From positions 1-64,000 of the forward strand of contig CACEXK010000004.1 in assembly GCA_902563505.1 (NCBI GenBank): a DNA stretch of 64,000 nucleotides. Reading direction: 5' to 3'. Shown here piece after piece: positions 1 to 64,000 of this stretch (the first letter of the stretch is position 1; the number at the start of each line of letters is the position of its first letter). A model generated the notes under the pieces. It was not told the origin of the DNA. It did not search any database and saw nothing but the letters and a program-made list of their open reading frames with translations. Origin of the DNA: an uncultured Alphaproteobacteria bacterium (GTDB taxonomy: Bacteria > Pseudomonadota > Alphaproteobacteria > Methylaequorales > Methylaequoraceae). Made by a program: the position numbers and the translations under genes.

Positions 1-58
1 AAATAACTATAGGTTTACAATGAGATTTTTTTATTTCTAAAATTTCAATATTTTTCAT
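1..58 (-). CDS. Partial CDS, probable ribosomal-protein alanine acetyltransferase RimI-like (N-terminus only, runs off window)
   Basis: Minus-strand ATG at 58 overlaps the tsaB stop; reads MKNIEILEIKKSHCKPIVI to the window edge. Identity inferred mainly from the position downstream of tsaB. Confidence 0.4.
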   Translation of the reverse strand, partial: MKNIEILEIKKSHCKPIVI

Positions 59-689
59 AATAAGAAGTATGATAAATTATATCCAAGTTTCTACTTCCGT
101 ATCCCAGAAAACAAACCTCAGCAATTTTCTTAGCACTCAATGGATAGAAAAAAACATTTTTTATTTTTTTATTCAGTATTTCTAAATCTTTCTTGTCGTT
201 AGTAATCAAACTTAACTCTTTTATTTTTTTTGCATTAGCTAAATAAAACTTTTCTACTTCCTTTAAATTATCCAGAAATACAATTGATTCCTTACTAAAA
301 ACTTTGCCTTTTTTTTTGTATAACTGAAAAAAACTTTTTCCTTTCAAAGATTTCAAACAAACAATAGAATTTGGGAAATAATCTTTTCGGCTCAATAAAA
401 GAGGAACAAATGAGCTAACAGAAAAAACCTTTGCATTCGTTGATAAGGACAGTGCTTCTACGATTGATCTAACCGTTCGCAAGGCTGTAAAACTCCCAGG
501 TCCATTAGAAAAAAAAATATTTGACAAACCTTTGATATTTTCCCCTTCAAAACAATTTTTTATTAATTTGAAAATTGATTCAATACCGGTGTTGTTAATT
601 TTCTTATATAAAAATTTTTTAAGTTTTCTTCTATCGTATAAAGCTACAGATATTGTTTGACTTGAACAAAAAAGCGACAGTGATAACAT
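45..689 (-). CDS. tsaB: tRNA threonylcarbamoyladenosine biosynthesis protein TsaB
   Basis: 214 aa ORF with TsaB-type motif SNGPGSFTALR and SxSLxCSSQTISVALYD N-terminus. Confidence 0.85.
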   Translation of the reverse strand: MLSLSLFCSSQTISVALYDRRKLKKFLYKKINNTGIESIFKLIKNCFEGENIKGLSNIFFSNGPGSFTALRTVRSIVEALSLSTNAKVFSVSSFVPLLLSRKDYFPNSIVCLKSLKGKSFFQLYKKKGKVFSKESIVFLDNLKEVEKFYLANAKKIKELSLITNDKKDLEILNKKIKNVFFYPLSAKKIAEVCFLGYGSRNLDIIYHTSYYEKY

Positions 690-703
690 AATGTGATTCT
701 AAA

Positions 704-1243
704 ATGAAACATAATTTTATAAAAGTAAATGAAAATAATTTAGATGTCTTGATAGATCTAAGATATGCATCAAATGATAACTTTACTAAAAAAAAAGTTT
801 TTTTTTCAAAGAACTGTTATCTTCATGAAGTGGCATTTGAACATTTATGCAAAGCTATTGAAATTTCAAGAAAAATTGGTTTGAAAATTAAAATTTTTGA
901 TGCTTACAGACCAGTTTATGTTCAAAAAAAGCTCTGGGAATTTTTACCAAATCCTGAATTTATTGCACCACCAGACAAAGGATCACCTCACTCACGAGGT
1001 ATTGCTATAGATATAACATTAGTTGATCAAGAAGAAAATGAGCTTGAAATGGGTACTGGATTTGACGAGTTTTCAAAACTTTCCTATCACGGAAATATAA
1101 ATATCTCAGAAAAATCTTATCATAATCGACTTCTGCTATTAGGAATTATGATTGACGCCGGTTGGGACTTTTTTAGAAATGAATGGTGGCACTATCAACT
1201 ATTCAACTCTAAATCTTATCCTATTGTATATGATATGGATTAA
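704..1243 (+). CDS. ddpX: D-alanyl-D-alanine dipeptidase (VanX/DdpX family)
   Basis: DLRYASNDNF, DAYRP, SPHSRGIAIDITL, and EWWHYQL metallopeptidase M15D motifs. Confidence 0.9.
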   Translation: MKHNFIKVNENNLDVLIDLRYASNDNFTKKKVFFSKNCYLHEVAFEHLCKAIEISRKIGLKIKIFDAYRPVYVQKKLWEFLPNPEFIAPPDKGSPHSRGIAIDITLVDQEENELEMGTGFDEFSKLSYHGNINISEKSYHNRLLLLGIMIDAGWDFFRNEWWHYQLFNSKSYPIVYDMD

Positions 1244-2250
1244 TGAGAAATTTTGTCTTTTTTTTATTTTTTTGTTTTGGCTTTAATTTTTTAAAGTGCG
1301 AGGAAAATTCAGCAATTGTTTTAATGTATCATCGATTCAATGAAGCTGAGCATCCTGCAACAAGTATTTCATCGAAAACTTTTGAAAAACAAATGCAATA
1401 CCTGAAAGATAATAATTTTAAAGTTTTACCAACATCATCTCTGATACCTTTCTTCAATAAAGAAATCCAATTACCAAAGAAATCAGTATTTATAACTATT
1501 GATGACGCTTATAAAAGTGTTTACCAAATAGCATATCCAATACTAAAAAAATATAATTTTCCATTTAGTATTTTCGTTTCAACAAAATTTGTATCAACTT
1601 ATGAAAATAGTGATTTTATGAGTTGGGAAATGTTAAAAAATTTATCAAAAGAAAATGTAGAAATTTTGAATCATACAAAAAGTCATAAAAATTTAATAAA
1701 CCTTTTACCATCTGAAATCAAAAGGGAGTTTTTAGATGCAGAGGAAGAAATTTTTAAAAATATCGGAAAAATTGAAAAAATTACATCCTACCCATATGGT
1801 GAATCCAATTTAATAGTTGAAAATATAGCTAAGGAACTAAATTTCAAACTTGCTTTTTCACAACACTCGAGTCCTATTCATATTAGTCATGACAAAATGA
1901 AGTTAGCAAGATTTGCACTTAATGATGAATTTGGAAACCTTAAAAGGTTTAAAGAAATAATTAATTCAAAACCATTGATTCTGAAGGATTTCAGAATTTC
2001 AGAAAAAAATTTGGATAAGGATTTTTTAGAAATAAAATTCGAATCAAATATTTCCGCAAATCAAATTAGTTGTTATATAAATGGAGGAGCAAGTCTAAAA
2101 CTTACTGGGCAAGGAAATACTTTAAAATTGGGCCTTAATAATTTAAAAAATCAAAGATATAGATTAAACTGCACTCATATCTCAAGTGCTCAGGAATTGT
2201 TTTGGTTTGGAAAAATGATAATAAAAACAAAAGATTCAATTTCTTTTTAA
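1243..2250 (+). CDS. Polysaccharide deacetylase family protein
   Basis: Signal peptide; VLMYHRF, FITIDDAYKSVYQIAYPILKKYNFPFSIFVST, SYPYGE motifs of NodB-type deacetylases. Confidence 0.85.
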   Translation: MRNFVFFLFFCFGFNFLKCEENSAIVLMYHRFNEAEHPATSISSKTFEKQMQYLKDNNFKVLPTSSLIPFFNKEIQLPKKSVFITIDDAYKSVYQIAYPILKKYNFPFSIFVSTKFVSTYENSDFMSWEMLKNLSKENVEILNHTKSHKNLINLLPSEIKREFLDAEEEIFKNIGKIEKITSYPYGESNLIVENIAKELNFKLAFSQHSSPIHISHDKMKLARFALNDEFGNLKRFKEIINSKPLILKDFRISEKNLDKDFLEIKFESNISANQISCYINGGASLKLTGQGNTLKLGLNNLKNQRYRLNCTHISSAQELFWFGKMIIKTKDSISF

Positions 2251-2254
2251 TTAA

Positions 2255-3196
2255 CTAATTCATCGAATTTTTGTTATCAAACTTCATAAAATTGTTGGAC
2301 TCTATTATTTTCTTTAAATCATTTACATAATCGTCTTTTCTTTCCGAATATCTGGTCATAAAACTCGAGAGTTTTAACCCAGATAATATTTCTCCACCCA
2401 TTCTTAATTTTTTTCTTTCCTCTCTAAATTCTTTGTAAGCCAAATTAGTGTTTAAGTTTTTTAAGTATGAACGAGTTGACTCAGACAAATTAGAAAATTT
2501 CCTTATGAAAAACTTTTTATCTTTATCTCTATTAATAGGTTTTAATCCTTTTTTCTTATCAAATGTATATTGTCCAAATATTGCATTGCCCTCTCTTAAG
2601 TATCTTGATGTTCCCCAACCACTTTCAATAGCAGCTTGTGCAAGAACCATTGAAATTGGTATAATATCTACTTTAACTAATAAATTACCTAAATTTGAAT
2701 CAAAACTATCATACTTTTCGCTTAATTCAAACAACCAAGATGGCCAAAAATCTCGCGAAAAATTCTCCCCCTGTGATTCATTCCACCAGTCCAAAATTTT
2801 TTTTCTATCTTCAAGTATCCTAGAATTTTCAAGAAAAATAATTGGTAAGAGTGTATTTATGAATAATTTCTTTCTCTCACTTACTGGTTCTATATCCATA
2901 AAATCTTCTGGTAAGGATGAAAAAATAATCAAATTTACAGAATCATTGCTAAGAAAGTCATCGATAGTGAAATCATATTTTTTAAAAACCTCCATCATTT
3001 CATTAGCTTGGCTAATATAGTCAACACTCGTTAAATCTTTAACTGACTCCTTAGAATTCACTACATAATTTATTGCAGAACCATTATTTTTTTTTCCTTT
3101 CTTGAAATTACTGTAGAATCCAATAGCAATATTTAATAGAACAATTAAGACTAGAAATAAAAGAATATTTCTGTAAACAATTGGTGAATTTTGCAT
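2255..3196 (-). CDS. Bax-like glucosaminidase-domain protein
   Basis: N-terminal TM; LAQAAIESGWGTSRYLREGNAIFGQYTFD typical of Bax/glucosaminidase family. Confidence 0.85.
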   Translation of the reverse strand: MQNSPIVYRNILLFLVLIVLLNIAIGFYSNFKKGKKNNGSAINYVVNSKESVKDLTSVDYISQANEMMEVFKKYDFTIDDFLSNDSVNLIIFSSLPEDFMDIEPVSERKKLFINTLLPIIFLENSRILEDRKKILDWWNESQGENFSRDFWPSWLFELSEKYDSFDSNLGNLLVKVDIIPISMVLAQAAIESGWGTSRYLREGNAIFGQYTFDKKKGLKPINRDKDKKFFIRKFSNLSESTRSYLKNLNTNLAYKEFREERKKLRMGGEILSGLKLSSFMTRYSERKDDYVNDLKKIIESNNFMKFDNKNSMN

Positions 3197-3760
3197 CTAT
3201 TGATTAATAGCTTCGACAGACTTAATTTCAGGAATATAATATTTTAACATATTTTCTATCCCAGATTTCAATGTAATTGTAGAACTTGGGCAACCCGAGC
3301 ATGCACCCCTTAATTCTAAAAAAACAATCCCATCCTTATATTCAACGAAACTTATATCTCCTCCATCTTGTGCAACCGCTGGTTTTATTCTTTGATCTAA
3401 CAAATCATTTATTTGATTTATAATCTTAGAATCTTTTTTATTATAATTCTTTTTTTCTTCTTTTTTTGACTTTTCAGCTAACTGAATATCTTGTCCAGAG
3501 GAAAAAAAATCAAGAATTTTTGACAATAGATTTGGTTTTAATAAATCCCAGTCAACATCTTCTGATTTTGTAATTGTAACGAAATCTTTTCCAATGAATA
3601 CATTTGAAACATATTTTTCTTCAAAAAGGATCTTTGCAAGATTATGCTTCTGTGCATCTTTTTTAGATTTATATTCTTGCGTTCCTTTTTCTAAGATTAT
3701 TTTACCCGGAAGAAATTTTAATGTTGCCGGGTTCGGTGTTTCTTCGGTCTGTATGAACAT
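3197..3760 (-). CDS. NifU family Fe-S scaffold protein (Nfu N-terminal plus NifU C-terminal domains)
   Basis: MFIQTEETPNPATLKFLPG and GACSGCPSSTITLKSGIENML. Confidence 0.92.
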   Translation of the reverse strand: MFIQTEETPNPATLKFLPGKIILEKGTQEYKSKKDAQKHNLAKILFEEKYVSNVFIGKDFVTITKSEDVDWDLLKPNLLSKILDFFSSGQDIQLAEKSKKEEKKNYNKKDSKIINQINDLLDQRIKPAVAQDGGDISFVEYKDGIVFLELRGACSGCPSSTITLKSGIENMLKYYIPEIKSVEAINQ

Positions 3761-3769
3761 AATATAAAA

Positions 3770-4246
3770 TTAATTAATTGAAGATAGTTTGTCAATTTCT
3801 TCTTCACTCAAATTTTGAGGTATTATCGTTAATGGTACACTTAAACTTGATCTAAATTTTCCTGTAAAAGCATTGATTAGTGGGTCAGAACTAGATTTTT
3901 CTGAGGAAGAAGCCAAAACTAAGTTTGAAATGAATTTATTTTCTTTGAGAAAATTCGTTATACACTCAATTCTATCTCCTTTCATAATAAATTTTTTTGG
4001 TTTTTTTGAATTAAATTCAAGTAGAAAAGTTTGGACATCTTTAATTTTCGATTCTGCTTTTTCCCTTGATTCAGCCTCAGCTATATCCTCAACCGCTTTC
4101 CAATGACTGAATTCTAGTGTGTCAAATGTATAGAGGAGAGCAACTCTCCCATTATTTCTTGAACTTCTTTGGGCAGCATATCTCAAAGCTTTATACATTT
4201 CAGGTGATTCATCTACAATTACTAAGAATGTTATTTCTTTTTCCAT
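3770..4246 (-). CDS. Universal stress protein (UspA family)
   Basis: TFLVIVDESPEMYKALRYAAQ N-terminus and C-terminal SSLSVPLTIIP. Confidence 0.8.
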   Translation of the reverse strand: MEKEITFLVIVDESPEMYKALRYAAQRSSRNNGRVALLYTFDTLEFSHWKAVEDIAEAESREKAESKIKDVQTFLLEFNSKKPKKFIMKGDRIECITNFLKENKFISNLVLASSSEKSSSDPLINAFTGKFRSSLSVPLTIIPQNLSEEEIDKLSSIN

Positions 4247-4250
4247 AAGA

Positions 4251-4970
4251 CTAATTTTTTCTAAAAATGATCCCCGCTATCAATCCCAAACCAATAGCAA
4301 TGATAGCAGAGAAAATGCCATATATAAATGAGAATTTATGAGCGAACTTAAAAACTAATGAACTAATTCCAGGTTTCTCAACTAATAACTCTATTCTTTC
4401 TGTTTCAATTTTGCTTCCACTTTTCATTAAACTTAATGAAATAAAATATTTACCAGCAGGTGAATTATAAGGCAATTTAATTGGAATTTTAAAGAATGAT
4501 GGTGTTTGTTTGTTAAGTTCTTGAAAAGAATTGTTCTTAATCATAAAAAGTTTTAATGACATCTTCTTTTCAATTAATTCTTTTTTCAAATTATCATCAT
4601 CTTTTCCAATTAATTTAATATTGTCGACTAAATCTTTTTTTATTTCAAAGTCAATTTCATTATTTTTATTGTTCGTATAATAGTGGAATAGGCTTGGATA
4701 GCTAAATTCTCCAGTTTTATTCCATGTCCACATTCCAAATATTTTTTTTTTCTTTTGTAAAACCACTTTTTGATTTGGACCTACAACTTTAAGAACTAGA
4801 TTTTTTTTTGAATTGGAATGCACATAAACAGTAAACTCAGGGTCGGAAGAGTTTTCTTTTAATTCCACTTTTTTTTGAGGTACATCAAAAAAAATTACAT
4901 TTGAAGATACTTTTCCAAAAAATAAAAAAATAAGTAAAAATATATAACCTGAAAAATTTTTAATATGCAT
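4251..4970 (-). CDS. TIGR02186-type conserved alphaproteobacterial membrane protein
   Basis: Signal peptide, extracellular beta-rich domain, C-terminal TM; directly linked to the TauE/SafE permease, the usual context for this family. Confidence 0.7.
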   Translation of the reverse strand: MHIKNFSGYIFLLIFLFFGKVSSNVIFFDVPQKKVELKENSSDPEFTVYVHSNSKKNLVLKVVGPNQKVVLQKKKKIFGMWTWNKTGEFSYPSLFHYYTNNKNNEIDFEIKKDLVDNIKLIGKDDDNLKKELIEKKMSLKLFMIKNNSFQELNKQTPSFFKIPIKLPYNSPAGKYFISLSLMKSGSKIETERIELLVEKPGISSLVFKFAHKFSFIYGIFSAIIAIGLGLIAGIIFRKN

Positions 4971-5877
4971 CTTGAATTATTATCCTTGAATTCATTAATG
5001 GCTCATTTATCAACTCTATACCCATTTTTATGCATACGATTATAACAATTAGAGCAAGAAAAATTCTTATTTGTTCACCTTTAAATTTCGAAGTATATTT
5101 TGAACCATATTGAGCTCCTATTACCCCCCCAACTAGAAGGAAAATAGCTAAAATTAAGTCTACGGAAAAATTATATGTTGCTTGGAGTATAGAAACATTC
5201 AATGTAACAAAAACAATTTGAAATAATGAAGTTCCAATTGCTGATACAGTGCCCATTCTGAAAAGATATATCATAGCAGGGACCATAATAAACCCCCCTC
5301 CAACACCCATCAAAGATGCAAGAAAGCCTGTGATCATTCCTACTAAAATTGGTAGTAAAATTGATATATATATCCCAGAATGTCTAAACCTTAATTTTAA
5401 TGGAAGAAAATCTAAAAATCTCCTCTTTCTTCTTTTAAAACTTGAATCAATTGTTTTATCAGGTCTCATCAATGAAATTGTACTTTCTATGAGCATTAAA
5501 GAGCCAATTACCAGAAGGAAAATAACATAGAGAATATTAATGATTAGGTCTATGTCTCCTGATTCCTTGAGAAAATTGAATAAAACAACACCAACAGTTG
5601 AACCAAAAATACCCCCTATTAAGAGAAAAATTCCGATTTCATAATCAATGTTTTTTTTTCTACTATGAGCTATTGCTCCTGAAACCGAAGAACCAAGAAT
5701 TTGAACTGACTCTGTTCCAACTGCTGTTGAGGGGGGTATACCTAAAAAAATTAATAGCGGTGTCATCAAAAACCCACCTCCAACTCCAAATAAACCAGAC
5801 ATAAAACCCACAATAAAACCAAAAAAAAGAATGACAAAAAGATTTATTTCAATTTCTGCGATGGGTAAGTAAAACAT
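4960..5877 (-). CDS. Sulfite exporter TauE/SafE family permease
   Basis: Repeated SGLFGVGGGFLMTPLL / ASLMGVGGGFIMVPAM motifs in a multi-TM protein. Confidence 0.9.
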   Translation of the reverse strand: MFYLPIAEIEINLFVILFFGFIVGFMSGLFGVGGGFLMTPLLIFLGIPPSTAVGTESVQILGSSVSGAIAHSRKKNIDYEIGIFLLIGGIFGSTVGVVLFNFLKESGDIDLIINILYVIFLLVIGSLMLIESTISLMRPDKTIDSSFKRRKRRFLDFLPLKLRFRHSGIYISILLPILVGMITGFLASLMGVGGGFIMVPAMIYLFRMGTVSAIGTSLFQIVFVTLNVSILQATYNFSVDLILAIFLLVGGVIGAQYGSKYTSKFKGEQIRIFLALIVIIVCIKMGIELINEPLMNSRIIIQDAY

Positions 5878-6896
5878 TATATTCTATAAAAACTTATAAT
5901 TTTTTTTATTTCCTTAATATTATCCAATGCTATTTCATTAGCCTTTTTTATCCCATCATTTAAAATTGAATCAAGATAACCTTTTTCCTCCAATAATTTT
6001 TTCATTTCAGCTGATATTACAGAAATTTTTTGGTTAACAATTTCACATAAATCTTCCTTAAATTTTTTGAAATCCTTGCCGGAATAATCTTTTAAAACCA
6101 ACTCTTTTCTAGAATCAGTCATCGCGCAAAAAATGTTTATTAAATTATTTACCTCTGGTCGATTTTCTATATTTTGATCTGAATCCGGAAAAGGTAGTGA
6201 ATCAGTTTTTGCTTTCAGAATTTTTTTTCTCAACTCATCAGTTGAATCGGTTAGATTAATCCTAGAATAATCAGATGGATCAGATTTACTCATTTTTTTT
6301 GTTCCATCTTTTAAGCTCATTACTCTGGTTGCAGATCCAGTAATTATTGGCTCAGGGATAGGAAAAAATTCATTTTCGTAATATCTATTAAAGCTTTGTG
6401 CTATATCTCTACATAATTCTAGGTGTTGTTTTTGATCTTCCCCAACAGGAACATAGCTTGATTTATATAGCAAGATATCTGCAGCCATCAACACAGGATA
6501 AGAGTATAAACCTAAAGGAGCTTTTTCTTTGTTTTTACCAGCTTTATCCTTGAATTGTGTCATCCTATTTAACCATCCAATTGGAGTATGACAACTCAAA
6601 ATCCAAGCTAATTCACTATGCCCAGTGACATTTGACTGAACAAATATAATACTTTTTTTTGGATCAATTCCTGAAGCCAAATATGCAGCTGCAACTTCTT
6701 TGGAGTTCTCTTTAAGTTTTTTTCTATTTTCACTTACAGTTATTGCATGGAGATCAACTATACAAAAAATACATTTTTTTTTATTTTGTAAGTCAACCCA
6801 GTTTTTTATGGCACCTAGATAATTCCCAAGATGCAGATTTCCAGTTGGCTGAACTCCTGAAAAAACAAGTCCATTATTCATATCTTTTGCTTCCAC
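5877..6896 (-). CDS. trpS: Tryptophanyl-tRNA synthetase
   Basis: SGVQPTGNLHLGNYLGA (HIGH-type) and KKMSKSDPSD (KMSKS). Confidence 0.97.
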   Translation of the reverse strand: MEAKDMNNGLVFSGVQPTGNLHLGNYLGAIKNWVDLQNKKKCIFCIVDLHAITVSENRKKLKENSKEVAAAYLASGIDPKKSIIFVQSNVTGHSELAWILSCHTPIGWLNRMTQFKDKAGKNKEKAPLGLYSYPVLMAADILLYKSSYVPVGEDQKQHLELCRDIAQSFNRYYENEFFPIPEPIITGSATRVMSLKDGTKKMSKSDPSDYSRINLTDSTDELRKKILKAKTDSLPFPDSDQNIENRPEVNNLINIFCAMTDSRKELVLKDYSGKDFKKFKEDLCEIVNQKISVISAEMKKLLEEKGYLDSILNDGIKKANEIALDNIKEIKKIISFYRI

Positions 6897-8433
6897 TGAT
6901 TGATGTTAAATTTTTGACTCCTAAAATAAAAATGAAAAAAAAATATGTAAGAGCTCCTCCGAATATTGAAATTAACAACCACAAGTTTCCGTTTTGAAAA
7001 AATAAATTTGCTTTATTCATGTTAATTATCAAGTTTACTACAAAAATCATAACTAATGAAGATACCAAAACTTTAAAAATAATTATAAAGATGGTTTTAT
7101 CAAAAAAATATTTTTTTCTAACTGTTAATATATAAAAAAGAATTAAAGCATTAATCCAAGCTGATACAGATGTTGCAATTGCCAATCCTACATGAAGATA
7201 CTCTTTTATCAAAATTAAATTTAATATTAAATTTATAATCATCGAAAAAATTGATACTTTGATTGGTGTTTTAGTATCTTCGTCAGCAAAATATGGAACT
7301 ACCAGAATTTTAATAATAATAAAGGCTGGCAAACCAAAAGCGAGTGCAATTAGAGCTGATCCGGTAAAGTTTACATCCAATAAATCAAAGGCACCTCTAT
7401 AAAATAGAAAACTTATTATTTCATCTGATAACAAGACTAAACCAAAGAGAGAGGGAATAGAAAAAATGATACCAAATTTTATTGCATTATTTAGACTTTC
7501 ATTAGCTTTTTTATTTTCTTTCTTTTTTAACTGGCTAGAAAGAATTGGTAATAATGCAGTGCTTATAGCTATTCCCAAAACCCCAAGAGGTAATTGATTA
7601 ACTCTATCTGCATAATATAGATAAGAAATCGATCCATCAGGAAGAGTAGAAGCCAAAATCATATCAATTAAAAGGTTAAGTTGATAAGCCCCATTGCCAA
7701 TTACAGCAGGTAATAATAAAATGAGGAATCTTTTGGTCTCACCTTTTGGTTTTTTAAAAAAACTAATGTCAAAAAGGTTTAATTTTAATTTTACGCCATT
7801 AACTTTCAAGTTCAATATAATCCACAATACTTGTAAAATTCCTGCAAAAGAAACTGCCAAACTAAGGTTGTTAGAAATATAAACTTTATTTCCATCATTA
7901 TGAAAAATTAACAATGTAAAGATCATTGTTAAATTTAGTATAATTGGTGTAATTGCCATTGAGGCAAATTTACCCATCGTATTCAGGTATGCTCCAGCTA
8001 GAGATGTTAAACAAACAAACAAAACAAATGGAAAAGTCAATCGAGATAAATCAACTGCTAAGGAAAATTTGTCTGGATTTTTAGTAAAACCAGGAGCAAT
8101 TAAATTAACAATTAGTGGCATAAAAATTTCAACTATAAGAATAATGGTTAGGAGAACAATCAGTAGTCCTGAAAAAATACTTGAAAAAAATTCATCTGAT
8201 TTTTTTTTTCCAGATTTTTCAGAAATTCCAGATATGACTGGAATAAAAGCTGCATTCATTGAACCCTCAGCAAATAGTCTTCTGAATAAATTTGGTAATT
8301 TAAATGCAATAAAAAAAGCGTCCGATATAAGTCCAGCACCTAAAACTTTGGCAATCAAAAGATCCCGTGTATACCCAAGAACTCTACTAATTAGAGTCAT
8401 TGAACTAATTATAGAGATTGCTCTAAGAAACAT
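6874..8433 (-). CDS. murJ: Lipid II flippase MurJ
   Basis: 519 aa multi-TM; LISRVLGYTRDLLIAKVLGAG, FRRLFAEGSMNAAFIPV. Confidence 0.95.
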   Translation of the reverse strand: MFLRAISIISSMTLISRVLGYTRDLLIAKVLGAGLISDAFFIAFKLPNLFRRLFAEGSMNAAFIPVISGISEKSGKKKSDEFFSSIFSGLLIVLLTIILIVEIFMPLIVNLIAPGFTKNPDKFSLAVDLSRLTFPFVLFVCLTSLAGAYLNTMGKFASMAITPIILNLTMIFTLLIFHNDGNKVYISNNLSLAVSFAGILQVLWIILNLKVNGVKLKLNLFDISFFKKPKGETKRFLILLLPAVIGNGAYQLNLLIDMILASTLPDGSISYLYYADRVNQLPLGVLGIAISTALLPILSSQLKKKENKKANESLNNAIKFGIIFSIPSLFGLVLLSDEIISFLFYRGAFDLLDVNFTGSALIALAFGLPAFIIIKILVVPYFADEDTKTPIKVSIFSMIINLILNLILIKEYLHVGLAIATSVSAWINALILFYILTVRKKYFFDKTIFIIIFKVLVSSLVMIFVVNLIINMNKANLFFQNGNLWLLISIFGGALTYFFFIFILGVKNLTSISGSKRYE

Positions 8434-10978
8434 TTATTTCTTTCATCGAGAGTGTTTTTTTAATCTGACTAATTAAATCTTCTAGCAACTCTGTTTTATC
8501 AATTTTCAAACCATATTGATTTCTGAGATGAAAACTATCTTCCACAAAATCTCCATTGGTAGATATTTTTGCCATTGAAATTTTTAAATTATTTTTTATT
8601 AAAACATTTGATATTTCATAAAGCAAACCTGGCCTATCATTAGTTATCACTTCTAGTATGGTATATGTTGATGATGAATTATTATCTATTGTTACATCAT
8701 TTTTTTCTCTAATTATTTTATTTTTAGAGGAAAGAAAGGTGACTTTTGGTGATTTTTTTCCTAAACCAAACTCTTGAATTTTTTTTTTTAATGAAGAAAT
8801 TTTTTCCTGAAGATCTTTTTCTGATTTTTTATAATTTATGTACGACAATTTAAATGTATCAATTACTGTTCCATCGTCAAATGTAAATATTCTAGATTCA
8901 AAAATTGAAATATTCTCTGACATAAAAATTATAATTAAATCTAAAAAGAGGGAGGGTCTATCATTTGTAACAATTGTTAATTCTAAGAAATTATCTTCTT
9001 CGAATTTTTTTATTTGAAAGTCAAAGTTCTTTATTTTTTTTCCATTTGAAAAAAAATACTTAATTTGAAACGAAATAGACTCTGGGCTTTGTAATAACCA
9101 GTAATTTGGATAAGTAATTTTTGAGAATTCTTCAATTTCACTTTTTTTAGGAGATGATTTTAATTTTCTAACTCCTTTTTTTATTAAAGAAATTTTTTGG
9201 TTTAAACTTTTATTTTCCATTGGTTTTGAAATTTCTTTTTCAACTTTTTCGAATAATTTTTTGAGTAAACTCGACTTCCAGTTGTTCCATATTCCCTGAT
9301 CTACTGCAGATATATCCGCTACAGTTAAAAGAAATAAAGACCTTAATCTGTCTAAATTTTCTATATTCTCAGATGTCTTTTTTATAATTGAATAATCTTC
9401 AATATCTTTTTTGAAAGCTACCTCACTCAGGATTAAATGATTTTTTATTAGCCAAGATGTTTCTTTTATCACAGTTTTTTTTTCATTTAATCTGGTTAAA
9501 ATTTTTTCAGCTAAAGTGGCTCCTTTTAAATTATGTTCTCCAGAATAACCTTTGCCAATATCATGTAGAAGCGCAGCATAAAACAGTGGTTTTTTATCAA
9601 ATCTCTCTGAAAAAATTATTTTCGAAAATGAATAATTTTTTTTACTAACTCTCTTTTTAATATCTTTTAAAATATTAATAGCCTTCAATGTGTGTTGACC
9701 AACCGTTAATGCATGAAATCTATCAAATTGAGTTAAATTACTGATTCTTTTAAATTCGGGTATAATTTTTGATAATAAACCTACATCATTTATTTCCATA
9801 AATTTTTCTTGATTTTGAGAAAAGAAAATTTTTTTAAAGATTTCTATGTTAAATTTCGAGAATAAAACATTATTATTAATTTTATTTAAATTATTAGAGA
9901 TATCTCTAAAATCACTAAAATTTATAGAGCCAGATAAGGTGTTTTTCATAAACTTATCATTTAATTTTTTTAAATCTTGTCTTTTTTTAGGCTGCGATTT
10001 TTTTTTAAAATCAGCATCTAAAACATTTACAATTACCTTAGCCAAATTTCTTGTAATCGTGATCTGTTCAAAATAATCTCTCATCATATCTTCTACTTGA
10101 GAGTTAAGTATTTTGGTTGATTTTTTTTTCTCGATTTTTTCTGCAATTAATTCCTGATAGTCAAAAGTAAGCTTTTCATTTGATCTTTCACTCAAATAAT
10201 GAAGAAAACATCTTATTGTTAATAAAAACTGTTGTGCATTTTTAAATTTTTTTTTTTCTATGGAACTCAAAAAGTCTAAATAATTTATTGTATTTTTTTT
10301 TTTATAAATCTGAAATATTTTAAGACACCAAATTATTAAGTTTAAATCTCTTATTGATCCTTCACTTTCCTTAATATTAGGTTCATTTCTGAAATAATTG
10401 TAATTTGTTTCATTGATTTTTTTTTTTCTCTCATTAATTTTTTCGCCCAAAAAAACACCACTGTTGCTTGAAACATATTCAAAGTATGCCTTCATTATTT
10501 TTTTGAATGCCATTCTTGATCCACTTATAATTCTTGCATCAAGCATTGAGGTTTTTATCACATGATCTTTTTTAGAAAATTCCATTACCTCTTCCGAAGA
10601 TCTGACCGCATAACCAATTTTCAATTTTAGGTCCCAAAGAGGATATAGAAGAAACTTTACAAAATTTTCTAGTTTATTTGAGTCAATTTTCCCATAATAA
10701 ATAAATAAAAGGTCAATGTCAGAGAATGGAGCTAGTTGTCTTCGTCCATAACCGCCAACAGCACAAATTAAAAAACTTCTTGTAATTTTTCCGTATTCCT
10801 CTTGAAGTTTTTCAAATAATTTTTTTATTAAATAATCTATGGCATTCGAATTTTCTTCACAATTGAGTTGTCCTGATTTTTGTTTAAAAAAATTTTTTTT
10901 GATTTTTTTTCTTTTTTTTTCAAATTCATTTTTAAGAAACTCAATGGTATCTGATTGGCCGATTTTTTTTTTTTTCAT
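8423..10978 (-). CDS. glnD: [Protein-PII] uridylyltransferase GlnD
   Basis: 851 aa; nucleotidyltransferase GGYGRRQLAPFSDIDLLFIY, HD motif ALLHDIGKGYSGEH, two C-terminal ACT domains (NDRPSLF, NDRPGLLYE). Confidence 0.95.
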   Translation of the reverse strand: MKKKKIGQSDTIEFLKNEFEKKRKKIKKNFFKQKSGQLNCEENSNAIDYLIKKLFEKLQEEYGKITRSFLICAVGGYGRRQLAPFSDIDLLFIYYGKIDSNKLENFVKFLLYPLWDLKLKIGYAVRSSEEVMEFSKKDHVIKTSMLDARIISGSRMAFKKIMKAYFEYVSSNSGVFLGEKINERKKKINETNYNYFRNEPNIKESEGSIRDLNLIIWCLKIFQIYKKKNTINYLDFLSSIEKKKFKNAQQFLLTIRCFLHYLSERSNEKLTFDYQELIAEKIEKKKSTKILNSQVEDMMRDYFEQITITRNLAKVIVNVLDADFKKKSQPKKRQDLKKLNDKFMKNTLSGSINFSDFRDISNNLNKINNNVLFSKFNIEIFKKIFFSQNQEKFMEINDVGLLSKIIPEFKRISNLTQFDRFHALTVGQHTLKAINILKDIKKRVSKKNYSFSKIIFSERFDKKPLFYAALLHDIGKGYSGEHNLKGATLAEKILTRLNEKKTVIKETSWLIKNHLILSEVAFKKDIEDYSIIKKTSENIENLDRLRSLFLLTVADISAVDQGIWNNWKSSLLKKLFEKVEKEISKPMENKSLNQKISLIKKGVRKLKSSPKKSEIEEFSKITYPNYWLLQSPESISFQIKYFFSNGKKIKNFDFQIKKFEEDNFLELTIVTNDRPSLFLDLIIIFMSENISIFESRIFTFDDGTVIDTFKLSYINYKKSEKDLQEKISSLKKKIQEFGLGKKSPKVTFLSSKNKIIREKNDVTIDNNSSSTYTILEVITNDRPGLLYEISNVLIKNNLKISMAKISTNGDFVEDSFHLRNQYGLKIDKTELLEDLISQIKKTLSMKEINVS

Positions 10979-13656
10979 TAATTTTTTATATAATTTTTTT
11001 TTAATGTATAAAGAATATCTAATGAATCTTTCGGTGATAAATTATCCAGATCAAGTTTTTTTATTTCTGTTACAAGCTTGGTATAATCGCTATTAGAATC
11101 TTTTGATTTTACTTCTTTTAAATTATTTTCTTTAATTTGAATTGATTTTTTTTTATTCAAATTAATTAATATATCTTTGGCTCTTGTTATTATTTTTCTA
11201 TTTATTCCTGCAAGATTAGCCACATGGATACCGAATGACCCTTCAGATATTCCATCAATAACTTTATAGTGAAAAATTACTTCATCTTCCCATTTTTTTA
11301 TTTCCAAAGTTTTATTCTGAATTTGTGTAAATTTTTCATTCATTCTACACAAATCTTTGTAATGAGTAGAAAAAAGTGTTAAGCATTTTATTTCTTTACA
11401 GATATATTCTAAAACAGAATAAGCAATGGCAAGTCCATCCTCAGTAGCTGTACCTCTGCCAAGCTCGTCAAGAATTACTAGTGAAGAGGTTGTAGCTTGA
11501 TCAACTATTCTCGATGTCTCAACCATTTCCATCATAAAAGTAGACATTCCTAGCGATAAATTATCTGATGCTCCAATTCTGGTGAAAATTTTGTCAAATA
11601 TTCCAATTTTTGCTGATTCAGCAGGAACATAACATCCAATTTGATTTAAAATTACTATCAAAGCAGTTTGCCTTAAAAAAGTGCTTTTTCCTGCCATATT
11701 TGGTCCTGTCATCAACCAAACACTGTTTTTTTTGTTCAAAAGAGAGTTGTTTGGTGTAAATTCAATTCCTTCTTTTTCTAAGCTCTCTTCAACTACAGGG
11801 TGTCTTCCATTAGTAATATTAATAAGAGTTTCATCACTTATTTCAGGCCTTGAATAATTTTTTTTTGCAGATAAATCTGCAAAATTAGTCATAACATCGA
11901 TATATGAAATAATCTTTGATATTTTGCTTATTTCTTCACCAAATTTTAAAATTTCATCAATAATTTCTGAATAAATTATTGATTCTAGTTTAATAGATTC
12001 CAATTCAGAATTTTCAATTTCCAAGGATATTGATTTTAACTCGTCTGTTTGGAATCTTGAGCTATTTAGAGTATTTTGGATTGGATTGAAAGTTATTCTC
12101 TGGGATTCATGAAGTTTTGGTGAATTTTTATTACTTACCTCAATAAAGTATCCATGAATATTATTAAACTTAATTTTAAGGTTATTTACCTTAGTTTCAA
12201 AAATATATTTTTCTTGTAAGGCTAATATTTGGTTTTTACCTTTTTTCTTAATGTTTCTCAAATCATCGAGTTTTTTACTTACATTGATTTTTATGACCCC
12301 ACCCTCAGATAAATTTATTGGTGGTGTTTCATTTATTTTTTTTTCTATTAAATTTTTAATATTCATCACATTTTTTAATAAATCATTGTGAGGGATCAAT
12401 TTTAATAGTTTTTGATTTTTTGATTTTTCAATCTCAGCAAATATTTCCTCAGATGTATTGATGAAATTACTTATTAAGATTAAATCTTTTGGATTATTTG
12501 TTTTTGCTGAGATTCTTGACATTGTTCTTTCTAAATCAGGTAAACCTGTTAAAAGCTTTATTATATCTTTAAGAAATTCTATTTTGGATATAAATGACTC
12601 TATTAAATCGTGTCTTTCTTTTATCTCATTTTTTTTTTTCAGAGGTGATTTTAAAAAATCTCTCAAAAGCCTTGCCCCACTTGCAGTTCTTGTGTGATCG
12701 ATTATATAGATTAAACTTCCTTTTTTTTGGCCATCATAACTTTGAAAAAGCTCTAAACTCTTTTGTGAAAACATATCAATTTGCATGAAATGATTTTGAT
12801 TGATTATTTCCAGATTTTTAATATTTGGAATGTTTTTTTTTTGTGTCAATTCCAGATAATTTAACAATGCTCCTATTGTTGAAATATCCACATTTGTCAA
12901 ATCACCTAAAGATTCAATTTTAGATTTGTTAAAAAATGTTTTTATTTTCGTCTCATTATTTTTCAAATCATAGAAAGATTCGGGTATTATTGATATGTAC
13001 TTTTCAAAAACCTTAAATTTATTTTTCAAAAATTCTGATTGCTTCAAGTTTTCTGAAACTATTATTTCACCTGGTTCAACTTTATGAATTACCTCTTGTA
13101 AATCCTGAAGAATGTTTTCACCCTTAACTCTTTGAAGCTTTATTTCCCCGTTAGTCATATCAATCCATGCAAGGGAAATATCACCTTTTTTGAAATTTAG
13201 ACTTAATAAATTGTTATGATTCTTGGATTCAAGAAGAGATTCTTCAAGTATAGTTCCAGGTGTGATAATCCTAACCACATCTCTTTTAAAAATTTTTTGA
13301 CTCTTTTTAAAATCTTGCTCACCTTCCTCTAATTGTTCGGCTATTGCAACCTTAAATCCTGACTTTATAAGTCGAGATAAGTATGTTTGAGAAGAATGAA
13401 CTGGCACACCACACATTGGAATGTCTAATCCATTAGCCTTTCCTCTTTTAGTTAATGCAATCCCCAGACTTGAGGCAGCAATTTTTGCATCTTCAAAAAA
13501 CAATTCATAGAAATCTCCCATTCGGTAGAATAGTAAGTATTCTTTGTGTCTTCCCTTTACCTCAAGGTACTGTGCCATCATAGGTGTAGGCTTATCTAAA
13601 GCCTCACTTTTTTTTGTATTTGATAAACCTTTTATATCTGGTTGTTTTAATTTCAT
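10978..13656 (-). CDS. mutS: DNA mismatch repair protein MutS
   Basis: 892 aa; TPMMAQYLEVK, WLMTGPNMAGKSTFLRQTALI, ILDELGRGTATEDGLAIA. Confidence 0.98.
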   Translation of the reverse strand: MKLKQPDIKGLSNTKKSEALDKPTPMMAQYLEVKGRHKEYLLFYRMGDFYELFFEDAKIAASSLGIALTKRGKANGLDIPMCGVPVHSSQTYLSRLIKSGFKVAIAEQLEEGEQDFKKSQKIFKRDVVRIITPGTILEESLLESKNHNNLLSLNFKKGDISLAWIDMTNGEIKLQRVKGENILQDLQEVIHKVEPGEIIVSENLKQSEFLKNKFKVFEKYISIIPESFYDLKNNETKIKTFFNKSKIESLGDLTNVDISTIGALLNYLELTQKKNIPNIKNLEIINQNHFMQIDMFSQKSLELFQSYDGQKKGSLIYIIDHTRTASGARLLRDFLKSPLKKKNEIKERHDLIESFISKIEFLKDIIKLLTGLPDLERTMSRISAKTNNPKDLILISNFINTSEEIFAEIEKSKNQKLLKLIPHNDLLKNVMNIKNLIEKKINETPPINLSEGGVIKINVSKKLDDLRNIKKKGKNQILALQEKYIFETKVNNLKIKFNNIHGYFIEVSNKNSPKLHESQRITFNPIQNTLNSSRFQTDELKSISLEIENSELESIKLESIIYSEIIDEILKFGEEISKISKIISYIDVMTNFADLSAKKNYSRPEISDETLINITNGRHPVVEESLEKEGIEFTPNNSLLNKKNSVWLMTGPNMAGKSTFLRQTALIVILNQIGCYVPAESAKIGIFDKIFTRIGASDNLSLGMSTFMMEMVETSRIVDQATTSSLVILDELGRGTATEDGLAIAYSVLEYICKEIKCLTLFSTHYKDLCRMNEKFTQIQNKTLEIKKWEDEVIFHYKVIDGISEGSFGIHVANLAGINRKIITRAKDILINLNKKKSIQIKENNLKEVKSKDSNSDYTKLVTEIKKLDLDNLSPKDSLDILYTLKKNYIKN

Positions 13657-13695
13657 TTTTCTTTAACATTAACATTCTATCATTTAAACATTTCT

Positions 13696-14961
13696 ATGTT
13701 TGTTCATAAAGACATAATTATCGTATTCGTATTTATAGTACTAATATGTTTTATCTTCATCTTGCTTTTCTTAAAAGATTTGAGAAGTGTAGTTAAAAGT
13801 TTACAGAATTTTTCCGGCAAACCCTTAAGAAGCTCGCGCTTATTTTTTTTTAAATTATTTGAACCTATTATTTTCAACTTAAACACTATCTTAAAAAAAT
13901 ATCAGGATAACTATCGTATTGAACAATTAAGAGTGTTTTTCTTTAATTATTTTTTTAAAAACTTTCCAGACCCACTTTTAATTATTGATCAAAGACTTCA
14001 GGTCATTGAGTTTAACTCTGCCAGTGCAGACTTATTGGGGGAAGGCATTAAGAGTCAAAATATTTTCTCTGTATTACGAATTCCCGAATTAGGCGATCTT
14101 ATCGATGAATCACAAAAAAGACAAAAGCCTCTGGAAGCAGAAGTAAATCTTATTTACCCTTCAGAGAGAATTTTTAAAATCTGGATATCTGGAAGTAGGG
14201 ATGTTGGTAAAAACAAACTGAATTTTATAAGACTTTTTGATACAACTGCAGAACACAACCTTCAAAATCTCCAAAAAGACTTTATTGCCAATGCAAGCCA
14301 TGAGCTTAAAACTCCCATTTCTGTAATTATTGGTTATTGTGAAACCCTTCTTTCAGAAAAAAATACTAAAAATGATGTCAAAGAAAAATTCTTAAAAACA
14401 ATGGCTAATGAAGCTGAAAGAATGTCTAGACTTGTTAATGAATTATTGTCTTTATCCAGAATTGAAAGGACTGAATTTAGTCCTCCGGAAGATAAAGTTG
14501 ATCTAAACAAAGTCCTTAAAGAAGTTGAGAAAATTTGTATCGATAGAAAATTATTTAAAAAAATTAAGTGTAAGTTTTCATATTTAAAGAAAGGTGTTTT
14601 CGTAATAGGAGATGAATCTGAGCTTAAGCAAGTGTTTTTCAATATAATTGAAAATGCAATCAGACATAGTCAGTCAAAAAAACCGATTGAAGTGAAAATC
14701 AAACAAGCTAAAGACAATATCACTTTAATTTTTGAAGATTTTGGGATTGGAGTTGCTAATCAGAATATTCCTCTATTAACAAAAAGATTTTTTAGAGTTG
14801 ACCCATCGCGCTCAAGAGATACTGGGAATACTGGGCTTGGTTTATCAATTGTTAAACATATACTAAATCGGCATAATGCAAACTTTCAAATTGAGTCTGA
14901 AATTGGTAAAGGTTCAAAGTTTTTAGTTACATTCAATAATAAGAAACCAAGTCTTTACTAA
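13696..14961 (+). CDS. phoR: PhoR-like sensor histidine kinase
   Basis: TM, PAS-like domain, DFIANASHELKTPISVIIGY H-box, GLGLSIVKHI; adjacent to pst/phoB genes. Confidence 0.88.
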   Translation: MFVHKDIIIVFVFIVLICFIFILLFLKDLRSVVKSLQNFSGKPLRSSRLFFFKLFEPIIFNLNTILKKYQDNYRIEQLRVFFFNYFFKNFPDPLLIIDQRLQVIEFNSASADLLGEGIKSQNIFSVLRIPELGDLIDESQKRQKPLEAEVNLIYPSERIFKIWISGSRDVGKNKLNFIRLFDTTAEHNLQNLQKDFIANASHELKTPISVIIGYCETLLSEKNTKNDVKEKFLKTMANEAERMSRLVNELLSLSRIERTEFSPPEDKVDLNKVLKEVEKICIDRKLFKKIKCKFSYLKKGVFVIGDESELKQVFFNIIENAIRHSQSKKPIEVKIKQAKDNITLIFEDFGIGVANQNIPLLTKRFFRVDPSRSRDTGNTGLGLSIVKHILNRHNANFQIESEIGKGSKFLVTFNNKKPSLY

Positions 14962-14980
14962 AAATATTTTTTTCTTTTTT

Positions 14981-15009
14981 TTGTAATCTTTTTGTAACTT
15001 AATTGTCAC
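14981..15009 (+). promoter_or_regulatory. Putative Pho box (three PhoB half-sites) upstream of porin
   Basis: TTGTAAT-cttt-TTGTAAC-ttaa-TTGTCAC: three 7-mers at exact 11-bp spacing with 4-bp spacers, matching the known PhoB box architecture (CTGTCAT direct repeats). Confidence 0.75.
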
Positions 15010-15067
15010 ATTTCAAACTTACCCTCTTAATTATTAATTAATAACTTTAATCAACAAGAGGAAATAT

Positions 15068-16525
15068 ATGAACAAATATCTTGCTTATACTCCAGTTATG
15101 TTAGCTGTGGGTTTTTTTAACAATGTTAAAGCCCAAAATTATGACAAACAGATTGATGCGCTTCAAAATGAGCTTCTTAAAATGAAACAAGAAATGAACA
15201 ATGGTTCTGATAAAAGCAAGGCCTACTTTAAAAAAGGTAAAGGGCTTTCAATAAAAAGCAATGACGGGAAGTACAGTTTTCAAATTAAAGGAAGATTAAT
15301 GTACGACATTGCTGCAATTGTTGATGCCGAGAAAACCGTTAATGGTGTATCATCAGATTATTCAAGTAGTGCTTCAAACGATACAGAAGGTTTCGGATCA
15401 GAATTTAGAAGAATTAGATTTACACTTAAAGGTGAAGTAGGAAATGGCTGGGGGTTTGCATTCCAGCCAGATTTTGGAGATTCGCCAGATATGGGTTCAG
15501 ATAGATCTGTTGTTTTCAAAGATGCTCATATATATAAAAAAATAAAAGGTTTTGGTAAAATAACTATTGGTAACCACAAAGTTGCCGGTGGTATGTATGA
15601 AAACACAAGTTCTAATGCATTAGTTTTCAATGAGCGTCCTATGCATAATGAATTAATGAACTTTGGGAATAGAACTGGAATAGGCTATGACACGAATGGT
15701 GTGTTCGGGAATACTTTTCATGGCAGAGCCTCATTGTTTTCTGGAACCGAGTCAGCTTTCGAACAAGGAATTAATATGGGAGATGCATCATCAACATCAC
15801 ATGAGCTTTATGGTTCAAGTGTTGCTGGTCAATACACATTCATAGATGAAAAAGAAATGAAAGCTATGGTTGGTTTTCACTATGGATACCTGAATCTAAG
15901 AGGGGAGGCTAGCACAACTGGTTATGACACTGCAAGTGCTTACATAAATGGTGTTCATACTATTTTAGATAAAGCAATAGACTTAGGAAACTGGGATACA
16001 ACAACCCCTAATCTTGAAAGTTTTCAGTTTTACGGACCTCAAGCTTTGTTTTTATACAAAAATTTCTTACTTATGGGTGAATACCAAAAAGGTTTCTATG
16101 AATTAGAAAAAGTTACTGGAAATGCTCAAGAAGAAGACTATGACATTCATGGATGGTCCATTGGTGGCCTATGGACGATAAGCGGTGAACAAATGAAATA
16201 CTCTGGGAAAAAGGGTAAAATTGGTGGTTTAAAATGCAAGAGACATTGTACTCAACTTAAGTTCCAATATCAATATGCTGATGCTGTTGATAGACCATCA
16301 AAAGCTGGTGTTACAGGTCCATTCAGAGATGATGGTGGTCAAGGTCGTGTATACAAAGGTGGTATAAATCATTATTTTAATTCGAATGTCAGAATTATGC
16401 TTGAATATGCCTATGGTGATTATTCCTATGATGATGCAATTGCCGAAGACACCACAAACGGCTTTGGTGAAAATGGTAGCTCTGAGGTTTCTACAGTAGA
16501 AGCCAGACTTCATCTAAAATGGTAA
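15068..16525 (+). CDS. Porin of OprP/OprO (phosphate-selective porin) type
   Basis: 485 aa; signal peptide, coiled-coil start, FQIKGRLMYDIA, beta-rich body, terminal VEARLHLKW; in pho locus behind a Pho box. Confidence 0.8.
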   Translation: MNKYLAYTPVMLAVGFFNNVKAQNYDKQIDALQNELLKMKQEMNNGSDKSKAYFKKGKGLSIKSNDGKYSFQIKGRLMYDIAAIVDAEKTVNGVSSDYSSSASNDTEGFGSEFRRIRFTLKGEVGNGWGFAFQPDFGDSPDMGSDRSVVFKDAHIYKKIKGFGKITIGNHKVAGGMYENTSSNALVFNERPMHNELMNFGNRTGIGYDTNGVFGNTFHGRASLFSGTESAFEQGINMGDASSTSHELYGSSVAGQYTFIDEKEMKAMVGFHYGYLNLRGEASTTGYDTASAYINGVHTILDKAIDLGNWDTTTPNLESFQFYGPQALFLYKNFLLMGEYQKGFYELEKVTGNAQEEDYDIHGWSIGGLWTISGEQMKYSGKKGKIGGLKCKRHCTQLKFQYQYADAVDRPSKAGVTGPFRDDGGQGRVYKGGINHYFNSNVRIMLEYAYGDYSYDDAIAEDTTNGFGENGSSEVSTVEARLHLKW

Positions 16526-16569
16526 TGGTATAAAAGTTGGTTTTCGTTTCCCCAATATAATTTAAAGAA

Positions 16570-16593
16570 GGTTCTGAGTATGGGCCCTTTTTT
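16570..16593 (+). terminator. Weak putative intrinsic terminator after porin gene
   Basis: GGTTC-tgagtat-GGGCC stem (two G-U pairs) followed by cTTTTTT. Confidence 0.35.
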
Positions 16594-16930
16594 AAATTAA
16601 AAAATCGCTAAAATAATCCTAATTATATATTGTTTTTCCTTTCATAGAAGCATCAGATGTAAACCCATAAAAAGATTTAAATTTGGAAGCATTTTGTTTC
16701 AGGTGCTTATCAAGAAACTTCTTATCTTAGAAGTTGAATTCACCATTGATCGTATATATTTTTCAGAGCATAGTTTATAAAAAAAAACAGCTTATAAGAT
16801 CCTTGGTTTTAGTGGCTCTGAACATTATTTGCACAAATAACCTTTTTGCAATCAAGCAATGCCTTTAATTAATATGCATATGCACATAACATACTCGTCT
16901 TATTATGCAAATATTAGTGCATATACATAC

Positions 16931-17476
16931 TTATTTTCCATCTAAAGCATTTTGGTAGTATTTGTGAATTATAGAATCTTGATTTTCTAACAGCCAGTCA
17001 ATCGATGGCTCATCATTCATTGCTTTCTTAATTGCATTTGTAGTTGCTTTTCTATGGATATCAAAAAGAATTTTGTGGTCTAGATTTTTTTCTTTTGTGA
17101 CTATTGGATTTAACCATACAGATACAATTACACCCAATTCATTTGCCTTGTCTTTAGGAATGTATCCTTCTCTCACAGAATCAAGAACTCCATTAGCAAT
17201 AGCTCCTTGGACAGTTCCCATGAGAATGTTCGTATATTTATCATCTTTTACAGTAACTTTACTGACCATCAATGTTGCAGGTTTAACCATCACATCAGTA
17301 TTCATTATTGCTAAAACCTTTGTGTGACCTTTGATTTGATTCCCAATAAGGGTTGCAAAAGCTGTCCCAAATGGTCCGTTGAGGTGACCAATAACAACCT
17401 CAGGTTCTGCTGCAGTCCCAGGTGGACCTCCTGCTATAAGGGATTCGCCAACTTTCATTATAAAGTCATTACTCAT
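16931..17476 (-). CDS. Formaldehyde-activating enzyme (Fae) family homologue
   Basis: 181 aa; VGESLIAG, VVIGHLNGPFGTAFATLIGNQIKGHTKVLAIMNTDVMVKPATLMVSKVTVKD, and HRKATTNAIKKAMNDEP align by eye with canonical Fae throughout; strong RBS (AAAGGAGATATT-ATG). Confidence 0.85.
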   Translation of the reverse strand: MSNDFIMKVGESLIAGGPPGTAAEPEVVIGHLNGPFGTAFATLIGNQIKGHTKVLAIMNTDVMVKPATLMVSKVTVKDDKYTNILMGTVQGAIANGVLDSVREGYIPKDKANELGVIVSVWLNPIVTKEKNLDHKILFDIHRKATTNAIKKAMNDEPSIDWLLENQDSIIHKYYQNALDGK

Positions 17477-17563
17477 AATATCTCCTTTAATAATTGGTAA
17501 AAAGAAAGGGATGTTAGCTTAAATTCGCTTTTTTTACAATGTCGTCTGAAATTAACCTGTTAA

Positions 17564-17592
17564 ATGTCACAAATCTGTAACAAAACTATCAT
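17564..17592 (+). promoter_or_regulatory. Putative Pho box (three PhoB half-sites) between fae homologue and pstS
   Basis: ATGTCAC-aaat-CTGTAAC-aaaa-CTATCAT, exact 11-bp periodicity; 61 nt from pstS start, 87 nt from the divergent fae start. Confidence 0.8.
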
Positions 17593-17653
17593 AATTTAGT
17601 TTCACAAGTTTTTTATGTTAGGTTTTTAACTTTAACAATGATGAGGAACTATT

Positions 17654-18709
17654 ATGAAGAAAATGCTATATATTTTGTCAATTACCCTTTTATTTGGTTT
17701 AAATTATAATGCTTTTGCACGTGATCAGATAAAAATTGTTGGATCATCAACTGTTTATCCTTTTGCTACAGTTGTTGCTGAAAGATTCGGAAAATCAAGT
17801 GGTTTTAAGACACCTGTAATTGAATCAACTGGTTCAGGAGGCGGTCTAAAGCTTTTCTGTGCTGGTTTAGGAACAGAACACCCAGATATAACTAATGCCT
17901 CGAGAAGAATAAAAACAAAAGAGGTGCAAAAATGTTCTAAAAACGGTGTTGATGATATTACAGAAATTAAAGTAGGGTTTGACGGAATTGCTTTAGCTAA
18001 TGCTAAGTCTGGACCAACTTTAAAATTATCTCTAAAAGAGCTTTATCTTGCGTTAGCAAGAGTTGTTCCGGCAGATAAAGAGGGCAATACTGTAAAACCT
18101 AATCCATACAAAATGTGGAATGAAATTAACCCTGACCTTCCTGCAGCACCTATTGTTGTAATTGGTCCACCTCCGACTTCAGGAACAAGAGATGCTTTTA
18201 ATGAATTAGCTATTGAAAAGGGTTGTAAAAAGTTTCCAGGACGAAAAGCTTTAAAAAAAGAAAATAAAAAACTTTATAAAGCTGAATGTAGAGGGATTAG
18301 AGAAGACGGTCCTTATGTTGAAGCTGGAGAAAATGACAATCTTATAATTGAAAAACTAGTTGCTGACCCTGGTGCCATCGGTGTTTTTGGGTATTCTTTT
18401 CTTGACCAGAATAGAGATAAAGTTAAACCTTCAGAAATTGATGGTGTACTTCCAAAATTTGAAGATATTTCATCCGGGAAATATCCAGTTTCTAGATCAC
18501 TCTTTTTCTATGTAAAAAATGCACATGCAGCAGTAATTCCTGGAATAAAAGAGTATGTTCGGGAATTTACGGCAGAAAAAGCTATTGGTTCGGACGGATA
18601 CCTAATTTCAAAAGGTTTAATTCCATTACCTAATGATGAAAGAATGAAATTCGCTAAGGATGGAAAAAAACTAGCTAAGTTTAATCCAAAGGAATTAATT
18701 AAAAAATAA
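17654..18709 (+). CDS. pstS: Phosphate ABC transporter substrate-binding protein
   Basis: IKIVGSSTVYPFATVVAERFG, STGSGGGLKLFCAG; head of the pstSCAB operon. Confidence 0.95.
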   Translation: MKKMLYILSITLLFGLNYNAFARDQIKIVGSSTVYPFATVVAERFGKSSGFKTPVIESTGSGGGLKLFCAGLGTEHPDITNASRRIKTKEVQKCSKNGVDDITEIKVGFDGIALANAKSGPTLKLSLKELYLALARVVPADKEGNTVKPNPYKMWNEINPDLPAAPIVVIGPPPTSGTRDAFNELAIEKGCKKFPGRKALKKENKKLYKAECRGIREDGPYVEAGENDNLIIEKLVADPGAIGVFGYSFLDQNRDKVKPSEIDGVLPKFEDISSGKYPVSRSLFFYVKNAHAAVIPGIKEYVREFTAEKAIGSDGYLISKGLIPLPNDERMKFAKDGKKLAKFNPKELIKK

Positions 18710-18722
18710 ACAAGCGGGGTGT

Positions 18723-20108
18723 ATGGGGTTTTGGTCCTTTTTTGTAATTTTTTGTTTTATCAGCTTTTATGTGTATTGGTATAGCACTACTAAAGCTCTG
18801 AAATTCAATTCTGATGTTAAAAAAGGACAAAAACTCCCCTCTCTACCTTCCTACTACGGGACTCATTCTTTCTTTTGGCTTTTCATACCTATTTTTTTAC
18901 TATTAGTTTCCTGGTTTTTTTTAAAACCTTTTATTCTTGACTTTTTTCTATTAAAAAAAATTCCTCAGGACTTTCTGGCGAATTTTGGAGGCAAACCAAA
19001 AATGCTAATAGATACAATAAAGTCAACAAACCCGGAAAATTTTTTTCCAGGAACAAACCCTGTTATTATTGATTCTGCTAAATATTTTCATAGTTTAAAA
19101 ATAATATCTGATTCTTATGTTTATTCAGGTGTTTTGATTCTAGGGTTGTTATCTAGTACTTTTTCTCTACGAAAAATCTCGGTTATTTTTAAAGCAAGGC
19201 AGGCCGTAGAGAAAACTAATATAAATTTGCTTATTCTGTGCTCAGTTATAGCAATAGTCACAACTGTAGGGATTGTTTTTTCATTAATTTTTGAAGCTTT
19301 ACGTTTTTTTGATAAAATCCCATTTTTTGATTTTCTTTTTGGTATTACATGGAGCCCCCAAACTGCAATAAGGGAAGGACAAATAGCTAGCGAAGGGTCT
19401 TTTGGAGCCATTCCAATCTTTACAGGAACGCTTTTAGTAACTCTTATTGCTATGTTTGTTGCAATTCCAATTGGTCTTTTATCGGCAATATATTTGGCTG
19501 AATACGCAAAACCAAAAGTAAGGTCAACCATAAAGCCAATTCTAGAAATCTTGGCAGGTGTTCCCACAGTTGTTTACGGTTTCTTTGCTGCAATTACAGT
19601 TGGTCCCTTCTTAAAAGAAATTGCTATTTTTTTTGGCTTCAGTATCGCTTCAGAAAGTGCGCTTGCTGCTGGTGGTGTAATGGGAATTATGATTATCCCT
19701 TTCATTTCTTCATTATCAGACGATGTGATGAGTGCTGTACCTCAATCCTTACGAGATGGTTCCTATGCAATTGGCGCTACAAAGTCAGAAACAATAAAAC
19801 AGGTTGTTTTACCAGCTGCACTTCCAGGCGTTGTTGCAGCAATTCTTCTTGCCGTATCCAGAGCAATTGGTGAGACAATGATCGTAGTAATGGCAGCTGG
19901 TATATCCGCTAACTTGACAATGAATCCATTTGAGTCTGTTACTACTGTTACTGTTCAGATCGTAACTTTGTTAGTAGGAGATCAAGAGTTTGATAGCGCA
20001 AAAACACTTGCGGCTTTTGCTTTAGGAATAACTCTTTTTTTTCTTACTCTTTTCTTAAATTTGATTGCACTAAAAATTGTTAGGAAGTACAGGGAAAAAT
20101 ATGAGTAA
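18723..20108 (+). CDS. pstC: Phosphate ABC transporter permease PstC
   Basis: Multi-TM; SFGAIPIFTGTLLVTLIAMFVAIPIGLLSAIYLAEYA, AIGETMIVVMAAG; operon position. Confidence 0.93.
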   Translation: MGFWSFFVIFCFISFYVYWYSTTKALKFNSDVKKGQKLPSLPSYYGTHSFFWLFIPIFLLLVSWFFLKPFILDFFLLKKIPQDFLANFGGKPKMLIDTIKSTNPENFFPGTNPVIIDSAKYFHSLKIISDSYVYSGVLILGLLSSTFSLRKISVIFKARQAVEKTNINLLILCSVIAIVTTVGIVFSLIFEALRFFDKIPFFDFLFGITWSPQTAIREGQIASEGSFGAIPIFTGTLLVTLIAMFVAIPIGLLSAIYLAEYAKPKVRSTIKPILEILAGVPTVVYGFFAAITVGPFLKEIAIFFGFSIASESALAAGGVMGIMIIPFISSLSDDVMSAVPQSLRDGSYAIGATKSETIKQVVLPAALPGVVAAILLAVSRAIGETMIVVMAAGISANLTMNPFESVTTVTVQIVTLLVGDQEFDSAKTLAAFALGITLFFLTLFLNLIALKIVRKYREKYE

Positions 20109-21375
20109 TACGAAAATTATAAGAGAATCATTAAAGAAAAGACATTTAGCGGAATCAAGGTTTAAGGCCTATGGGATTTTGGGGATCATATCAGCTACCC
20201 TTTTTCTTATGGCAATCTTATCCACAATCTATATAGAAGGTAAAAGTGCGTTTAAAAGTACCTATATTAAAATAAATATTTTTTACGATCCCTCAATTAT
20301 TGACCCAGAGGGAACAAGAGATATTGAAGAAATCAAATTTGCAAATTATAGAAAAATAATAAAGAATTCATTGAAGAATTACTTTCCAGAGGTTATTGGA
20401 AGAGAAGAACTAAAAAACTTAATTAGCTTTATATCTTCTTCTGAAGAAGAAAATTTAATGAAGGCAGTTTTGGAAAACAATGAATTAATTGGCTCAGATA
20501 AAATAGTATGGCTTAAAGCATCATCTACCATAGATGTCATAAATAAGAATCCAGAAATGAAAAATTTGCCTGAGTCAAATAGATTAATTTCTGATCAAGA
20601 ACTAGTATGGTTTAACAAGTTAGTCTTAAGCGGTGATGTAAAGTTTGGTCTAAACAAGGATTTTTTTTTAAAAGCCGATTCAACGGAACCTGAGCAAGCA
20701 GGAATTCTTGGCTCTATTTTAGGTTCATTTTTTACTTTGCTAATTACTTTGATTCTTTCTTTTCCCGTTGCAGTTGCAGCAGGTGTTTTTCTTGAAGAGT
20801 TAGCTCCTAAGAATAAATTTACAGACTTTATTGAAATAAATATTAATAATTTAGCTGCCGTACCATCAATAATTTTTGGTTTGCTAGGTCTTGCGATTTT
20901 TCTTAATTTGATGCATTTACCCCGTTCAGCCCCTGTTGTTGGAGGAATGGTTTTAGCATTGATGACACTGCCTACGATAATTATCGCCACTAGGGTTTCT
21001 TTAAAAGCAGTTCCACCCTCCATAAGAGAGGCTGCAATTGGGTTAGGGGCAACAAAATTTCAAGCTGTTATTCACCATGTTCTCCCACTTGCTGTTCCAG
21101 GAATTGCAACAGGAACAATAATCGGAATGTCAAGAGCCCTTGGTGAATCAGCTCCTCTATTATTGATAGGCATGGTTGCTTTTATCGTTGATATTCCAGG
21201 CTCTTTTGTTGATTCGGCTACAGTTTTACCAGTTCAAATTTATCTTTGGAAAAGCACCGCTGCTAGAGGTTTTGTTGAATTAACTGCTGCAGGTGTTATT
21301 GTTTTATTAACCTTTTTAATTCTTATGAATGCTTTGGCTATTTTTGTTAGAAACAAATTTGAAAAGAAATGGTAA
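20101..21375 (+). CDS. pstA: Phosphate ABC transporter permease PstA
   Basis: PVAVAAGVFLEELAPKNKFTDFIEININNLAAVPSIIFGLLGLAIFL, SRALGESAPLLLIG; likely start MSNTKII at 20101 overlapping the pstC stop (ORF track starts at 20077). Confidence 0.93.
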   Translation: MSNTKIIRESLKKRHLAESRFKAYGILGIISATLFLMAILSTIYIEGKSAFKSTYIKINIFYDPSIIDPEGTRDIEEIKFANYRKIIKNSLKNYFPEVIGREELKNLISFISSSEEENLMKAVLENNELIGSDKIVWLKASSTIDVINKNPEMKNLPESNRLISDQELVWFNKLVLSGDVKFGLNKDFFLKADSTEPEQAGILGSILGSFFTLLITLILSFPVAVAAGVFLEELAPKNKFTDFIEININNLAAVPSIIFGLLGLAIFLNLMHLPRSAPVVGGMVLALMTLPTIIIATRVSLKAVPPSIREAAIGLGATKFQAVIHHVLPLAVPGIATGTIIGMSRALGESAPLLLIGMVAFIVDIPGSFVDSATVLPVQIYLWKSTAARGFVELTAAGVIVLLTFLILMNALAIFVRNKFEKKW

Positions 21376-21381
21376 GGCCTT

Positions 21382-22143
21382 ATGGAAAAAACTAAAATAG
21401 AAAGTAAAAAGATAAATGTTTACTATGGAGATAAGAAGGCATTATCAAACATTACCTTAGATATACCAGAAAAAAAAGTAACATCCTTAATCGGTCCGAG
21501 CGGTTGTGGTAAATCAACTTTTTTAAGATGTTTAAATAGAATGAACGATACTATAGATATATGCAGGATTGAGGGAAAAATTTTAGTTGATGGAGAAGAC
21601 ATTTATGATACAAAATTAGATCCAGTATTGCTTAGAGCAAGAATTGGAATGGTCTTTCAAAAACCAAATCCTTTTCCTAAATCCATTTTTGATAATGTTG
21701 CATATGGTCCTAAAATCCATGGATTAACAAACAGCAGTGATGAGTTGCAATTATTAGTTGAATCTAGTTTAAAAAAAGCAGGTTTGTATAATGAAGTAAA
21801 AGATAGGCTCAATGAACCTGGAACATCTTTGTCAGGGGGTCAACAACAAAGGTTATGCATAGCTAGGGCAATAGCTGTTAGTCCAGAAGTTATACTTATG
21901 GATGAGCCCTGCTCAGCTTTAGATCCAATTGCTACAGCTATTATTGAAGAATTAATAGACGAAATATCTAAAAATTTTACCATAGTGATTGTAACTCATT
22001 CCATGCAGCAAGCCGCAAGGGTTTCTAATCAGACAGCTTTTTTTCATATGGGCAATCTCATAGAGGTTGGAAAAACAGATCAAGTTTTCTCTACACCTAA
22101 AGAGAAGAAAACTCAGGATTATATAACAGGTAAGATTGGATGA
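21382..22143 (+). CDS. pstB: Phosphate ABC transporter ATP-binding protein
   Basis: Walker [34 protein letters not shown] signature, [10 protein letters not shown]. Confidence 0.97.
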
Positions 22144-22804
22144 TGATATGAAGGAACATATAGTTTCAAATTACGATGAAGATCTAAATTCACTAAAATC
22201 AAATTTAATTGAAATGGGTATTAATTGTGAAAGACAATTATTTAATGCTATAAATCTTACAAAAATAATTAATATATCTAAAGCAAAGGAAATCGTTAAA
22301 AATGACGACGAAATTGATGCCCAAGAAAGAAGAATAAGAGATTTTGCTACTATCACACTCAGCAAAAGACAGCCACTCGCTGACGACTTAAGGAAAATAA
22401 TCATTGCTCTTAAAATTTCTAGTATTCTCGAAAGAATTGGGGATCATGCTTCAAATGTTGCTGGAAGAATTCTATATGTAAAAAAAGCTCCAGAAAGCTA
22501 TCTAACCGATTCTATATATCAACTAGGTCAATTAGTTTTAAAAAACTTCTCAAAAGCATTAAGCTCTTACGATCAAGAATCACAGAAGATAGCGCAGGTA
22601 GTTCCTGCAGAGGATATTACAATTAATTCAGTTTATGAAACTTGTTTTAGAGAGCATTTACATTTAATGATGGAAGACCCAAAAATTTTAGGTTTTTGTA
22701 CACAAATGTTATTCATAGCTAAAGAACTTGAAAGAATTGGGGACTTATCAAAAGTTATATCAAAAGAAGTAATCTATAATTTAAAAGGTAAGTTGGCGAA
22801 ATGA
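22136..22804 (+). CDS. phoU: Phosphate transport system regulator PhoU
   Basis: Two PhoU helical repeats ([28 protein letters not shown]); operon context. Confidence 0.94.
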
Positions 22805-23490
22805 GTGAAAAAAGGGAAATTTTAGTTGTTGAAGATGATACGGCTCTTCTCCCAATGATTACTTATAATCTTGAAAAAAATGGGTTTTTAGTTAAAGAAG
22901 CAACAAACGGTGAGGAAGCTTTATTACTTATAAAAGAAGAGATACCTTCTCTGGCTATAATTGATTGGATGATTCCTGCACCATCTGGATTAGAAGTTTG
23001 TAGAATATTAAGAAAAAAAAAAGAAACATCAAAATTACCAATAATAATTCTTTCTGCTAAGGGGGAAGAAGAAGATAAAGTTCGAGGTTTAAATACAGGT
23101 GCTGATGATTATATTACTAAACCCTTTAGTCCCACTGAGTTAATGGCTAGAATAAATTCTCTTCTTAGAAGATCAACTTCCAGTAGTGAAGAAATAATTG
23201 AATTTAAAGATATTTCTATAAACTTGAATGAACATAAAGTTTATAGGAAAAATAAAAAAATTCATTTAGGCCCAACCGAATATAAACTCCTCAAACATTT
23301 TCTTGAAAACCCTGGTAGAGTATATAGCAGAGAACAGTTGCTTGATTCTGTTTGGGGGCACGGAATATATGTTGAGTCCAGGACAGTTGATACCCACATT
23401 AGAAGGCTAAGAAAAGCCATGAATGTTCCCGGAACCAAAAATTTCATCAGAACAGTCAGAGCTGCCGGCTATTCAATTGACATTGATTAA
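22801..23490 (+). CDS. phoB: Phosphate regulon response regulator PhoB
   Basis: REILVVEDDTALLPMI, LAIIDWMIPAPSG, winged-helix GPTEYKLLKHFLENPGRVYSREQLLDSVWG. Confidence 0.94.
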   Translation: MSEKREILVVEDDTALLPMITYNLEKNGFLVKEATNGEEALLLIKEEIPSLAIIDWMIPAPSGLEVCRILRKKKETSKLPIIILSAKGEEEDKVRGLNTGADDYITKPFSPTELMARINSLLRRSTSSSEEIIEFKDISINLNEHKVYRKNKKIHLGPTEYKLLKHFLENPGRVYSREQLLDSVWGHGIYVESRTVDTHIRRLRKAMNVPGTKNFIRTVRAAGYSIDID

Positions 23491-23540
23491 GTTCTCATAA
23501 AAGTTCTTGTTCATTAATATCAATATTTTATTATTGTTAA

Positions 23541-25409
23541 ATGAGCTTTAAAGATGGTGTTTCAATAATAGTTACCGTCTTCAATAAAGAAGAATTTATT
23601 GAAGAGACTCTTAATTCTATTTGTAAACAAATGAGAACCTCCCATCAACTAATTATTGTTGACGATGGTTCCAAAGATCAATCAATAAAAATAATAAATA
23701 CCCTGATTAAAAAAAATAAGAAAAAAAACATTAAGCTAATTAAAAAAAAAAATGAAGGCCCAAGTATTGCTATTAACAAAGCGTTAAAGTTTGTAGATTA
23801 TTCGTTTATAAAACTTGTAGATGGAGATGACATAATCGCTCCATATGCAATTAGTTACATGAAAAAAGAAATGGAAAAATTAAATATCGATCTACTCTAT
23901 GGTGATTGGAAATGGGTTAAAAAACCGAAAGAGTTTAAATTTGAAGATATTAGTTTTAGTTCCGATACAAAAGTTTTGACAAACTCTTTGGAGAAATTTC
24001 TTTTAGGAGGGTGGGGTGGATCCAGCAATTTAATGGTTAAAACACAGGCTTTTTTAAAAATTGGGGGCTGTGATGAAGATGTTTTTGTTCAAGATTTTTC
24101 TGTGCCTATGAAAATTTCTGGTTATCATTTAAAAAAAAAAGGAAATGAAAGATTTGTCATAGCTCAAACCAGCAAATTAATATGTGTTGGCCCCTCGTTT
24201 ATAGAAAACAGAATAATGAATATTAATGGACAAACTCTTTACGATTTGTCTATGGCAACAATAAATTTTATAGAAACTCATCCATTATTACAAAGATCAC
24301 TAATAAATAAATGCAACAATAAAATTATATCAAGGTGTTGGAAATGGCAAAGAAGAGTTAACAAAAAATCTCTGTTCAGTAGAATGTTTCTAAAATATAT
24401 CATCAACAAAATCAAACCTGAAATTGCTAGCGAGGTTTTGAGACAAATAGTTTTTCAAACATGGAAGGAGGAAAAAAACCTCAGAAGATTTGACCAAAAA
24501 TATTTAGATAGGAAAAAAATTTTAGTCTATGTAGGCTTGGATCTTTTGGGTGATGGTTTGATAAAAATCCCCTTTCTTAAAAGTTTAAGAAATTTATTTC
24601 CAAACTCTGAAATCACATGGTTTGCGGGGAAAGGATCGTCAGTTTTTAAATCTACGCTTCAACCTCTTTCCAAAAATCTTATTGATAAAGTTCTGGATAA
24701 CAAAGATTTTGGATCCAATTTTTTTGATATTTTTAAGGCTAAAAATTTCAAAAAATATGACATCGTTATTGATACACAAAAAAGATTTTTAACTACTCTT
24801 ATTCTTTCAATGATACCTAAAAAATTATTCGTTTCAGCAAGTTGTAAATTTTGGTTTTCAGATTTTTTCTATACTGATTACCAAGAAAAAAATCTTAGCA
24901 AACAACTTGTTGATCTTACATTATTTTTTTCAAACCTCCCTCAAAATGTAATATACAAGAAAAATATAAATAATTTTAAGAAAGTAGCTATCTGTCCAGG
25001 TGCCTCAGTATCATGGAAAAGATGGCCAATAAATAAATTTTTAGAAATAGCTGATTTTCTTAAAATAAAAAAATACAAGCCAATTTTCATATTAGGGCCC
25101 CAAGAAAAAGATTTAGAAAGAATTTTAAAATCACAAAAAGTTTTTAAAAGTGATAACCCTATGAAAACCCTTGAATTTGCAAAAAAATGTAATTTTGGAA
25201 TTTCAAATGATACAGGTTGTGGTCACTTAATTGCTTCAGCAGGAATACCCATAATTACAATTTTTGGCCCAACTGATTCACAAAAATTTTCACCTTATGG
25301 GAATCCAGAAAATGTTTCTATATCATCTCAAAATCTTTTTACCTCAAAAAATATTGATCTAATCGAACCACCACTCGTGATAGAAAAATTGAAAACTTTC
25401 TTAAAATAA
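23541..25409 (+). CDS. Fusion glycosyltransferase: N-terminal GT2 plus C-terminal GT9 (heptosyltransferase-like)
   Basis: VSIIVTVFNKEEFIEETLNSI..IIVDDGSKDQS (GT2); C-terminal ILVYVGLDLLGDGLIKIPFLKSL..ICPGASVSWKRWP..GISNDTGCGHLIASAGIPIITIFGPTD (GT9). Confidence 0.85.
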   Translation: MSFKDGVSIIVTVFNKEEFIEETLNSICKQMRTSHQLIIVDDGSKDQSIKIINTLIKKNKKKNIKLIKKKNEGPSIAINKALKFVDYSFIKLVDGDDIIAPYAISYMKKEMEKLNIDLLYGDWKWVKKPKEFKFEDISFSSDTKVLTNSLEKFLLGGWGGSSNLMVKTQAFLKIGGCDEDVFVQDFSVPMKISGYHLKKKGNERFVIAQTSKLICVGPSFIENRIMNINGQTLYDLSMATINFIETHPLLQRSLINKCNNKIISRCWKWQRRVNKKSLFSRMFLKYIINKIKPEIASEVLRQIVFQTWKEEKNLRRFDQKYLDRKKILVYVGLDLLGDGLIKIPFLKSLRNLFPNSEITWFAGKGSSVFKSTLQPLSKNLIDKVLDNKDFGSNFFDIFKAKNFKKYDIVIDTQKRFLTTLILSMIPKKLFVSASCKFWFSDFFYTDYQEKNLSKQLVDLTLFFSNLPQNVIYKKNINNFKKVAICPGASVSWKRWPINKFLEIADFLKIKKYKPIFILGPQEKDLERILKSQKVFKSDNPMKTLEFAKKCNFGISNDTGCGHLIASAGIPIITIFGPTDSQKFSPYGNPENVSISSQNLFTSKNIDLIEPPLVIEKLKTFLK

Positions 25410-25497
25410 CACTTAAATAAGTTTTAAAGTTAAATTTTTAGCTATTTCTTATGATATTGTTTAATCTGAAAATTACTTAACTTAGGAGTTTACAATT

Positions 25498-25710
25498 ATG
25501 AATAAAATCAAGTGGGTTGGGACAATTTTCGTTCTTTCTGGAATTCTTTTTACCAACTTAAACATCTATCCGATTAACATATTTACTCACGGCTTTGGTG
25601 TAATTCTTTGGACAGCTTATGGGATAATATCCAAAGATAAAGCCATAAGTACAAATTTTGGCTTTCAGATTCCCTTGTTTGGATTGGGAATTGCAAATTA
25701 TTTAACTTAA
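25498..25710 (+). CDS. Small (70 aa) membrane protein, function unknown
   Basis: RBS (aggag) upstream, two hydrophobic segments, no conflicting ORF. Confidence 0.7.
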   Translation: MNKIKWVGTIFVLSGILFTNLNIYPINIFTHGFGVILWTAYGIISKDKAISTNFGFQIPLFGLGIANYLT

Positions 25711-25721
25711 TTTTTTAAAGT

Positions 25722-26693
25722 TTATTCCAAATCTTTAAGTAAATCTCTAGTGGGTCTTGCCCCATATTGCTTAATAATTTTTGCAGCCACTTTGCATCCA
25801 AACTTGGCTGCTTCAACAACATTATCTTCATATGATAGCTTTGATATGAATCCAGCTGCAAACATATCTCCCGCGCCTGTAGAATCTACAACATTATCAA
25901 CCTTACACGCTTCAATATTAAAAGTTTTTTTATCTTTAAAAATTGTTACCCCATTTTTACTTTTTGTCATTATACAAATCTCTAGAGAGTCTGAAACTTT
26001 ATTAGAAATAATTTTTTCTTCTTTAGAACTAAATATCTCAAAAAATTCCATCTCATTTCCAATCAAGATGTCAACATGATCAGTTATAAATTTCAAAAAA
26101 TCATTTTTAAACATTTTAACTAGATTATGATTTGAAAGTGAAAAAATAATCTTTATGTTATACTTTTTGGATATTTCTATTGCTTTGAATATCGCTCTTC
26201 TTGCTGACTCAGAACTCCACAAATAACCCTCAATTAATAAAAACCTGACTTCCTCAAAAAAAGATTCTGAAACATCGCCCTCATCTAAAGTGGTGCTAGC
26301 TCCAAGGAAAGTTTGCATAGTTCTTTCTCCATCTGGCGTAACAAATACCAAACACCTTGCAGTTGGCAATCCAGTTTCAGATTGATTGCACAAAAATTTT
26401 GTTCCAGATTTTTCCATATCTTCTTTGAAATCATTTCCTAAATCATCATTTTTTACTTTTCCACAAAAAAGGGTTGGCGTTCCAAGAAGTGAAATTCCTA
26501 CTAATGTATTTGCAACAGATCCTCCAGAACTTTTTTTTATCAAGTTTATTTCACTTGTAAGTTTGTCTGATATGTCTTGTTCAACTAAACTCATGGAACC
26601 CTTTTCTAAATTATTTTTCAAAAGGTATTCGTCTGATGACTCGGATATCATATCTAATACGGCATTCCCAAAGCCAAGAATTTTCTTTTTCAT
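25722..26693 (-). CDS. PfkB-family carbohydrate/nucleoside kinase (adenosine kinase-like)
   Basis: GFGNAVLDMI, SSGGSVANTLVGISLLG, VDSTGAGDMFAAGFI. Confidence 0.9.
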   Translation of the reverse strand: MKKKILGFGNAVLDMISESSDEYLLKNNLEKGSMSLVEQDISDKLTSEINLIKKSSGGSVANTLVGISLLGTPTLFCGKVKNDDLGNDFKEDMEKSGTKFLCNQSETGLPTARCLVFVTPDGERTMQTFLGASTTLDEGDVSESFFEEVRFLLIEGYLWSSESARRAIFKAIEISKKYNIKIIFSLSNHNLVKMFKNDFLKFITDHVDILIGNEMEFFEIFSSKEEKIISNKVSDSLEICIMTKSKNGVTIFKDKKTFNIEACKVDNVVDSTGAGDMFAAGFISKLSYEDNVVEAAKFGCKVAAKIIKQYGARPTRDLLKDLE

Positions 26694-26782
26694 GATTTAT
26701 TTTATATTATTCACAATCTTTTTTTACCTATTTTTTACAAATTATAACTTTAAAAAGTCAAAAAAGAATTTTATATAATAGT

Positions 26783-27256
26783 ATGACTAACGCTTTGCTA
26801 AACATAACTGTTCTTCCCTACAGGAGTTTATCTAAAAAAGGTTTCAGATATTTGATGCTTTGTGTTGCCGCAGTCTTCTTTTCAATCGGTGTATTTTTCT
26901 GGATCATAGGTGCCTGGCCAGTTTTTGGGTTTCTGGGTCTTGATGTATTGCTTTTGTACTATGCCTTCAAAATGAACTATAAAAGTGGAGAGATTTTTGA
27001 AAACTTAATAATCATAAAAGAAAAATTATTAATAACTAGAAATTTTCCATCTGGAAAAATTCAAAGTTGGGATTTAGAACCTTACTGGACGAAAGCAGAG
27101 TTACTTAAAGCAAATTCGCATAACCACAATTTAATTATAAAATCAAAAAACAAAGTTGTTATGATTGGTTCTTTTTTAAACTTCAAAGATAAAAAGCGAT
27201 TGATGAAAAAAATAAATGAAGCTTTAAAACAATACAAATTAAGCAGAAGAGTATAA
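26783..27256 (+). CDS. DUF2244 domain-containing membrane protein
   Basis: PYRSLSKKGFRYLM, two TM segments, EYYWxK-like LEPYWTKAEL, terminal FLNFKDKKRLMKKINEAL. Confidence 0.7.
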   Translation: MTNALLNITVLPYRSLSKKGFRYLMLCVAAVFFSIGVFFWIIGAWPVFGFLGLDVLLLYYAFKMNYKSGEIFENLIIIKEKLLITRNFPSGKIQSWDLEPYWTKAELLKANSHNHNLIIKSKNKVVMIGSFLNFKDKKRLMKKINEALKQYKLSRRV

Positions 27257-27306
27257 TTCTGAGACAAACAAAATCATTCAATTTACTTTCAAATTATTTT
27301 TCTTTA

Positions 27307-28167
27307 TTGTTTTTGTCAGCAATCTGGGGCAGTTCCTTTATATTTATAAAAATAAGTGTTGAGTCAATACACCCAACCCTATTAACCTTGTATAGATTAT
27401 TAATTGCATCAATTTTTCTTTTTTTTTTTTGTAAAATTGCAAAGATAAAAAGATTGTTTAATAAAAATAAAATTGATTTATTGGTTATTGCATTCCTTGG
27501 TAATGTAATTCCCTTTAATTTAATAAGTTGGAGTGAAGTCTATGTTGATAGTGTGACCGCATCAACATTAATTGGTACAATGCCATTGTTTACTTTTCTA
27601 ATTTCTTTTTTATTGCTCAAGAATTCAAGATTCTCATTCAGTATTTCATTGGGATTAATGACTGGATTTTTAGGTATGATAATTTTTTTAGGTTTTAATT
27701 CAATACTCTTAATTGAAAATTCTATTTATTCATTTCTTATAATTTTAGCTTCAATTATGTATGCTTTCTCAGCAAATTGGGTGAAAAAATTAGATGATTC
27801 TTCCTCCATAGAATTAGCCTTCTGCTCAATACTTGTTGCGGCGATAATGTCCATACCAATTTTTTTAGGAACTATGTATATTTTGGAAATACGAATTATT
27901 GATTTAATTATTTCAATAAAAAGTTACGGTTTGATTTCAGCAACTATACTTGGAATAATTTGTACCGGACTGGCAATTTCTTTATTTTTTCATATCATTA
28001 AAAAAAAATCTGCAATTTTTGCCAGTCAAAGTAATTATTTAATTCCTTGTTTTGGTTTTTTATGGTCATACATATTTTTATCAGAAAAATTATCTCCTAA
28101 TTTATTATTAGGATTGATTTTAATTGTTTTAGGAGGTTATTTAGTAAATAAGAAAAATTCTAATTAA
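27307..28167 (+). CDS. EamA/DMT family transporter
   Basis: 10-TM pattern with FLSAIWGSSFIFIKISV; the frame stays open upstream to about 27256, so the true start is probably earlier than the TTG at 27307. Confidence 0.85.
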   Translation: MFLSAIWGSSFIFIKISVESIHPTLLTLYRLLIASIFLFFFCKIAKIKRLFNKNKIDLLVIAFLGNVIPFNLISWSEVYVDSVTASTLIGTMPLFTFLISFLLLKNSRFSFSISLGLMTGFLGMIIFLGFNSILLIENSIYSFLIILASIMYAFSANWVKKLDDSSSIELAFCSILVAAIMSIPIFLGTMYILEIRIIDLIISIKSYGLISATILGIICTGLAISLFFHIIKKKSAIFASQSNYLIPCFGFLWSYIFLSEKLSPNLLLGLILIVLGGYLVNKKNSN

Positions 28168-28733
28168 TCTTCTGGTATGTTATCTTGAATTTGCAAATCT
28201 AGCTTTGGCTTTTCACCCACATCATATTCTTCGTGCTCCATAACTGGTTTAACTTTTTTTTCGTCTTCTATTACATAAACGATTTTTACAGCATTTTGAA
28301 AATTTACCCTGGCCATATCAACATTCCTCTCAGCAAAGCTTACAGAACCTCCCAACCATGCATTGTCCTCCAAAGCGTTACTTGCTGAAATTAATAATTC
28401 TGAAGCTTCAATTAAAGAATAATGAATTTCTCTCAATTTTGATGAATTTGGAATATCCATCTTTCTTAATTCATCTGACCTACCAAAGGATTTTAAATGA
28501 CTTTTTATTATTTCCTCAGCTTCTTTAAAATGGTCCTCATCGGCTCTCTCATTACTTAAATTAAAAGCATCAAGTAATCTTCCCTGCATTATAATTGCAT
28601 TTCCCAAATGACCTAATCTTACATCCATTAAATTTTTATAAATGTGGAGATCTTCGCTGGAAATATTTTCTTCACAGGAAATTAGGAAGAATCCCAAAAA
28701 GAAAATAATTATGTTCTTAAATTTTCTTTTCAT
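28164..28733 (-). CDS. Hypothetical lipoprotein
   Basis: N-terminal lipobox IIIFFLGFFLISC followed by a helical domain. Confidence 0.65.
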   Translation of the reverse strand: MKRKFKNIIIFFLGFFLISCEENISSEDLHIYKNLMDVRLGHLGNAIIMQGRLLDAFNLSNERADEDHFKEAEEIIKSHLKSFGRSDELRKMDIPNSSKLREIHYSLIEASELLISASNALEDNAWLGGSVSFAERNVDMARVNFQNAVKIVYVIEDEKKVKPVMEHEEYDVGEKPKLDLQIQDNIPED

Positions 28734-28736
28734 TCT

Positions 28737-29516
28737 TTAAATTAACATATCCGAAATAGTGTATAAACCAGGTTTTTTTTTAACTAACCATTTGGCAGCA
28801 CTAATAGCTCCCAAAGAAAAAATTTTCCTTGAGTGGGCATTGTGAGTAATTTCTATTCTTTCCCCATCTAAAAAAAAAAATACAGTATGATCCCCAACAA
28901 CATCCCCACCTCTGATAGAGGAAAAACCAATTTCATTTTTCTTTCTTAATTTATCTGCTGACTTTTCCCTGAAAGCAAATTTTTTTTCAATTAATAAACC
29001 TTTATTAATAGAATCTGCAAGAGTTAGGGCCGTGCCAGATGGGATATCTCTTTTTTTGTTATGGTGTGTTTCGACTATTTCTATATCCGAAATATCCGAA
29101 AGATTTTTTGATGCAATTTTAAGAAGTTTTTTCATAAGATTTATCCCAAGACTCATATTAAAAGATCTAAGAATTTTTTGACCTTTGGCTAGTTGAATGA
29201 ATCTTTTTTCTTGGGAATGTGTATAACCAGTGGTCCCAGTCACCAAAGCTGTTTTTTTATTCAGTTTCTTCATTTGAGCTATAAGAGATATTGTTGCAGC
29301 GGGCAAAGTGAAATCAATTATCACATCAACATCTGATATTAATTTACTTATGTCATTTTCAACTATAAATCCGTTAATTTTTTTCCCAATAGCTCTGTGA
29401 CCTTTTTTTTCACAAATATTAATGATTTGAAAATCATTATCATTTTTTAATTGTTTGATAACATCACTACCCATTCTTCCGACTGGTCCAAAAACCCCGA
29501 CTTTAATCTTTTTCAT
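28737..29516 (-). CDS. dapB: 4-hydroxy-tetrahydrodipicolinate reductase
   Basis: VGVFGPVGRMGSDVIK, TGTTGYT, ETHHNKKRDIPSGTAL. Confidence 0.96.
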   Translation of the reverse strand: MKKIKVGVFGPVGRMGSDVIKQLKNDNDFQIINICEKKGHRAIGKKINGFIVENDISKLISDVDVIIDFTLPAATISLIAQMKKLNKKTALVTGTTGYTHSQEKRFIQLAKGQKILRSFNMSLGINLMKKLLKIASKNLSDISDIEIVETHHNKKRDIPSGTALTLADSINKGLLIEKKFAFREKSADKLRKKNEIGFSSIRGGDVVGDHTVFFFLDGERIEITHNAHSRKIFSLGAISAAKWLVKKKPGLYTISDMLI

Positions 29517-29525
29517 CTCTAAACA

Positions 29526-30653
29526 TTACGTCAAACCATCCCAAAAGTCTTTTACTTTAGTGAAAAACCCAGTACTTTCTGGATTATTTTTTTGAGATAA
29601 TTCTTCATTAAACTCTTTCAATAACCTTTTTTGGTTATCTGATAAATTTTTAGGGATCTCAACATTGATAGTAATGACCATATCCCCAAATGATGTAGAC
29701 CTAATAGTTGGCATTCCCTTTCCATTTAACTTAAATTGATCTCCGTTTTGGGACCCGGCAGGTATCTTCACTTTTACTTTTCCACCAGAAACTGTTGGTA
29801 CATCCACCTCTCCGCCTAAGGAAGCTTCAACAACAGATATAGGAACATTACAATAAATTTGTATACCATCTCGATCAAAAATTGGGTGATCTAACATACT
29901 CACAAAAAGATAAAGGTCTCCTGGAGAAGATCCATTGGGTCCAACTGCACCTTCGCCTGACAACCTGATTCTGCTACCGTCTTCTACACCAGCTGGAATG
30001 TTTACTTCAATTTTCCTATTTTTTCTTCTTCTGCCTTCACCATTACAACTTGAACATGGATCTGTTATTACCTGTCCAGCCCCTCCGCAGGCGGAACACG
30101 TTCTTTCAACTGTAAAAAAGCCTTGAGATGCTCTGGTCCTCCCAGAACCTCCGCAGGCTCCACAATCTTTAAGTCCACTGCCTTTCTCTGAACCAGAACC
30201 ACTACAGCCATCACAACGGATTAATGTGTCAAAAGATATTTCTTTTTTAATTCCTGTATAAGCCTCTCTTATATCGATATCAATTTCGTATTTTAGATCT
30301 TGTCCTCTTTGCTCTCTTCTTTGATTGCCTCTTCCTCCCATGTCACCAAAAAAGTCCTCGAATATATCAGAGAAACTCCCAAAGCCACTGAAACCATCAG
30401 AAAACCCGCCCCCCCCTGCACCACCTTGAGCAAAAGCATCGTGTCCGTAAGTATCATAGGCTTGTCTTTTTTCATCATTTGAAAGGACTTCATAAGCTTC
30501 TGAAACTTCCTTAAAATTTTTTTCTGCATTCTTGTCACCTGGATTTTTGTCAGGATGAAATTGCATTGCTAGTTTTCTGTATGCAGATTTTAAGGAACTA
30601 GAGTCCACATCTTTGGTAACACCTAGAACATCATAGTAATCTCTTTTAGACAT
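29526..30653 (-). CDS. dnaJ: Molecular chaperone DnaJ
   Basis: J-domain with HPD, G/F region, four CxxCxGxG zinc-finger repeats. Confidence 0.98.
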   Translation of the reverse strand: MSKRDYYDVLGVTKDVDSSSLKSAYRKLAMQFHPDKNPGDKNAEKNFKEVSEAYEVLSNDEKRQAYDTYGHDAFAQGGAGGGGFSDGFSGFGSFSDIFEDFFGDMGGRGNQRREQRGQDLKYEIDIDIREAYTGIKKEISFDTLIRCDGCSGSGSEKGSGLKDCGACGGSGRTRASQGFFTVERTCSACGGAGQVITDPCSSCNGEGRRRKNRKIEVNIPAGVEDGSRIRLSGEGAVGPNGSSPGDLYLFVSMLDHPIFDRDGIQIYCNVPISVVEASLGGEVDVPTVSGGKVKVKIPAGSQNGDQFKLNGKGMPTIRSTSFGDMVITINVEIPKNLSDNQKRLLKEFNEELSQKNNPESTGFFTKVKDFWDGLT

Positions 30654-30668
30654 AAGCTAAAACAAAAA

Positions 30669-32636
30669 TTAAGCAGATTTTTTATCGTCAGGTTTATCTT
30701 TTTCTGTTACATCTTCAAAATCAGCATCTACAACTTTTGAATCCTTCTTTGTTTTTTTACCCTTGGTTTTATCTCCAGCTTTTGAATCAGAAGGCCCCGA
30801 AGCTTTTTTTTCTTTTTCAGCTTTCTCTTGTGCCTCTTTATACATTATTTCACCTAACTTCATTGAGTTTTGGATAAGAGCCTCAGTTTTTTCTTTTAGA
30901 ACAGTTACTTCAGCCTTTTCGTCTTTTAACACTGTTTTTAATTCTTCCAGTGATTTCTCAATTTTTTCTTTGTCCTCTTTTGGGACTTTTGAGCCGTGGT
31001 CTTTTAGGCTTTTTTCTGTGCTGTGTACAATCGAGTCAGCATTATTTCTTGCTTCGATAGTCTCAATTTTTTTCTTATCTGAATCTGCATTGGCCTCAGC
31101 ATCTTTAACCATCTTATCGATTTCTTCATCAGACAACCCACCAGATGCTTTTATTTGAATTTGGTGTTCCTTACCAGTAGCTTTATCCTTAGCAGAAACT
31201 TTAACAATCCCATTGGCATCAATATCAAATGTCACTTCAATCTGAGGTGTGCCTCTAGGAGCAGGAGGGATACCTACTAAGTCAAATTGACCTAAAAGCT
31301 TGTTATCTCCTGCAATTTGTCTTTCACCCTGAAACACTCTTATTGTTACTGCGGATTGGTTATCATCAGCTGTTGAAAAAATCTGACTTTTGTTAGTTGG
31401 TATAGTTGTGTTTTTTTCAATTAATTTAGTGAAAACACCACCCATGGTTTCTATTCCAAGTGAAAGGGGGGTTACATCTAAAAGTAGAACATCCTTAACA
31501 TCACCAGCAAGAACACCGCCCTGAACAGCTGCTCCTAACGCAACTACTTCATCTGGGTTTACGCTTCTATTTGGATCTTTTCCGAAAAAATTCTTAACTG
31601 CTTGAATAACTTTTGGCATCCTTGTCATTCCACCAACAAGAATAACATCGTTAATCTCACCGGCGGTCATGCCTGCATCCTTCAGTGCTTGTTTGCAAGG
31701 CTCGATAGACTTATCGATTAATTCCGATACTAAGGCCTCAAACTTGGATCTAGATAATTTTATGTTTAAATGTTTTGGTCCAGAGGCATCAGCAGTAATA
31801 AATGGAAGATTAACTTCGGTTTGAGGTGCCGTTGATAACTCAATTTTTGCTTTTTCTGCTGCCTCTTTCAATCTTTGAAGTGCAAGTTTATCTTCTTTTA
31901 AATCTATTGATTGTTCTTTTTTAAATTCAGCAGTAAAATAATCGATCAACACATTATCAAAGTCTTCACCACCTAATTTTGTATCACCATTGGTTGCTTT
32001 TACTTCAAATACTCCATCACCAATTTCAAGTATCGAAATATCGAATGTTCCGCCTCCAAGATCATATACAGCTACAGTTCCTGTTTTTTTCTTATCAAGC
32101 CCATAGGCTAGAGCTGCTGCAGTTGGTTCGTTTATGATTCTTTTTACATCTAAACCAGCAATTTTTCCTCCATCTTTTGTTGCTTGTCTCTGAGCATCAT
32201 TAAAATATGCTGGAACAGTTATAACCGCTTCTTTGACAGGTTTTCCAAGAAACTTTTCAGCCGTTTCTTTCATTTTTTGTAAAATCATTCCACTGATTTG
32301 ACTCGGTGAATATTTTTTATCTGAAATTTCTACCCAGGCATCTTTATTATCTCCTGGAACAATTTTATAAGGTAATCTTTCCTGATCTTTTTTTACAGAA
32401 GGGTCGTCCATTCTTCGACCAATTAATCTTTTTATTGCAAATAGAGTCTTTTCAGGGTTTGTAACAGCCTGTCGTTTTGCTGATTGTCCTACTAAAGTCT
32501 CATTATTTTCGGTAAATGCAACCATTGAAGGTGTGGTCCTCGAACCTTCAACATTTTCAATTACTTTGGGTGATTTACCATCCATTATGGCAACACAAGA
32601 GTTTGTGGTACCTAAGTCTATGCCAATTATAGTCAT
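30669..32636 (-). CDS. dnaK: Molecular chaperone DnaK (start [16 protein letters not shown] track extends to 32690)
   Basis: [39 protein letters not shown]. Confidence 0.98.
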
Positions 32637-32679
32637 TATAACGCTCCTATTCTTCCTAATGTTATTGGACAGAGTTCCC

Positions 32680-32705
32680 AGATAGCCCAAAAAGGCACTA
32701 TCAAG
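32680..32705 (-). promoter_or_regulatory. Possible heat-shock (RpoH-type) promoter upstream of dnaK
   Basis: Minus strand CTTG-N16-CTATCT, resembling alphaproteobacterial sigma-32 elements; 44 nt upstream of the dnaK ATG. Confidence 0.35.
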
Positions 32706-32762
32706 AAATTGTTTAAAGCTGTTATTTTATATTATAAAATCATTCATTAGATCAAGGAAAAA

Positions 32763-33377
32763 ATGAAAATTTTTTTAAATGAGTTGAATGAAGAGATGCA
32801 AAATTCACTTGCTTTGGAAGTTTCTAGAATTATAAAGAAATCGCCTCTATTCACACCCACAATGCCTATTTGGGGAACACCATTCAAAACTAAAATTACA
32901 AATGCTGGGGATTGGGGATGGAAATCTGACAAAAGTGGCTATGGTTATATTAAAAAAAATCCTAGAAACGGAAAAGAATGGCCAGAAATTCCTGAAATTT
33001 TCATTAAAGTTTGGTCAAAGTTTTCTGGATCAAAAAAACTTCCAAACTGTTCGTTAATAAATGTCTACGAAAATAATGAGGCACGATTAGGTCTTCACCA
33101 AGATAAAGATGAAAATGATTATTCTATCCCAGTTGTATCCATCTCCCTGGGGAATAAAGCTATATTTCATTACGGAAAAGAAAAGAAAAATTTAAAGGAA
33201 ATAATTTTAACATCTGGATCTGTTATTGTTATGGGAGGGTATTCAAGATTATTTTTTCACTCAATACCAAAAATTTTAAAAGACAATTCCAATATTTTTA
33301 GATCATTCCCAATATCTAATATTCCCAAAGAATCAAGAGTGAGTATTACGATGCGAAGGTTTATTTCCAGGAAATGA
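32763..33377 (+). CDS. alkB: AlkB-like Fe(II)/2-oxoglutarate dioxygenase (DNA alkylation repair)
   Basis: LGLHQDKDE (HxD), PVVSISLGNKAIFHYG, GGYSRLFFHSIP, SRVSITMRRF. Confidence 0.9.
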   Translation: MKIFLNELNEEMQNSLALEVSRIIKKSPLFTPTMPIWGTPFKTKITNAGDWGWKSDKSGYGYIKKNPRNGKEWPEIPEIFIKVWSKFSGSKKLPNCSLINVYENNEARLGLHQDKDENDYSIPVVSISLGNKAIFHYGKEKKNLKEIILTSGSVIVMGGYSRLFFHSIPKILKDNSNIFRSFPISNIPKESRVSITMRRFISRK

Positions 33378-33971
33378 TCATTTTTCTGGTGAATTTTTCT
33401 TTTCTGGACCCATCGAAACGGCGACCATTGCAGGCCTTAGAAGTCTCTCATCAATCATAAAGCCTCTTTGTAATTCCTCAACTATAGTTCCCTCAGGATG
33501 TTGGCTGTGAATTTTTGAAACTGCATGATGAAATTCTGGGTTAAACTTTTTATCTATTGATTTGAAACTCTTAACTCCATTTTTTTCTAGTGCGTCTTCT
33601 AATTCTTTTTCAACCGCTTGAATACCGACTATTAAGTTTTTTACAATTGGATTTTTGTCAGATTCTATTTTTGGAATAGAATTAATAGCTCTTTGAAAAT
33701 TATCGGTAACAGTCAAAAGAGATTCGGCAAAGTTTTTTACTGCGTATTTAAAATTTTCATTTATTTCTTTTTCATGCCTTTTTCTTAAATTGTCATTCTC
33801 AGCTAACGACCTAAGTAGTTTGTCCTCCAAATCTTTTAATTTTACTTTTAAATCTTCAACCACAATGTCTTGATTCGATTTTTTCTTAATATTTAAATTT
33901 GAGTCCTTTACACTTTTTTTTGTATTCCCAATATTAGGATTTGATGACTTGTTTTGATTCTTATCATTCAT
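33378..33971 (-). CDS. grpE: Nucleotide exchange factor GrpE
   Basis: RKRHEKEINENFKYAVKNFAESLLTVTDNFQRA, FNPEFHHAVS, GFMIDERLLRPAMVAVS. Confidence 0.96.
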   Translation of the reverse strand: MNDKNQNKSSNPNIGNTKKSVKDSNLNIKKKSNQDIVVEDLKVKLKDLEDKLLRSLAENDNLRKRHEKEINENFKYAVKNFAESLLTVTDNFQRAINSIPKIESDKNPIVKNLIVGIQAVEKELEDALEKNGVKSFKSIDKKFNPEFHHAVSKIHSQHPEGTIVEELQRGFMIDERLLRPAMVAVSMGPEKKNSPEK

Positions 33972-35085
33972 TTGTTTCTCCCAAATTACTTATTTGAAAT
34001 TTCTTTCCAATTAATTTAGCAGTATAATCAACTACTGGTATAATTTTCGCGTAATTAATTCTCATTGGACCAATTACTCCTATAGCTCCAATTATTTCCT
34101 TTTCCTTGTTTCTAAAAGGACTTATTATAGTTGAGCATCCTGTTAATCCAAAAAGACTGTTTTCTGACCCTATATATATTTGTAGACCCTCAGCTTCTTG
34201 AGTTTCGTCTATTATTCCCATCAAGTTTTTTTTATTTTCAAGTTTTTCAATGAGAACTCTAGCATCCTCAAGTTGTTCCATCGCATTGACATCTTCGAGT
34301 AATTTAGATGTGCCAGTAATTAAAAGTTTATTTTTTTTACTTGCATCATCCCAACACGCGAATCCCTGGTTTATAAGTTTTTCAGCTAGATTGTCAATAT
34401 TGAGTGTATCACTCTTAATTTCTTTACTAATAATTTCCTTGCTTTCCCTCAAAGTTCTTCCTTTTATAATAGAATTTAAATAATTTGTAGTTTCAACTAA
34501 GATAGAACTTGGCATGCCTTTTGGTGTCTTAATTATTCTATTTTCAATTATACCATCCTCTGTTATCAAAATTACAAGTGCCTTTTCTTTGCTCATAGGC
34601 ACAAATTCTATGTGCTTTAATAAACCATCCAGTTTAGGAGCTAGCACTATTCCTGCACAATCTAAAAGTCCTGAAAGTAATTTTCCTGCTTCATTACACA
34701 TCTGGTCAACATTTGTTGAATTAACATTTATTGTATTTTTTATCTCGGAGCACTCAATATTACTTAATGAACTTACTTGTAATAAACCATCTACAAAAAG
34801 TCTCAGACCAAGATCTGTCGGAATTCTTCCAGCAGAAGAATGATTAGACATTAACAAACCAGCCTCTTGCAAATCGTACATAACATTTCTTACTGAAGCT
34901 GGAGACAATTTTTCACCCATCTTTATTGAGAGCTTTCTTGATCCTACAGGCTTACCATCCCTCAGAAAGTCATCTACAATAAGTTTAAAAATTTTTTTTG
35001 ATCTTCGATCTAGATCTAAAATAGTTGATGGTTCATTTCGAGACAATACAGAATTTGAGAATTTTAGATTGTTTTTTTTTCTCAT
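33964..35085 (-). CDS. hrcA: Heat-inducible transcriptional repressor HrcA
   Basis: SKKIFKLIVDDFLRDGKPVGSRKLS, SSAGRIPTDLGLRLFVDGLL, GAIGVIGPMRINYAKIIPVVDYTA. Confidence 0.96.
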   Translation of the reverse strand: MRKKNNLKFSNSVLSRNEPSTILDLDRRSKKIFKLIVDDFLRDGKPVGSRKLSIKMGEKLSPASVRNVMYDLQEAGLLMSNHSSAGRIPTDLGLRLFVDGLLQVSSLSNIECSEIKNTINVNSTNVDQMCNEAGKLLSGLLDCAGIVLAPKLDGLLKHIEFVPMSKEKALVILITEDGIIENRIIKTPKGMPSSILVETTNYLNSIIKGRTLRESKEIISKEIKSDTLNIDNLAEKLINQGFACWDDASKKNKLLITGTSKLLEDVNAMEQLEDARVLIEKLENKKNLMGIIDETQEAEGLQIYIGSENSLFGLTGCSTIISPFRNKEKEIIGAIGVIGPMRINYAKIIPVVDYTAKLIGKKFQISNLGETNE

Positions 35086-35131
35086 ATTGATAAATATTTC
35101 AACTTAAATACTGATTAAACTATATATTACA

Positions 35132-35845
35132 ATGAGAAAATTCAATAGAAAAAATTATGATATAAGGGAAATTTCAATTGAAAAAAATGTAATTGAAAAT
35201 TCACATGGCTCATGCCTTTTTTGTATTGGAAAAACAAAAGTCATTTGTAGCGCAACCTATGAAAATGATATTCCTCAGTGGCTAAGAAATAAAAAATCTG
35301 GTTGGGTTACAGCAGAGTACGGAATGCTTCCTAGCTCAACATCTACTAGAAACAAGAGAGAATCAAAAATGGGGAAACAATCAGGGAGATCAATAGAAAT
35401 TCAAAGATTAATAGGTAGATCAATTAGAACAATTATTGACTTAAAAAAAATTAAAGATAGTCAATTCATTTTAGATTGCGATGTTCTTCAAGCTGACGGT
35501 GGAACAAGAACTGCAAGTATATCTGGGGCTTTTGTAGCCTTATCATTAGCAATCAAGAACCTAATGCATAAAGGAATTATTAAAATTAATCCAATCAAAG
35601 ATTCGATATCAGCAATTTCTTGCGGAATAATCAAAAATGATATCTTGATTGATTTAGATTATGAGGAGGATTCTAAAGCTGATGTGGATGCAAATTTTGT
35701 AATTACAAAAAATTCTGGTATTTCTGAAATACAAATCTCGGGGGAAAAAAAAAATTTCACACATGAACAAATGAATGAAATGACAGAATTATGCGATCAT
35801 GCTTGTAAAAAAATCTTCATTGCACAAAAAAAAATTATTGGATAA
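35132..35845 (+). CDS. rph: Ribonuclease PH
   Basis: GWVTAEYGMLPSSTSTRNKRE, QRLIGRSIRTIIDLK, DCDVLQADGGTRTASISGAFVAL. Confidence 0.97.
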   Translation: MRKFNRKNYDIREISIEKNVIENSHGSCLFCIGKTKVICSATYENDIPQWLRNKKSGWVTAEYGMLPSSTSTRNKRESKMGKQSGRSIEIQRLIGRSIRTIIDLKKIKDSQFILDCDVLQADGGTRTASISGAFVALSLAIKNLMHKGIIKINPIKDSISAISCGIIKNDILIDLDYEEDSKADVDANFVITKNSGISEIQISGEKKNFTHEQMNEMTELCDHACKKIFIAQKKIIG

Positions 35846-35847
35846 TT

Positions 35848-36453
35848 GTGAAAGAAAAAATTTTAAACGATAAACAAATTGTTATTGCTTCACATAACAA
35901 GGGCAAGATTGAGGAATTTAAGAGTCTTTTCTTAAGATACAAAATTAAAATTTTAACTTCATCGGAACTAAATATTGGAGATGTTGAGGAAATTGGTAAA
36001 ACCTTTGAAGAAAATGCCATAATAAAAGTAAGAAGTATTTCCCAAAACTTTATTGGTCTTTCTGATGATTCAGGACTATGTGTTGAATCTTTGAATGGTA
36101 AACCCGGAATATTTTCAGCACGCTTTGCCAAGGAGTCAGGTGGGTGGGAGCCGGCAATGGAAAAAATTTACAATGAAATAGTTAAGAAAAATACCTCTAA
36201 TTTCAATGCAAAGTTCGTTTGTGTTATTGCTCTAAAATGGTTTGATTCGGATATTTCTTTATACAGAGGCGAAGTCAATGGTGAGATTGTTTGGCCACCA
36301 AAAGGGATAAACGGATTTGGTTATGATCCTATTTTCAAACCAAAAGGTTTTTCAGAAACATTTGCCGAAATGAGCCACAGCAAAAAAATTTTCTGTGATC
36401 ACAGATACGAAGCATTTCTGAAATTATCTAAAGAGCATCTAATTGACAACTAG
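35848..36453 (+). CDS. rdgB: RdgB/HAM1 family non-canonical purine NTP pyrophosphatase
   Basis: VIASHNKGKIEEFKSL, GLSDDSGLCVESLNGKPGIFSARFA, GFGYDPIFKPKG; starts GTG. Confidence 0.95.
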   Translation: MKEKILNDKQIVIASHNKGKIEEFKSLFLRYKIKILTSSELNIGDVEEIGKTFEENAIIKVRSISQNFIGLSDDSGLCVESLNGKPGIFSARFAKESGGWEPAMEKIYNEIVKKNTSNFNAKFVCVIALKWFDSDISLYRGEVNGEIVWPPKGINGFGYDPIFKPKGFSETFAEMSHSKKIFCDHRYEAFLKLSKEHLIDN

Positions 36454-38455
36454 ATACTTTTTCGACTTTATTATTATACTTGTTTTTTTTTAAGAATGTC
36501 TCTCTTTTCAAAGAACCTAACTGAAGTAAAGTATTAGTAAATTCTCCTATATGAATTTTATTCTCAGGATATATTTCATAATACTTATAATCGTTAACTA
36601 AATCGATTAAGTCAACTAAATGAAAATTAACAGATGAAGGTTCTACAGCAAAAACATCTTTGAAATTTTTTGAAAATGTTTCACTTTTTTCCTTCAAATT
36701 TGTTACATAAAATGTATTTTCGAAAACTTTGTCAGTTTTATCTGTATCCTCCCATAAACTCGTTCCATATATCAAAGTATTTTCTGCATTAATGTCATAA
36801 AAAGCTAAATGAGAGAGTATTTCCAGTAATTTATCACCCTCTGATGCGATAATAACTGCATCAAAAGGAACATCTAAGGTTAACTGCCTATCCAACTTTT
36901 TCAATTCTCTCTTTTTTTCATCATTAGGAATATTTTTATCTTTAGAAATTTCCATTCTTTTTCTTTTGAGACTTTTTTTCCTTTTTTCAAATTGGCTAAT
37001 TGATTTAATTTCATTGTTCAAATCTAAGTTTTGAGAAATTTTAAGATAAGAAGTTTTTATATCAGCTTGTGCATCAAAGTTAGATATTCCTTGAACTAAG
37101 CTATTTCTTACAATTTCTCCGTATTTATCATTGTGATAAATTAATAATAGATCATTAATTTTTTTTGCCATAAGATTTTCTGATATGCAAATCATTTGAT
37201 CTTGTGGGTTCTGTCCAGATACTATTATGTTATCTGAAACATTAGAGGTATCAGGAGAAAGGCTAAAAAAAGTTATATTTTTTTCATTTTGAAAAAAGTC
37301 TTTTAAAGCCTTTGTTTCATCAGAAAAAATCGGGCCAACAAATGTTTTTACTCCATCTTTTTTCCCTTTATTTGCTGCTTGAACTGCACCGTTTTTTGTA
37401 CCTTTGGTGTCGTATATCTTGAAATTTATATCCATTGGCTTTCTGACCAAACTATATCTGAATGTATTCAGAACCAAGTTTCCAGCTGATCTTTTTTCAC
37501 CGGTCAATGGTAAAAGCAAACCAACATAATTATTTAAAGGTTGTTTTTTAATTTTTTTTGATTTTGGTTTTTTTAGGTCAAAAAAAGCAAAGTTTTCACT
37601 CTCCCCGTTATTATATACTTCATCAATATTTTCAGATAAGCTATCTGTCTCATTATTTGTCTTTTCATCTATCGTCAAATCTTCTTTTGATTCAACTTTT
37701 TCTATTTTTTCTATGACCGCTTCATCTTCGTTAAGCTGATTTTTTATCAAATTATCATTTTTTTCAATTTTTGTTTCAAGTCTCTTATCTTTTTTTTCTA
37801 ACAAATTATCTTTTTCAACAACTTCCTTGTTATCATTTTTCCTTTCGTATCCGGAAATGATACTCTCTTTTACATCATTTGGCTCAATCCCGTCGATTTC
37901 TTGTTGATTTTTATTTTCAAAAAAACCAGTAAAAAAAGAAAGAATTCTTTTTTCATCTTTGGGTTTTTCAGGTTTATAGAAGTTTGGTTGCGTGCCCAGT
38001 TTTTCACTTTTCTCAATTTTATCAATCAAAGATAAAGGAATAATTCTTTTCTCGTCCTTTGCTTTTTCTGGTTTATAAAAGTCTTTTTCTTCCTTATCAG
38101 ATAATTTACTTTTCAATTTTTGATCTGAATCTTTTTTGGCTTCTTTTAAAGTAATTTCATCTTCAGTTCCAAATAAATCAGCTAAGTATGAGATAAGTTT
38201 ATTCTTATCTTCAGATTCTTCTATCTCAGAGTTTAAGGCTTCTTCTTCTTTTTTAACATCAGCTTGAGGAATTTCAGATGAATCCTGTTTTAAATTCTCG
38301 ATTGAATTCTCCTCGTCAATAGATGTAACATTCAGATCTGACTTAACTTGGTCTGTTGACTGTGTTAACTGGCAACCTCCAAAAAAAAGAAGTGAAATAA
38401 ATAACAAAATTTTTCTTATCTTTAGAACCTTTAGTGTCATTGTGTATAATGTCAT
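36428..38455 (-). CDS. Penicillin-binding protein activator (LpoA-like) lipoprotein
   Basis: Lipobox LLFFGGC, long charged low-complexity N-terminal region, C-terminal periplasmic-binding fold (YVGLLLPLTGEKRSAG..). Start 38455 or 38440; ORF track start 38521 overlaps lolA. Confidence 0.8.
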   Translation of the reverse strand: MTLYTMTLKVLKIRKILLFISLLFFGGCQLTQSTDQVKSDLNVTSIDEENSIENLKQDSSEIPQADVKKEEEALNSEIEESEDKNKLISYLADLFGTEDEITLKEAKKDSDQKLKSKLSDKEEKDFYKPEKAKDEKRIIPLSLIDKIEKSEKLGTQPNFYKPEKPKDEKRILSFFTGFFENKNQQEIDGIEPNDVKESIISGYERKNDNKEVVEKDNLLEKKDKRLETKIEKNDNLIKNQLNEDEAVIEKIEKVESKEDLTIDEKTNNETDSLSENIDEVYNNGESENFAFFDLKKPKSKKIKKQPLNNYVGLLLPLTGEKRSAGNLVLNTFRYSLVRKPMDINFKIYDTKGTKNGAVQAANKGKKDGVKTFVGPIFSDETKALKDFFQNEKNITFFSLSPDTSNVSDNIIVSGQNPQDQMICISENLMAKKINDLLLIYHNDKYGEIVRNSLVQGISNFDAQADIKTSYLKISQNLDLNNEIKSISQFEKRKKSLKRKRMEISKDKNIPNDEKKRELKKLDRQLTLDVPFDAVIIASEGDKLLEILSHLAFYDINAENTLIYGTSLWEDTDKTDKVFENTFYVTNLKEKSETFSKNFKDVFAVEPSSVNFHLVDLIDLVNDYKYYEIYPENKIHIGEFTNTLLQLGSLKRETFLKKNKYNNKVEKVSSCQLDAL

Positions 38456-38456
38456 T

Positions 38457-39053
38457 ATGAAAAATTTCAGTAAAATAATAATCTTATTATTAATATTTAT
38501 ATATAAAGATTGTTTTGGCAATCAAAATCAAGATAGAATATTTAAATATCTTCAAAATTTTAACACCCTTAAATCTGAATTTATTCAGGTAAATAATAAT
38601 GGTGATGTTTTATCCGGAGAAATCTTTATTGTGCGACCGGGAAAAGTAAGAATAAAATATAATGAGATTCCTCTTTTGATAATTAGTGATGGAAAAAAAG
38701 TAGCCACAATAAACAAAAAACTTAAATCAATCACATTTTATAAACTTTCAGACATACCAGTAAGTTTACTTCTATTTAAGAATTTTAAATATGACAAAGT
38801 CAATATTTTAGAAATTCGTAAGAATGATAATCAATTAGTTGTGAAAATTAATGAAAAAAAAAAGAATGCCTCTGGCTATGTTGAAGTATTATTTGAAGAG
38901 ACACCGTTCCAAATGAAAAAATGGACAGTTTTCAGAGATAAAAATACAAAAACAGAGGTCCTACTTAATAATTTAGAGCTTAATAGAAAAATTGTTTTAA
39001 AATTATTTGATATAAGTATTGAGGATCCACGACCAAAAGTACTCCCAAAATAA
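38457..39053 (+). CDS. lolA: Outer-membrane lipoprotein carrier LolA-like protein
   Basis: Signal peptide; FNTLKSEFIQVNNNGDVLSGEIFIVRPGKVRIKYNEIPLLIISDGKKVATINKK. Confidence 0.88.
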   Translation: MKNFSKIIILLLIFIYKDCFGNQNQDRIFKYLQNFNTLKSEFIQVNNNGDVLSGEIFIVRPGKVRIKYNEIPLLIISDGKKVATINKKLKSITFYKLSDIPVSLLLFKNFKYDKVNILEIRKNDNQLVVKINEKKKNASGYVEVLFEETPFQMKKWTVFRDKNTKTEVLLNNLELNRKIVLKLFDISIEDPRPKVLPK

Positions 39054-39054
39054 C

Positions 39055-39714
39055 TTATACTTCAAGAAAATATTTATTTTTCTTTTGGATCAAAAAATCT
39101 GGCTTGCTTGGATTTTTTTCAATTTTTCTTCTTAATCTGTATATTAATGATTCTAATGTGTGTGTGTGTAATACTTTATTGTGTCCCCAAACTTTCTGCA
39201 AAATTTCATTTTTTGTTGATCCGTTTCTATTTATGATCAAAAATTTTAAAAATTTATTTTCTAATTCTGTTAAATTAATTTCAGCTTGTTTCTTTTCATC
39301 TATTAAGCTTGATCTTTTCGGATAAAAGATAAGGTTACCTATTTTTGCTAAAGGTGAAATATCTTTATTTCCATCAGCAACATGGTGAAGAATTTTAACA
39401 AAATTGCGAAATATTATAGGTAAATTAATACTATAAATTTCTTTATTTATATCTTCTAAATTTAAATCCTTTTTTGAAAATATAAGAATTTTCGCTTGAT
39501 TGTTTTTAGATTTAATTATTTTATTAATTTCATCAAGTTTATGGTCAATTGATATATCTATTAATATTATTTTTTGCTTACTGGGATATTCAGTTATCTC
39601 TCTTAAACTTTTAAAAAATTTAATATGAAATTTTTCATTTGAAATTAAATTTATCAATTCATCCAGAAAAAAACTCTTCTTAAATATAGCTATAATATTT
39701 TTATCACTTGGCAT
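39055..39714 (-). CDS. OmpR/PhoB-type winged-helix protein with degenerate receiver-like domain
   Basis: C-terminal INLTELENKFLKFLIINRNGSTKNEILQKVWGHNKVLHTHTLESLIYRLRRKIE; N-terminal region receiver-sized but poorly conserved. Confidence 0.8.
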   Translation of the reverse strand: MPSDKNIIAIFKKSFFLDELINLISNEKFHIKFFKSLREITEYPSKQKIILIDISIDHKLDEINKIIKSKNNQAKILIFSKKDLNLEDINKEIYSINLPIIFRNFVKILHHVADGNKDISPLAKIGNLIFYPKRSSLIDEKKQAEINLTELENKFLKFLIINRNGSTKNEILQKVWGHNKVLHTHTLESLIYRLRRKIEKNPSKPDFLIQKKNKYFLEV

Positions 39715-39726
39715 ATTCTCTAAATT

Positions 39727-40239
39727 ATGACAAATATTTTTATAATTAGATCTAAAAAAAAAAATATAGCATATGTTTATTATGAAAAGAAAAAAATTAT
39801 TTGTTATATTGGTAAAAATGGTATTGGGAAAAAAAATAGAGAGGGTGATTTAATTACTCCTAAGGGAAATTACAAAGTCGAAAAAGTTTTTCTCAGAACA
39901 GATAGAGTTTTTAGAGTCAAGTCACCATTACCAATTTCACAAATAAATCAATCAAATATATGGTGCATAGATCCAAAAAACAAAAAATATAATTGTTTTT
40001 TGAAAAAACCCATAAATTGCTTTTATGAAAAATTACATAGAAAAGATGAAGCTTATGACATAATTGTATCAACAAATTTTAATTCAAAACCAATTAAAAA
40101 GCACAGGGGCAGTGCTATTTTTATTCATTGCATGGGACCAAAAAATAACTTTACAGAGGGTTGTATTGCTCTTGGAAAGAAAGATTTGATTGATTTATTA
40201 AAAGAACTTAAACCCTCAACTAGAATAATAATTCGTTAA
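39727..40239 (+). CDS. L,D-transpeptidase (YkuD) catalytic-domain protein
   Basis: GDLITPKGNYKV and GSAIFIHCMGPKNNFTEGCIALGKKDL (HxnG..GCI/V motif). Confidence 0.85.
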   Translation: MTNIFIIRSKKKNIAYVYYEKKKIICYIGKNGIGKKNREGDLITPKGNYKVEKVFLRTDRVFRVKSPLPISQINQSNIWCIDPKNKKYNCFLKKPINCFYEKLHRKDEAYDIIVSTNFNSKPIKKHRGSAIFIHCMGPKNNFTEGCIALGKKDLIDLLKELKPSTRIIIR

Positions 40240-40907
40240 TTTCTTGGTCCAAAAACACCTGAACCTATTCTCAAATGGGTTGCTCCGAATTGGATAGCCT
40301 TCTCATAATCGTCAGACATCCCCATACTAGCATTTTTTAAATTATTTTTATCACACAGATTTCTAAGTAAACTAAAATATATTGAAGGCTCATCGTTTAA
40401 CGGAGGAATACACATTAGACCAGTCAAATTTAAATTCATATCATTTCGACACCATTTGACAAATTCAGAAACTTCCTGAATTTCTACTCCACTCTTTTGA
40501 GACTCTTTACCTATATTTACTTGTGCAAAAAATTCATAGTTTTTTTTACTCTGGCTAGAGTCAATGAAATCTCTGATTCTTTTAACAACTTTTTCTCTAT
40601 CAATTGTTTGAATTATATCAAAAGTCTCCAAGGCTGTTTTGACTTTATTTGATTGGAGTGGACCAATAAGATGTAACTCTATTTCTTTGTTTTTCTCTTT
40701 CATATTTCTCCACTTTTCATTAGCTTCTTGAACTTTATTTTCTCCAAAAACTTTATGCCCGTGCTGAATTACTAATTTTATTTTTTCCATCGCAAATGTT
40801 TTGGAGACAACAACTAGCTTTGGGCTTTTTGAGGTTTTTGAAAACTTCTTATTAAAATAATCTATTTGATTTATAATATTTGAATAATTTTTAATAATTT
40901 CATGCAT
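40236..40907 (-). CDS. YggS/PROSC family PLP-binding protein
   Basis: LVVVSKTFAMEKIKLVIQHGHKVFGENKVQEANEKW, HLIGPLQSNKVK, MGMSDDYEKAIQFGATHLRIGSGVFG. Confidence 0.95.
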   Translation of the reverse strand: MHEIIKNYSNIINQIDYFNKKFSKTSKSPKLVVVSKTFAMEKIKLVIQHGHKVFGENKVQEANEKWRNMKEKNKEIELHLIGPLQSNKVKTALETFDIIQTIDREKVVKRIRDFIDSSQSKKNYEFFAQVNIGKESQKSGVEIQEVSEFVKWCRNDMNLNLTGLMCIPPLNDEPSIYFSLLRNLCDKNNLKNASMGMSDDYEKAIQFGATHLRIGSGVFGPRN

Positions 40908-41503
40908 GTCGAAATACTACCAGTCAAATTATAGTGTTTTTAACCTTCCAAATGAATGGTTTTTTTTTAATCCATTTCAAAAAAAAAATAATGATTTTTT
41001 CTTTAAAATTAAAAGACATACCGGCATTGTTTTTTTTCATAATAGTTATCAAAAAAATTGTAAATTTTTAGAACAAATTCAACCCTTTGTAAAATGGTGT
41101 AAGAATAAAAGAATGAAGTTTTTGGTTCAATGTTCTCTGACTTGGGCGAACAAATACAAACCCTTTGGTATTTTGATTGACCATGAAAATAATCAGTTAA
41201 ATAATATGCTAAACATAAATATATTAAAAAAAAAGATTTTTGATTGCAACAAAAATACATAGTATCATTGAAGCAAATGCTCAAAAACATAAATTCAATG
41301 TTTTCTTCATTTCTAATGTATTCCCTACAAATTCTCATCCGGATAGATCAAAAATAAATTTTTTTGTTTTTTTCTCTATTTGTAATTTTTTAAAAAATAA
41401 AAAAGTTTTTGCTTTAGGCGGAGTTACAAAAAAGAATTATAATCGTTTAAAAAATAAAAATTTAAATGGATTTGGTGGTATAAGTTATTTTATAAAAAAA
41501 TAA
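40906..41503 (+). pseudogene. Thiamine-phosphate-synthase-like (TMP-TENI) gene split into two overlapping frames (40906..41262 and 41240..41503)
   Basis: The second frame carries the C-terminal TMP-synthase pattern (ATKIHSIIEANAQKHKFNVFFISNVFPTNSHPD..ALGGVTKKNYNRL..FGGISYF); the first carries the N-terminal half. Frame change lies at or near A9 (41226..41234). Pseudogene, slippage or assembly error not resolved. Confidence 0.65.
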
Positions 41504-41504
41504 A

Positions 41505-44036
41505 ATGCAAAATTATCATCCTCAAAAAATTGAAAAAAAATGGCAAGCCAGATGGATTAATGAAAAAGTTAATGCGGCCCACATATGCGATAAAGAAAAA
41601 TTTTATGTTTTAGAAATGTTTCCTTATCCATCAGGAAAAATCCACATGGGTCATCTAAGAAATTATACCATCGGTGATGTTGTGGCACGCTTCTTTAAAA
41701 ATAATAATTTTAATGTTCTACATCCTATGGGTTGGGATAGTTTTGGAATGCCTGCAGAAAATGCAGCAATAGAAAACAATCTCAGTGCAAGAAAATGGAC
41801 TGAAGAAAATATTTCAAATATGAAAAAACAATTACAGTCAATTGGTCTTGCGATTGACTGGAACAGAGAAATATCAACATGCAGTGATGAATATTACAAA
41901 CATCAACAAAAATTATTTATCGATCTCTATAATAAAGGATTAATTTATAAAAAAGATAGTTATGTAAATTGGGATCCCGTAGACAATACTGTTCTAGCTA
42001 ATGAGCAAGTTATTGATGGGAGAGGCTGGCGATCAGGAGCAATTGTTGAAAAGAAAAAATTGTCACAATGGTTTTTAAAGATAACAGCTTTTTCTAAAGA
42101 GCTTTTAGATGATTTGAAAGGACTAGATGAATGGCCAGAAAAAGTTAAAACAATGCAAAAAAATTGGATAGGTTATTCTGATGGAGCTGAAATAATATTT
42201 AAAGTTGTTAATAAAAACCTGGAAATAAAAGTTTTTACTACAAGACCAGAAACTATTTTTGGTGCTAGTTTCATTGCTGTTTCAGTTGAACATGAACTTA
42301 ATTTATTATTTAATCATGACAAAGGGTTCCAGATATTTAGAGAAAAGTGCCTAAAAAATCAATCCAGAATTGATAATGAAGATGAAAAATTAAGTTTTCC
42401 TACCAAGCTTTTTGTTGAACATCCTTTTATTAAAGAGAAAACTTTACCTGTTTTTTTTGCCAATTATGTTCTAATGGACTACGGAAATGGTGCAATATTT
42501 GGATGTCCAGCTCACGATAACAGAGACTATGATTTTGCTAAAAAGTTCAAGATTTCGATAACTAATGTAATAAAAACTGTAAAGAAAAATGAAGGTGGGG
42601 AATTGCCTTATTCAGGAATCTCTGAAAATGACATAATGATTAATTCAGAATTTTTAAATGATCTAAAAATATCGGAGGCAAAAAAAACAATAATTAATAA
42701 ATTAATAAAAACAGGAAAAGGTAAAAAAAAAATTGGATTTAAATTGAGAGATTGGGGTATTTCAAGACAAAGGTATTGGGGGTGTCCAATACCAGTGATT
42801 TATAAAGAAGATGGTGAAATTCAGACAGTTAGTGAAAGTGAGCTGCCAATAAAACTCCCAGATGATATTGACCTCTCGAAACCTGGAAACCCCCTAGTAA
42901 ATCACTCATCATGGAAAAAAACTAAATGCAGTATCACTGGTCTCAACGCAACGCGTGAAACTGATACATTAGATACTTTTTTTGATTCATCTTGGTATTA
43001 TTTGAGATTTTGTTCACCAAAAATTAAAGACAAGCCATTCAATGAAGAGGATATAAATTATTGGATGCCGGTTGATCATTATATTGGTGGTATTGAGCAT
43101 GCAATTCTGCATTTACTATATTCAAGGTTTTTTTCTAGAGCTCTAAAAGAATGTAATTACAAAATACCTAAGGAACCATTTAAAAAATTGATAACCCAAG
43201 GAATGGTTTGTCATGAAACTTTCAAAAACAAAAAGGGTAAATGGATAGAACCAGGAGAAGTTGTTTTTAAAAATGGGAAGTACTATCATAATACTGAAGA
43301 ATTGATCAAAGGACGCTCAGAAAAAATGAGTAAATCAAAAAAAAATGTTGTTGACCCAGACGAAATAATAGAAATATATGGAGCTGATACAGCAAGACTT
43401 TTCATGATTTCTGATTCACCACCGGAGAGAGATCTTGAATGGTCAATTGATGGGATTAAAGCAACTCATAAATATCTATGTAAAATTTTTGATTTTTTAA
43501 GTAAAGATTTAAAGTTTGTCCTAGATACGGGAAAATTAGATGGAAAAAAATTAAATGAATTTGAAAAAAATATATATACTTTTGTAAATACAACTATTTA
43601 TAGTTTTACTGAAGATATTAAAAGCTACAGATTCAATACAGCTGTTGCAAAATTAAGGGAACTATCTAATAAAATTTTAACGAGAGGAATCTGCTCAGAT
43701 CTTTTTGACTATTCCTGGTCAATTTTTTTAAGGCTCATTTCCATAATTACACCTCATCTTTCTCAAGAAATTGCAAGTAAATCAGGTTATAATAAACTTC
43801 TTTGTGATTTAGACTGGCCATCTTATGATAAATTATGCTTAACTTCAAAAAATGTTAAAATGGTTGTGCAAAAAAATGGGAAGAAAAAATTGTTGTTAGA
43901 AGTTCCAATGGATATAGATCAGGATGAAGTTATAAAAATTTTGTTTAATCATAATTCAAAATTAGGAATTGAACTTAAAACATCTGTGAAAAAGATAATA
44001 TTTATAAAAAATAAAATCATAAATTTTGTAAAATGA
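41505..44036 (+). CDS. leuS: Leucyl-tRNA synthetase
   Basis: 843 aa; [52 protein letters not shown]. Confidence 0.98.
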
Positions 44037-44533
44037 AAAATTTTTTGGTTTTATTGTTCTTAAGTACTTTTTTTATAATTAACAGTTGTTCATTCAAGCC
44101 ACTTTATAATAGCAACCAGTTTTTTTCTAAGTACAAAGTAGAAATACTTGTTAAATCAAAAGACAAATATGAAAACAATGCAAACCAATTAAAAAACATA
44201 CTCGATGGTAAGTTAAACTCTTCTTCATCTAAGTCATCAAATCTTAAACTAATAGTTTCTATTAATAGATATGAATCAGACTTAGGTATAAACAAAAATT
44301 TGTATACTTTTAGAAAAATGTTATCTTTCGATGTTATTTATTCTTTTTATGATAAGAAAGGATTGTTAACATCGGGAAAAGTGACTAATAAAGCAAGTTA
44401 TAATATTACTGCTAATACTTATGCAAACATTGTATCAAGAGAAGATGCATCTAAAAAATTAATATTATCAATTTCTAAAAATTTAAGTAATTTAATATTG
44501 GCAAAGGATTTTAGGAGAAAAATTTCACCGTGA
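44033..44533 (+). CDS. lptE: LptE-like LPS-assembly lipoprotein
   Basis: Lipobox, CSFKPLY start, size, and position between leuS and holA. Confidence 0.75.
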
Positions 44534-45558
44534 TAATTAAATCTTCTGTATTTCTAAGTGAGTTAAAACAATACATCTCAAAAAGATTTTTTTTGATCTA
44601 CGGTCCTAATTTAGGAAAGGTAGAGTATTGTTCTAAAAATATTGTTAAAGCACTTAAAGAAAAAGAAGAAAAATATGGTGTTGTTAATGTTTCACAAGAA
44701 GAATTCTTAAAAGAGAATTTTTCTGGTCTTATTAAAAAGTATGATTGTCATGATATTTTTGGAAAGAAGAATATATTGGTATTTTCATCAATAGAAATTA
44801 GATCAATTAAGGAATTAATAGAATCTTTAGATAATTATAAATTTAATTATTTGTATATAATTTTAAAATTCGAGAATCTTAAAAAAAAATCTGAAATTAG
44901 AGATTTCTTTGAAAAGAACAATGATTGTATTTGTGTTCCTTGTTATGAAGAAACATCTTGGGAGAAAAAAAAAACTATAAAAGAATTTTTTAAAAATGAA
45001 AATCTAGAAATAAGTAGTGCACAAGTCGAGCAATTATCAGAAAAATTGACAAATGAAAAATTTGAGATTTTATCCGAATTAGAAAAAAAAATTATTTTTT
45101 TAAAACATAAAAAAAAAACTATTGAAGAACTTCTAAATAAATTTGAAAAAACAGTGTTTCATGACGAAACTGAATTTATATATGAGTTGGTTTCTGGAAA
45201 AAAACAAAAAATAAATGATTATTTATTTAATTCTGGTCAATTTCAGAATAATGAGATAAAAATTATTAATTTTTTATCAGACCATTTTGCAAAGCTTTTA
45301 ATCGTAAAAGGTAAAGTTCAAGAAGGTACATCTCTAGAAGAAGCTATAAGATCCCTTAAACCACCCATTTTTTTTAAATATATAGATAGATTTAAAATGC
45401 AGGTCGGTTTGTGGAAAGAAAATGAAATAAACGAAGTTTTAAAACAACTTTATATTTGTCAAAGCAATTTTTTTGAGGGCTTAAAATCTGCCAGATATAA
45501 ATTCCTTTTTTTGATCCTAAAAATATTGAATAAAAAATCTAAATCTACAGTTTATTAG
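44530..45558 (+). CDS. holA: DNA polymerase III subunit delta
   Basis: FFLIYGPNLGKVEYCSKNIVKAL and HolA-like C-terminal domain; operon context leuS-lptE-holA. Confidence 0.85.
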   Translation: MIIKSSVFLSELKQYISKRFFLIYGPNLGKVEYCSKNIVKALKEKEEKYGVVNVSQEEFLKENFSGLIKKYDCHDIFGKKNILVFSSIEIRSIKELIESLDNYKFNYLYIILKFENLKKKSEIRDFFEKNNDCICVPCYEETSWEKKKTIKEFFKNENLEISSAQVEQLSEKLTNEKFEILSELEKKIIFLKHKKKTIEELLNKFEKTVFHDETEFIYELVSGKKQKINDYLFNSGQFQNNEIKIINFLSDHFAKLLIVKGKVQEGTSLEEAIRSLKPPIFFKYIDRFKMQVGLWKENEINEVLKQLYICQSNFFEGLKSARYKFLFLILKILNKKSKSTVY

Positions 45559-46162
45559 TAAAAGTTTCAATTTTCTCTTTTAACTTTTCCCTGCTACAAT
45601 TTGTATTAATTTTTAATGATATAAAATTATCAAAACTTGAAATTCGTGAAAGTTGATTTTTTAAAATTGTCTTCAATTTTTCCTCGTTCATATTTTTTCT
45701 CCTGAGCACTCTCTTTTTCTGAGTAAATTCATCTGTGTAAAGATAAATTATTTTATCATAAGAATAATGAAGTTTTTTTTCAAATAATAAGGGAACATCA
45801 AAAAATAAAATTCTTTCTTTAATATTATTATTTATAAAAACTTTTTTTATCTTGTATAATTCAGGATAAATTATTTTTTCGAGTTTTTTTAATTCTTTTT
45901 TATCTTTAAATACATAACTGCCCAGCACATTTCTATCAATCTGCCCTTTCTCATCAAACAAATTTTTAATTTTCTTCAAAAATACTGAAGCAATATTTGT
46001 TTTAACATTTTTTTTCAAATAAATTTTACTCACTTCTTTGTCTGACTGAAATACTTTGAAACCGAGTTTAGTAATAATATTTGAAATTGTTGTTTTGCCA
46101 GAACCAATATTTCCAGTTATTGCTATTTTAAATTTTTTTTTCACATAATTTTCTTGCTTCAT
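45545..46162 (-). CDS. coaE: Dephospho-CoA kinase
   Basis: IAITGNIGSGKTTISNII, FQSDKEVSKIY, VPLLFEKKL. Confidence 0.95.
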   Translation of the reverse strand: MKQENYVKKKFKIAITGNIGSGKTTISNIITKLGFKVFQSDKEVSKIYLKKNVKTNIASVFLKKIKNLFDEKGQIDRNVLGSYVFKDKKELKKLEKIIYPELYKIKKVFINNNIKERILFFDVPLLFEKKLHYSYDKIIYLYTDEFTQKKRVLRRKNMNEEKLKTILKNQLSRISSFDNFISLKINTNCSREKLKEKIETFTNKL

Positions 46163-46955
46163 ACAAATCTTGATTTGTTAATTTAATATTGAACCACAAC
46201 GAAAAAGAAATTGCTGCTTGATGAATTAACATTCCTAGCCCATTGAAAGTGCGGAATCCTTTTTTTTTAAACTCTTTAATTAATTGAGTTTCTGGTGGAT
46301 TGTAAATTATATCATATAAAATTACACTTGCGTTTAACATTCCTTTATTAACTTTTAAACATTCAGACTTTTTCATTCCATATGATGAAGTGTTCACAAT
46401 AATATCTGTATCTTTGTCCGGTGTTGCTGTTTCCCAATCTGCCAAACTCAGTGAGACTTTGTTATTTGCAAATTTGGTTATTATTTCTTTCGCGTTGCTT
46501 TCTGTTCTATTCAAAATTTGTACTTTATTTACTTTCTGCGAAATTAATTCGGCCAATATTCCTTGAGCTGCTCCGCCGGCTCCTATCAAAAAAATGTTTT
46601 TACCTCGAACTTTGATTTTAGCTTCTTCTGATAATGAATTTATGAAACCTTTACCATCTGTGTTTTCACCAACTATTTTTTTATTTTTTTGATAAATTGT
46701 ATTTATTGCGTTACTCTTCAAAGCAACTGGCGTGAGACTATCTACTAGTTCAAATATTTTGTTTTTATAAGGTAAAGTTATATTAAGCCCTTTTATTTCT
46801 TTTTTTCTAACTTGCTCAATAATTGTATTTAAATCTGCCTCTTCAATCTCTTTTTTTAAATATTTATTATTTAGATTATATTTTTTTATCCAATGATTAT
46901 GAATTAAAGGTGATAATGAGTGTTTTATTGGTTTTCCTATTACTAAAAGATTCAT
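46128..46955 (-). CDS. aroE: Shikimate dehydrogenase
   Basis: VIGKPIKHSLSPLIHNHWI, GLNITLPYK, GENTDGKGF, IGAGGAAQGI, GLGMLIHQAAISF. Confidence 0.96.
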   Translation of the reverse strand: MNLLVIGKPIKHSLSPLIHNHWIKKYNLNNKYLKKEIEEADLNTIIEQVRKKEIKGLNITLPYKNKIFELVDSLTPVALKSNAINTIYQKNKKIVGENTDGKGFINSLSEEAKIKVRGKNIFLIGAGGAAQGILAELISQKVNKVQILNRTESNAKEIITKFANNKVSLSLADWETATPDKDTDIIVNTSSYGMKKSECLKVNKGMLNASVILYDIIYNPPETQLIKEFKKKGFRTFNGLGMLIHQAAISFSLWFNIKLTNQDLYEARKLCEKKI

Positions 46956-47578
46956 ATCTTTTTGTTTCCTAGTTGAGTTAAAAAATTATTCAATGGGAAG
47001 CCAGTTATTGTTTCTAGGTCGCCGCTTATCACTTGCATAAAATTATATTTATAATTATCTTCGATTTTATATGATCCCACTGAATTTAATGCTGTTTCTT
47101 TGTTTTTATATAAATACCCATTAATTTCTTTTTGACTAATTTTTTTAAAATGAATTTCTGCCATTTTTGATTCTTGAAAAAAAAGTTTTTGCTGATCAAA
47201 AACACATATAGCACTGTACAATTTATGGTTTTTTCCTGTTAGATAAGCTATGTTTCTTGCCGCTTCTTTTATATTCTTTGGTTTACTTATAACTTTCCCT
47301 CCACATTCTAAAATCTGATCTGACGCAATTATAATTTGATTAGGAAAATCATTTTTTATTGATTCTACCTTTTTCCTTGCTAATATTTCCGCCTGTTTTC
47401 TGGCTGACTTTTTTTTGTTTTTTTGTTTTTCGCTTTCTTCGTCAATTTTATGCTTTACGGTCTTTATGTTCTGAAATATCTCCATAGCTATTCTAATTCT
47501 TGTCTGACTGGACGATGCTAGAACAAACTGTTGGCTCTTTGTTATTAACTTTACTTTTTTGTTTTGTTGCAATTCCAT
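46952..47578 (-). CDS. maf: Maf-family nucleotide pyrophosphatase
   Basis: FVLASSSQTRIRI, IIIASDQILECGGKVISKP, AARNIAYLTGKNHKLYSAI. Confidence 0.92.
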   Translation of the reverse strand: MELQQNKKVKLITKSQQFVLASSSQTRIRIAMEIFQNIKTVKHKIDEESEKQKNKKKSARKQAEILARKKVESIKNDFPNQIIIASDQILECGGKVISKPKNIKEAARNIAYLTGKNHKLYSAICVFDQQKLFFQESKMAEIHFKKISQKEINGYLYKNKETALNSVGSYKIEDNYKYNFMQVISGDLETITGFPLNNFLTQLGNKKI

Positions 47579-47834
47579 ACACTTTTTTCTAACTATTTTT
47601 TCAACATGTTAAATATGTCTATTTTTTTCTTAACAAATTTATCCTCGTTACTCGATACTTTTTTTTCCACAAATATTGTATTTTTTTTAAGCTGTTCATT
47701 AAATTACTCACAAGTTTTACACAATTTTACGTTTTAATAAACTGTTGGCAAAATGTTAGTATTTAGTTACAAACATAATTAAGCTTACAACAACTACAAC
47801 AACCTTTATATATATATATAGTAATAGTAGAATT
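47579..47834. other. Putative chromosomal replication origin (oriC) between maf and hemE
   Basis: 256-bp AT-rich intergenic region between divergent maf and hemE, the location of the origin known in Caulobacter/Rickettsia; near-consensus DnaA boxes TTTTCCACA (47663), TTACTCACA (47704), TTTTACACA (47715); AT-only tract near 47808..47820. Confidence 0.65.
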
Positions 47835-48851
47835 ATGGATAAAATACATTTATCAAAAGAAAAAAAACCGCCAATTTGGTTTATGCGTCAAGCAGGACGA
47901 TATTTGCCAGAATACCAAAAAATTAGAAAGGAAAAGAAAGATTTTCTAGACCTCTGTTTTTCTCCTGATCTTGCAAGCAAAATTTCTTTTCAGCCAATTC
48001 AAAGGTTTAATTTAGATTTTATTATACTGTTTTGTGATATTCTTGTGATCCCACATTCTCTTGGGCAAAAAGTTGAATTTATTGATGGTAAAGGACCAGT
48101 GCTTGATCCAATATCTTCAATAAAGGATTTAGATTATAAGAACATGACACTGATTTTAAAAAAACTAAATCCAGTTTTTGAAACTTTAGATTGTATTTCA
48201 AAAAGGAAGAAAGATAAAAAGTTAATTGGTTTTTGTGGAGGTCCATTTACTGTTTTAAATTATATGATTGAGGGAGGCACGTCAAAAGATCATAAGAAGA
48301 TTAAAGAATTTATTAAAAATAATAGGTTGAAAGCAAAAGAAATAATAAAAGTGATAACAGATGTTTCATCGGAATATTTAAAAAAACAAATTGAGAATGG
48401 AGCAGACCTAGTTCAGATTTTTGAGTCATGGGCAAGTTTGCTGGATGGAGAAGACTTCAATGAATTCATAGTAGAACCCAATGCTAAAATAAGTAGGGAG
48501 ATAAGAGAATATTCAAGAGATGTTAAGATCATTCATTTTCCTAGAGGGTCGAAGAAAAATTTGTTGACATTTGTTAATGAAGTTGTATGTGATGTTCTAT
48601 CTTTAGATGAGAACTTTCCTAACGAAATTATGAGAATAGCAAAAAGAAAAAAAATGGTTTTACAAGGAAACTTAAGTCCACAAATACTAGTTGAAGGTGG
48701 CGAAAGATTAGAAAGGGAAGTAAAAATCATTCTGGAAAAATTTAAAAACAATAAACATATATTTAATCTTTCGCACGGCATTTTACCAACCACTCCCATT
48801 GAGAATGTAGAAAAAACAATAGAAATTGTAAGAAATTATGAAACTTCCTGA
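47835..48851 (+). CDS. hemE: Uroporphyrinogen decarboxylase
   Basis: PPIWFMRQAGRYLPEYQKIR, GFCGGPFTVLNYMIEGG, NLSHGILPTTPIENV. Confidence 0.97.
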   Translation: MDKIHLSKEKKPPIWFMRQAGRYLPEYQKIRKEKKDFLDLCFSPDLASKISFQPIQRFNLDFIILFCDILVIPHSLGQKVEFIDGKGPVLDPISSIKDLDYKNMTLILKKLNPVFETLDCISKRKKDKKLIGFCGGPFTVLNYMIEGGTSKDHKKIKEFIKNNRLKAKEIIKVITDVSSEYLKKQIENGADLVQIFESWASLLDGEDFNEFIVEPNAKISREIREYSRDVKIIHFPRGSKKNLLTFVNEVVCDVLSLDENFPNEIMRIAKRKKMVLQGNLSPQILVEGGERLEREVKIILEKFKNNKHIFNLSHGILPTTPIENVEKTIEIVRNYETS

Positions 48852-49842
48852 CAAACACCCCTCACTTCCATCAAAAAAAACAGGAATACTTTTAGTTAAT
48901 CTAGGAACGCCTGACTCAACTAATTGGTTTGATATTAGAAAATACTTGAAAGAATTCTTATCAGACAAAAGGGTAATAGAATTAAATCCATTAGTTTGGA
49001 AAATAATCCTTAATGTTTTTATTTTGACATTTAGACCGTCAAAAACAGCCAAAGCATACAAAGAGATATGGATGGAAAAAGAAAATATTTCCCCACTAAG
49101 ATATTATACCGAAAAACAAACAGAAAAATTAAGGGAAAAATTTAAAAGTGAAAACATTAAAGTTGATTATGCAATGCGATACGGAAACCCGAGCATTAAA
49201 ATCAAAATGAAGGAAATGCAAAAAAAAGGTTGTCAAACCATTGTTATACTTCCCTTATACCCTCAATATGCTGCAGCAACGACGGCAACCGTTTGTGATG
49301 AAGTATATCGTTCATTAATGTTAATGAGATGGCAACCAAATATACAAATAATCCCTCATTATGAATCAGAGCCAATTTATATTGAGGCTTTAAAAAAAAG
49401 TGTAACGAATACTTTGAAACAAATAAAATGGAAACCTGATATTATCGTTGCATCTTATCATGGAATACCAAAAAAGTATTTTGACAAAGGCGATCCTTAT
49501 CACTGTTATTGCCAAAAAACAACGAGGCTGTTAAAAGAAAAACTAAAAATTAAAATTCCAATCATTACAACTTTCCAGTCAAGATTTGGGCCTGACGAAT
49601 GGCTACAACCTTATACAGACAAGACATTTGAAGATCTTCCAAAAGAAGGAAAGAAAAATATTTTAGTAATATGCCCGGGTTTTGCATCTGACTGTGTTGA
49701 AACACTTGAAGAAATTTCGATTCAGGGAAAAGAGAGTTTTGTCGAAAATGGTGGACAAAACTTTCTGATGATTCCGTGTTTAAATGATAATACAGACCAT
49801 ATTAAATTACTTGAGCATTTGACTAAAAAATATTTATTTTAA
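48838..49842 (+). CDS. hemH: Ferrochelatase
   Basis: GILLVNLGTPDS, LYPQYAAATTATV, SYHGIPKKYFDKGDPYHCYCQKT, FQSRFGPDEWLQPYTD. Confidence 0.97.
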   Translation: MKLPDKHPSLPSKKTGILLVNLGTPDSTNWFDIRKYLKEFLSDKRVIELNPLVWKIILNVFILTFRPSKTAKAYKEIWMEKENISPLRYYTEKQTEKLREKFKSENIKVDYAMRYGNPSIKIKMKEMQKKGCQTIVILPLYPQYAAATTATVCDEVYRSLMLMRWQPNIQIIPHYESEPIYIEALKKSVTNTLKQIKWKPDIIVASYHGIPKKYFDKGDPYHCYCQKTTRLLKEKLKIKIPIITTFQSRFGPDEWLQPYTDKTFEDLPKEGKKNILVICPGFASDCVETLEEISIQGKESFVENGGQNFLMIPCLNDNTDHIKLLEHLTKKYLF

Positions 49843-49880
49843 TGAGGTAGATAGATTCTAATGCTATTAATGAAAAAATT

Positions 49881-50321
49881 ATGGAGAATTTAAACTATTA
49901 TCTAATCCTAAAATATTTCCATATCGTATTTGTTACAACATGGATGGCAGGTTTGTTCTATTTACCAAGGTTGTTTGTTTATCATTCAAAGGTAAAAAGT
50001 AATTCAAGTGAGTATAAAATTTTTTTAACAATGGAGTATAAATTACTCAAGTATATTATGAATCCCTCACTCGTGCTATCATGGGTTTTTGGGTTACTTT
50101 TAGTAATTCATTTAGAAATATATAATGAATTATGGTTAAATTTAAAATTTAGTATGGTTGTTTTAATGTCAATTTTTCATATGTATTGTGCAAGAATAAG
50201 AAAAATTTTTGAGAGTGGAATGAACAGAAATCATGAAAAATTTTTTAGATGGATCAATGAAATTCCAACCATACTATTTTTAATTATTATTTTTTTAGTT
50301 GTTTTTAAACCATTCGTTTGA
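49881..50321 (+). CDS. hemJ: HemJ-type protoporphyrinogen oxidase
   Basis: [24 protein letters not shown], 4-TM small protein after hemH. Confidence 0.92.
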
Positions 50322-50373
50322 CAAACTGATACGAATAAATTATAAGGTAAATTCGTTTTTCTCCCTAAAAATT

Positions 50374-51630
50374 ATGCACTTAAAAGATTTAAAATCTAAA
50401 AGCCCATCAGAGCTCCTCAAAATTGCAGAGGATTTAAAGATCGAAAATGCTGGAACATTGAGAAAGCAAGATATGATTTTCTCTATTCTAAAACAAATGG
50501 CATTGAATAATGATGCTATTTATGGAGAGGGCGTACTTGAGATTTTGCAAGATGGATTTGGATTTTTGCGTTCATCAGATGCAAATTATCTTCCAGGACC
50601 GGATGATATTTATGTTTCGCCAACACAAATAAAACAAAATAGTCTGAGGACAGGAGACACGGTTGAAGGTGAAATGAGATCTCCTAGAGACTCAGAAAGA
50701 TATTTCGCAATTACAAAGATCGATAAAATTAATTTTGAATCAGTAGAAAAAACAAAACAAAGGATTAATTTTGACAATTTAACACCATTGTATCCTGACG
50801 AAAAGCTTAAAATGGAAGTTGAAAATCCAATGGAAAAAGATATTACTCATCGAGTCATGGATCTTATAGCACCTCTCGGAAAAGGCCAAAGGGCCCTGAT
50901 TGTAGCTCCTCCTCGGACAGGAAAAACCGTCATGTTACAAAATATTGCTCATTCTATAACATCCAATCATCCCGAAGTTTATTTGATTGTTCTACTGATT
51001 GATGAAAGACCGGAAGAGGTAACTGACATGATTCGCTCAGTTAAGGGGGAGGTTGTTTCCTCAACATTTGATGAGCCAGCAGTTAGACATGTTGCTGTTT
51101 CTGAGATGGTTATTTCAAAAGCCAAAAGGCTTGTTGAACATAAAAGAGATGTTGTAATTTTATTAGATTCAATTACAAGATTAGCTCGTGCTTATAACAC
51201 GCAAGTTCCTAGCTCAGGAAAAGTTTTGACAGGTGGTGTTGATGCCAATGCATTGCAGAGACCCAAAAGATTTTTTGGGGCAGCAAGAAATATTGAAGAG
51301 GGAGGCTCACTTACAATAATAGGAACTGCATTAGTTGATACTGGATCAAGAATGGACGAAGTAATTTTTGAAGAATTCAAGGGTACTGGCAATTCCGAAA
51401 TTATTTTAGATAGAAAGTTATCAGATAAAAGAGTGTTTCCATCCATTGATGTAACTAAATCTGGAACTAGAAAAGAAGAATTGTTAGTCTCTAAAGAAGA
51501 TCTATCTAAAATGTGGATTTTGAGGAAGATCCTAATGCCTATGGGAGTGAACGACTCAATGGAGTTTCTAATTGATAAAATCAAAAACTCTAAAAATAAT
51601 GCAGACTTTTTTGAGTCAATGAAATCTTGA
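50374..51630 (+). CDS. rho: Transcription termination factor Rho
   Basis: [69 protein letters not shown]; start 50374 preferred over ORF track 50299. Confidence 0.98.
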
Positions 51631-52412
51631 TGAAAATTATAAGTTGGAATCTTAATTCAATCAGAGCAAGGAAAGAACAACTACTTCAGATTTTAAAAAA
51701 AGAAAAACCTGATTTTCTCTGTCTTCAGGAAACAAAGGTTACTAATCAATCCTTTCCAGAAGAACAAATAAAAAAACTAAACTATTTTATTTTTAAAAAC
51801 GGAATGGCCTCTTACAATGGGGTTGCGATCTTATCTAGGCATAACATTGAAAACTACAATATAAATAATTTTTGTGGAAAACCTGACTGTCGACACATAG
51901 AGTTAATTTATAAAAAAATTAAAATCCATTCAATTTATGTTCCTGCAGGAGGGGATGAGCCGAATCCTCTTAGAAATGAGAAGTTTGATCACAAACTTAA
52001 ATTTCTTGACGAAATGTTAATTTTTTTCATGAAAAACAAAAATCACAATCACATTATTTGTGGGGACCTAAATGTTGCACCTTTGGAAGATGATGTATGG
52101 TCACATAAAAGTTTGAGAAATGTAGTCAGTCATACAAGAATAGAAAGAGAAAAAATTTTAAAAATTTTAGAAACTTGTAACTTTGAAGATACAGTTCGAA
52201 AATTTATTGCTCCGCCAAAAAATGTCTTTACTTGGTGGAGTTATAGATCACCTGATTTTTCAGTTAATAATAGAGGACGAAGACTTGATCATATTTGGAT
52301 ATCTAAAAACAGTTTTTTAAAATCAAATAGTGCATCAATTATGAAAGATTATAGAAAAATTATCAAACCCTCGGATCATGTTCCGATATGTGCCAACATT
52401 TCTATAAGATAA
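51627..52412 (+). CDS. Exodeoxyribonuclease III (xth family)
   Basis: [50 protein letters not shown]. Confidence 0.93.
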
Positions 52413-52422
52413 ATTCTCTTTA

Positions 52423-52788
52423 CTAAGGAACTATTTTTCCCAAAAGTTTACCAGACAAAATATGAAAGTGAAGGTGTGGAACTTCCTGCCCCCCCCTCTT
52501 ACCTATGTTAGTTATTAACCTATATCCATCTATCAAATTTTCTTGATCAATAATTTTCTTTATAGTTTTAAAAAAGCTGGCGATTATTTTATCATTAGAT
52601 CTTGTTACAAAATCATCAAAGCTGCAAAATTTTTGTTTTGGTATTACTAAAATATGAACAGGTGCTTGAGGCCTTATATCTTTAAATGCATATACATTGT
52701 TATCTTCATACACCTTCTCTGAGGGGATTTCATTCCTCAAGATTTTAGCAAAAATATTCCCATCATCATAATTTATGATATCAATCAC
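52423..52788 (-). CDS. HIT family protein
   Basis: IFAKILRNEIPSEKVYED, FKDIRPQAPVHILVIPK, GGQEVPHLHFHIL (HxHxH). Confidence 0.95.
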   Translation of the reverse strand: MIDIINYDDGNIFAKILRNEIPSEKVYEDNNVYAFKDIRPQAPVHILVIPKQKFCSFDDFVTRSNDKIIASFFKTIKKIIDQENLIDGYRLITNIGKRGGQEVPHLHFHILSGKLLGKIVP

Positions 52789-53071
52789 TTTTCATCCTTT
52801 TTTCTAAAACTTTAAAGACATCTTCTATTGATAGGTCGTTAAATTCTAGAAGTATTATAAGATGAAATAATAAGTCGGCAGATTCATCTAAGATTTCGTT
52901 TTTGCTTTCTGCTAAAAAAGCTGAAACAACTTCCACAGCCTCCTCACCAAGCTTATTTGCTATCTTTACTTTGCCTTTTTTAAAAAGTTTAGCCACATAA
53001 GAATCTTTTGGCATATCCTTTTTTCTCAGCTTAATTATCTCTTCTAAATGCTTTATTACCTTGTCATTCAT
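52781..53071 (-). CDS. hisE: Phosphoribosyl-ATP diphosphatase
   Basis: SYVAKLFKKGKVKIANKLGEEAVEVVSAFL, ESADLLFHLIILL. Confidence 0.93.
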   Translation of the reverse strand: MNDKVIKHLEEIIKLRKKDMPKDSYVAKLFKKGKVKIANKLGEEAVEVVSAFLAESKNEILDESADLLFHLIILLEFNDLSIEDVFKVLEKRMKSD

Positions 53072-53075
53072 TTTT

Positions 53076-53846
53076 CTAGCTTTTTGTGTAATCCATTCTT
53101 ACATCAATACCATTAGAAATTAAATGTTTTTTTACCTCTGTGACTGTAAATTTACCAAAATGAAAGACTGAAGCGGCTAGCAACGCCGATGCTCCTCCAA
53201 ACTTTACCCCATCCACAAAATCATCGAGTGATCCAACTCCCCCAGATGCTATAACTGGAATTTTTAATTTTTTAGAAATTATTTTTGTTAAATCAAGATC
53301 AAAACCGCTATTAGTTCCGTCTTTGTCCATGGAAGTTAAAAGAATTTCCCCGGCTCCCAATGATTCTGCTTTTTCCGCCCACTCAATTGCATCCAATCCT
53401 GTATCAATTCTTCCTCCATTTATATAAACATTCCAGCTATTAGATTTTTTTTTTGCATCAATTGCAACCACTATACATTGATTACCAAACTTTTCCGCGC
53501 CTTTGGTAATAAGATTAGGATCTTTAATTGCAGAACTATTTATGGAAACTTTGTCAGCACCCACAGACAGGAAGTTTTTCATATCTTTGATATTTCTTAT
53601 ACCTCCACCAACAGTTAGTGGAACAAAACATTGGTTTGCTGTCTTTTCAATGATATCAACCATCGCATTTCTTTTTTCATGAGTGGCTGTTATGTCTAAA
53701 AATGTAATCTCATCTGCACCGTTTTTACTATAAATACTTGCTTGTTCAACAGGATCACCTGCATCTTTTAAATTCACAAAATTTATTCCTTTAACAACTC
53801 TTCCATTGTTAACATCCAGACAAGGAATGATTCTTGTTTTTAGCAT
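53076..53846 (-). CDS. hisF: Imidazole glycerol phosphate synthase subunit HisF
   Basis: [43 protein letters not shown]. Confidence 0.97.
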
Positions 53847-54571
53847 CAGCTTCCCAAAATTTTTATAGCTTCATTTACCTTAATTTTTTTTTCATATATT
53901 GCTCGACCCACAATAACTCCATCAAGGTTTTTTGCATTTATGGATTTTAATTTTCTCAGATCATTCAAATTCGAAACTCCTCCAGAAGCAATTATTTTCA
54001 TTGATGTTGAATTTAAAATTTTACATATTTCTTCTGTATTCACTCCTTCTAAAACACCATCTTTTTCAATATCAGTAAATATTAATGCAGAGACGCCTGC
54101 GTCTTCATAAATTTTTATAATTTCATTTATAGTGACTTTACTTGTTTTTGTCCAACCGTCCGATGCAACAAAACCTTTTTTTGCATCTACTCCGACAGCA
54201 ATTGTGTTAGGAAACATCTTGCAAATTTTCTTTACAAGTTTTGGATTTTTTATAGCTAATGTGCCCAGTACAATTCTATTAATTCCATTTTCAAAAAGAT
54301 ACTCCACAGTATTTATATCTCTAATTCCACCCCCTACTTGAATCGAACATTTTAGTTTTTTTTTAACATCTATAAAAAGCTCATGGTTAAGATTTTTTCC
54401 TTTAAATGCTCCATCAATATCAACCATATGAATCCATGTAGCCCCCATTTTTTGGAAATATTTTGCTTGTTCCACAGGATCGTCATTATAAAAAGTTATT
54501 TGATTTATTTCTCCCTTTTTAAGTCTGATACATTTTCCATCTTTTAAATCTATTGCAGGATAGAGAATCAT
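53846..54571 (-). CDS. hisA: ProFAR isomerase HisA
   Basis: [59 protein letters not shown]. Confidence 0.97.
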
Positions 54572-55224
54572 TAAAACTCCTCACATTCTAGAAAAGTTTT
54601 CAAAAAAGCAAGACCAAAATTATGACTTTTTTCTGGGTGAAATTGTGTTCCAATTATATTAGATTTCGAAACCATTGCAGTGATCTCTTGTCCATATTTT
54701 GTTGTTACAACTTTCTCAGATTCATTTTCAAGAAAGAAATTATAACTATGAACAAAATAGGCGGTAACTCTCTCCAAATTAGTTTTCTTTCTTAATTCTT
54801 TTATGAAATTAGTATCTTTTTTAAATTCAAGTTCATTCCATCCCATGTGCGGGATTTTTAGTTTATTGATAGTGGGCTTAATTTTTTTCACTTCACCTTT
54901 TATCCAATTAAGACCTGAAAAAATTCCATTTTCGTGACCAACAGTTGCTAGCATCTGCATTCCAACACATATTCCTAAAAATGGAGTTTTATCATTCAAA
55001 ACTTTTTCTTCCAGAACTTCTCGAACAGAGATTTGCTTTAACCCCGATATGCAAGATTGAAATGCTCCAACACCTGGTAAGATTATATGTGTTGATTTTT
55101 TTATCTCTGAATAATTATTGGTGACAATTAATTTTTTCTTTCCCTCCTCGCACAGATAATTAAACGCATTATAAACCGATTTTATATTACCGGAACCATA
55201 ATCAATAATTGAAATTAAACTCAT
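54571..55224 (-). CDS. hisH: Imidazole glycerol phosphate synthase subunit HisH
   Basis: ISIIDYGSGNIKSVYNAF, ILPGVGAFQSCI, FLGICVGMQMLA, GTQFHPEKS. Confidence 0.97.
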   Translation of the reverse strand: MSLISIIDYGSGNIKSVYNAFNYLCEEGKKKLIVTNNYSEIKKSTHIILPGVGAFQSCISGLKQISVREVLEEKVLNDKTPFLGICVGMQMLATVGHENGIFSGLNWIKGEVKKIKPTINKLKIPHMGWNELEFKKDTNFIKELRKKTNLERVTAYFVHSYNFFLENESEKVVTTKYGQEITAMVSKSNIIGTQFHPEKSHNFGLAFLKTFLECEEF

Positions 55225-55565
55225 TAAGTTTGTTCTGAGAAATAAGTTAATAGAGCCTTTTTATTTGAGCTGGCAGTGATTACCTTTTTTGCAGTAAAAT
55301 TTGAAACAATTAAGTTTTGGATAAGCAAATCTTTCCCAAGAAATGCCCAAAATAATTGAGAGAAAAATATAAAAATTATCAATGATTCTTTATAAAAAAT
55401 TTCCAGGAAACACATAACACTCAAGTTTATCAAAGAATAAAACCACAAACCCTTTATCAACCCCCAAAAAGGACCAAAAATTAATGCAAAATAACTAAAT
55501 CCATTATCTAGTGCTTTGAAATCTTTATCTTTCAAATTATTTTTGAAAATAAAATATGTTTTCAT
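55224..55565 (-). CDS. DUF2628-like small membrane protein in his cluster
   Basis: FSYFALIFGPFWGLIKGLWFYSL hydrophobic pattern; location between hisH and hisB. Confidence 0.7.
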   Translation of the reverse strand: MKTYFIFKNNLKDKDFKALDNGFSYFALIFGPFWGLIKGLWFYSLINLSVMCFLEIFYKESLIIFIFFSQLFWAFLGKDLLIQNLIVSNFTAKKVITASSNKKALLTYFSEQT

Positions 55566-55571
55566 ATTTTT

Positions 55572-56159
55572 TTAAAGCGTACCTTTAGTTGATGGGATTT
55601 CGCCCTTCCTTTTTAAATCAATTTCAACGGCTTCGCGTAGCGCCCTGGCAAGGCCTTTAAAACAAGACTCTATAATATGATGATTATTTTCTCCGTAAAG
55701 ATTTTCTACATGAAGGGTAATCCCTGAGCTTTGCGCAAAAGCTTGAAACCATTCTTTGAAAAGCTCTGTATCCATTTCACCCAACTTAGGTTTTGTCAAA
55801 TTGACATTCCAAACGAGGTAAGGTCTGTTTGAACAATCTACAACTACTCTTGATAATGTTTCATCCATTGCAGACAAAGCCTGTCCAAATCGTTTAATTC
55901 CTTTTCTATCTCCAAGAGATTTTGTAAGAGCTTCTCCAAGTGCTAATGCGCTATCTTCAGTAGTATGATGATAGTCAATGTGGAGATCTCCTTGTGCTTT
56001 TATTGAAATATCAAACATGCTGTGTTTTGCGAGCTGTTCAATCATATGATCTAGAAAGCCAATCCCTGTTTCAATTTTACTTTTTCCATTTCCATCTAGA
56101 TCTAAATCAACTTTTATCTCTGTTTCTTTAGTTTTTCTGTTGATAGAATATTTTCTCAT
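55572..56159 (-). CDS. hisB: Imidazoleglycerol-phosphate dehydratase
   Basis: [74 protein letters not shown]. Confidence 0.97.
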
Positions 56160-56232
56160 AAATAAATTTTATTGGATATTAAATTTAAAATATATAGATT
56201 AATATTAATTTTATCAACGAGATGTAAAATTT

Positions 56233-56784
56233 ATGGAAGAAAAAAGTAAATATGAAAAATGGTATGGAACAACAATTGTTTCAGTCAGAAAAAACAATCA
56301 TGTTGTAATCGCGGGAGATGGCCAAGTAACCTTGGGTGATACAGTAGTTAAATCTAATGCTAGAAAAGTTAGATCTTTGGCAAGTGGGAAAGTTATTACT
56401 GGTTTTGCTGGTGCTACTGCAGATGCTTTTGCATTGTTTGAGAGATTAGAATCAAAGTTGGAAAAAAGTTCAAATAATTTAATGAGAGCTTGTGTTGAGA
56501 TGGCTAAGGATTGGCGTACTGACAGGTATTTGAGAAGACTGGAAGCTATGATGGTGGTTGCAGATAAGGATGCTAGTTTAATTCTTAGTGGAAATGGTGA
56601 TGTCTTAGAGCCTAAAGATGGTCTGATGGCTATAGGTTCAGGAGGTAATTATGCCCTTGCGGCCGCTAGAGCATTATTCAAATCAAAACTAAGTGCAGAG
56701 CAAATTGCTAAGCAAAGCCTTGAAATAGCTGCTGAATTATGTATTTACACAAATGATAACATAATAATAGAGACTATTAAATGA
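56233..56784 (+). CDS. hslV: ATP-dependent protease subunit HslV
   Basis: [38 protein letters not shown]. Confidence 0.98.
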
Positions 56785-58091
56785 CATCATTTACCCCAAG
56801 AGAAATTGTTTCCGAGCTTGATAGATTTATTGTCGGACAAGAATCAGCAAAGCGTTCTGTAGCAATTGCACTTAGAAATAGGTGGAGAAGGCAGCAGATT
56901 GAAGGCTCTTTGAAAGAAGAAGTGCTTCCAAAAAATATTTTAATGATTGGTCCTACGGGCGTAGGTAAAACCGAAATTGCTAGAAGACTGGCTAGATTAG
57001 CTGACGCTCCTTTTATCAAAGTCGAAGCCACAAAATTTACTGAGGTTGGGTATGTAGGGAGAGATGTAGAGCAGATAATAAGGGATTTAGTTGAAATTTC
57101 AATTAATAACAATAAAGAAAATTTAAAAAAAGAAGTAAAGGCTAAAGCCGAGCTCAATGCAGAAAAAAGAGTTATAAATGCACTTGTTGGTTCATCAGCG
57201 ACAAATCAAACCCGTGAAAAATATAAAAAAATGCTTCGAAACGGAGAATTAGATAATCAAGAGATTGAAATTGAGCTCTCTACACAAACAGGTTCTTCGC
57301 TCAAGTCAATGGAAATTCCTGGAATGCCAGGCGGTATGATGGGCATGATTAATTTGGGTGATTTATTTGGAAAAGGTTTCGGGCAAAAGAAAGAAAAAAG
57401 GAAGCTGAGTGTTAAGGAATCTTACGATTTTCTCATAGATGAAGAATCAGAAAAACTTATTGATAATGAAAATTTAACCAAAAGGGCAATTGATAATGTT
57501 GAACAAGACGGAATTGTTTTTATTGATGAGATTGATAAAATTTGCGGTAAAAATAGTCGTGGTACTGCTGAAGTCAGTAGAGAGGGGGTGCAACGTGATT
57601 TACTCCCTTTAATCGAGGGCTCAACAGTCACAACCAAGTATGGTTCAGTGAAAACAGACCACATTCTTTTTATCGCGTCAGGTGCTTTCCATGTTGCTAA
57701 GCCATCTGATTTACTTCCAGAACTTCAAGGTAGGCTCCCAAACAGGGTTGAACTATCTGCTTTATCTAAAGATGATTTTGTAAAAATTTTAAAAGAACCA
57801 GAAAATAATTTAATTAGGCAATATGTCGAGCTAATTGCAACCGAGGGAGTAAATTTGAATATTACTGATACAGCTATTTCTGAAATTGCTAACATTGCTT
57901 CAAAAGTAAATGATGAAATAGAAAATATCGGCGCTAGAAGACTTCATACAATATTAGAAAAAGTTCTTGAAGATATAAGCTTTTCTGCCTCTGAGAAAAA
58001 AAAGCAAATAATAAAAATAGATGATCAATATGTGAAGAAACAAATTGGGGATATATATAAAGACTCAGACCTTACAAAATTTATTCTTTAA
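56781..58091 (+). CDS. hslU: ATP-dependent protease ATPase subunit HslU
   Basis: [60 protein letters not shown]. Confidence 0.98.
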
Positions 58092-58590
58092 TTTTCTTCA
58101 GGTACACTAGCAATGCACCATCACCTCCTTTGTCTGGTGGAGCTTTGTCGAACCAAAGAATTTTTCTTGAGAATAATTCTGAATTTAATAATTTTGGAAC
58201 ATTCTCTTTCAGTTTTCCTGTTCCTTTCCATCCAAAATCAACAGAACTTCTATAACCCTTTCCTGTGATTATTAAAACCAGTCTTATTTGATTTTCAAAA
58301 CTTTCCTCAATAAATTTAGTTACTTTTTTTTGAGACTCTTCCCAAGTTTTTCCATGAAGATCTAGAATTGATTCAATCTTGATTTTACCTTTTTTGATTC
58401 TTTTTAGTGTGTTTTTTTCTAAATTTTTCCCAGAAAAATTTTTAATTTCTTGTGATTGTTCTATTTCAAATTCATCCTTTTGGAAATTTAAAGTAACATT
58501 AGGATTTTTTTTCAAAAATGTTTTTGCCTTACCTGAATCTTTTATTGGCTTTACTTGTTTTTTGAATAGTTCCCATTCATCGTCATTCAT
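58081..58590 (-). CDS. Smr/MutS2-type endonuclease domain protein
   Basis: [54 protein letters not shown]. Confidence 0.88.
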
Positions 58591-59613
58591 TTAATTACTA
58601 TAGGGAACCAACACATGTAAAATCAATTTCTTTTTTAAATCACCAGCTTTTTTTTCTGCCATTTTACCTCTGCCTGTAAAAAGATCAGCTCTGTTAGGGC
58701 CGATGATTGCTGAACCCGTATCGGATGCAATTCCAAGGAAAACTTTCCCATTATTAGTTGTTTGAGCCAGAAATGGCAAACCAAGTGGATAATATTTTTT
58801 GTCTATAGCAATACTTATTCCTGGCCTTAAATTTATACCCAAGGCACCATAAGCTGATTTTTTATTATATTCTTTGACATCAAAAAAAATATACCTTTCA
58901 TTATGATTAAATATATCATCAATTTGATTTTTGTTATTCCTCAAATATTCTTTAATTGAAAATAAAGAAACATTCTTTTTTTTGATTATGTCTCTTTCCA
59001 CTAAAAGTTTTCCTATGGAACTATATTCTTTTTCATTATTCCCCGAGTATAAAATTTTAATTTTTTTTTTATCTGGAAAAACTCCAATCCCTGACCCTTG
59101 GATTTGTAAAAAGAATAAGTCGATTTTGTTATTAGTCCAAAGGAGAACATCATTACTATTATAATCAGAAATTATTGATTTTCTGGGAGAACCTATGAAT
59201 TTTTTATTAAATTTCAGAATCGGAAAATTATAATCATTTTTCTTTGTTCTGGATACCTCGATAATTGGCTCATAATAACCCGTAAGAAGTCCCGAGGTTT
59301 TCTGGATTGAGGCTAGCTTAAAATTTTTTTTTAAGAAACTCTTTTTGTCTAATGAGTCATCATTTACTTTTTTGCAAACTTTTTTCCAATTTTTAGTAGA
59401 TCCAAATTTTGGATAAGACGAATGTTTTTTTAAATTCTTGAACAATATTTGTGATGAGCATATTTGTTTTAGAAAAATAAAAAATTCATCTAAGTTTTTG
59501 ATTTCTAGCTTTTCTTGAAATAAAGATATTTCAGGATGAAGTAATTGTTTGCTATCTAGATTTAATTTAAAAAGTGAAAAAACAACCAGGAGTGCAGGGA
59601 ATATTTTATTCAC
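58591..59613 (-). CDS. mltA: Membrane-bound lytic murein transglycosylase A (MltA)
   Basis: LLTGYYEPIIEVSR, FLQIQGSGIGVF, GALGINLRPGISIAIDKKYYPLGLPFLA, ASDTGSAIIGPNRADLFTGRG. Confidence 0.94.
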   Translation of the reverse strand: MNKIFPALLVVFSLFKLNLDSKQLLHPEISLFQEKLEIKNLDEFFIFLKQICSSQILFKNLKKHSSYPKFGSTKNWKKVCKKVNDDSLDKKSFLKKNFKLASIQKTSGLLTGYYEPIIEVSRTKKNDYNFPILKFNKKFIGSPRKSIISDYNSNDVLLWTNNKIDLFFLQIQGSGIGVFPDKKKIKILYSGNNEKEYSSIGKLLVERDIIKKKNVSLFSIKEYLRNNKNQIDDIFNHNERYIFFDVKEYNKKSAYGALGINLRPGISIAIDKKYYPLGLPFLAQTTNNGKVFLGIASDTGSAIIGPNRADLFTGRGKMAEKKAGDLKKKLILHVLVPYSN

Positions 59614-60292
59614 TTTCCTCGATCTTATCCAATGTCCAGTTTGGATCTTTATTTTTTAGATTCCGATTAAAAGTCCAATTTTCACTTATTTCAAGAATTT
59701 GATTACTATCTCCGTCAATTATATCCCCCCTAAGGTTTTTTGTAACTTGTACTTGCTCTGATAAAAAATTTACTGTAATTGAGGCCAAGCTTTTTTTTGA
59801 TATCTTAGCATTAATAATTTTTGAGTCTTTTAAACTTATGATAGTGATATCTAGATTTTGTTTTTTTTTTGTTCTTTCTGTAATCTGAGAATCAAAATCA
59901 TTAAAAATTTGAGGTGATAAAAGTTTTTTAAGTGGTTTTATGTTCTCCTGAGAATAATTACTTATAATAAACTCGAATGCTTTTTTTGCTCCATTTATAA
60001 AATCCTCAATTGAGAAATTTAGATCAAGCCCGTGAATGCTTTTCAAGCTGTTATTAACTTTGTCTTTGGGATGAAACCTTTTGAGAGACAATTTTTCCAT
60101 GTGTTTAGAATTTTTTATCTGTGAAGTATTATCTGGTGGCGATTCTTTAAAAGAAGATTTGCCTTGTGTAAATTTTTCAACGATATCTTGTTCATTTCCA
60201 GTTTTCTTTCCAAGTACATTTTTTAGTCTATTGATAATAAATACCGCTATCATTGCTAATATTAAAATATCTATGTAAGGTATACTGTTCAT
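59606..60292 (-). CDS. Tim44/TimA domain protein
   Basis: Single N-terminal TM; DFINGAKKAFEFIISNYSQENIKPLKKLLSPQIFNDFDSQI, ENWTFNRNLKNKDPNWTL. Confidence 0.88.
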   Translation of the reverse strand: MNSIPYIDILILAMIAVFIINRLKNVLGKKTGNEQDIVEKFTQGKSSFKESPPDNTSQIKNSKHMEKLSLKRFHPKDKVNNSLKSIHGLDLNFSIEDFINGAKKAFEFIISNYSQENIKPLKKLLSPQIFNDFDSQITERTKKKQNLDITIISLKDSKIINAKISKKSLASITVNFLSEQVQVTKNLRGDIIDGDSNQILEISENWTFNRNLKNKDPNWTLDKIEESE

Positions 60293-60367
60293 TTATAATT
60301 ATTTCTGTAGAAGGTATTCATGTTTTTTTGTATTATATTGTCTTCAATTAAATAATGAAACTTTAAT

Positions 60368-60832
60368 ATGGCAAATAAAAAAAAAAATACAAATGTTAAC
60401 AATCTAAAATTTATAATAAATGCACAATATTTAAAGGATTTGTCCTTTGAAAACCCCAGAGCCCCTGAATCTCTTAAAAGTTTTTCGTCAAATCCAACTT
60501 TTAATATTGATGTTGATGTGAGGTGTAGGCCTTTAAAGGATCATGGCCCTAATATTCACGAGGTGGAATTAATTGTGAAAGGTGAAACAAAAATGGAAGA
60601 AAAACCAATGTTTGTAATAGAATCATCTTATTGTGGAATTTTTACAATTGAAAATGCTGAAAAGGAAATTTTAGATAGAATTTTGCTAATTGAATGCCCC
60701 AAGTTTCTTTTCCCTTTCTTGCGCTCTGTTATTGCTAATTGTACTAGAGAGGGTGGTTTTCCCCCCCTTATGCTTAATCCAATTGATTTCATTGGAATGT
60801 ATGAGAAGAAAAAATCTGAAATTAAAAAATAA
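60368..60832 (+). CDS. secB: Protein-export chaperone SecB
   Basis: NAQYLKDLSFENPRAP, CPKFLFPFLRSVIANCTREGGFPPLMLNPIDF. Confidence 0.95.
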   Translation: MANKKKNTNVNNLKFIINAQYLKDLSFENPRAPESLKSFSSNPTFNIDVDVRCRPLKDHGPNIHEVELIVKGETKMEEKPMFVIESSYCGIFTIENAEKEILDRILLIECPKFLFPFLRSVIANCTREGGFPPLMLNPIDFIGMYEKKKSEIKK

Positions 60833-60835
60833 TGG

Positions 60836-61495
60836 TTAAAGTTTGAATCTTTTTTTCTTTGATTTACTGATATCTAGATTTTCTTTTTTAAAATAATTAC
60901 TTATTTCATTGGTTGTATGACCTGTTTTCCATTTTTCCATAAATTCTTTTAAGTTTTTTTCGTCGAAATCAATTTTTTTTGATCTTTTATTTTTATTCAC
61001 AAGTTGTGCTGTGGGTAATTTCTTTTTTAAAATCTGTTTAATGTCCTCTATTTCCTGAAGAGTATTCTCCCTTATGTAGTTTTCAATTATGAATTGAAGT
61101 CGTTTGGTTTCGTTCTCGAGTCGGAGATTTTCCTCCTTCAAATTATCTAAATGCCCCTGAATTTTTTGTTTATCAACCTCTTTAATTATTTTAATATCCA
61201 AATTAAACTTTTGGAAACAAATGTTCAGGTTTTCTAGGATTAATTCTTTTAAAATTAAAATATCAAGTTCTGAGTACTTGTAGTGACTTTTGTCACTGAG
61301 CTTTGCAATACTGTTAAATGCAGCAAAAACTCTGTTAAGTCTTTTCTTTGATAGTACTGCAAAGTTGCAAACTTTAAAAGTTATCCTATCTTCTTTAGAC
61401 CATTCCCTTCTGGGCTTATACCTAAATTTGGACAACATTTCTTGTGCTTTTCCGAATGAAACTGTATTTTGAATGGGTTTTTCTTTTTTTGCCAT
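60836..61495 (-). CDS. Hypothetical protein with predicted coiled coil (start MAKKEKP at 61495; ORF track extends to 61591)
   Basis: 219 aa; central LKEENLRLENETKRLQFIIENYI heptad-like stretch; no recognised family. Confidence 0.7.
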   Translation of the reverse strand: MAKKEKPIQNTVSFGKAQEMLSKFRYKPRREWSKEDRITFKVCNFAVLSKKRLNRVFAAFNSIAKLSDKSHYKYSELDILILKELILENLNICFQKFNLDIKIIKEVDKQKIQGHLDNLKEENLRLENETKRLQFIIENYIRENTLQEIEDIKQILKKKLPTAQLVNKNKRSKKIDFDEKNLKEFMEKWKTGHTTNEISNYFKKENLDISKSKKKRFKL

Positions 61496-61546
61496 ATATG
61501 ATATAATTCCAACATGCGAGATTTGTTCTTTTAAAAAAAAATAATC

Positions 61547-61572
61547 GTATAGTATAGCGATATATACTATAC
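61547..61572. repeat. Perfect inverted repeat, 10-bp arms with 6-bp spacer
   Basis: GTATAGTATA-gcgata-TATACTATAC in the divergent intergenic region. Confidence 0.8.
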
Positions 61573-61613
61573 TAATATATTTTAAATACAATTTTATTTT
61601 GCAAACATTTATA

Positions 61614-61988
61614 ATGTATTTATTAGCTGCTCAAATTACATTAATCCTCCATTTTATGTTCATACTCTTTGTGTGCTTCGGGGCATTGTTTGTAATTCTT
61701 AGAGCAAAAATATTTTTTCTTCATTTTCCATCTTTAGTGTGGGCTGTTTACCTAGAGCTTTCCAGTTCAATTTGTCCTCTTACATATTTAGAAAATAATT
61801 TGCTTGAAATGGCTGGTTTGCAGAGCTATCCAGAAGGTTTCATAGAAAAATATATTTTCAAAACAATTTATCCATTAGGTTTAACGGATGAAATTCAGAT
61901 GTATATTGCTTTGTTTTTAATTTTAATTAATTGTTTATTTTATTTTTTGGTATTAAAAAAACTCAAAAAAAGACGAAATAATTTGTAA
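61614..61988 (+). CDS. DUF2784-like membrane protein
   Basis: Multi-TM; HFMFILFVCFGALFVIL, ELSSSICPLTYLENNL, GFIEKYIFKTIYP. Confidence 0.75.
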   Translation: MYLLAAQITLILHFMFILFVCFGALFVILRAKIFFLHFPSLVWAVYLELSSSICPLTYLENNLLEMAGLQSYPEGFIEKYIFKTIYPLGLTDEIQMYIALFLILINCLFYFLVLKKLKKRRNNL

Positions 61989-62007
61989 TTCTAAACCTTA
62001 TCAGTTT

Positions 62008-62379
62008 TTATTTCTCGTCGGGCATACTTGTTAAATCAGTTTGGAGTATGTGGTCAAGATTAGTTAGACGACAATATGTTGACCGCAAAATGGCTTTTAT
62101 TAAAATTGGAGAGTTTTCGTATTCTCCAAGTAGGCGTTCTTTTGGTATCTTCACTGCCTCTGAATCTTTTGTGGCTTTGGCGGTCACGGTTCTTCTTGTC
62201 CCAAGCAATATTGATTGTTCGCCAAACACTTCATTTTCATTTATAAAGCCGACCTTTATGTTTTTGTCAGATATTATTTGTATTTCACCTTTTTTCAGCA
62301 AATAAGCAAAATCAGACTCATCATTAAAATTGTATATGGTTTCGCCAGCTTTCCAGTAAACAAGATCTTCGTTCATCAT
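62008..62379 (-). CDS. Stand-alone cyclic-nucleotide-binding domain protein
   Basis: FAYLLKKGEIQIIS, FINENEVFGEQSILLGTRRTVTAKATKDSEAVKIPKERL. Confidence 0.82.
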   Translation of the reverse strand: MMNEDLVYWKAGETIYNFNDESDFAYLLKKGEIQIISDKNIKVGFINENEVFGEQSILLGTRRTVTAKATKDSEAVKIPKERLLGEYENSPILIKAILRSTYCRLTNLDHILQTDLTSMPDEK

Positions 62380-62436
62380 CCCTCCTAAGGGATTAATAAT
62401 ATCTCTTTTCTTAACTTTTTAAAGATTTTAATATTA

Positions 62437-62511
62437 TGGAGCGGGAAACGAGATTCGAACTCGCGACCCTCACGTTGGCAACGTGATGCTCTACCACTGA
62501 GCTATTCCCGC
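62437..62511 (-). tRNA. tRNA-Gly (anticodon GCC), CCA encoded
   Basis: Minus strand GCGGGAATAGCTCAGTGGTAGAGCATCACGTTGCCAACGTGAGGGTCGCGAGTTCGAATCTCGTTTCCCGCTCCA folds as a cloverleaf; loop TTGCCAA. Confidence 0.97.
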
Positions 62512-62642
62512 CTATTCGAGCAATTTAAATATACTTAAAAAAAAATTAAATTCAACTTCATTGAATACATAAAGTTAACACGATTTTTTTTTTAAGAATA
62601 TTTGTTAATTATTGTATAATGAAACCATATATATATTAAATA

Positions 62643-63317
62643 ATGTACAGTTTTGAAAAATATTTAAAAGATCTTCCAGATGTGGTCCCTCTGTTTCCAC
62701 TAAACAAAGTTTTGCTTCTTCCTAGGGCAAAACTGCCGTTAAACTTGTTTGAGACAAGATACTTGCATATGTTCGATTATTCTATGGCTAATGGAAGATG
62801 TATTGGTATGGTTCAACCTAAGCAAATATCAGGTAGTAACTACAATAAAAAAAATCCTGAAATTTACCAGATTGGTTGTGCGGGATATGTAACTGCTTTT
62901 TCACAAACTCATGACAATCGATATGAAATTATCCTAAAAGGTCTATGCAGATTTAATATCAAATCGGAGCTAAGACTGCAAAATGGATTTAGAAGAGCTA
63001 AAGTTGAATGGAAAAAATTTAAAAATGATTTTAAAACGGACTCACTCTCTGACAAAAAGAAAAGAAAAGATTTTCTTGTTATTCTTAAACCTTTTTTAAA
63101 AAAAATGTCGATAACCGCAGATTGGCAAGCCGTAGAGGTTTCGAGTGATGAAGATTTAGTAAATTCAATTGCCATGGGCTGTCCCTTCGATCAGAATGAG
63201 AAACAAGCTCTACTTCAAGCAAAATGTTTAGATGATAGGTTAGATGTACTAATATCTTTGATAAATATGAATTTAAATTATAATAAAATGACCTCGACAG
63301 GTTCGACTCCTTCCTGA
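62643..63317 (+). CDS. LON peptidase substrate-binding (Lon N-terminal-like) domain protein
   Basis: VVPLFPLNKVLLLPRAKLPLNLFETRYLHMFDYSM, GMVQP, GCAGYVTAFSQTHDNRYEIILKGLCRFNI. Confidence 0.92.
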   Translation: MYSFEKYLKDLPDVVPLFPLNKVLLLPRAKLPLNLFETRYLHMFDYSMANGRCIGMVQPKQISGSNYNKKNPEIYQIGCAGYVTAFSQTHDNRYEIILKGLCRFNIKSELRLQNGFRRAKVEWKKFKNDFKTDSLSDKKKRKDFLVILKPFLKKMSITADWQAVEVSSDEDLVNSIAMGCPFDQNEKQALLQAKCLDDRLDVLISLINMNLNYNKMTSTGSTPS

Positions 63318-63322
63318 TTTAA

Positions 63323-63493
63323 ATGGAAAAATTTGATAAAAATCTTCTCAAAATGATAGTTTGTCCTGAAACTGGAAGAGATTTAATTTTTGATGAAAAA
63401 AAAAATATTTTAAGAACAGTTGATGGAAAAAATATTTATAAGGTAAAAAATGGTATTCCAATTCTTATTGTTAAGAACTCATTTGAAAAATGA
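63323..63493 (+). CDS. Trm112 family small protein (absent from ORF track because it is 56 aa)
   Basis: Reading from 63323: MEKFDKNLLKMIVCPETGRDLIFDEKKNILRTVDGKNIYKVKNGIPILIVKNSFEK*, with CPxT...YxxxNGIPILI; ATGA overlap with the next CDS. Confidence 0.85.
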   Translation: MEKFDKNLLKMIVCPETGRDLIFDEKKNILRTVDGKNIYKVKNGIPILIVKNSFEK

Positions 63494-63792
63494 CTCCAAA
63501 ATCAATAAAAATTTCTTCGGACAAAAGATATTTGCAAATAAATTATGATGAAAAAAAAACATTAGTTTTGCCTTCTTTTTTCCTTAGAGCTTTTAGCCCA
63601 TCTGCCGAGAACAAAAAAAATTTAGCTAGTCCCAAATTAAGCCTTAATAAAAAAATCTTGATCAAAAAAATTGAAAAGGTTGGGAATTATGCTTTAAGGA
63701 TTATTTTTAGTGATAACCATGATACCGGAATATATAGCTGGGAGTTTTTACACGAAATTGGAATTAAATTTCAAAATTCCTTAAACCCATAG
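63490..63792 (+). CDS. DUF971 (gamma-butyrobetaine hydroxylase-like N-terminal) domain protein
   Basis: PKSIKISSDKRYLQINYDEKKTLVLPSFFLRAFSPSAENK, LRIIFSDNHDTGIYSWEFLHEIG. Confidence 0.85.
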   Translation: MTPKSIKISSDKRYLQINYDEKKTLVLPSFFLRAFSPSAENKKNLASPKLSLNKKILIKKIEKVGNYALRIIFSDNHDTGIYSWEFLHEIGIKFQNSLNP

Positions 63793-64000
63793 CGAAAATC
63801 ATACTTTGTTTCTTTAGAAAATTTGATTTATTAAAGATTCTAAGGCCTAGTTTTCTGGCATTTTTTAAAAAATAATTTTGATTTGAGAAAATTGCATTAA
63901 GTTGATGCGTTGCTTGAAAAAGAAGCCTTTTATCTATATGTCTTTTTCTTGAATATTTTCGTAAAACAATTTCACTTCCTATATCCATGCCTAGATTATA
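63764..64000 (-). CDS. UbiH/UbiF-family FAD-dependent hydroxylase, C-terminal part (truncated by window)
   Basis: YNLGMDIGSEIVLRKYSRKRHIDKRLLFQATHQLNAIFSNQNYFLKNARKLGLRIFNK resembles the UbiH-family C-terminus; frame open to window edge. Confidence 0.7.
   Translation of the reverse strand, partial: YNLGMDIGSEIVLRKYSRKRHIDKRLLFQATHQLNAIFSNQNYFLKNARKLGLRIFNKSNFLKKQSMIFAMGLRNFEI

Follow-up and report, generated by a model that had tools for sequence, protein, structure and literature searches.

Gene content of the locus

The window, a stretch of 64,000 nt, carried an ORF of 181 aa at nt 16931–17476 of the minus strand, preceded just 5′ of its ATG by a Shine-Dalgarno-like ribosome-binding site (AAAGGAGAT; nt 17477–17490, minus strand, read from the sequence). 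The predicted protein matched PF08714 over its full length (profile positions 1–158 of 159; 197.9 bits against a gathering cut-off of 27), confirming the first-pass annotation, which by eye had recognised a full-length homologue of formaldehyde-activating enzyme (Fae). Its nearest solved structure was M. extorquens Fae (1y5y/1y60), the PDB chain of which matched the ORF with an E value of 9.6e-20, and of 1.4e-66 in a profile search. An AlphaFold2 model, built from an input alignment of window and genome-locus sequences only, had a pLDDT of 92.6 and superposed on 1y60 with TM scores of 0.84/0.89 and an rmsd of 1.7. PDB entry 8ub7, named Avd, also matched; this suggests a fusion construct that shares the Fae stretch, with no bearing on the protein studied here. 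With TIGR03126, the NCBI Fae equivalog, the ORF scored 131.3 bits, just above the cut-off of 118.05, and the canonical Fae copy of the same genome scored 254.8 bits. Thus, the cut-off does not separate the protein and its kind from catalytic Fae, and current models label such paralogues as the Fae enzyme.

Phosphate genes flanked the ORF. Upstream in the window, on the plus strand, were a PhoR-like histidine kinase (nt 13696–14961; TIGR02966, 283.9 bits, below the cut-off of 334.2) and a phosphate-type porin (Porin_O_P, PF07396; nt 15068–16525). On the other side, also on the plus strand, were a pstS-type phosphate-binding protein (nt 17654–18709; PF12849, TIGR02136) and pstC, pstA, pstB, phoU and phoB (nt 18723–23490; NCBIfam equivalogs above cut-off). 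The position between porin and pstS was therefore as first described, and none of the other window genes scanned was a C1 or H4MPT gene, again in agreement with the earlier reading. The interval of about 400 bp that separates the porin from the fae-like gene (nt 16526–16930) contained no recognised gene and no Rfam match; for an RNA leader or riboswitch, the Rfam scan of the window returned one tRNA only. A phage origin of the gene was rejected, as it had no match in phage records.

Residues of the catalytic pocket

In the alignments with PDB sequences, the Fae segment VAHIDLIIG lay over AAEPEVVIG of the window protein, so that Glu24 stood in the column of the catalytic His and Glu26 aligned with the Asp after it; the codons for Glu24-Pro25-Glu26 were at nt 17399–17407 (minus strand). 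The same correspondence was obtained in an alignment of 189 Fae sequences from the window's genome, its relatives, other Proteobacteria and plasmids. The initial alignment by eye, in which the active-site His fell on Glu, was thus correct, and the alignment to the PDB chain of M. extorquens Fae placed Glu24, and no His, at the active site. Over the 189 sequences this column held His in 75, Glu in 93 and Met in 21 and no other residue, the Glu count being biased in that part of the Glu set was collected with a peptide pattern covering this stretch. The same His/Glu/Met split was seen among matches from a whole-protein search of two class samples, for which no pattern was used.

The catalytic role of the His column and the roles of the pocket residues are taken from the Fae structure and UniProt annotation. 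Among the 189 sequences, the pocket Lys was found in all, Gln in all except one and Thr in most, while the Asp column held Asp in 74 of the 75 His-type sequences and Glu in every Glu- and Met-type sequence. Within the Glu clade (n = 93), Glu at the His position, Lys73, Gln90 and the Asp-to-Glu change were each present in 93/93 and Thr75 in 88/93. The window protein thus possessed the Lys73, Thr75 and Gln90 expected of a catalytic Fae and carried Glu24 in place of the His that was present in 75/75 canonical sequences. Many further positions differed from canonical Fae in a fixed, type-specific manner.

Three types of Fae and their relation to Fae2 and Fae3

In a maximum-likelihood tree, which rests on one small protein and for which the bootstrap had not fully settled, the Glu (E), Met (M) and His (H) types were each set off from the other sequences by a branch, supported at 98/96, 98/98 and 100/100, respectively, and the E and M types stood together against H. 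The phylogeny proposed by the first-pass annotation thus set the E type apart from the canonical H type, with the M type as its sister. Since the three residues sort onto separate, supported branches, the replacement of His by Glu is, judged from these alignments, a class signature, an old character of the class and no local mutation. The E-types of the alphaproteobacterial family were placed among those of marine Gammaproteobacteria, the nearest fork having support of only 80/96.

With canonical Fae (M. extorquens AM1, 1y5y/1y60, TIGR03126) the window protein shared the fold, the Pfam family, the pocket Lys, Thr and Gln and the occurrence in H4MPT genomes. Their identity was about 32%, and the window protein differed in the His-to-Glu24 and Asp-to-Glu26 changes, in a GGPPGTAAEPE loop at the N-terminus and a short insertion around residues 127–139, and in its occurrence beside a canonical copy within one genome. 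Grouping outside canonical Fae and coexistence with a canonical copy, as expected of the Fae2/Fae3 class, were therefore both observed.

The Met type, with Met at the canonical His (TDAMPEI...), was found at loci L115, L116, L117, L119, L164, L166–L168, L170, L172, L175, L177, L180 and L182 and takes in the Fae of Methylobacterium aquaticum plasmid 1p. The Fae2 of M. aquaticum 22A, for which we took the sole Fae on pMaq22A_1p (Maq22A_1p31155), belonged to this sister clade; it likewise lacked the His and had the Asp-to-Glu change in common with the window protein, but had Met where the window protein has Glu24 and was about 36% identical to it. Deletion of fae2 in M. aquaticum slowed growth on methanol (PMC7356819). 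The Fae3 proteins of Methyloversatilis universalis FAM5 and Methylotuvimicrobium alcaliphilum 20Z are, by their description, homologues present beside a canonical Fae, as is the Glu type (PMC5023235, PMC11748545). As Fae2 falls in the M type, exclusion and the published descriptions make Fae3 the probable identity of the Glu type. Fae groups 2–4 have been described as being of unknown function (PMC11748545); sensing, regulation or folate-linked transfer have been suggested for Fae2 and Fae3 (PMC11748545, PMC3728764, PMC4109929), and in one Methylophilaceae genome Fae2 accompanies the H4MPT pathway while a true Fae is absent (PMC4109929).

An E-type protein of Methylobacterium sp. DM1 (AWI91988.1, "aldehyde-activating protein") fell in the same clade, with 64% identity to the window protein; unlike the window gene, it is encoded on a plasmid with N-methylglutamate pathway genes. 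On this plasmid, pLVM1 (L114:4296-9041), the Glu-type fae came directly after the genes of the N-methylglutamate pathway and was followed by a globin gene. Transposases were present near it, and the plasmid was typed as conjugative.

Fae serves as a marker of methylotrophy and of H4MPT-linked formaldehyde oxidation. A single alignment column separates the catalytic class (His) from two non-canonical classes (Glu and Met), and its use would correct many annotations. The question of Fae2 and Fae3 is long-standing, and a split defined by residues makes a direct test possible. This three-way split is the useful addition made here, the protein kind itself being already known; in the open-licence literature we found no statement that the Fae2 and Fae3 classes lack the catalytic His, which is no proof of novelty.

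Canonical Fae and the H4MPT pathway in the same genome

The window's genome possessed a canonical His-type Fae at C2:161524-161997, surrounded by genes for a PQQ methanol dehydrogenase (xoxF kind), PQQ-related functions, mch, RFAP synthase, an fhcB-like protein, fhcD, fhcC and an MtdB-like protein. The MtdB and xoxF assignments were made by reading the sequences and are putative; the MtdB-like protein had no named NCBIfam family. This xoxF/PQQ/H4MPT cluster spanned G000:C2:146000-178000 (L003, L004), and its fhcB scored far under the model cut-off (90.4 versus 327.8). The fhcA gene was missing from the cluster but was located apart on contig C1 (G000:C1:88316-89938), so the H4MPT pathway was not broken. 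Since the canonical Fae lies within xoxF/PQQ/H4MPT genes elsewhere in the genome, a methylotrophic way of life is very probable for the organism, and the window lacks C1 genes because these lie outside it. A complete H4MPT pathway in the genome, together with normal Fae activity of this protein, had been named at the outset as grounds for abandoning a non-canonical role; the pathway was indeed found, on other contigs.

Distribution of the Glu type

Among the window's genome and 31 relatives of the same family (n = 32, most assemblies being 54–93% complete), 16, including the window's own genome, carried both types, 8 the Glu type only, 5 the His type only and 3 neither. Seven of the 8 Glu-only genomes also lacked mch; as mch and canonical fae are neighbouring genes, one assembly gap could take both, and their joint absence is as expected of such a gap. 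In two genomes that were 92–93% complete (G006 and G007), the E-type was present and canonical Fae and mch were not found, which fits an assembly gap, a real loss also being possible.

In 274 sampled Gammaproteobacteria, 38 genomes had mch, 39 had a Fae of some kind and 18 had the Glu type. Genomes with the Glu type had mch in 17 of 18 cases, compared with 21 of the 256 others (Fisher p about 1e-15, a value that overstates independence in that E-type and mch genomes share ancestry), and mch was present in 35 of 39 genomes reached through related loci. These counts show that the Glu type is nested within genomes with the H4MPT pathway and travels with C1 metabolism. A Sedimenticola sp. bin (G097, L111) encoded two long non-canonical Fae proteins (201 and 199 bits), and mch was not found in its 2.8 Mb.

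Possible function of the Glu type

The fold, the residue pattern, the clade, the co-occurrence with H4MPT genes and the lack of a Pho box of its own (see below) are established. Read together at the level of sequence, they most likely denote a protein that binds a pterin and has an altered chemistry and role. We consider it probable that the product of the window gene is a second Fae, non-canonical and belonging to the Fae2/Fae3 class, that it binds an H4MPT-type pterin and serves the C1 pathway, and that, its proton-donating His being replaced, it is not the main condensing enzyme. The Fae pocket of the Glu type would bind H4MPT, methylene-H4MPT or a closely related C1-carrying pterin and would handle it otherwise than Fae does, as carrier, buffer or sensor; alternatively, the protein may catalyse a changed reaction, for example the reverse reaction or one with another pterin. 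Condensation activity would be altered or lost, and the main formaldehyde-condensing role would lie elsewhere. More tentatively, and with some doubt, the Fae fold of the Glu types may have no catalytic function and serve as a carrier or sensor of the C1 load, either by binding methylene-H4MPT or by capturing formaldehyde on H4MPT and not releasing it. Such proteins would be no less strongly conserved than Fae across methylotrophic Proteobacteria, and the Met type would be a second, parallel solution.

Glu24 could itself act as a general acid and some condensation activity could be kept. Taken further, this would make the protein a working Fae isoenzyme that uses Glu as proton donor to condense formaldehyde with H4MPT, perhaps under other conditions. 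The retained fold and most of the pocket residues, the TIGR03126 score above the equivalog cut-off and the near-constant presence alongside H4MPT genes are consistent with such an enzyme; however, the invariance of the His in canonical sequences and the many fixed, type-specific changes make it unlikely. In addition, Fae3 of M. alcaliphilum, which corresponds to the Glu type by inference only, failed to restore an AM1 fae mutant (PMC11748545). Loss of fae3 in M. alcaliphilum caused no growth defect (PMC11748545).

A role in methylamine use via the N-methylglutamate pathway, with C1 units passing between H4F and H4MPT, has been proposed for M. universalis Fae3, the gene for which was up 11.7-fold on methylamine and could be deleted without a growth defect (PMC5023235). 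The DM1 gene, which follows mgs genes and a gmaS-like (type III glutamine synthetase-like) gene, points in the same direction. As a general role this seems quite unlikely, since in 51 Fae-bearing genomes gmaS was found in 9 of the 24 with an E-type versus 6 of the 27 others (p 0.36), and the window's genome had no gmaS above cut-off; the methylamine link may be one use of the Glu type.

Phosphate neighbourhood and Pho box

The first-pass annotation had proposed a role other than formaldehyde condensation in the phosphate response. A component of this kind would be regulated by PhoB together with pstS from the shared intergenic region and would bind a ligand of phosphate starvation. In its favour are the pst, phoR, phoU, phoB and porin neighbours and a real Pho box at nt 17564–17592, within the 177-bp intergenic region common to pstS and the fae-like gene. 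This box consisted of three 7-mers with an 11-bp period (ATGTCAC-CTGTAAC-CTATCAT) and scored 22.8, against a shuffle mean of 2.3 (sd 2.8), with 0 of 300 shuffles as high. It lay on the plus strand, directed at pstS and not at the fae-like gene. No sense-orientation Pho box was found upstream of the E-type gene at any of 24 alphaproteobacterial loci, non-divergent ones included, whereas all 10 pstS genes of relatives had one. In loci arranged as in the window, the pstS box could also act divergently on the fae-like gene, but this would not apply to the many loci in which the two genes are apart. Matching Pho boxes also preceded many porin and GAPDH genes in the relatives.

In family f1, rearrangement notwithstanding, the Glu-type gene lay close to porin and phoR in almost every one of the 24 loci. 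Its other neighbours varied, being pstS, GAPDH with a major-facilitator gene, a glycosyltransferase/metallophosphatase pair, or ppk; the last three arrangements were seen at loci L035, L036, L043–L050, L052, L058 and L088. We take these neighbours to be phosphate-stress genes and the GAPDH/major-facilitator pair to be ArsJ-like. The pattern suggests a variable phosphate-stress island around the Glu-type fae in members of the family, and the persistence of the gene within it speaks for a phosphate role.

Outside this family, in Gamma- and Betaproteobacteria and in other alphaproteobacterial families, most contexts had no relation to phosphate. One marine group had hemB, aroE, ubiA and bioB beside the gene, and another had branched-chain transporters together with guaA and guaB; the neighbours were mixed in Methylophilaceae and unrelated in other alphaproteobacterial families. 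Among the loci compared outside f1, phoBR occurred near the gene in only a few Thiotrichaceae-like loci, where a weak link to phosphate is possible. Consistent phosphate neighbours were thus confined to one marine alphaproteobacterial family, and the position in the island is specific to this family and probably lacks regulatory significance. For both regulation and distribution the phosphate reading is rejected, and as an account of the protein it is very unlikely. Of the initial proposal, the part that stood is that this is unlikely to be an ordinary Fae, given Glu in all 93 sequences of the clade and a canonical Fae elsewhere in the genome; the part assigning it to the phosphate response did not, in view of the Pho box counts, the single family with such neighbours and the co-occurrence with H4MPT genes. 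Its suggestion that the protein binds a ligand or cofactor is plausible, a C1 pterin being the likely candidate.

Sequence constraint

That the gene is a decaying fae duplicate without function, as loss of the catalytic His and the frequent lack of phenotype of single paralogue deletions (PMC5023235, PMC11748545) might suggest, is hardly credible and already contradicted by constraint: ORFs were intact across classes, dN/dS of the Glu type was about 0.06, indicating purifying selection, 69 positions were at least 98% identical among the 93 Glu-type sequences, and the type was retained in streamlined genomes of about 1 Mb. In 13 pairs between the window's genome and gamma- or betaproteobacterial genomes, the median identity was 77% for the E-type versus 68% for canonical Fae, a difference that could reflect strong constraint or transfer between marine lineages.
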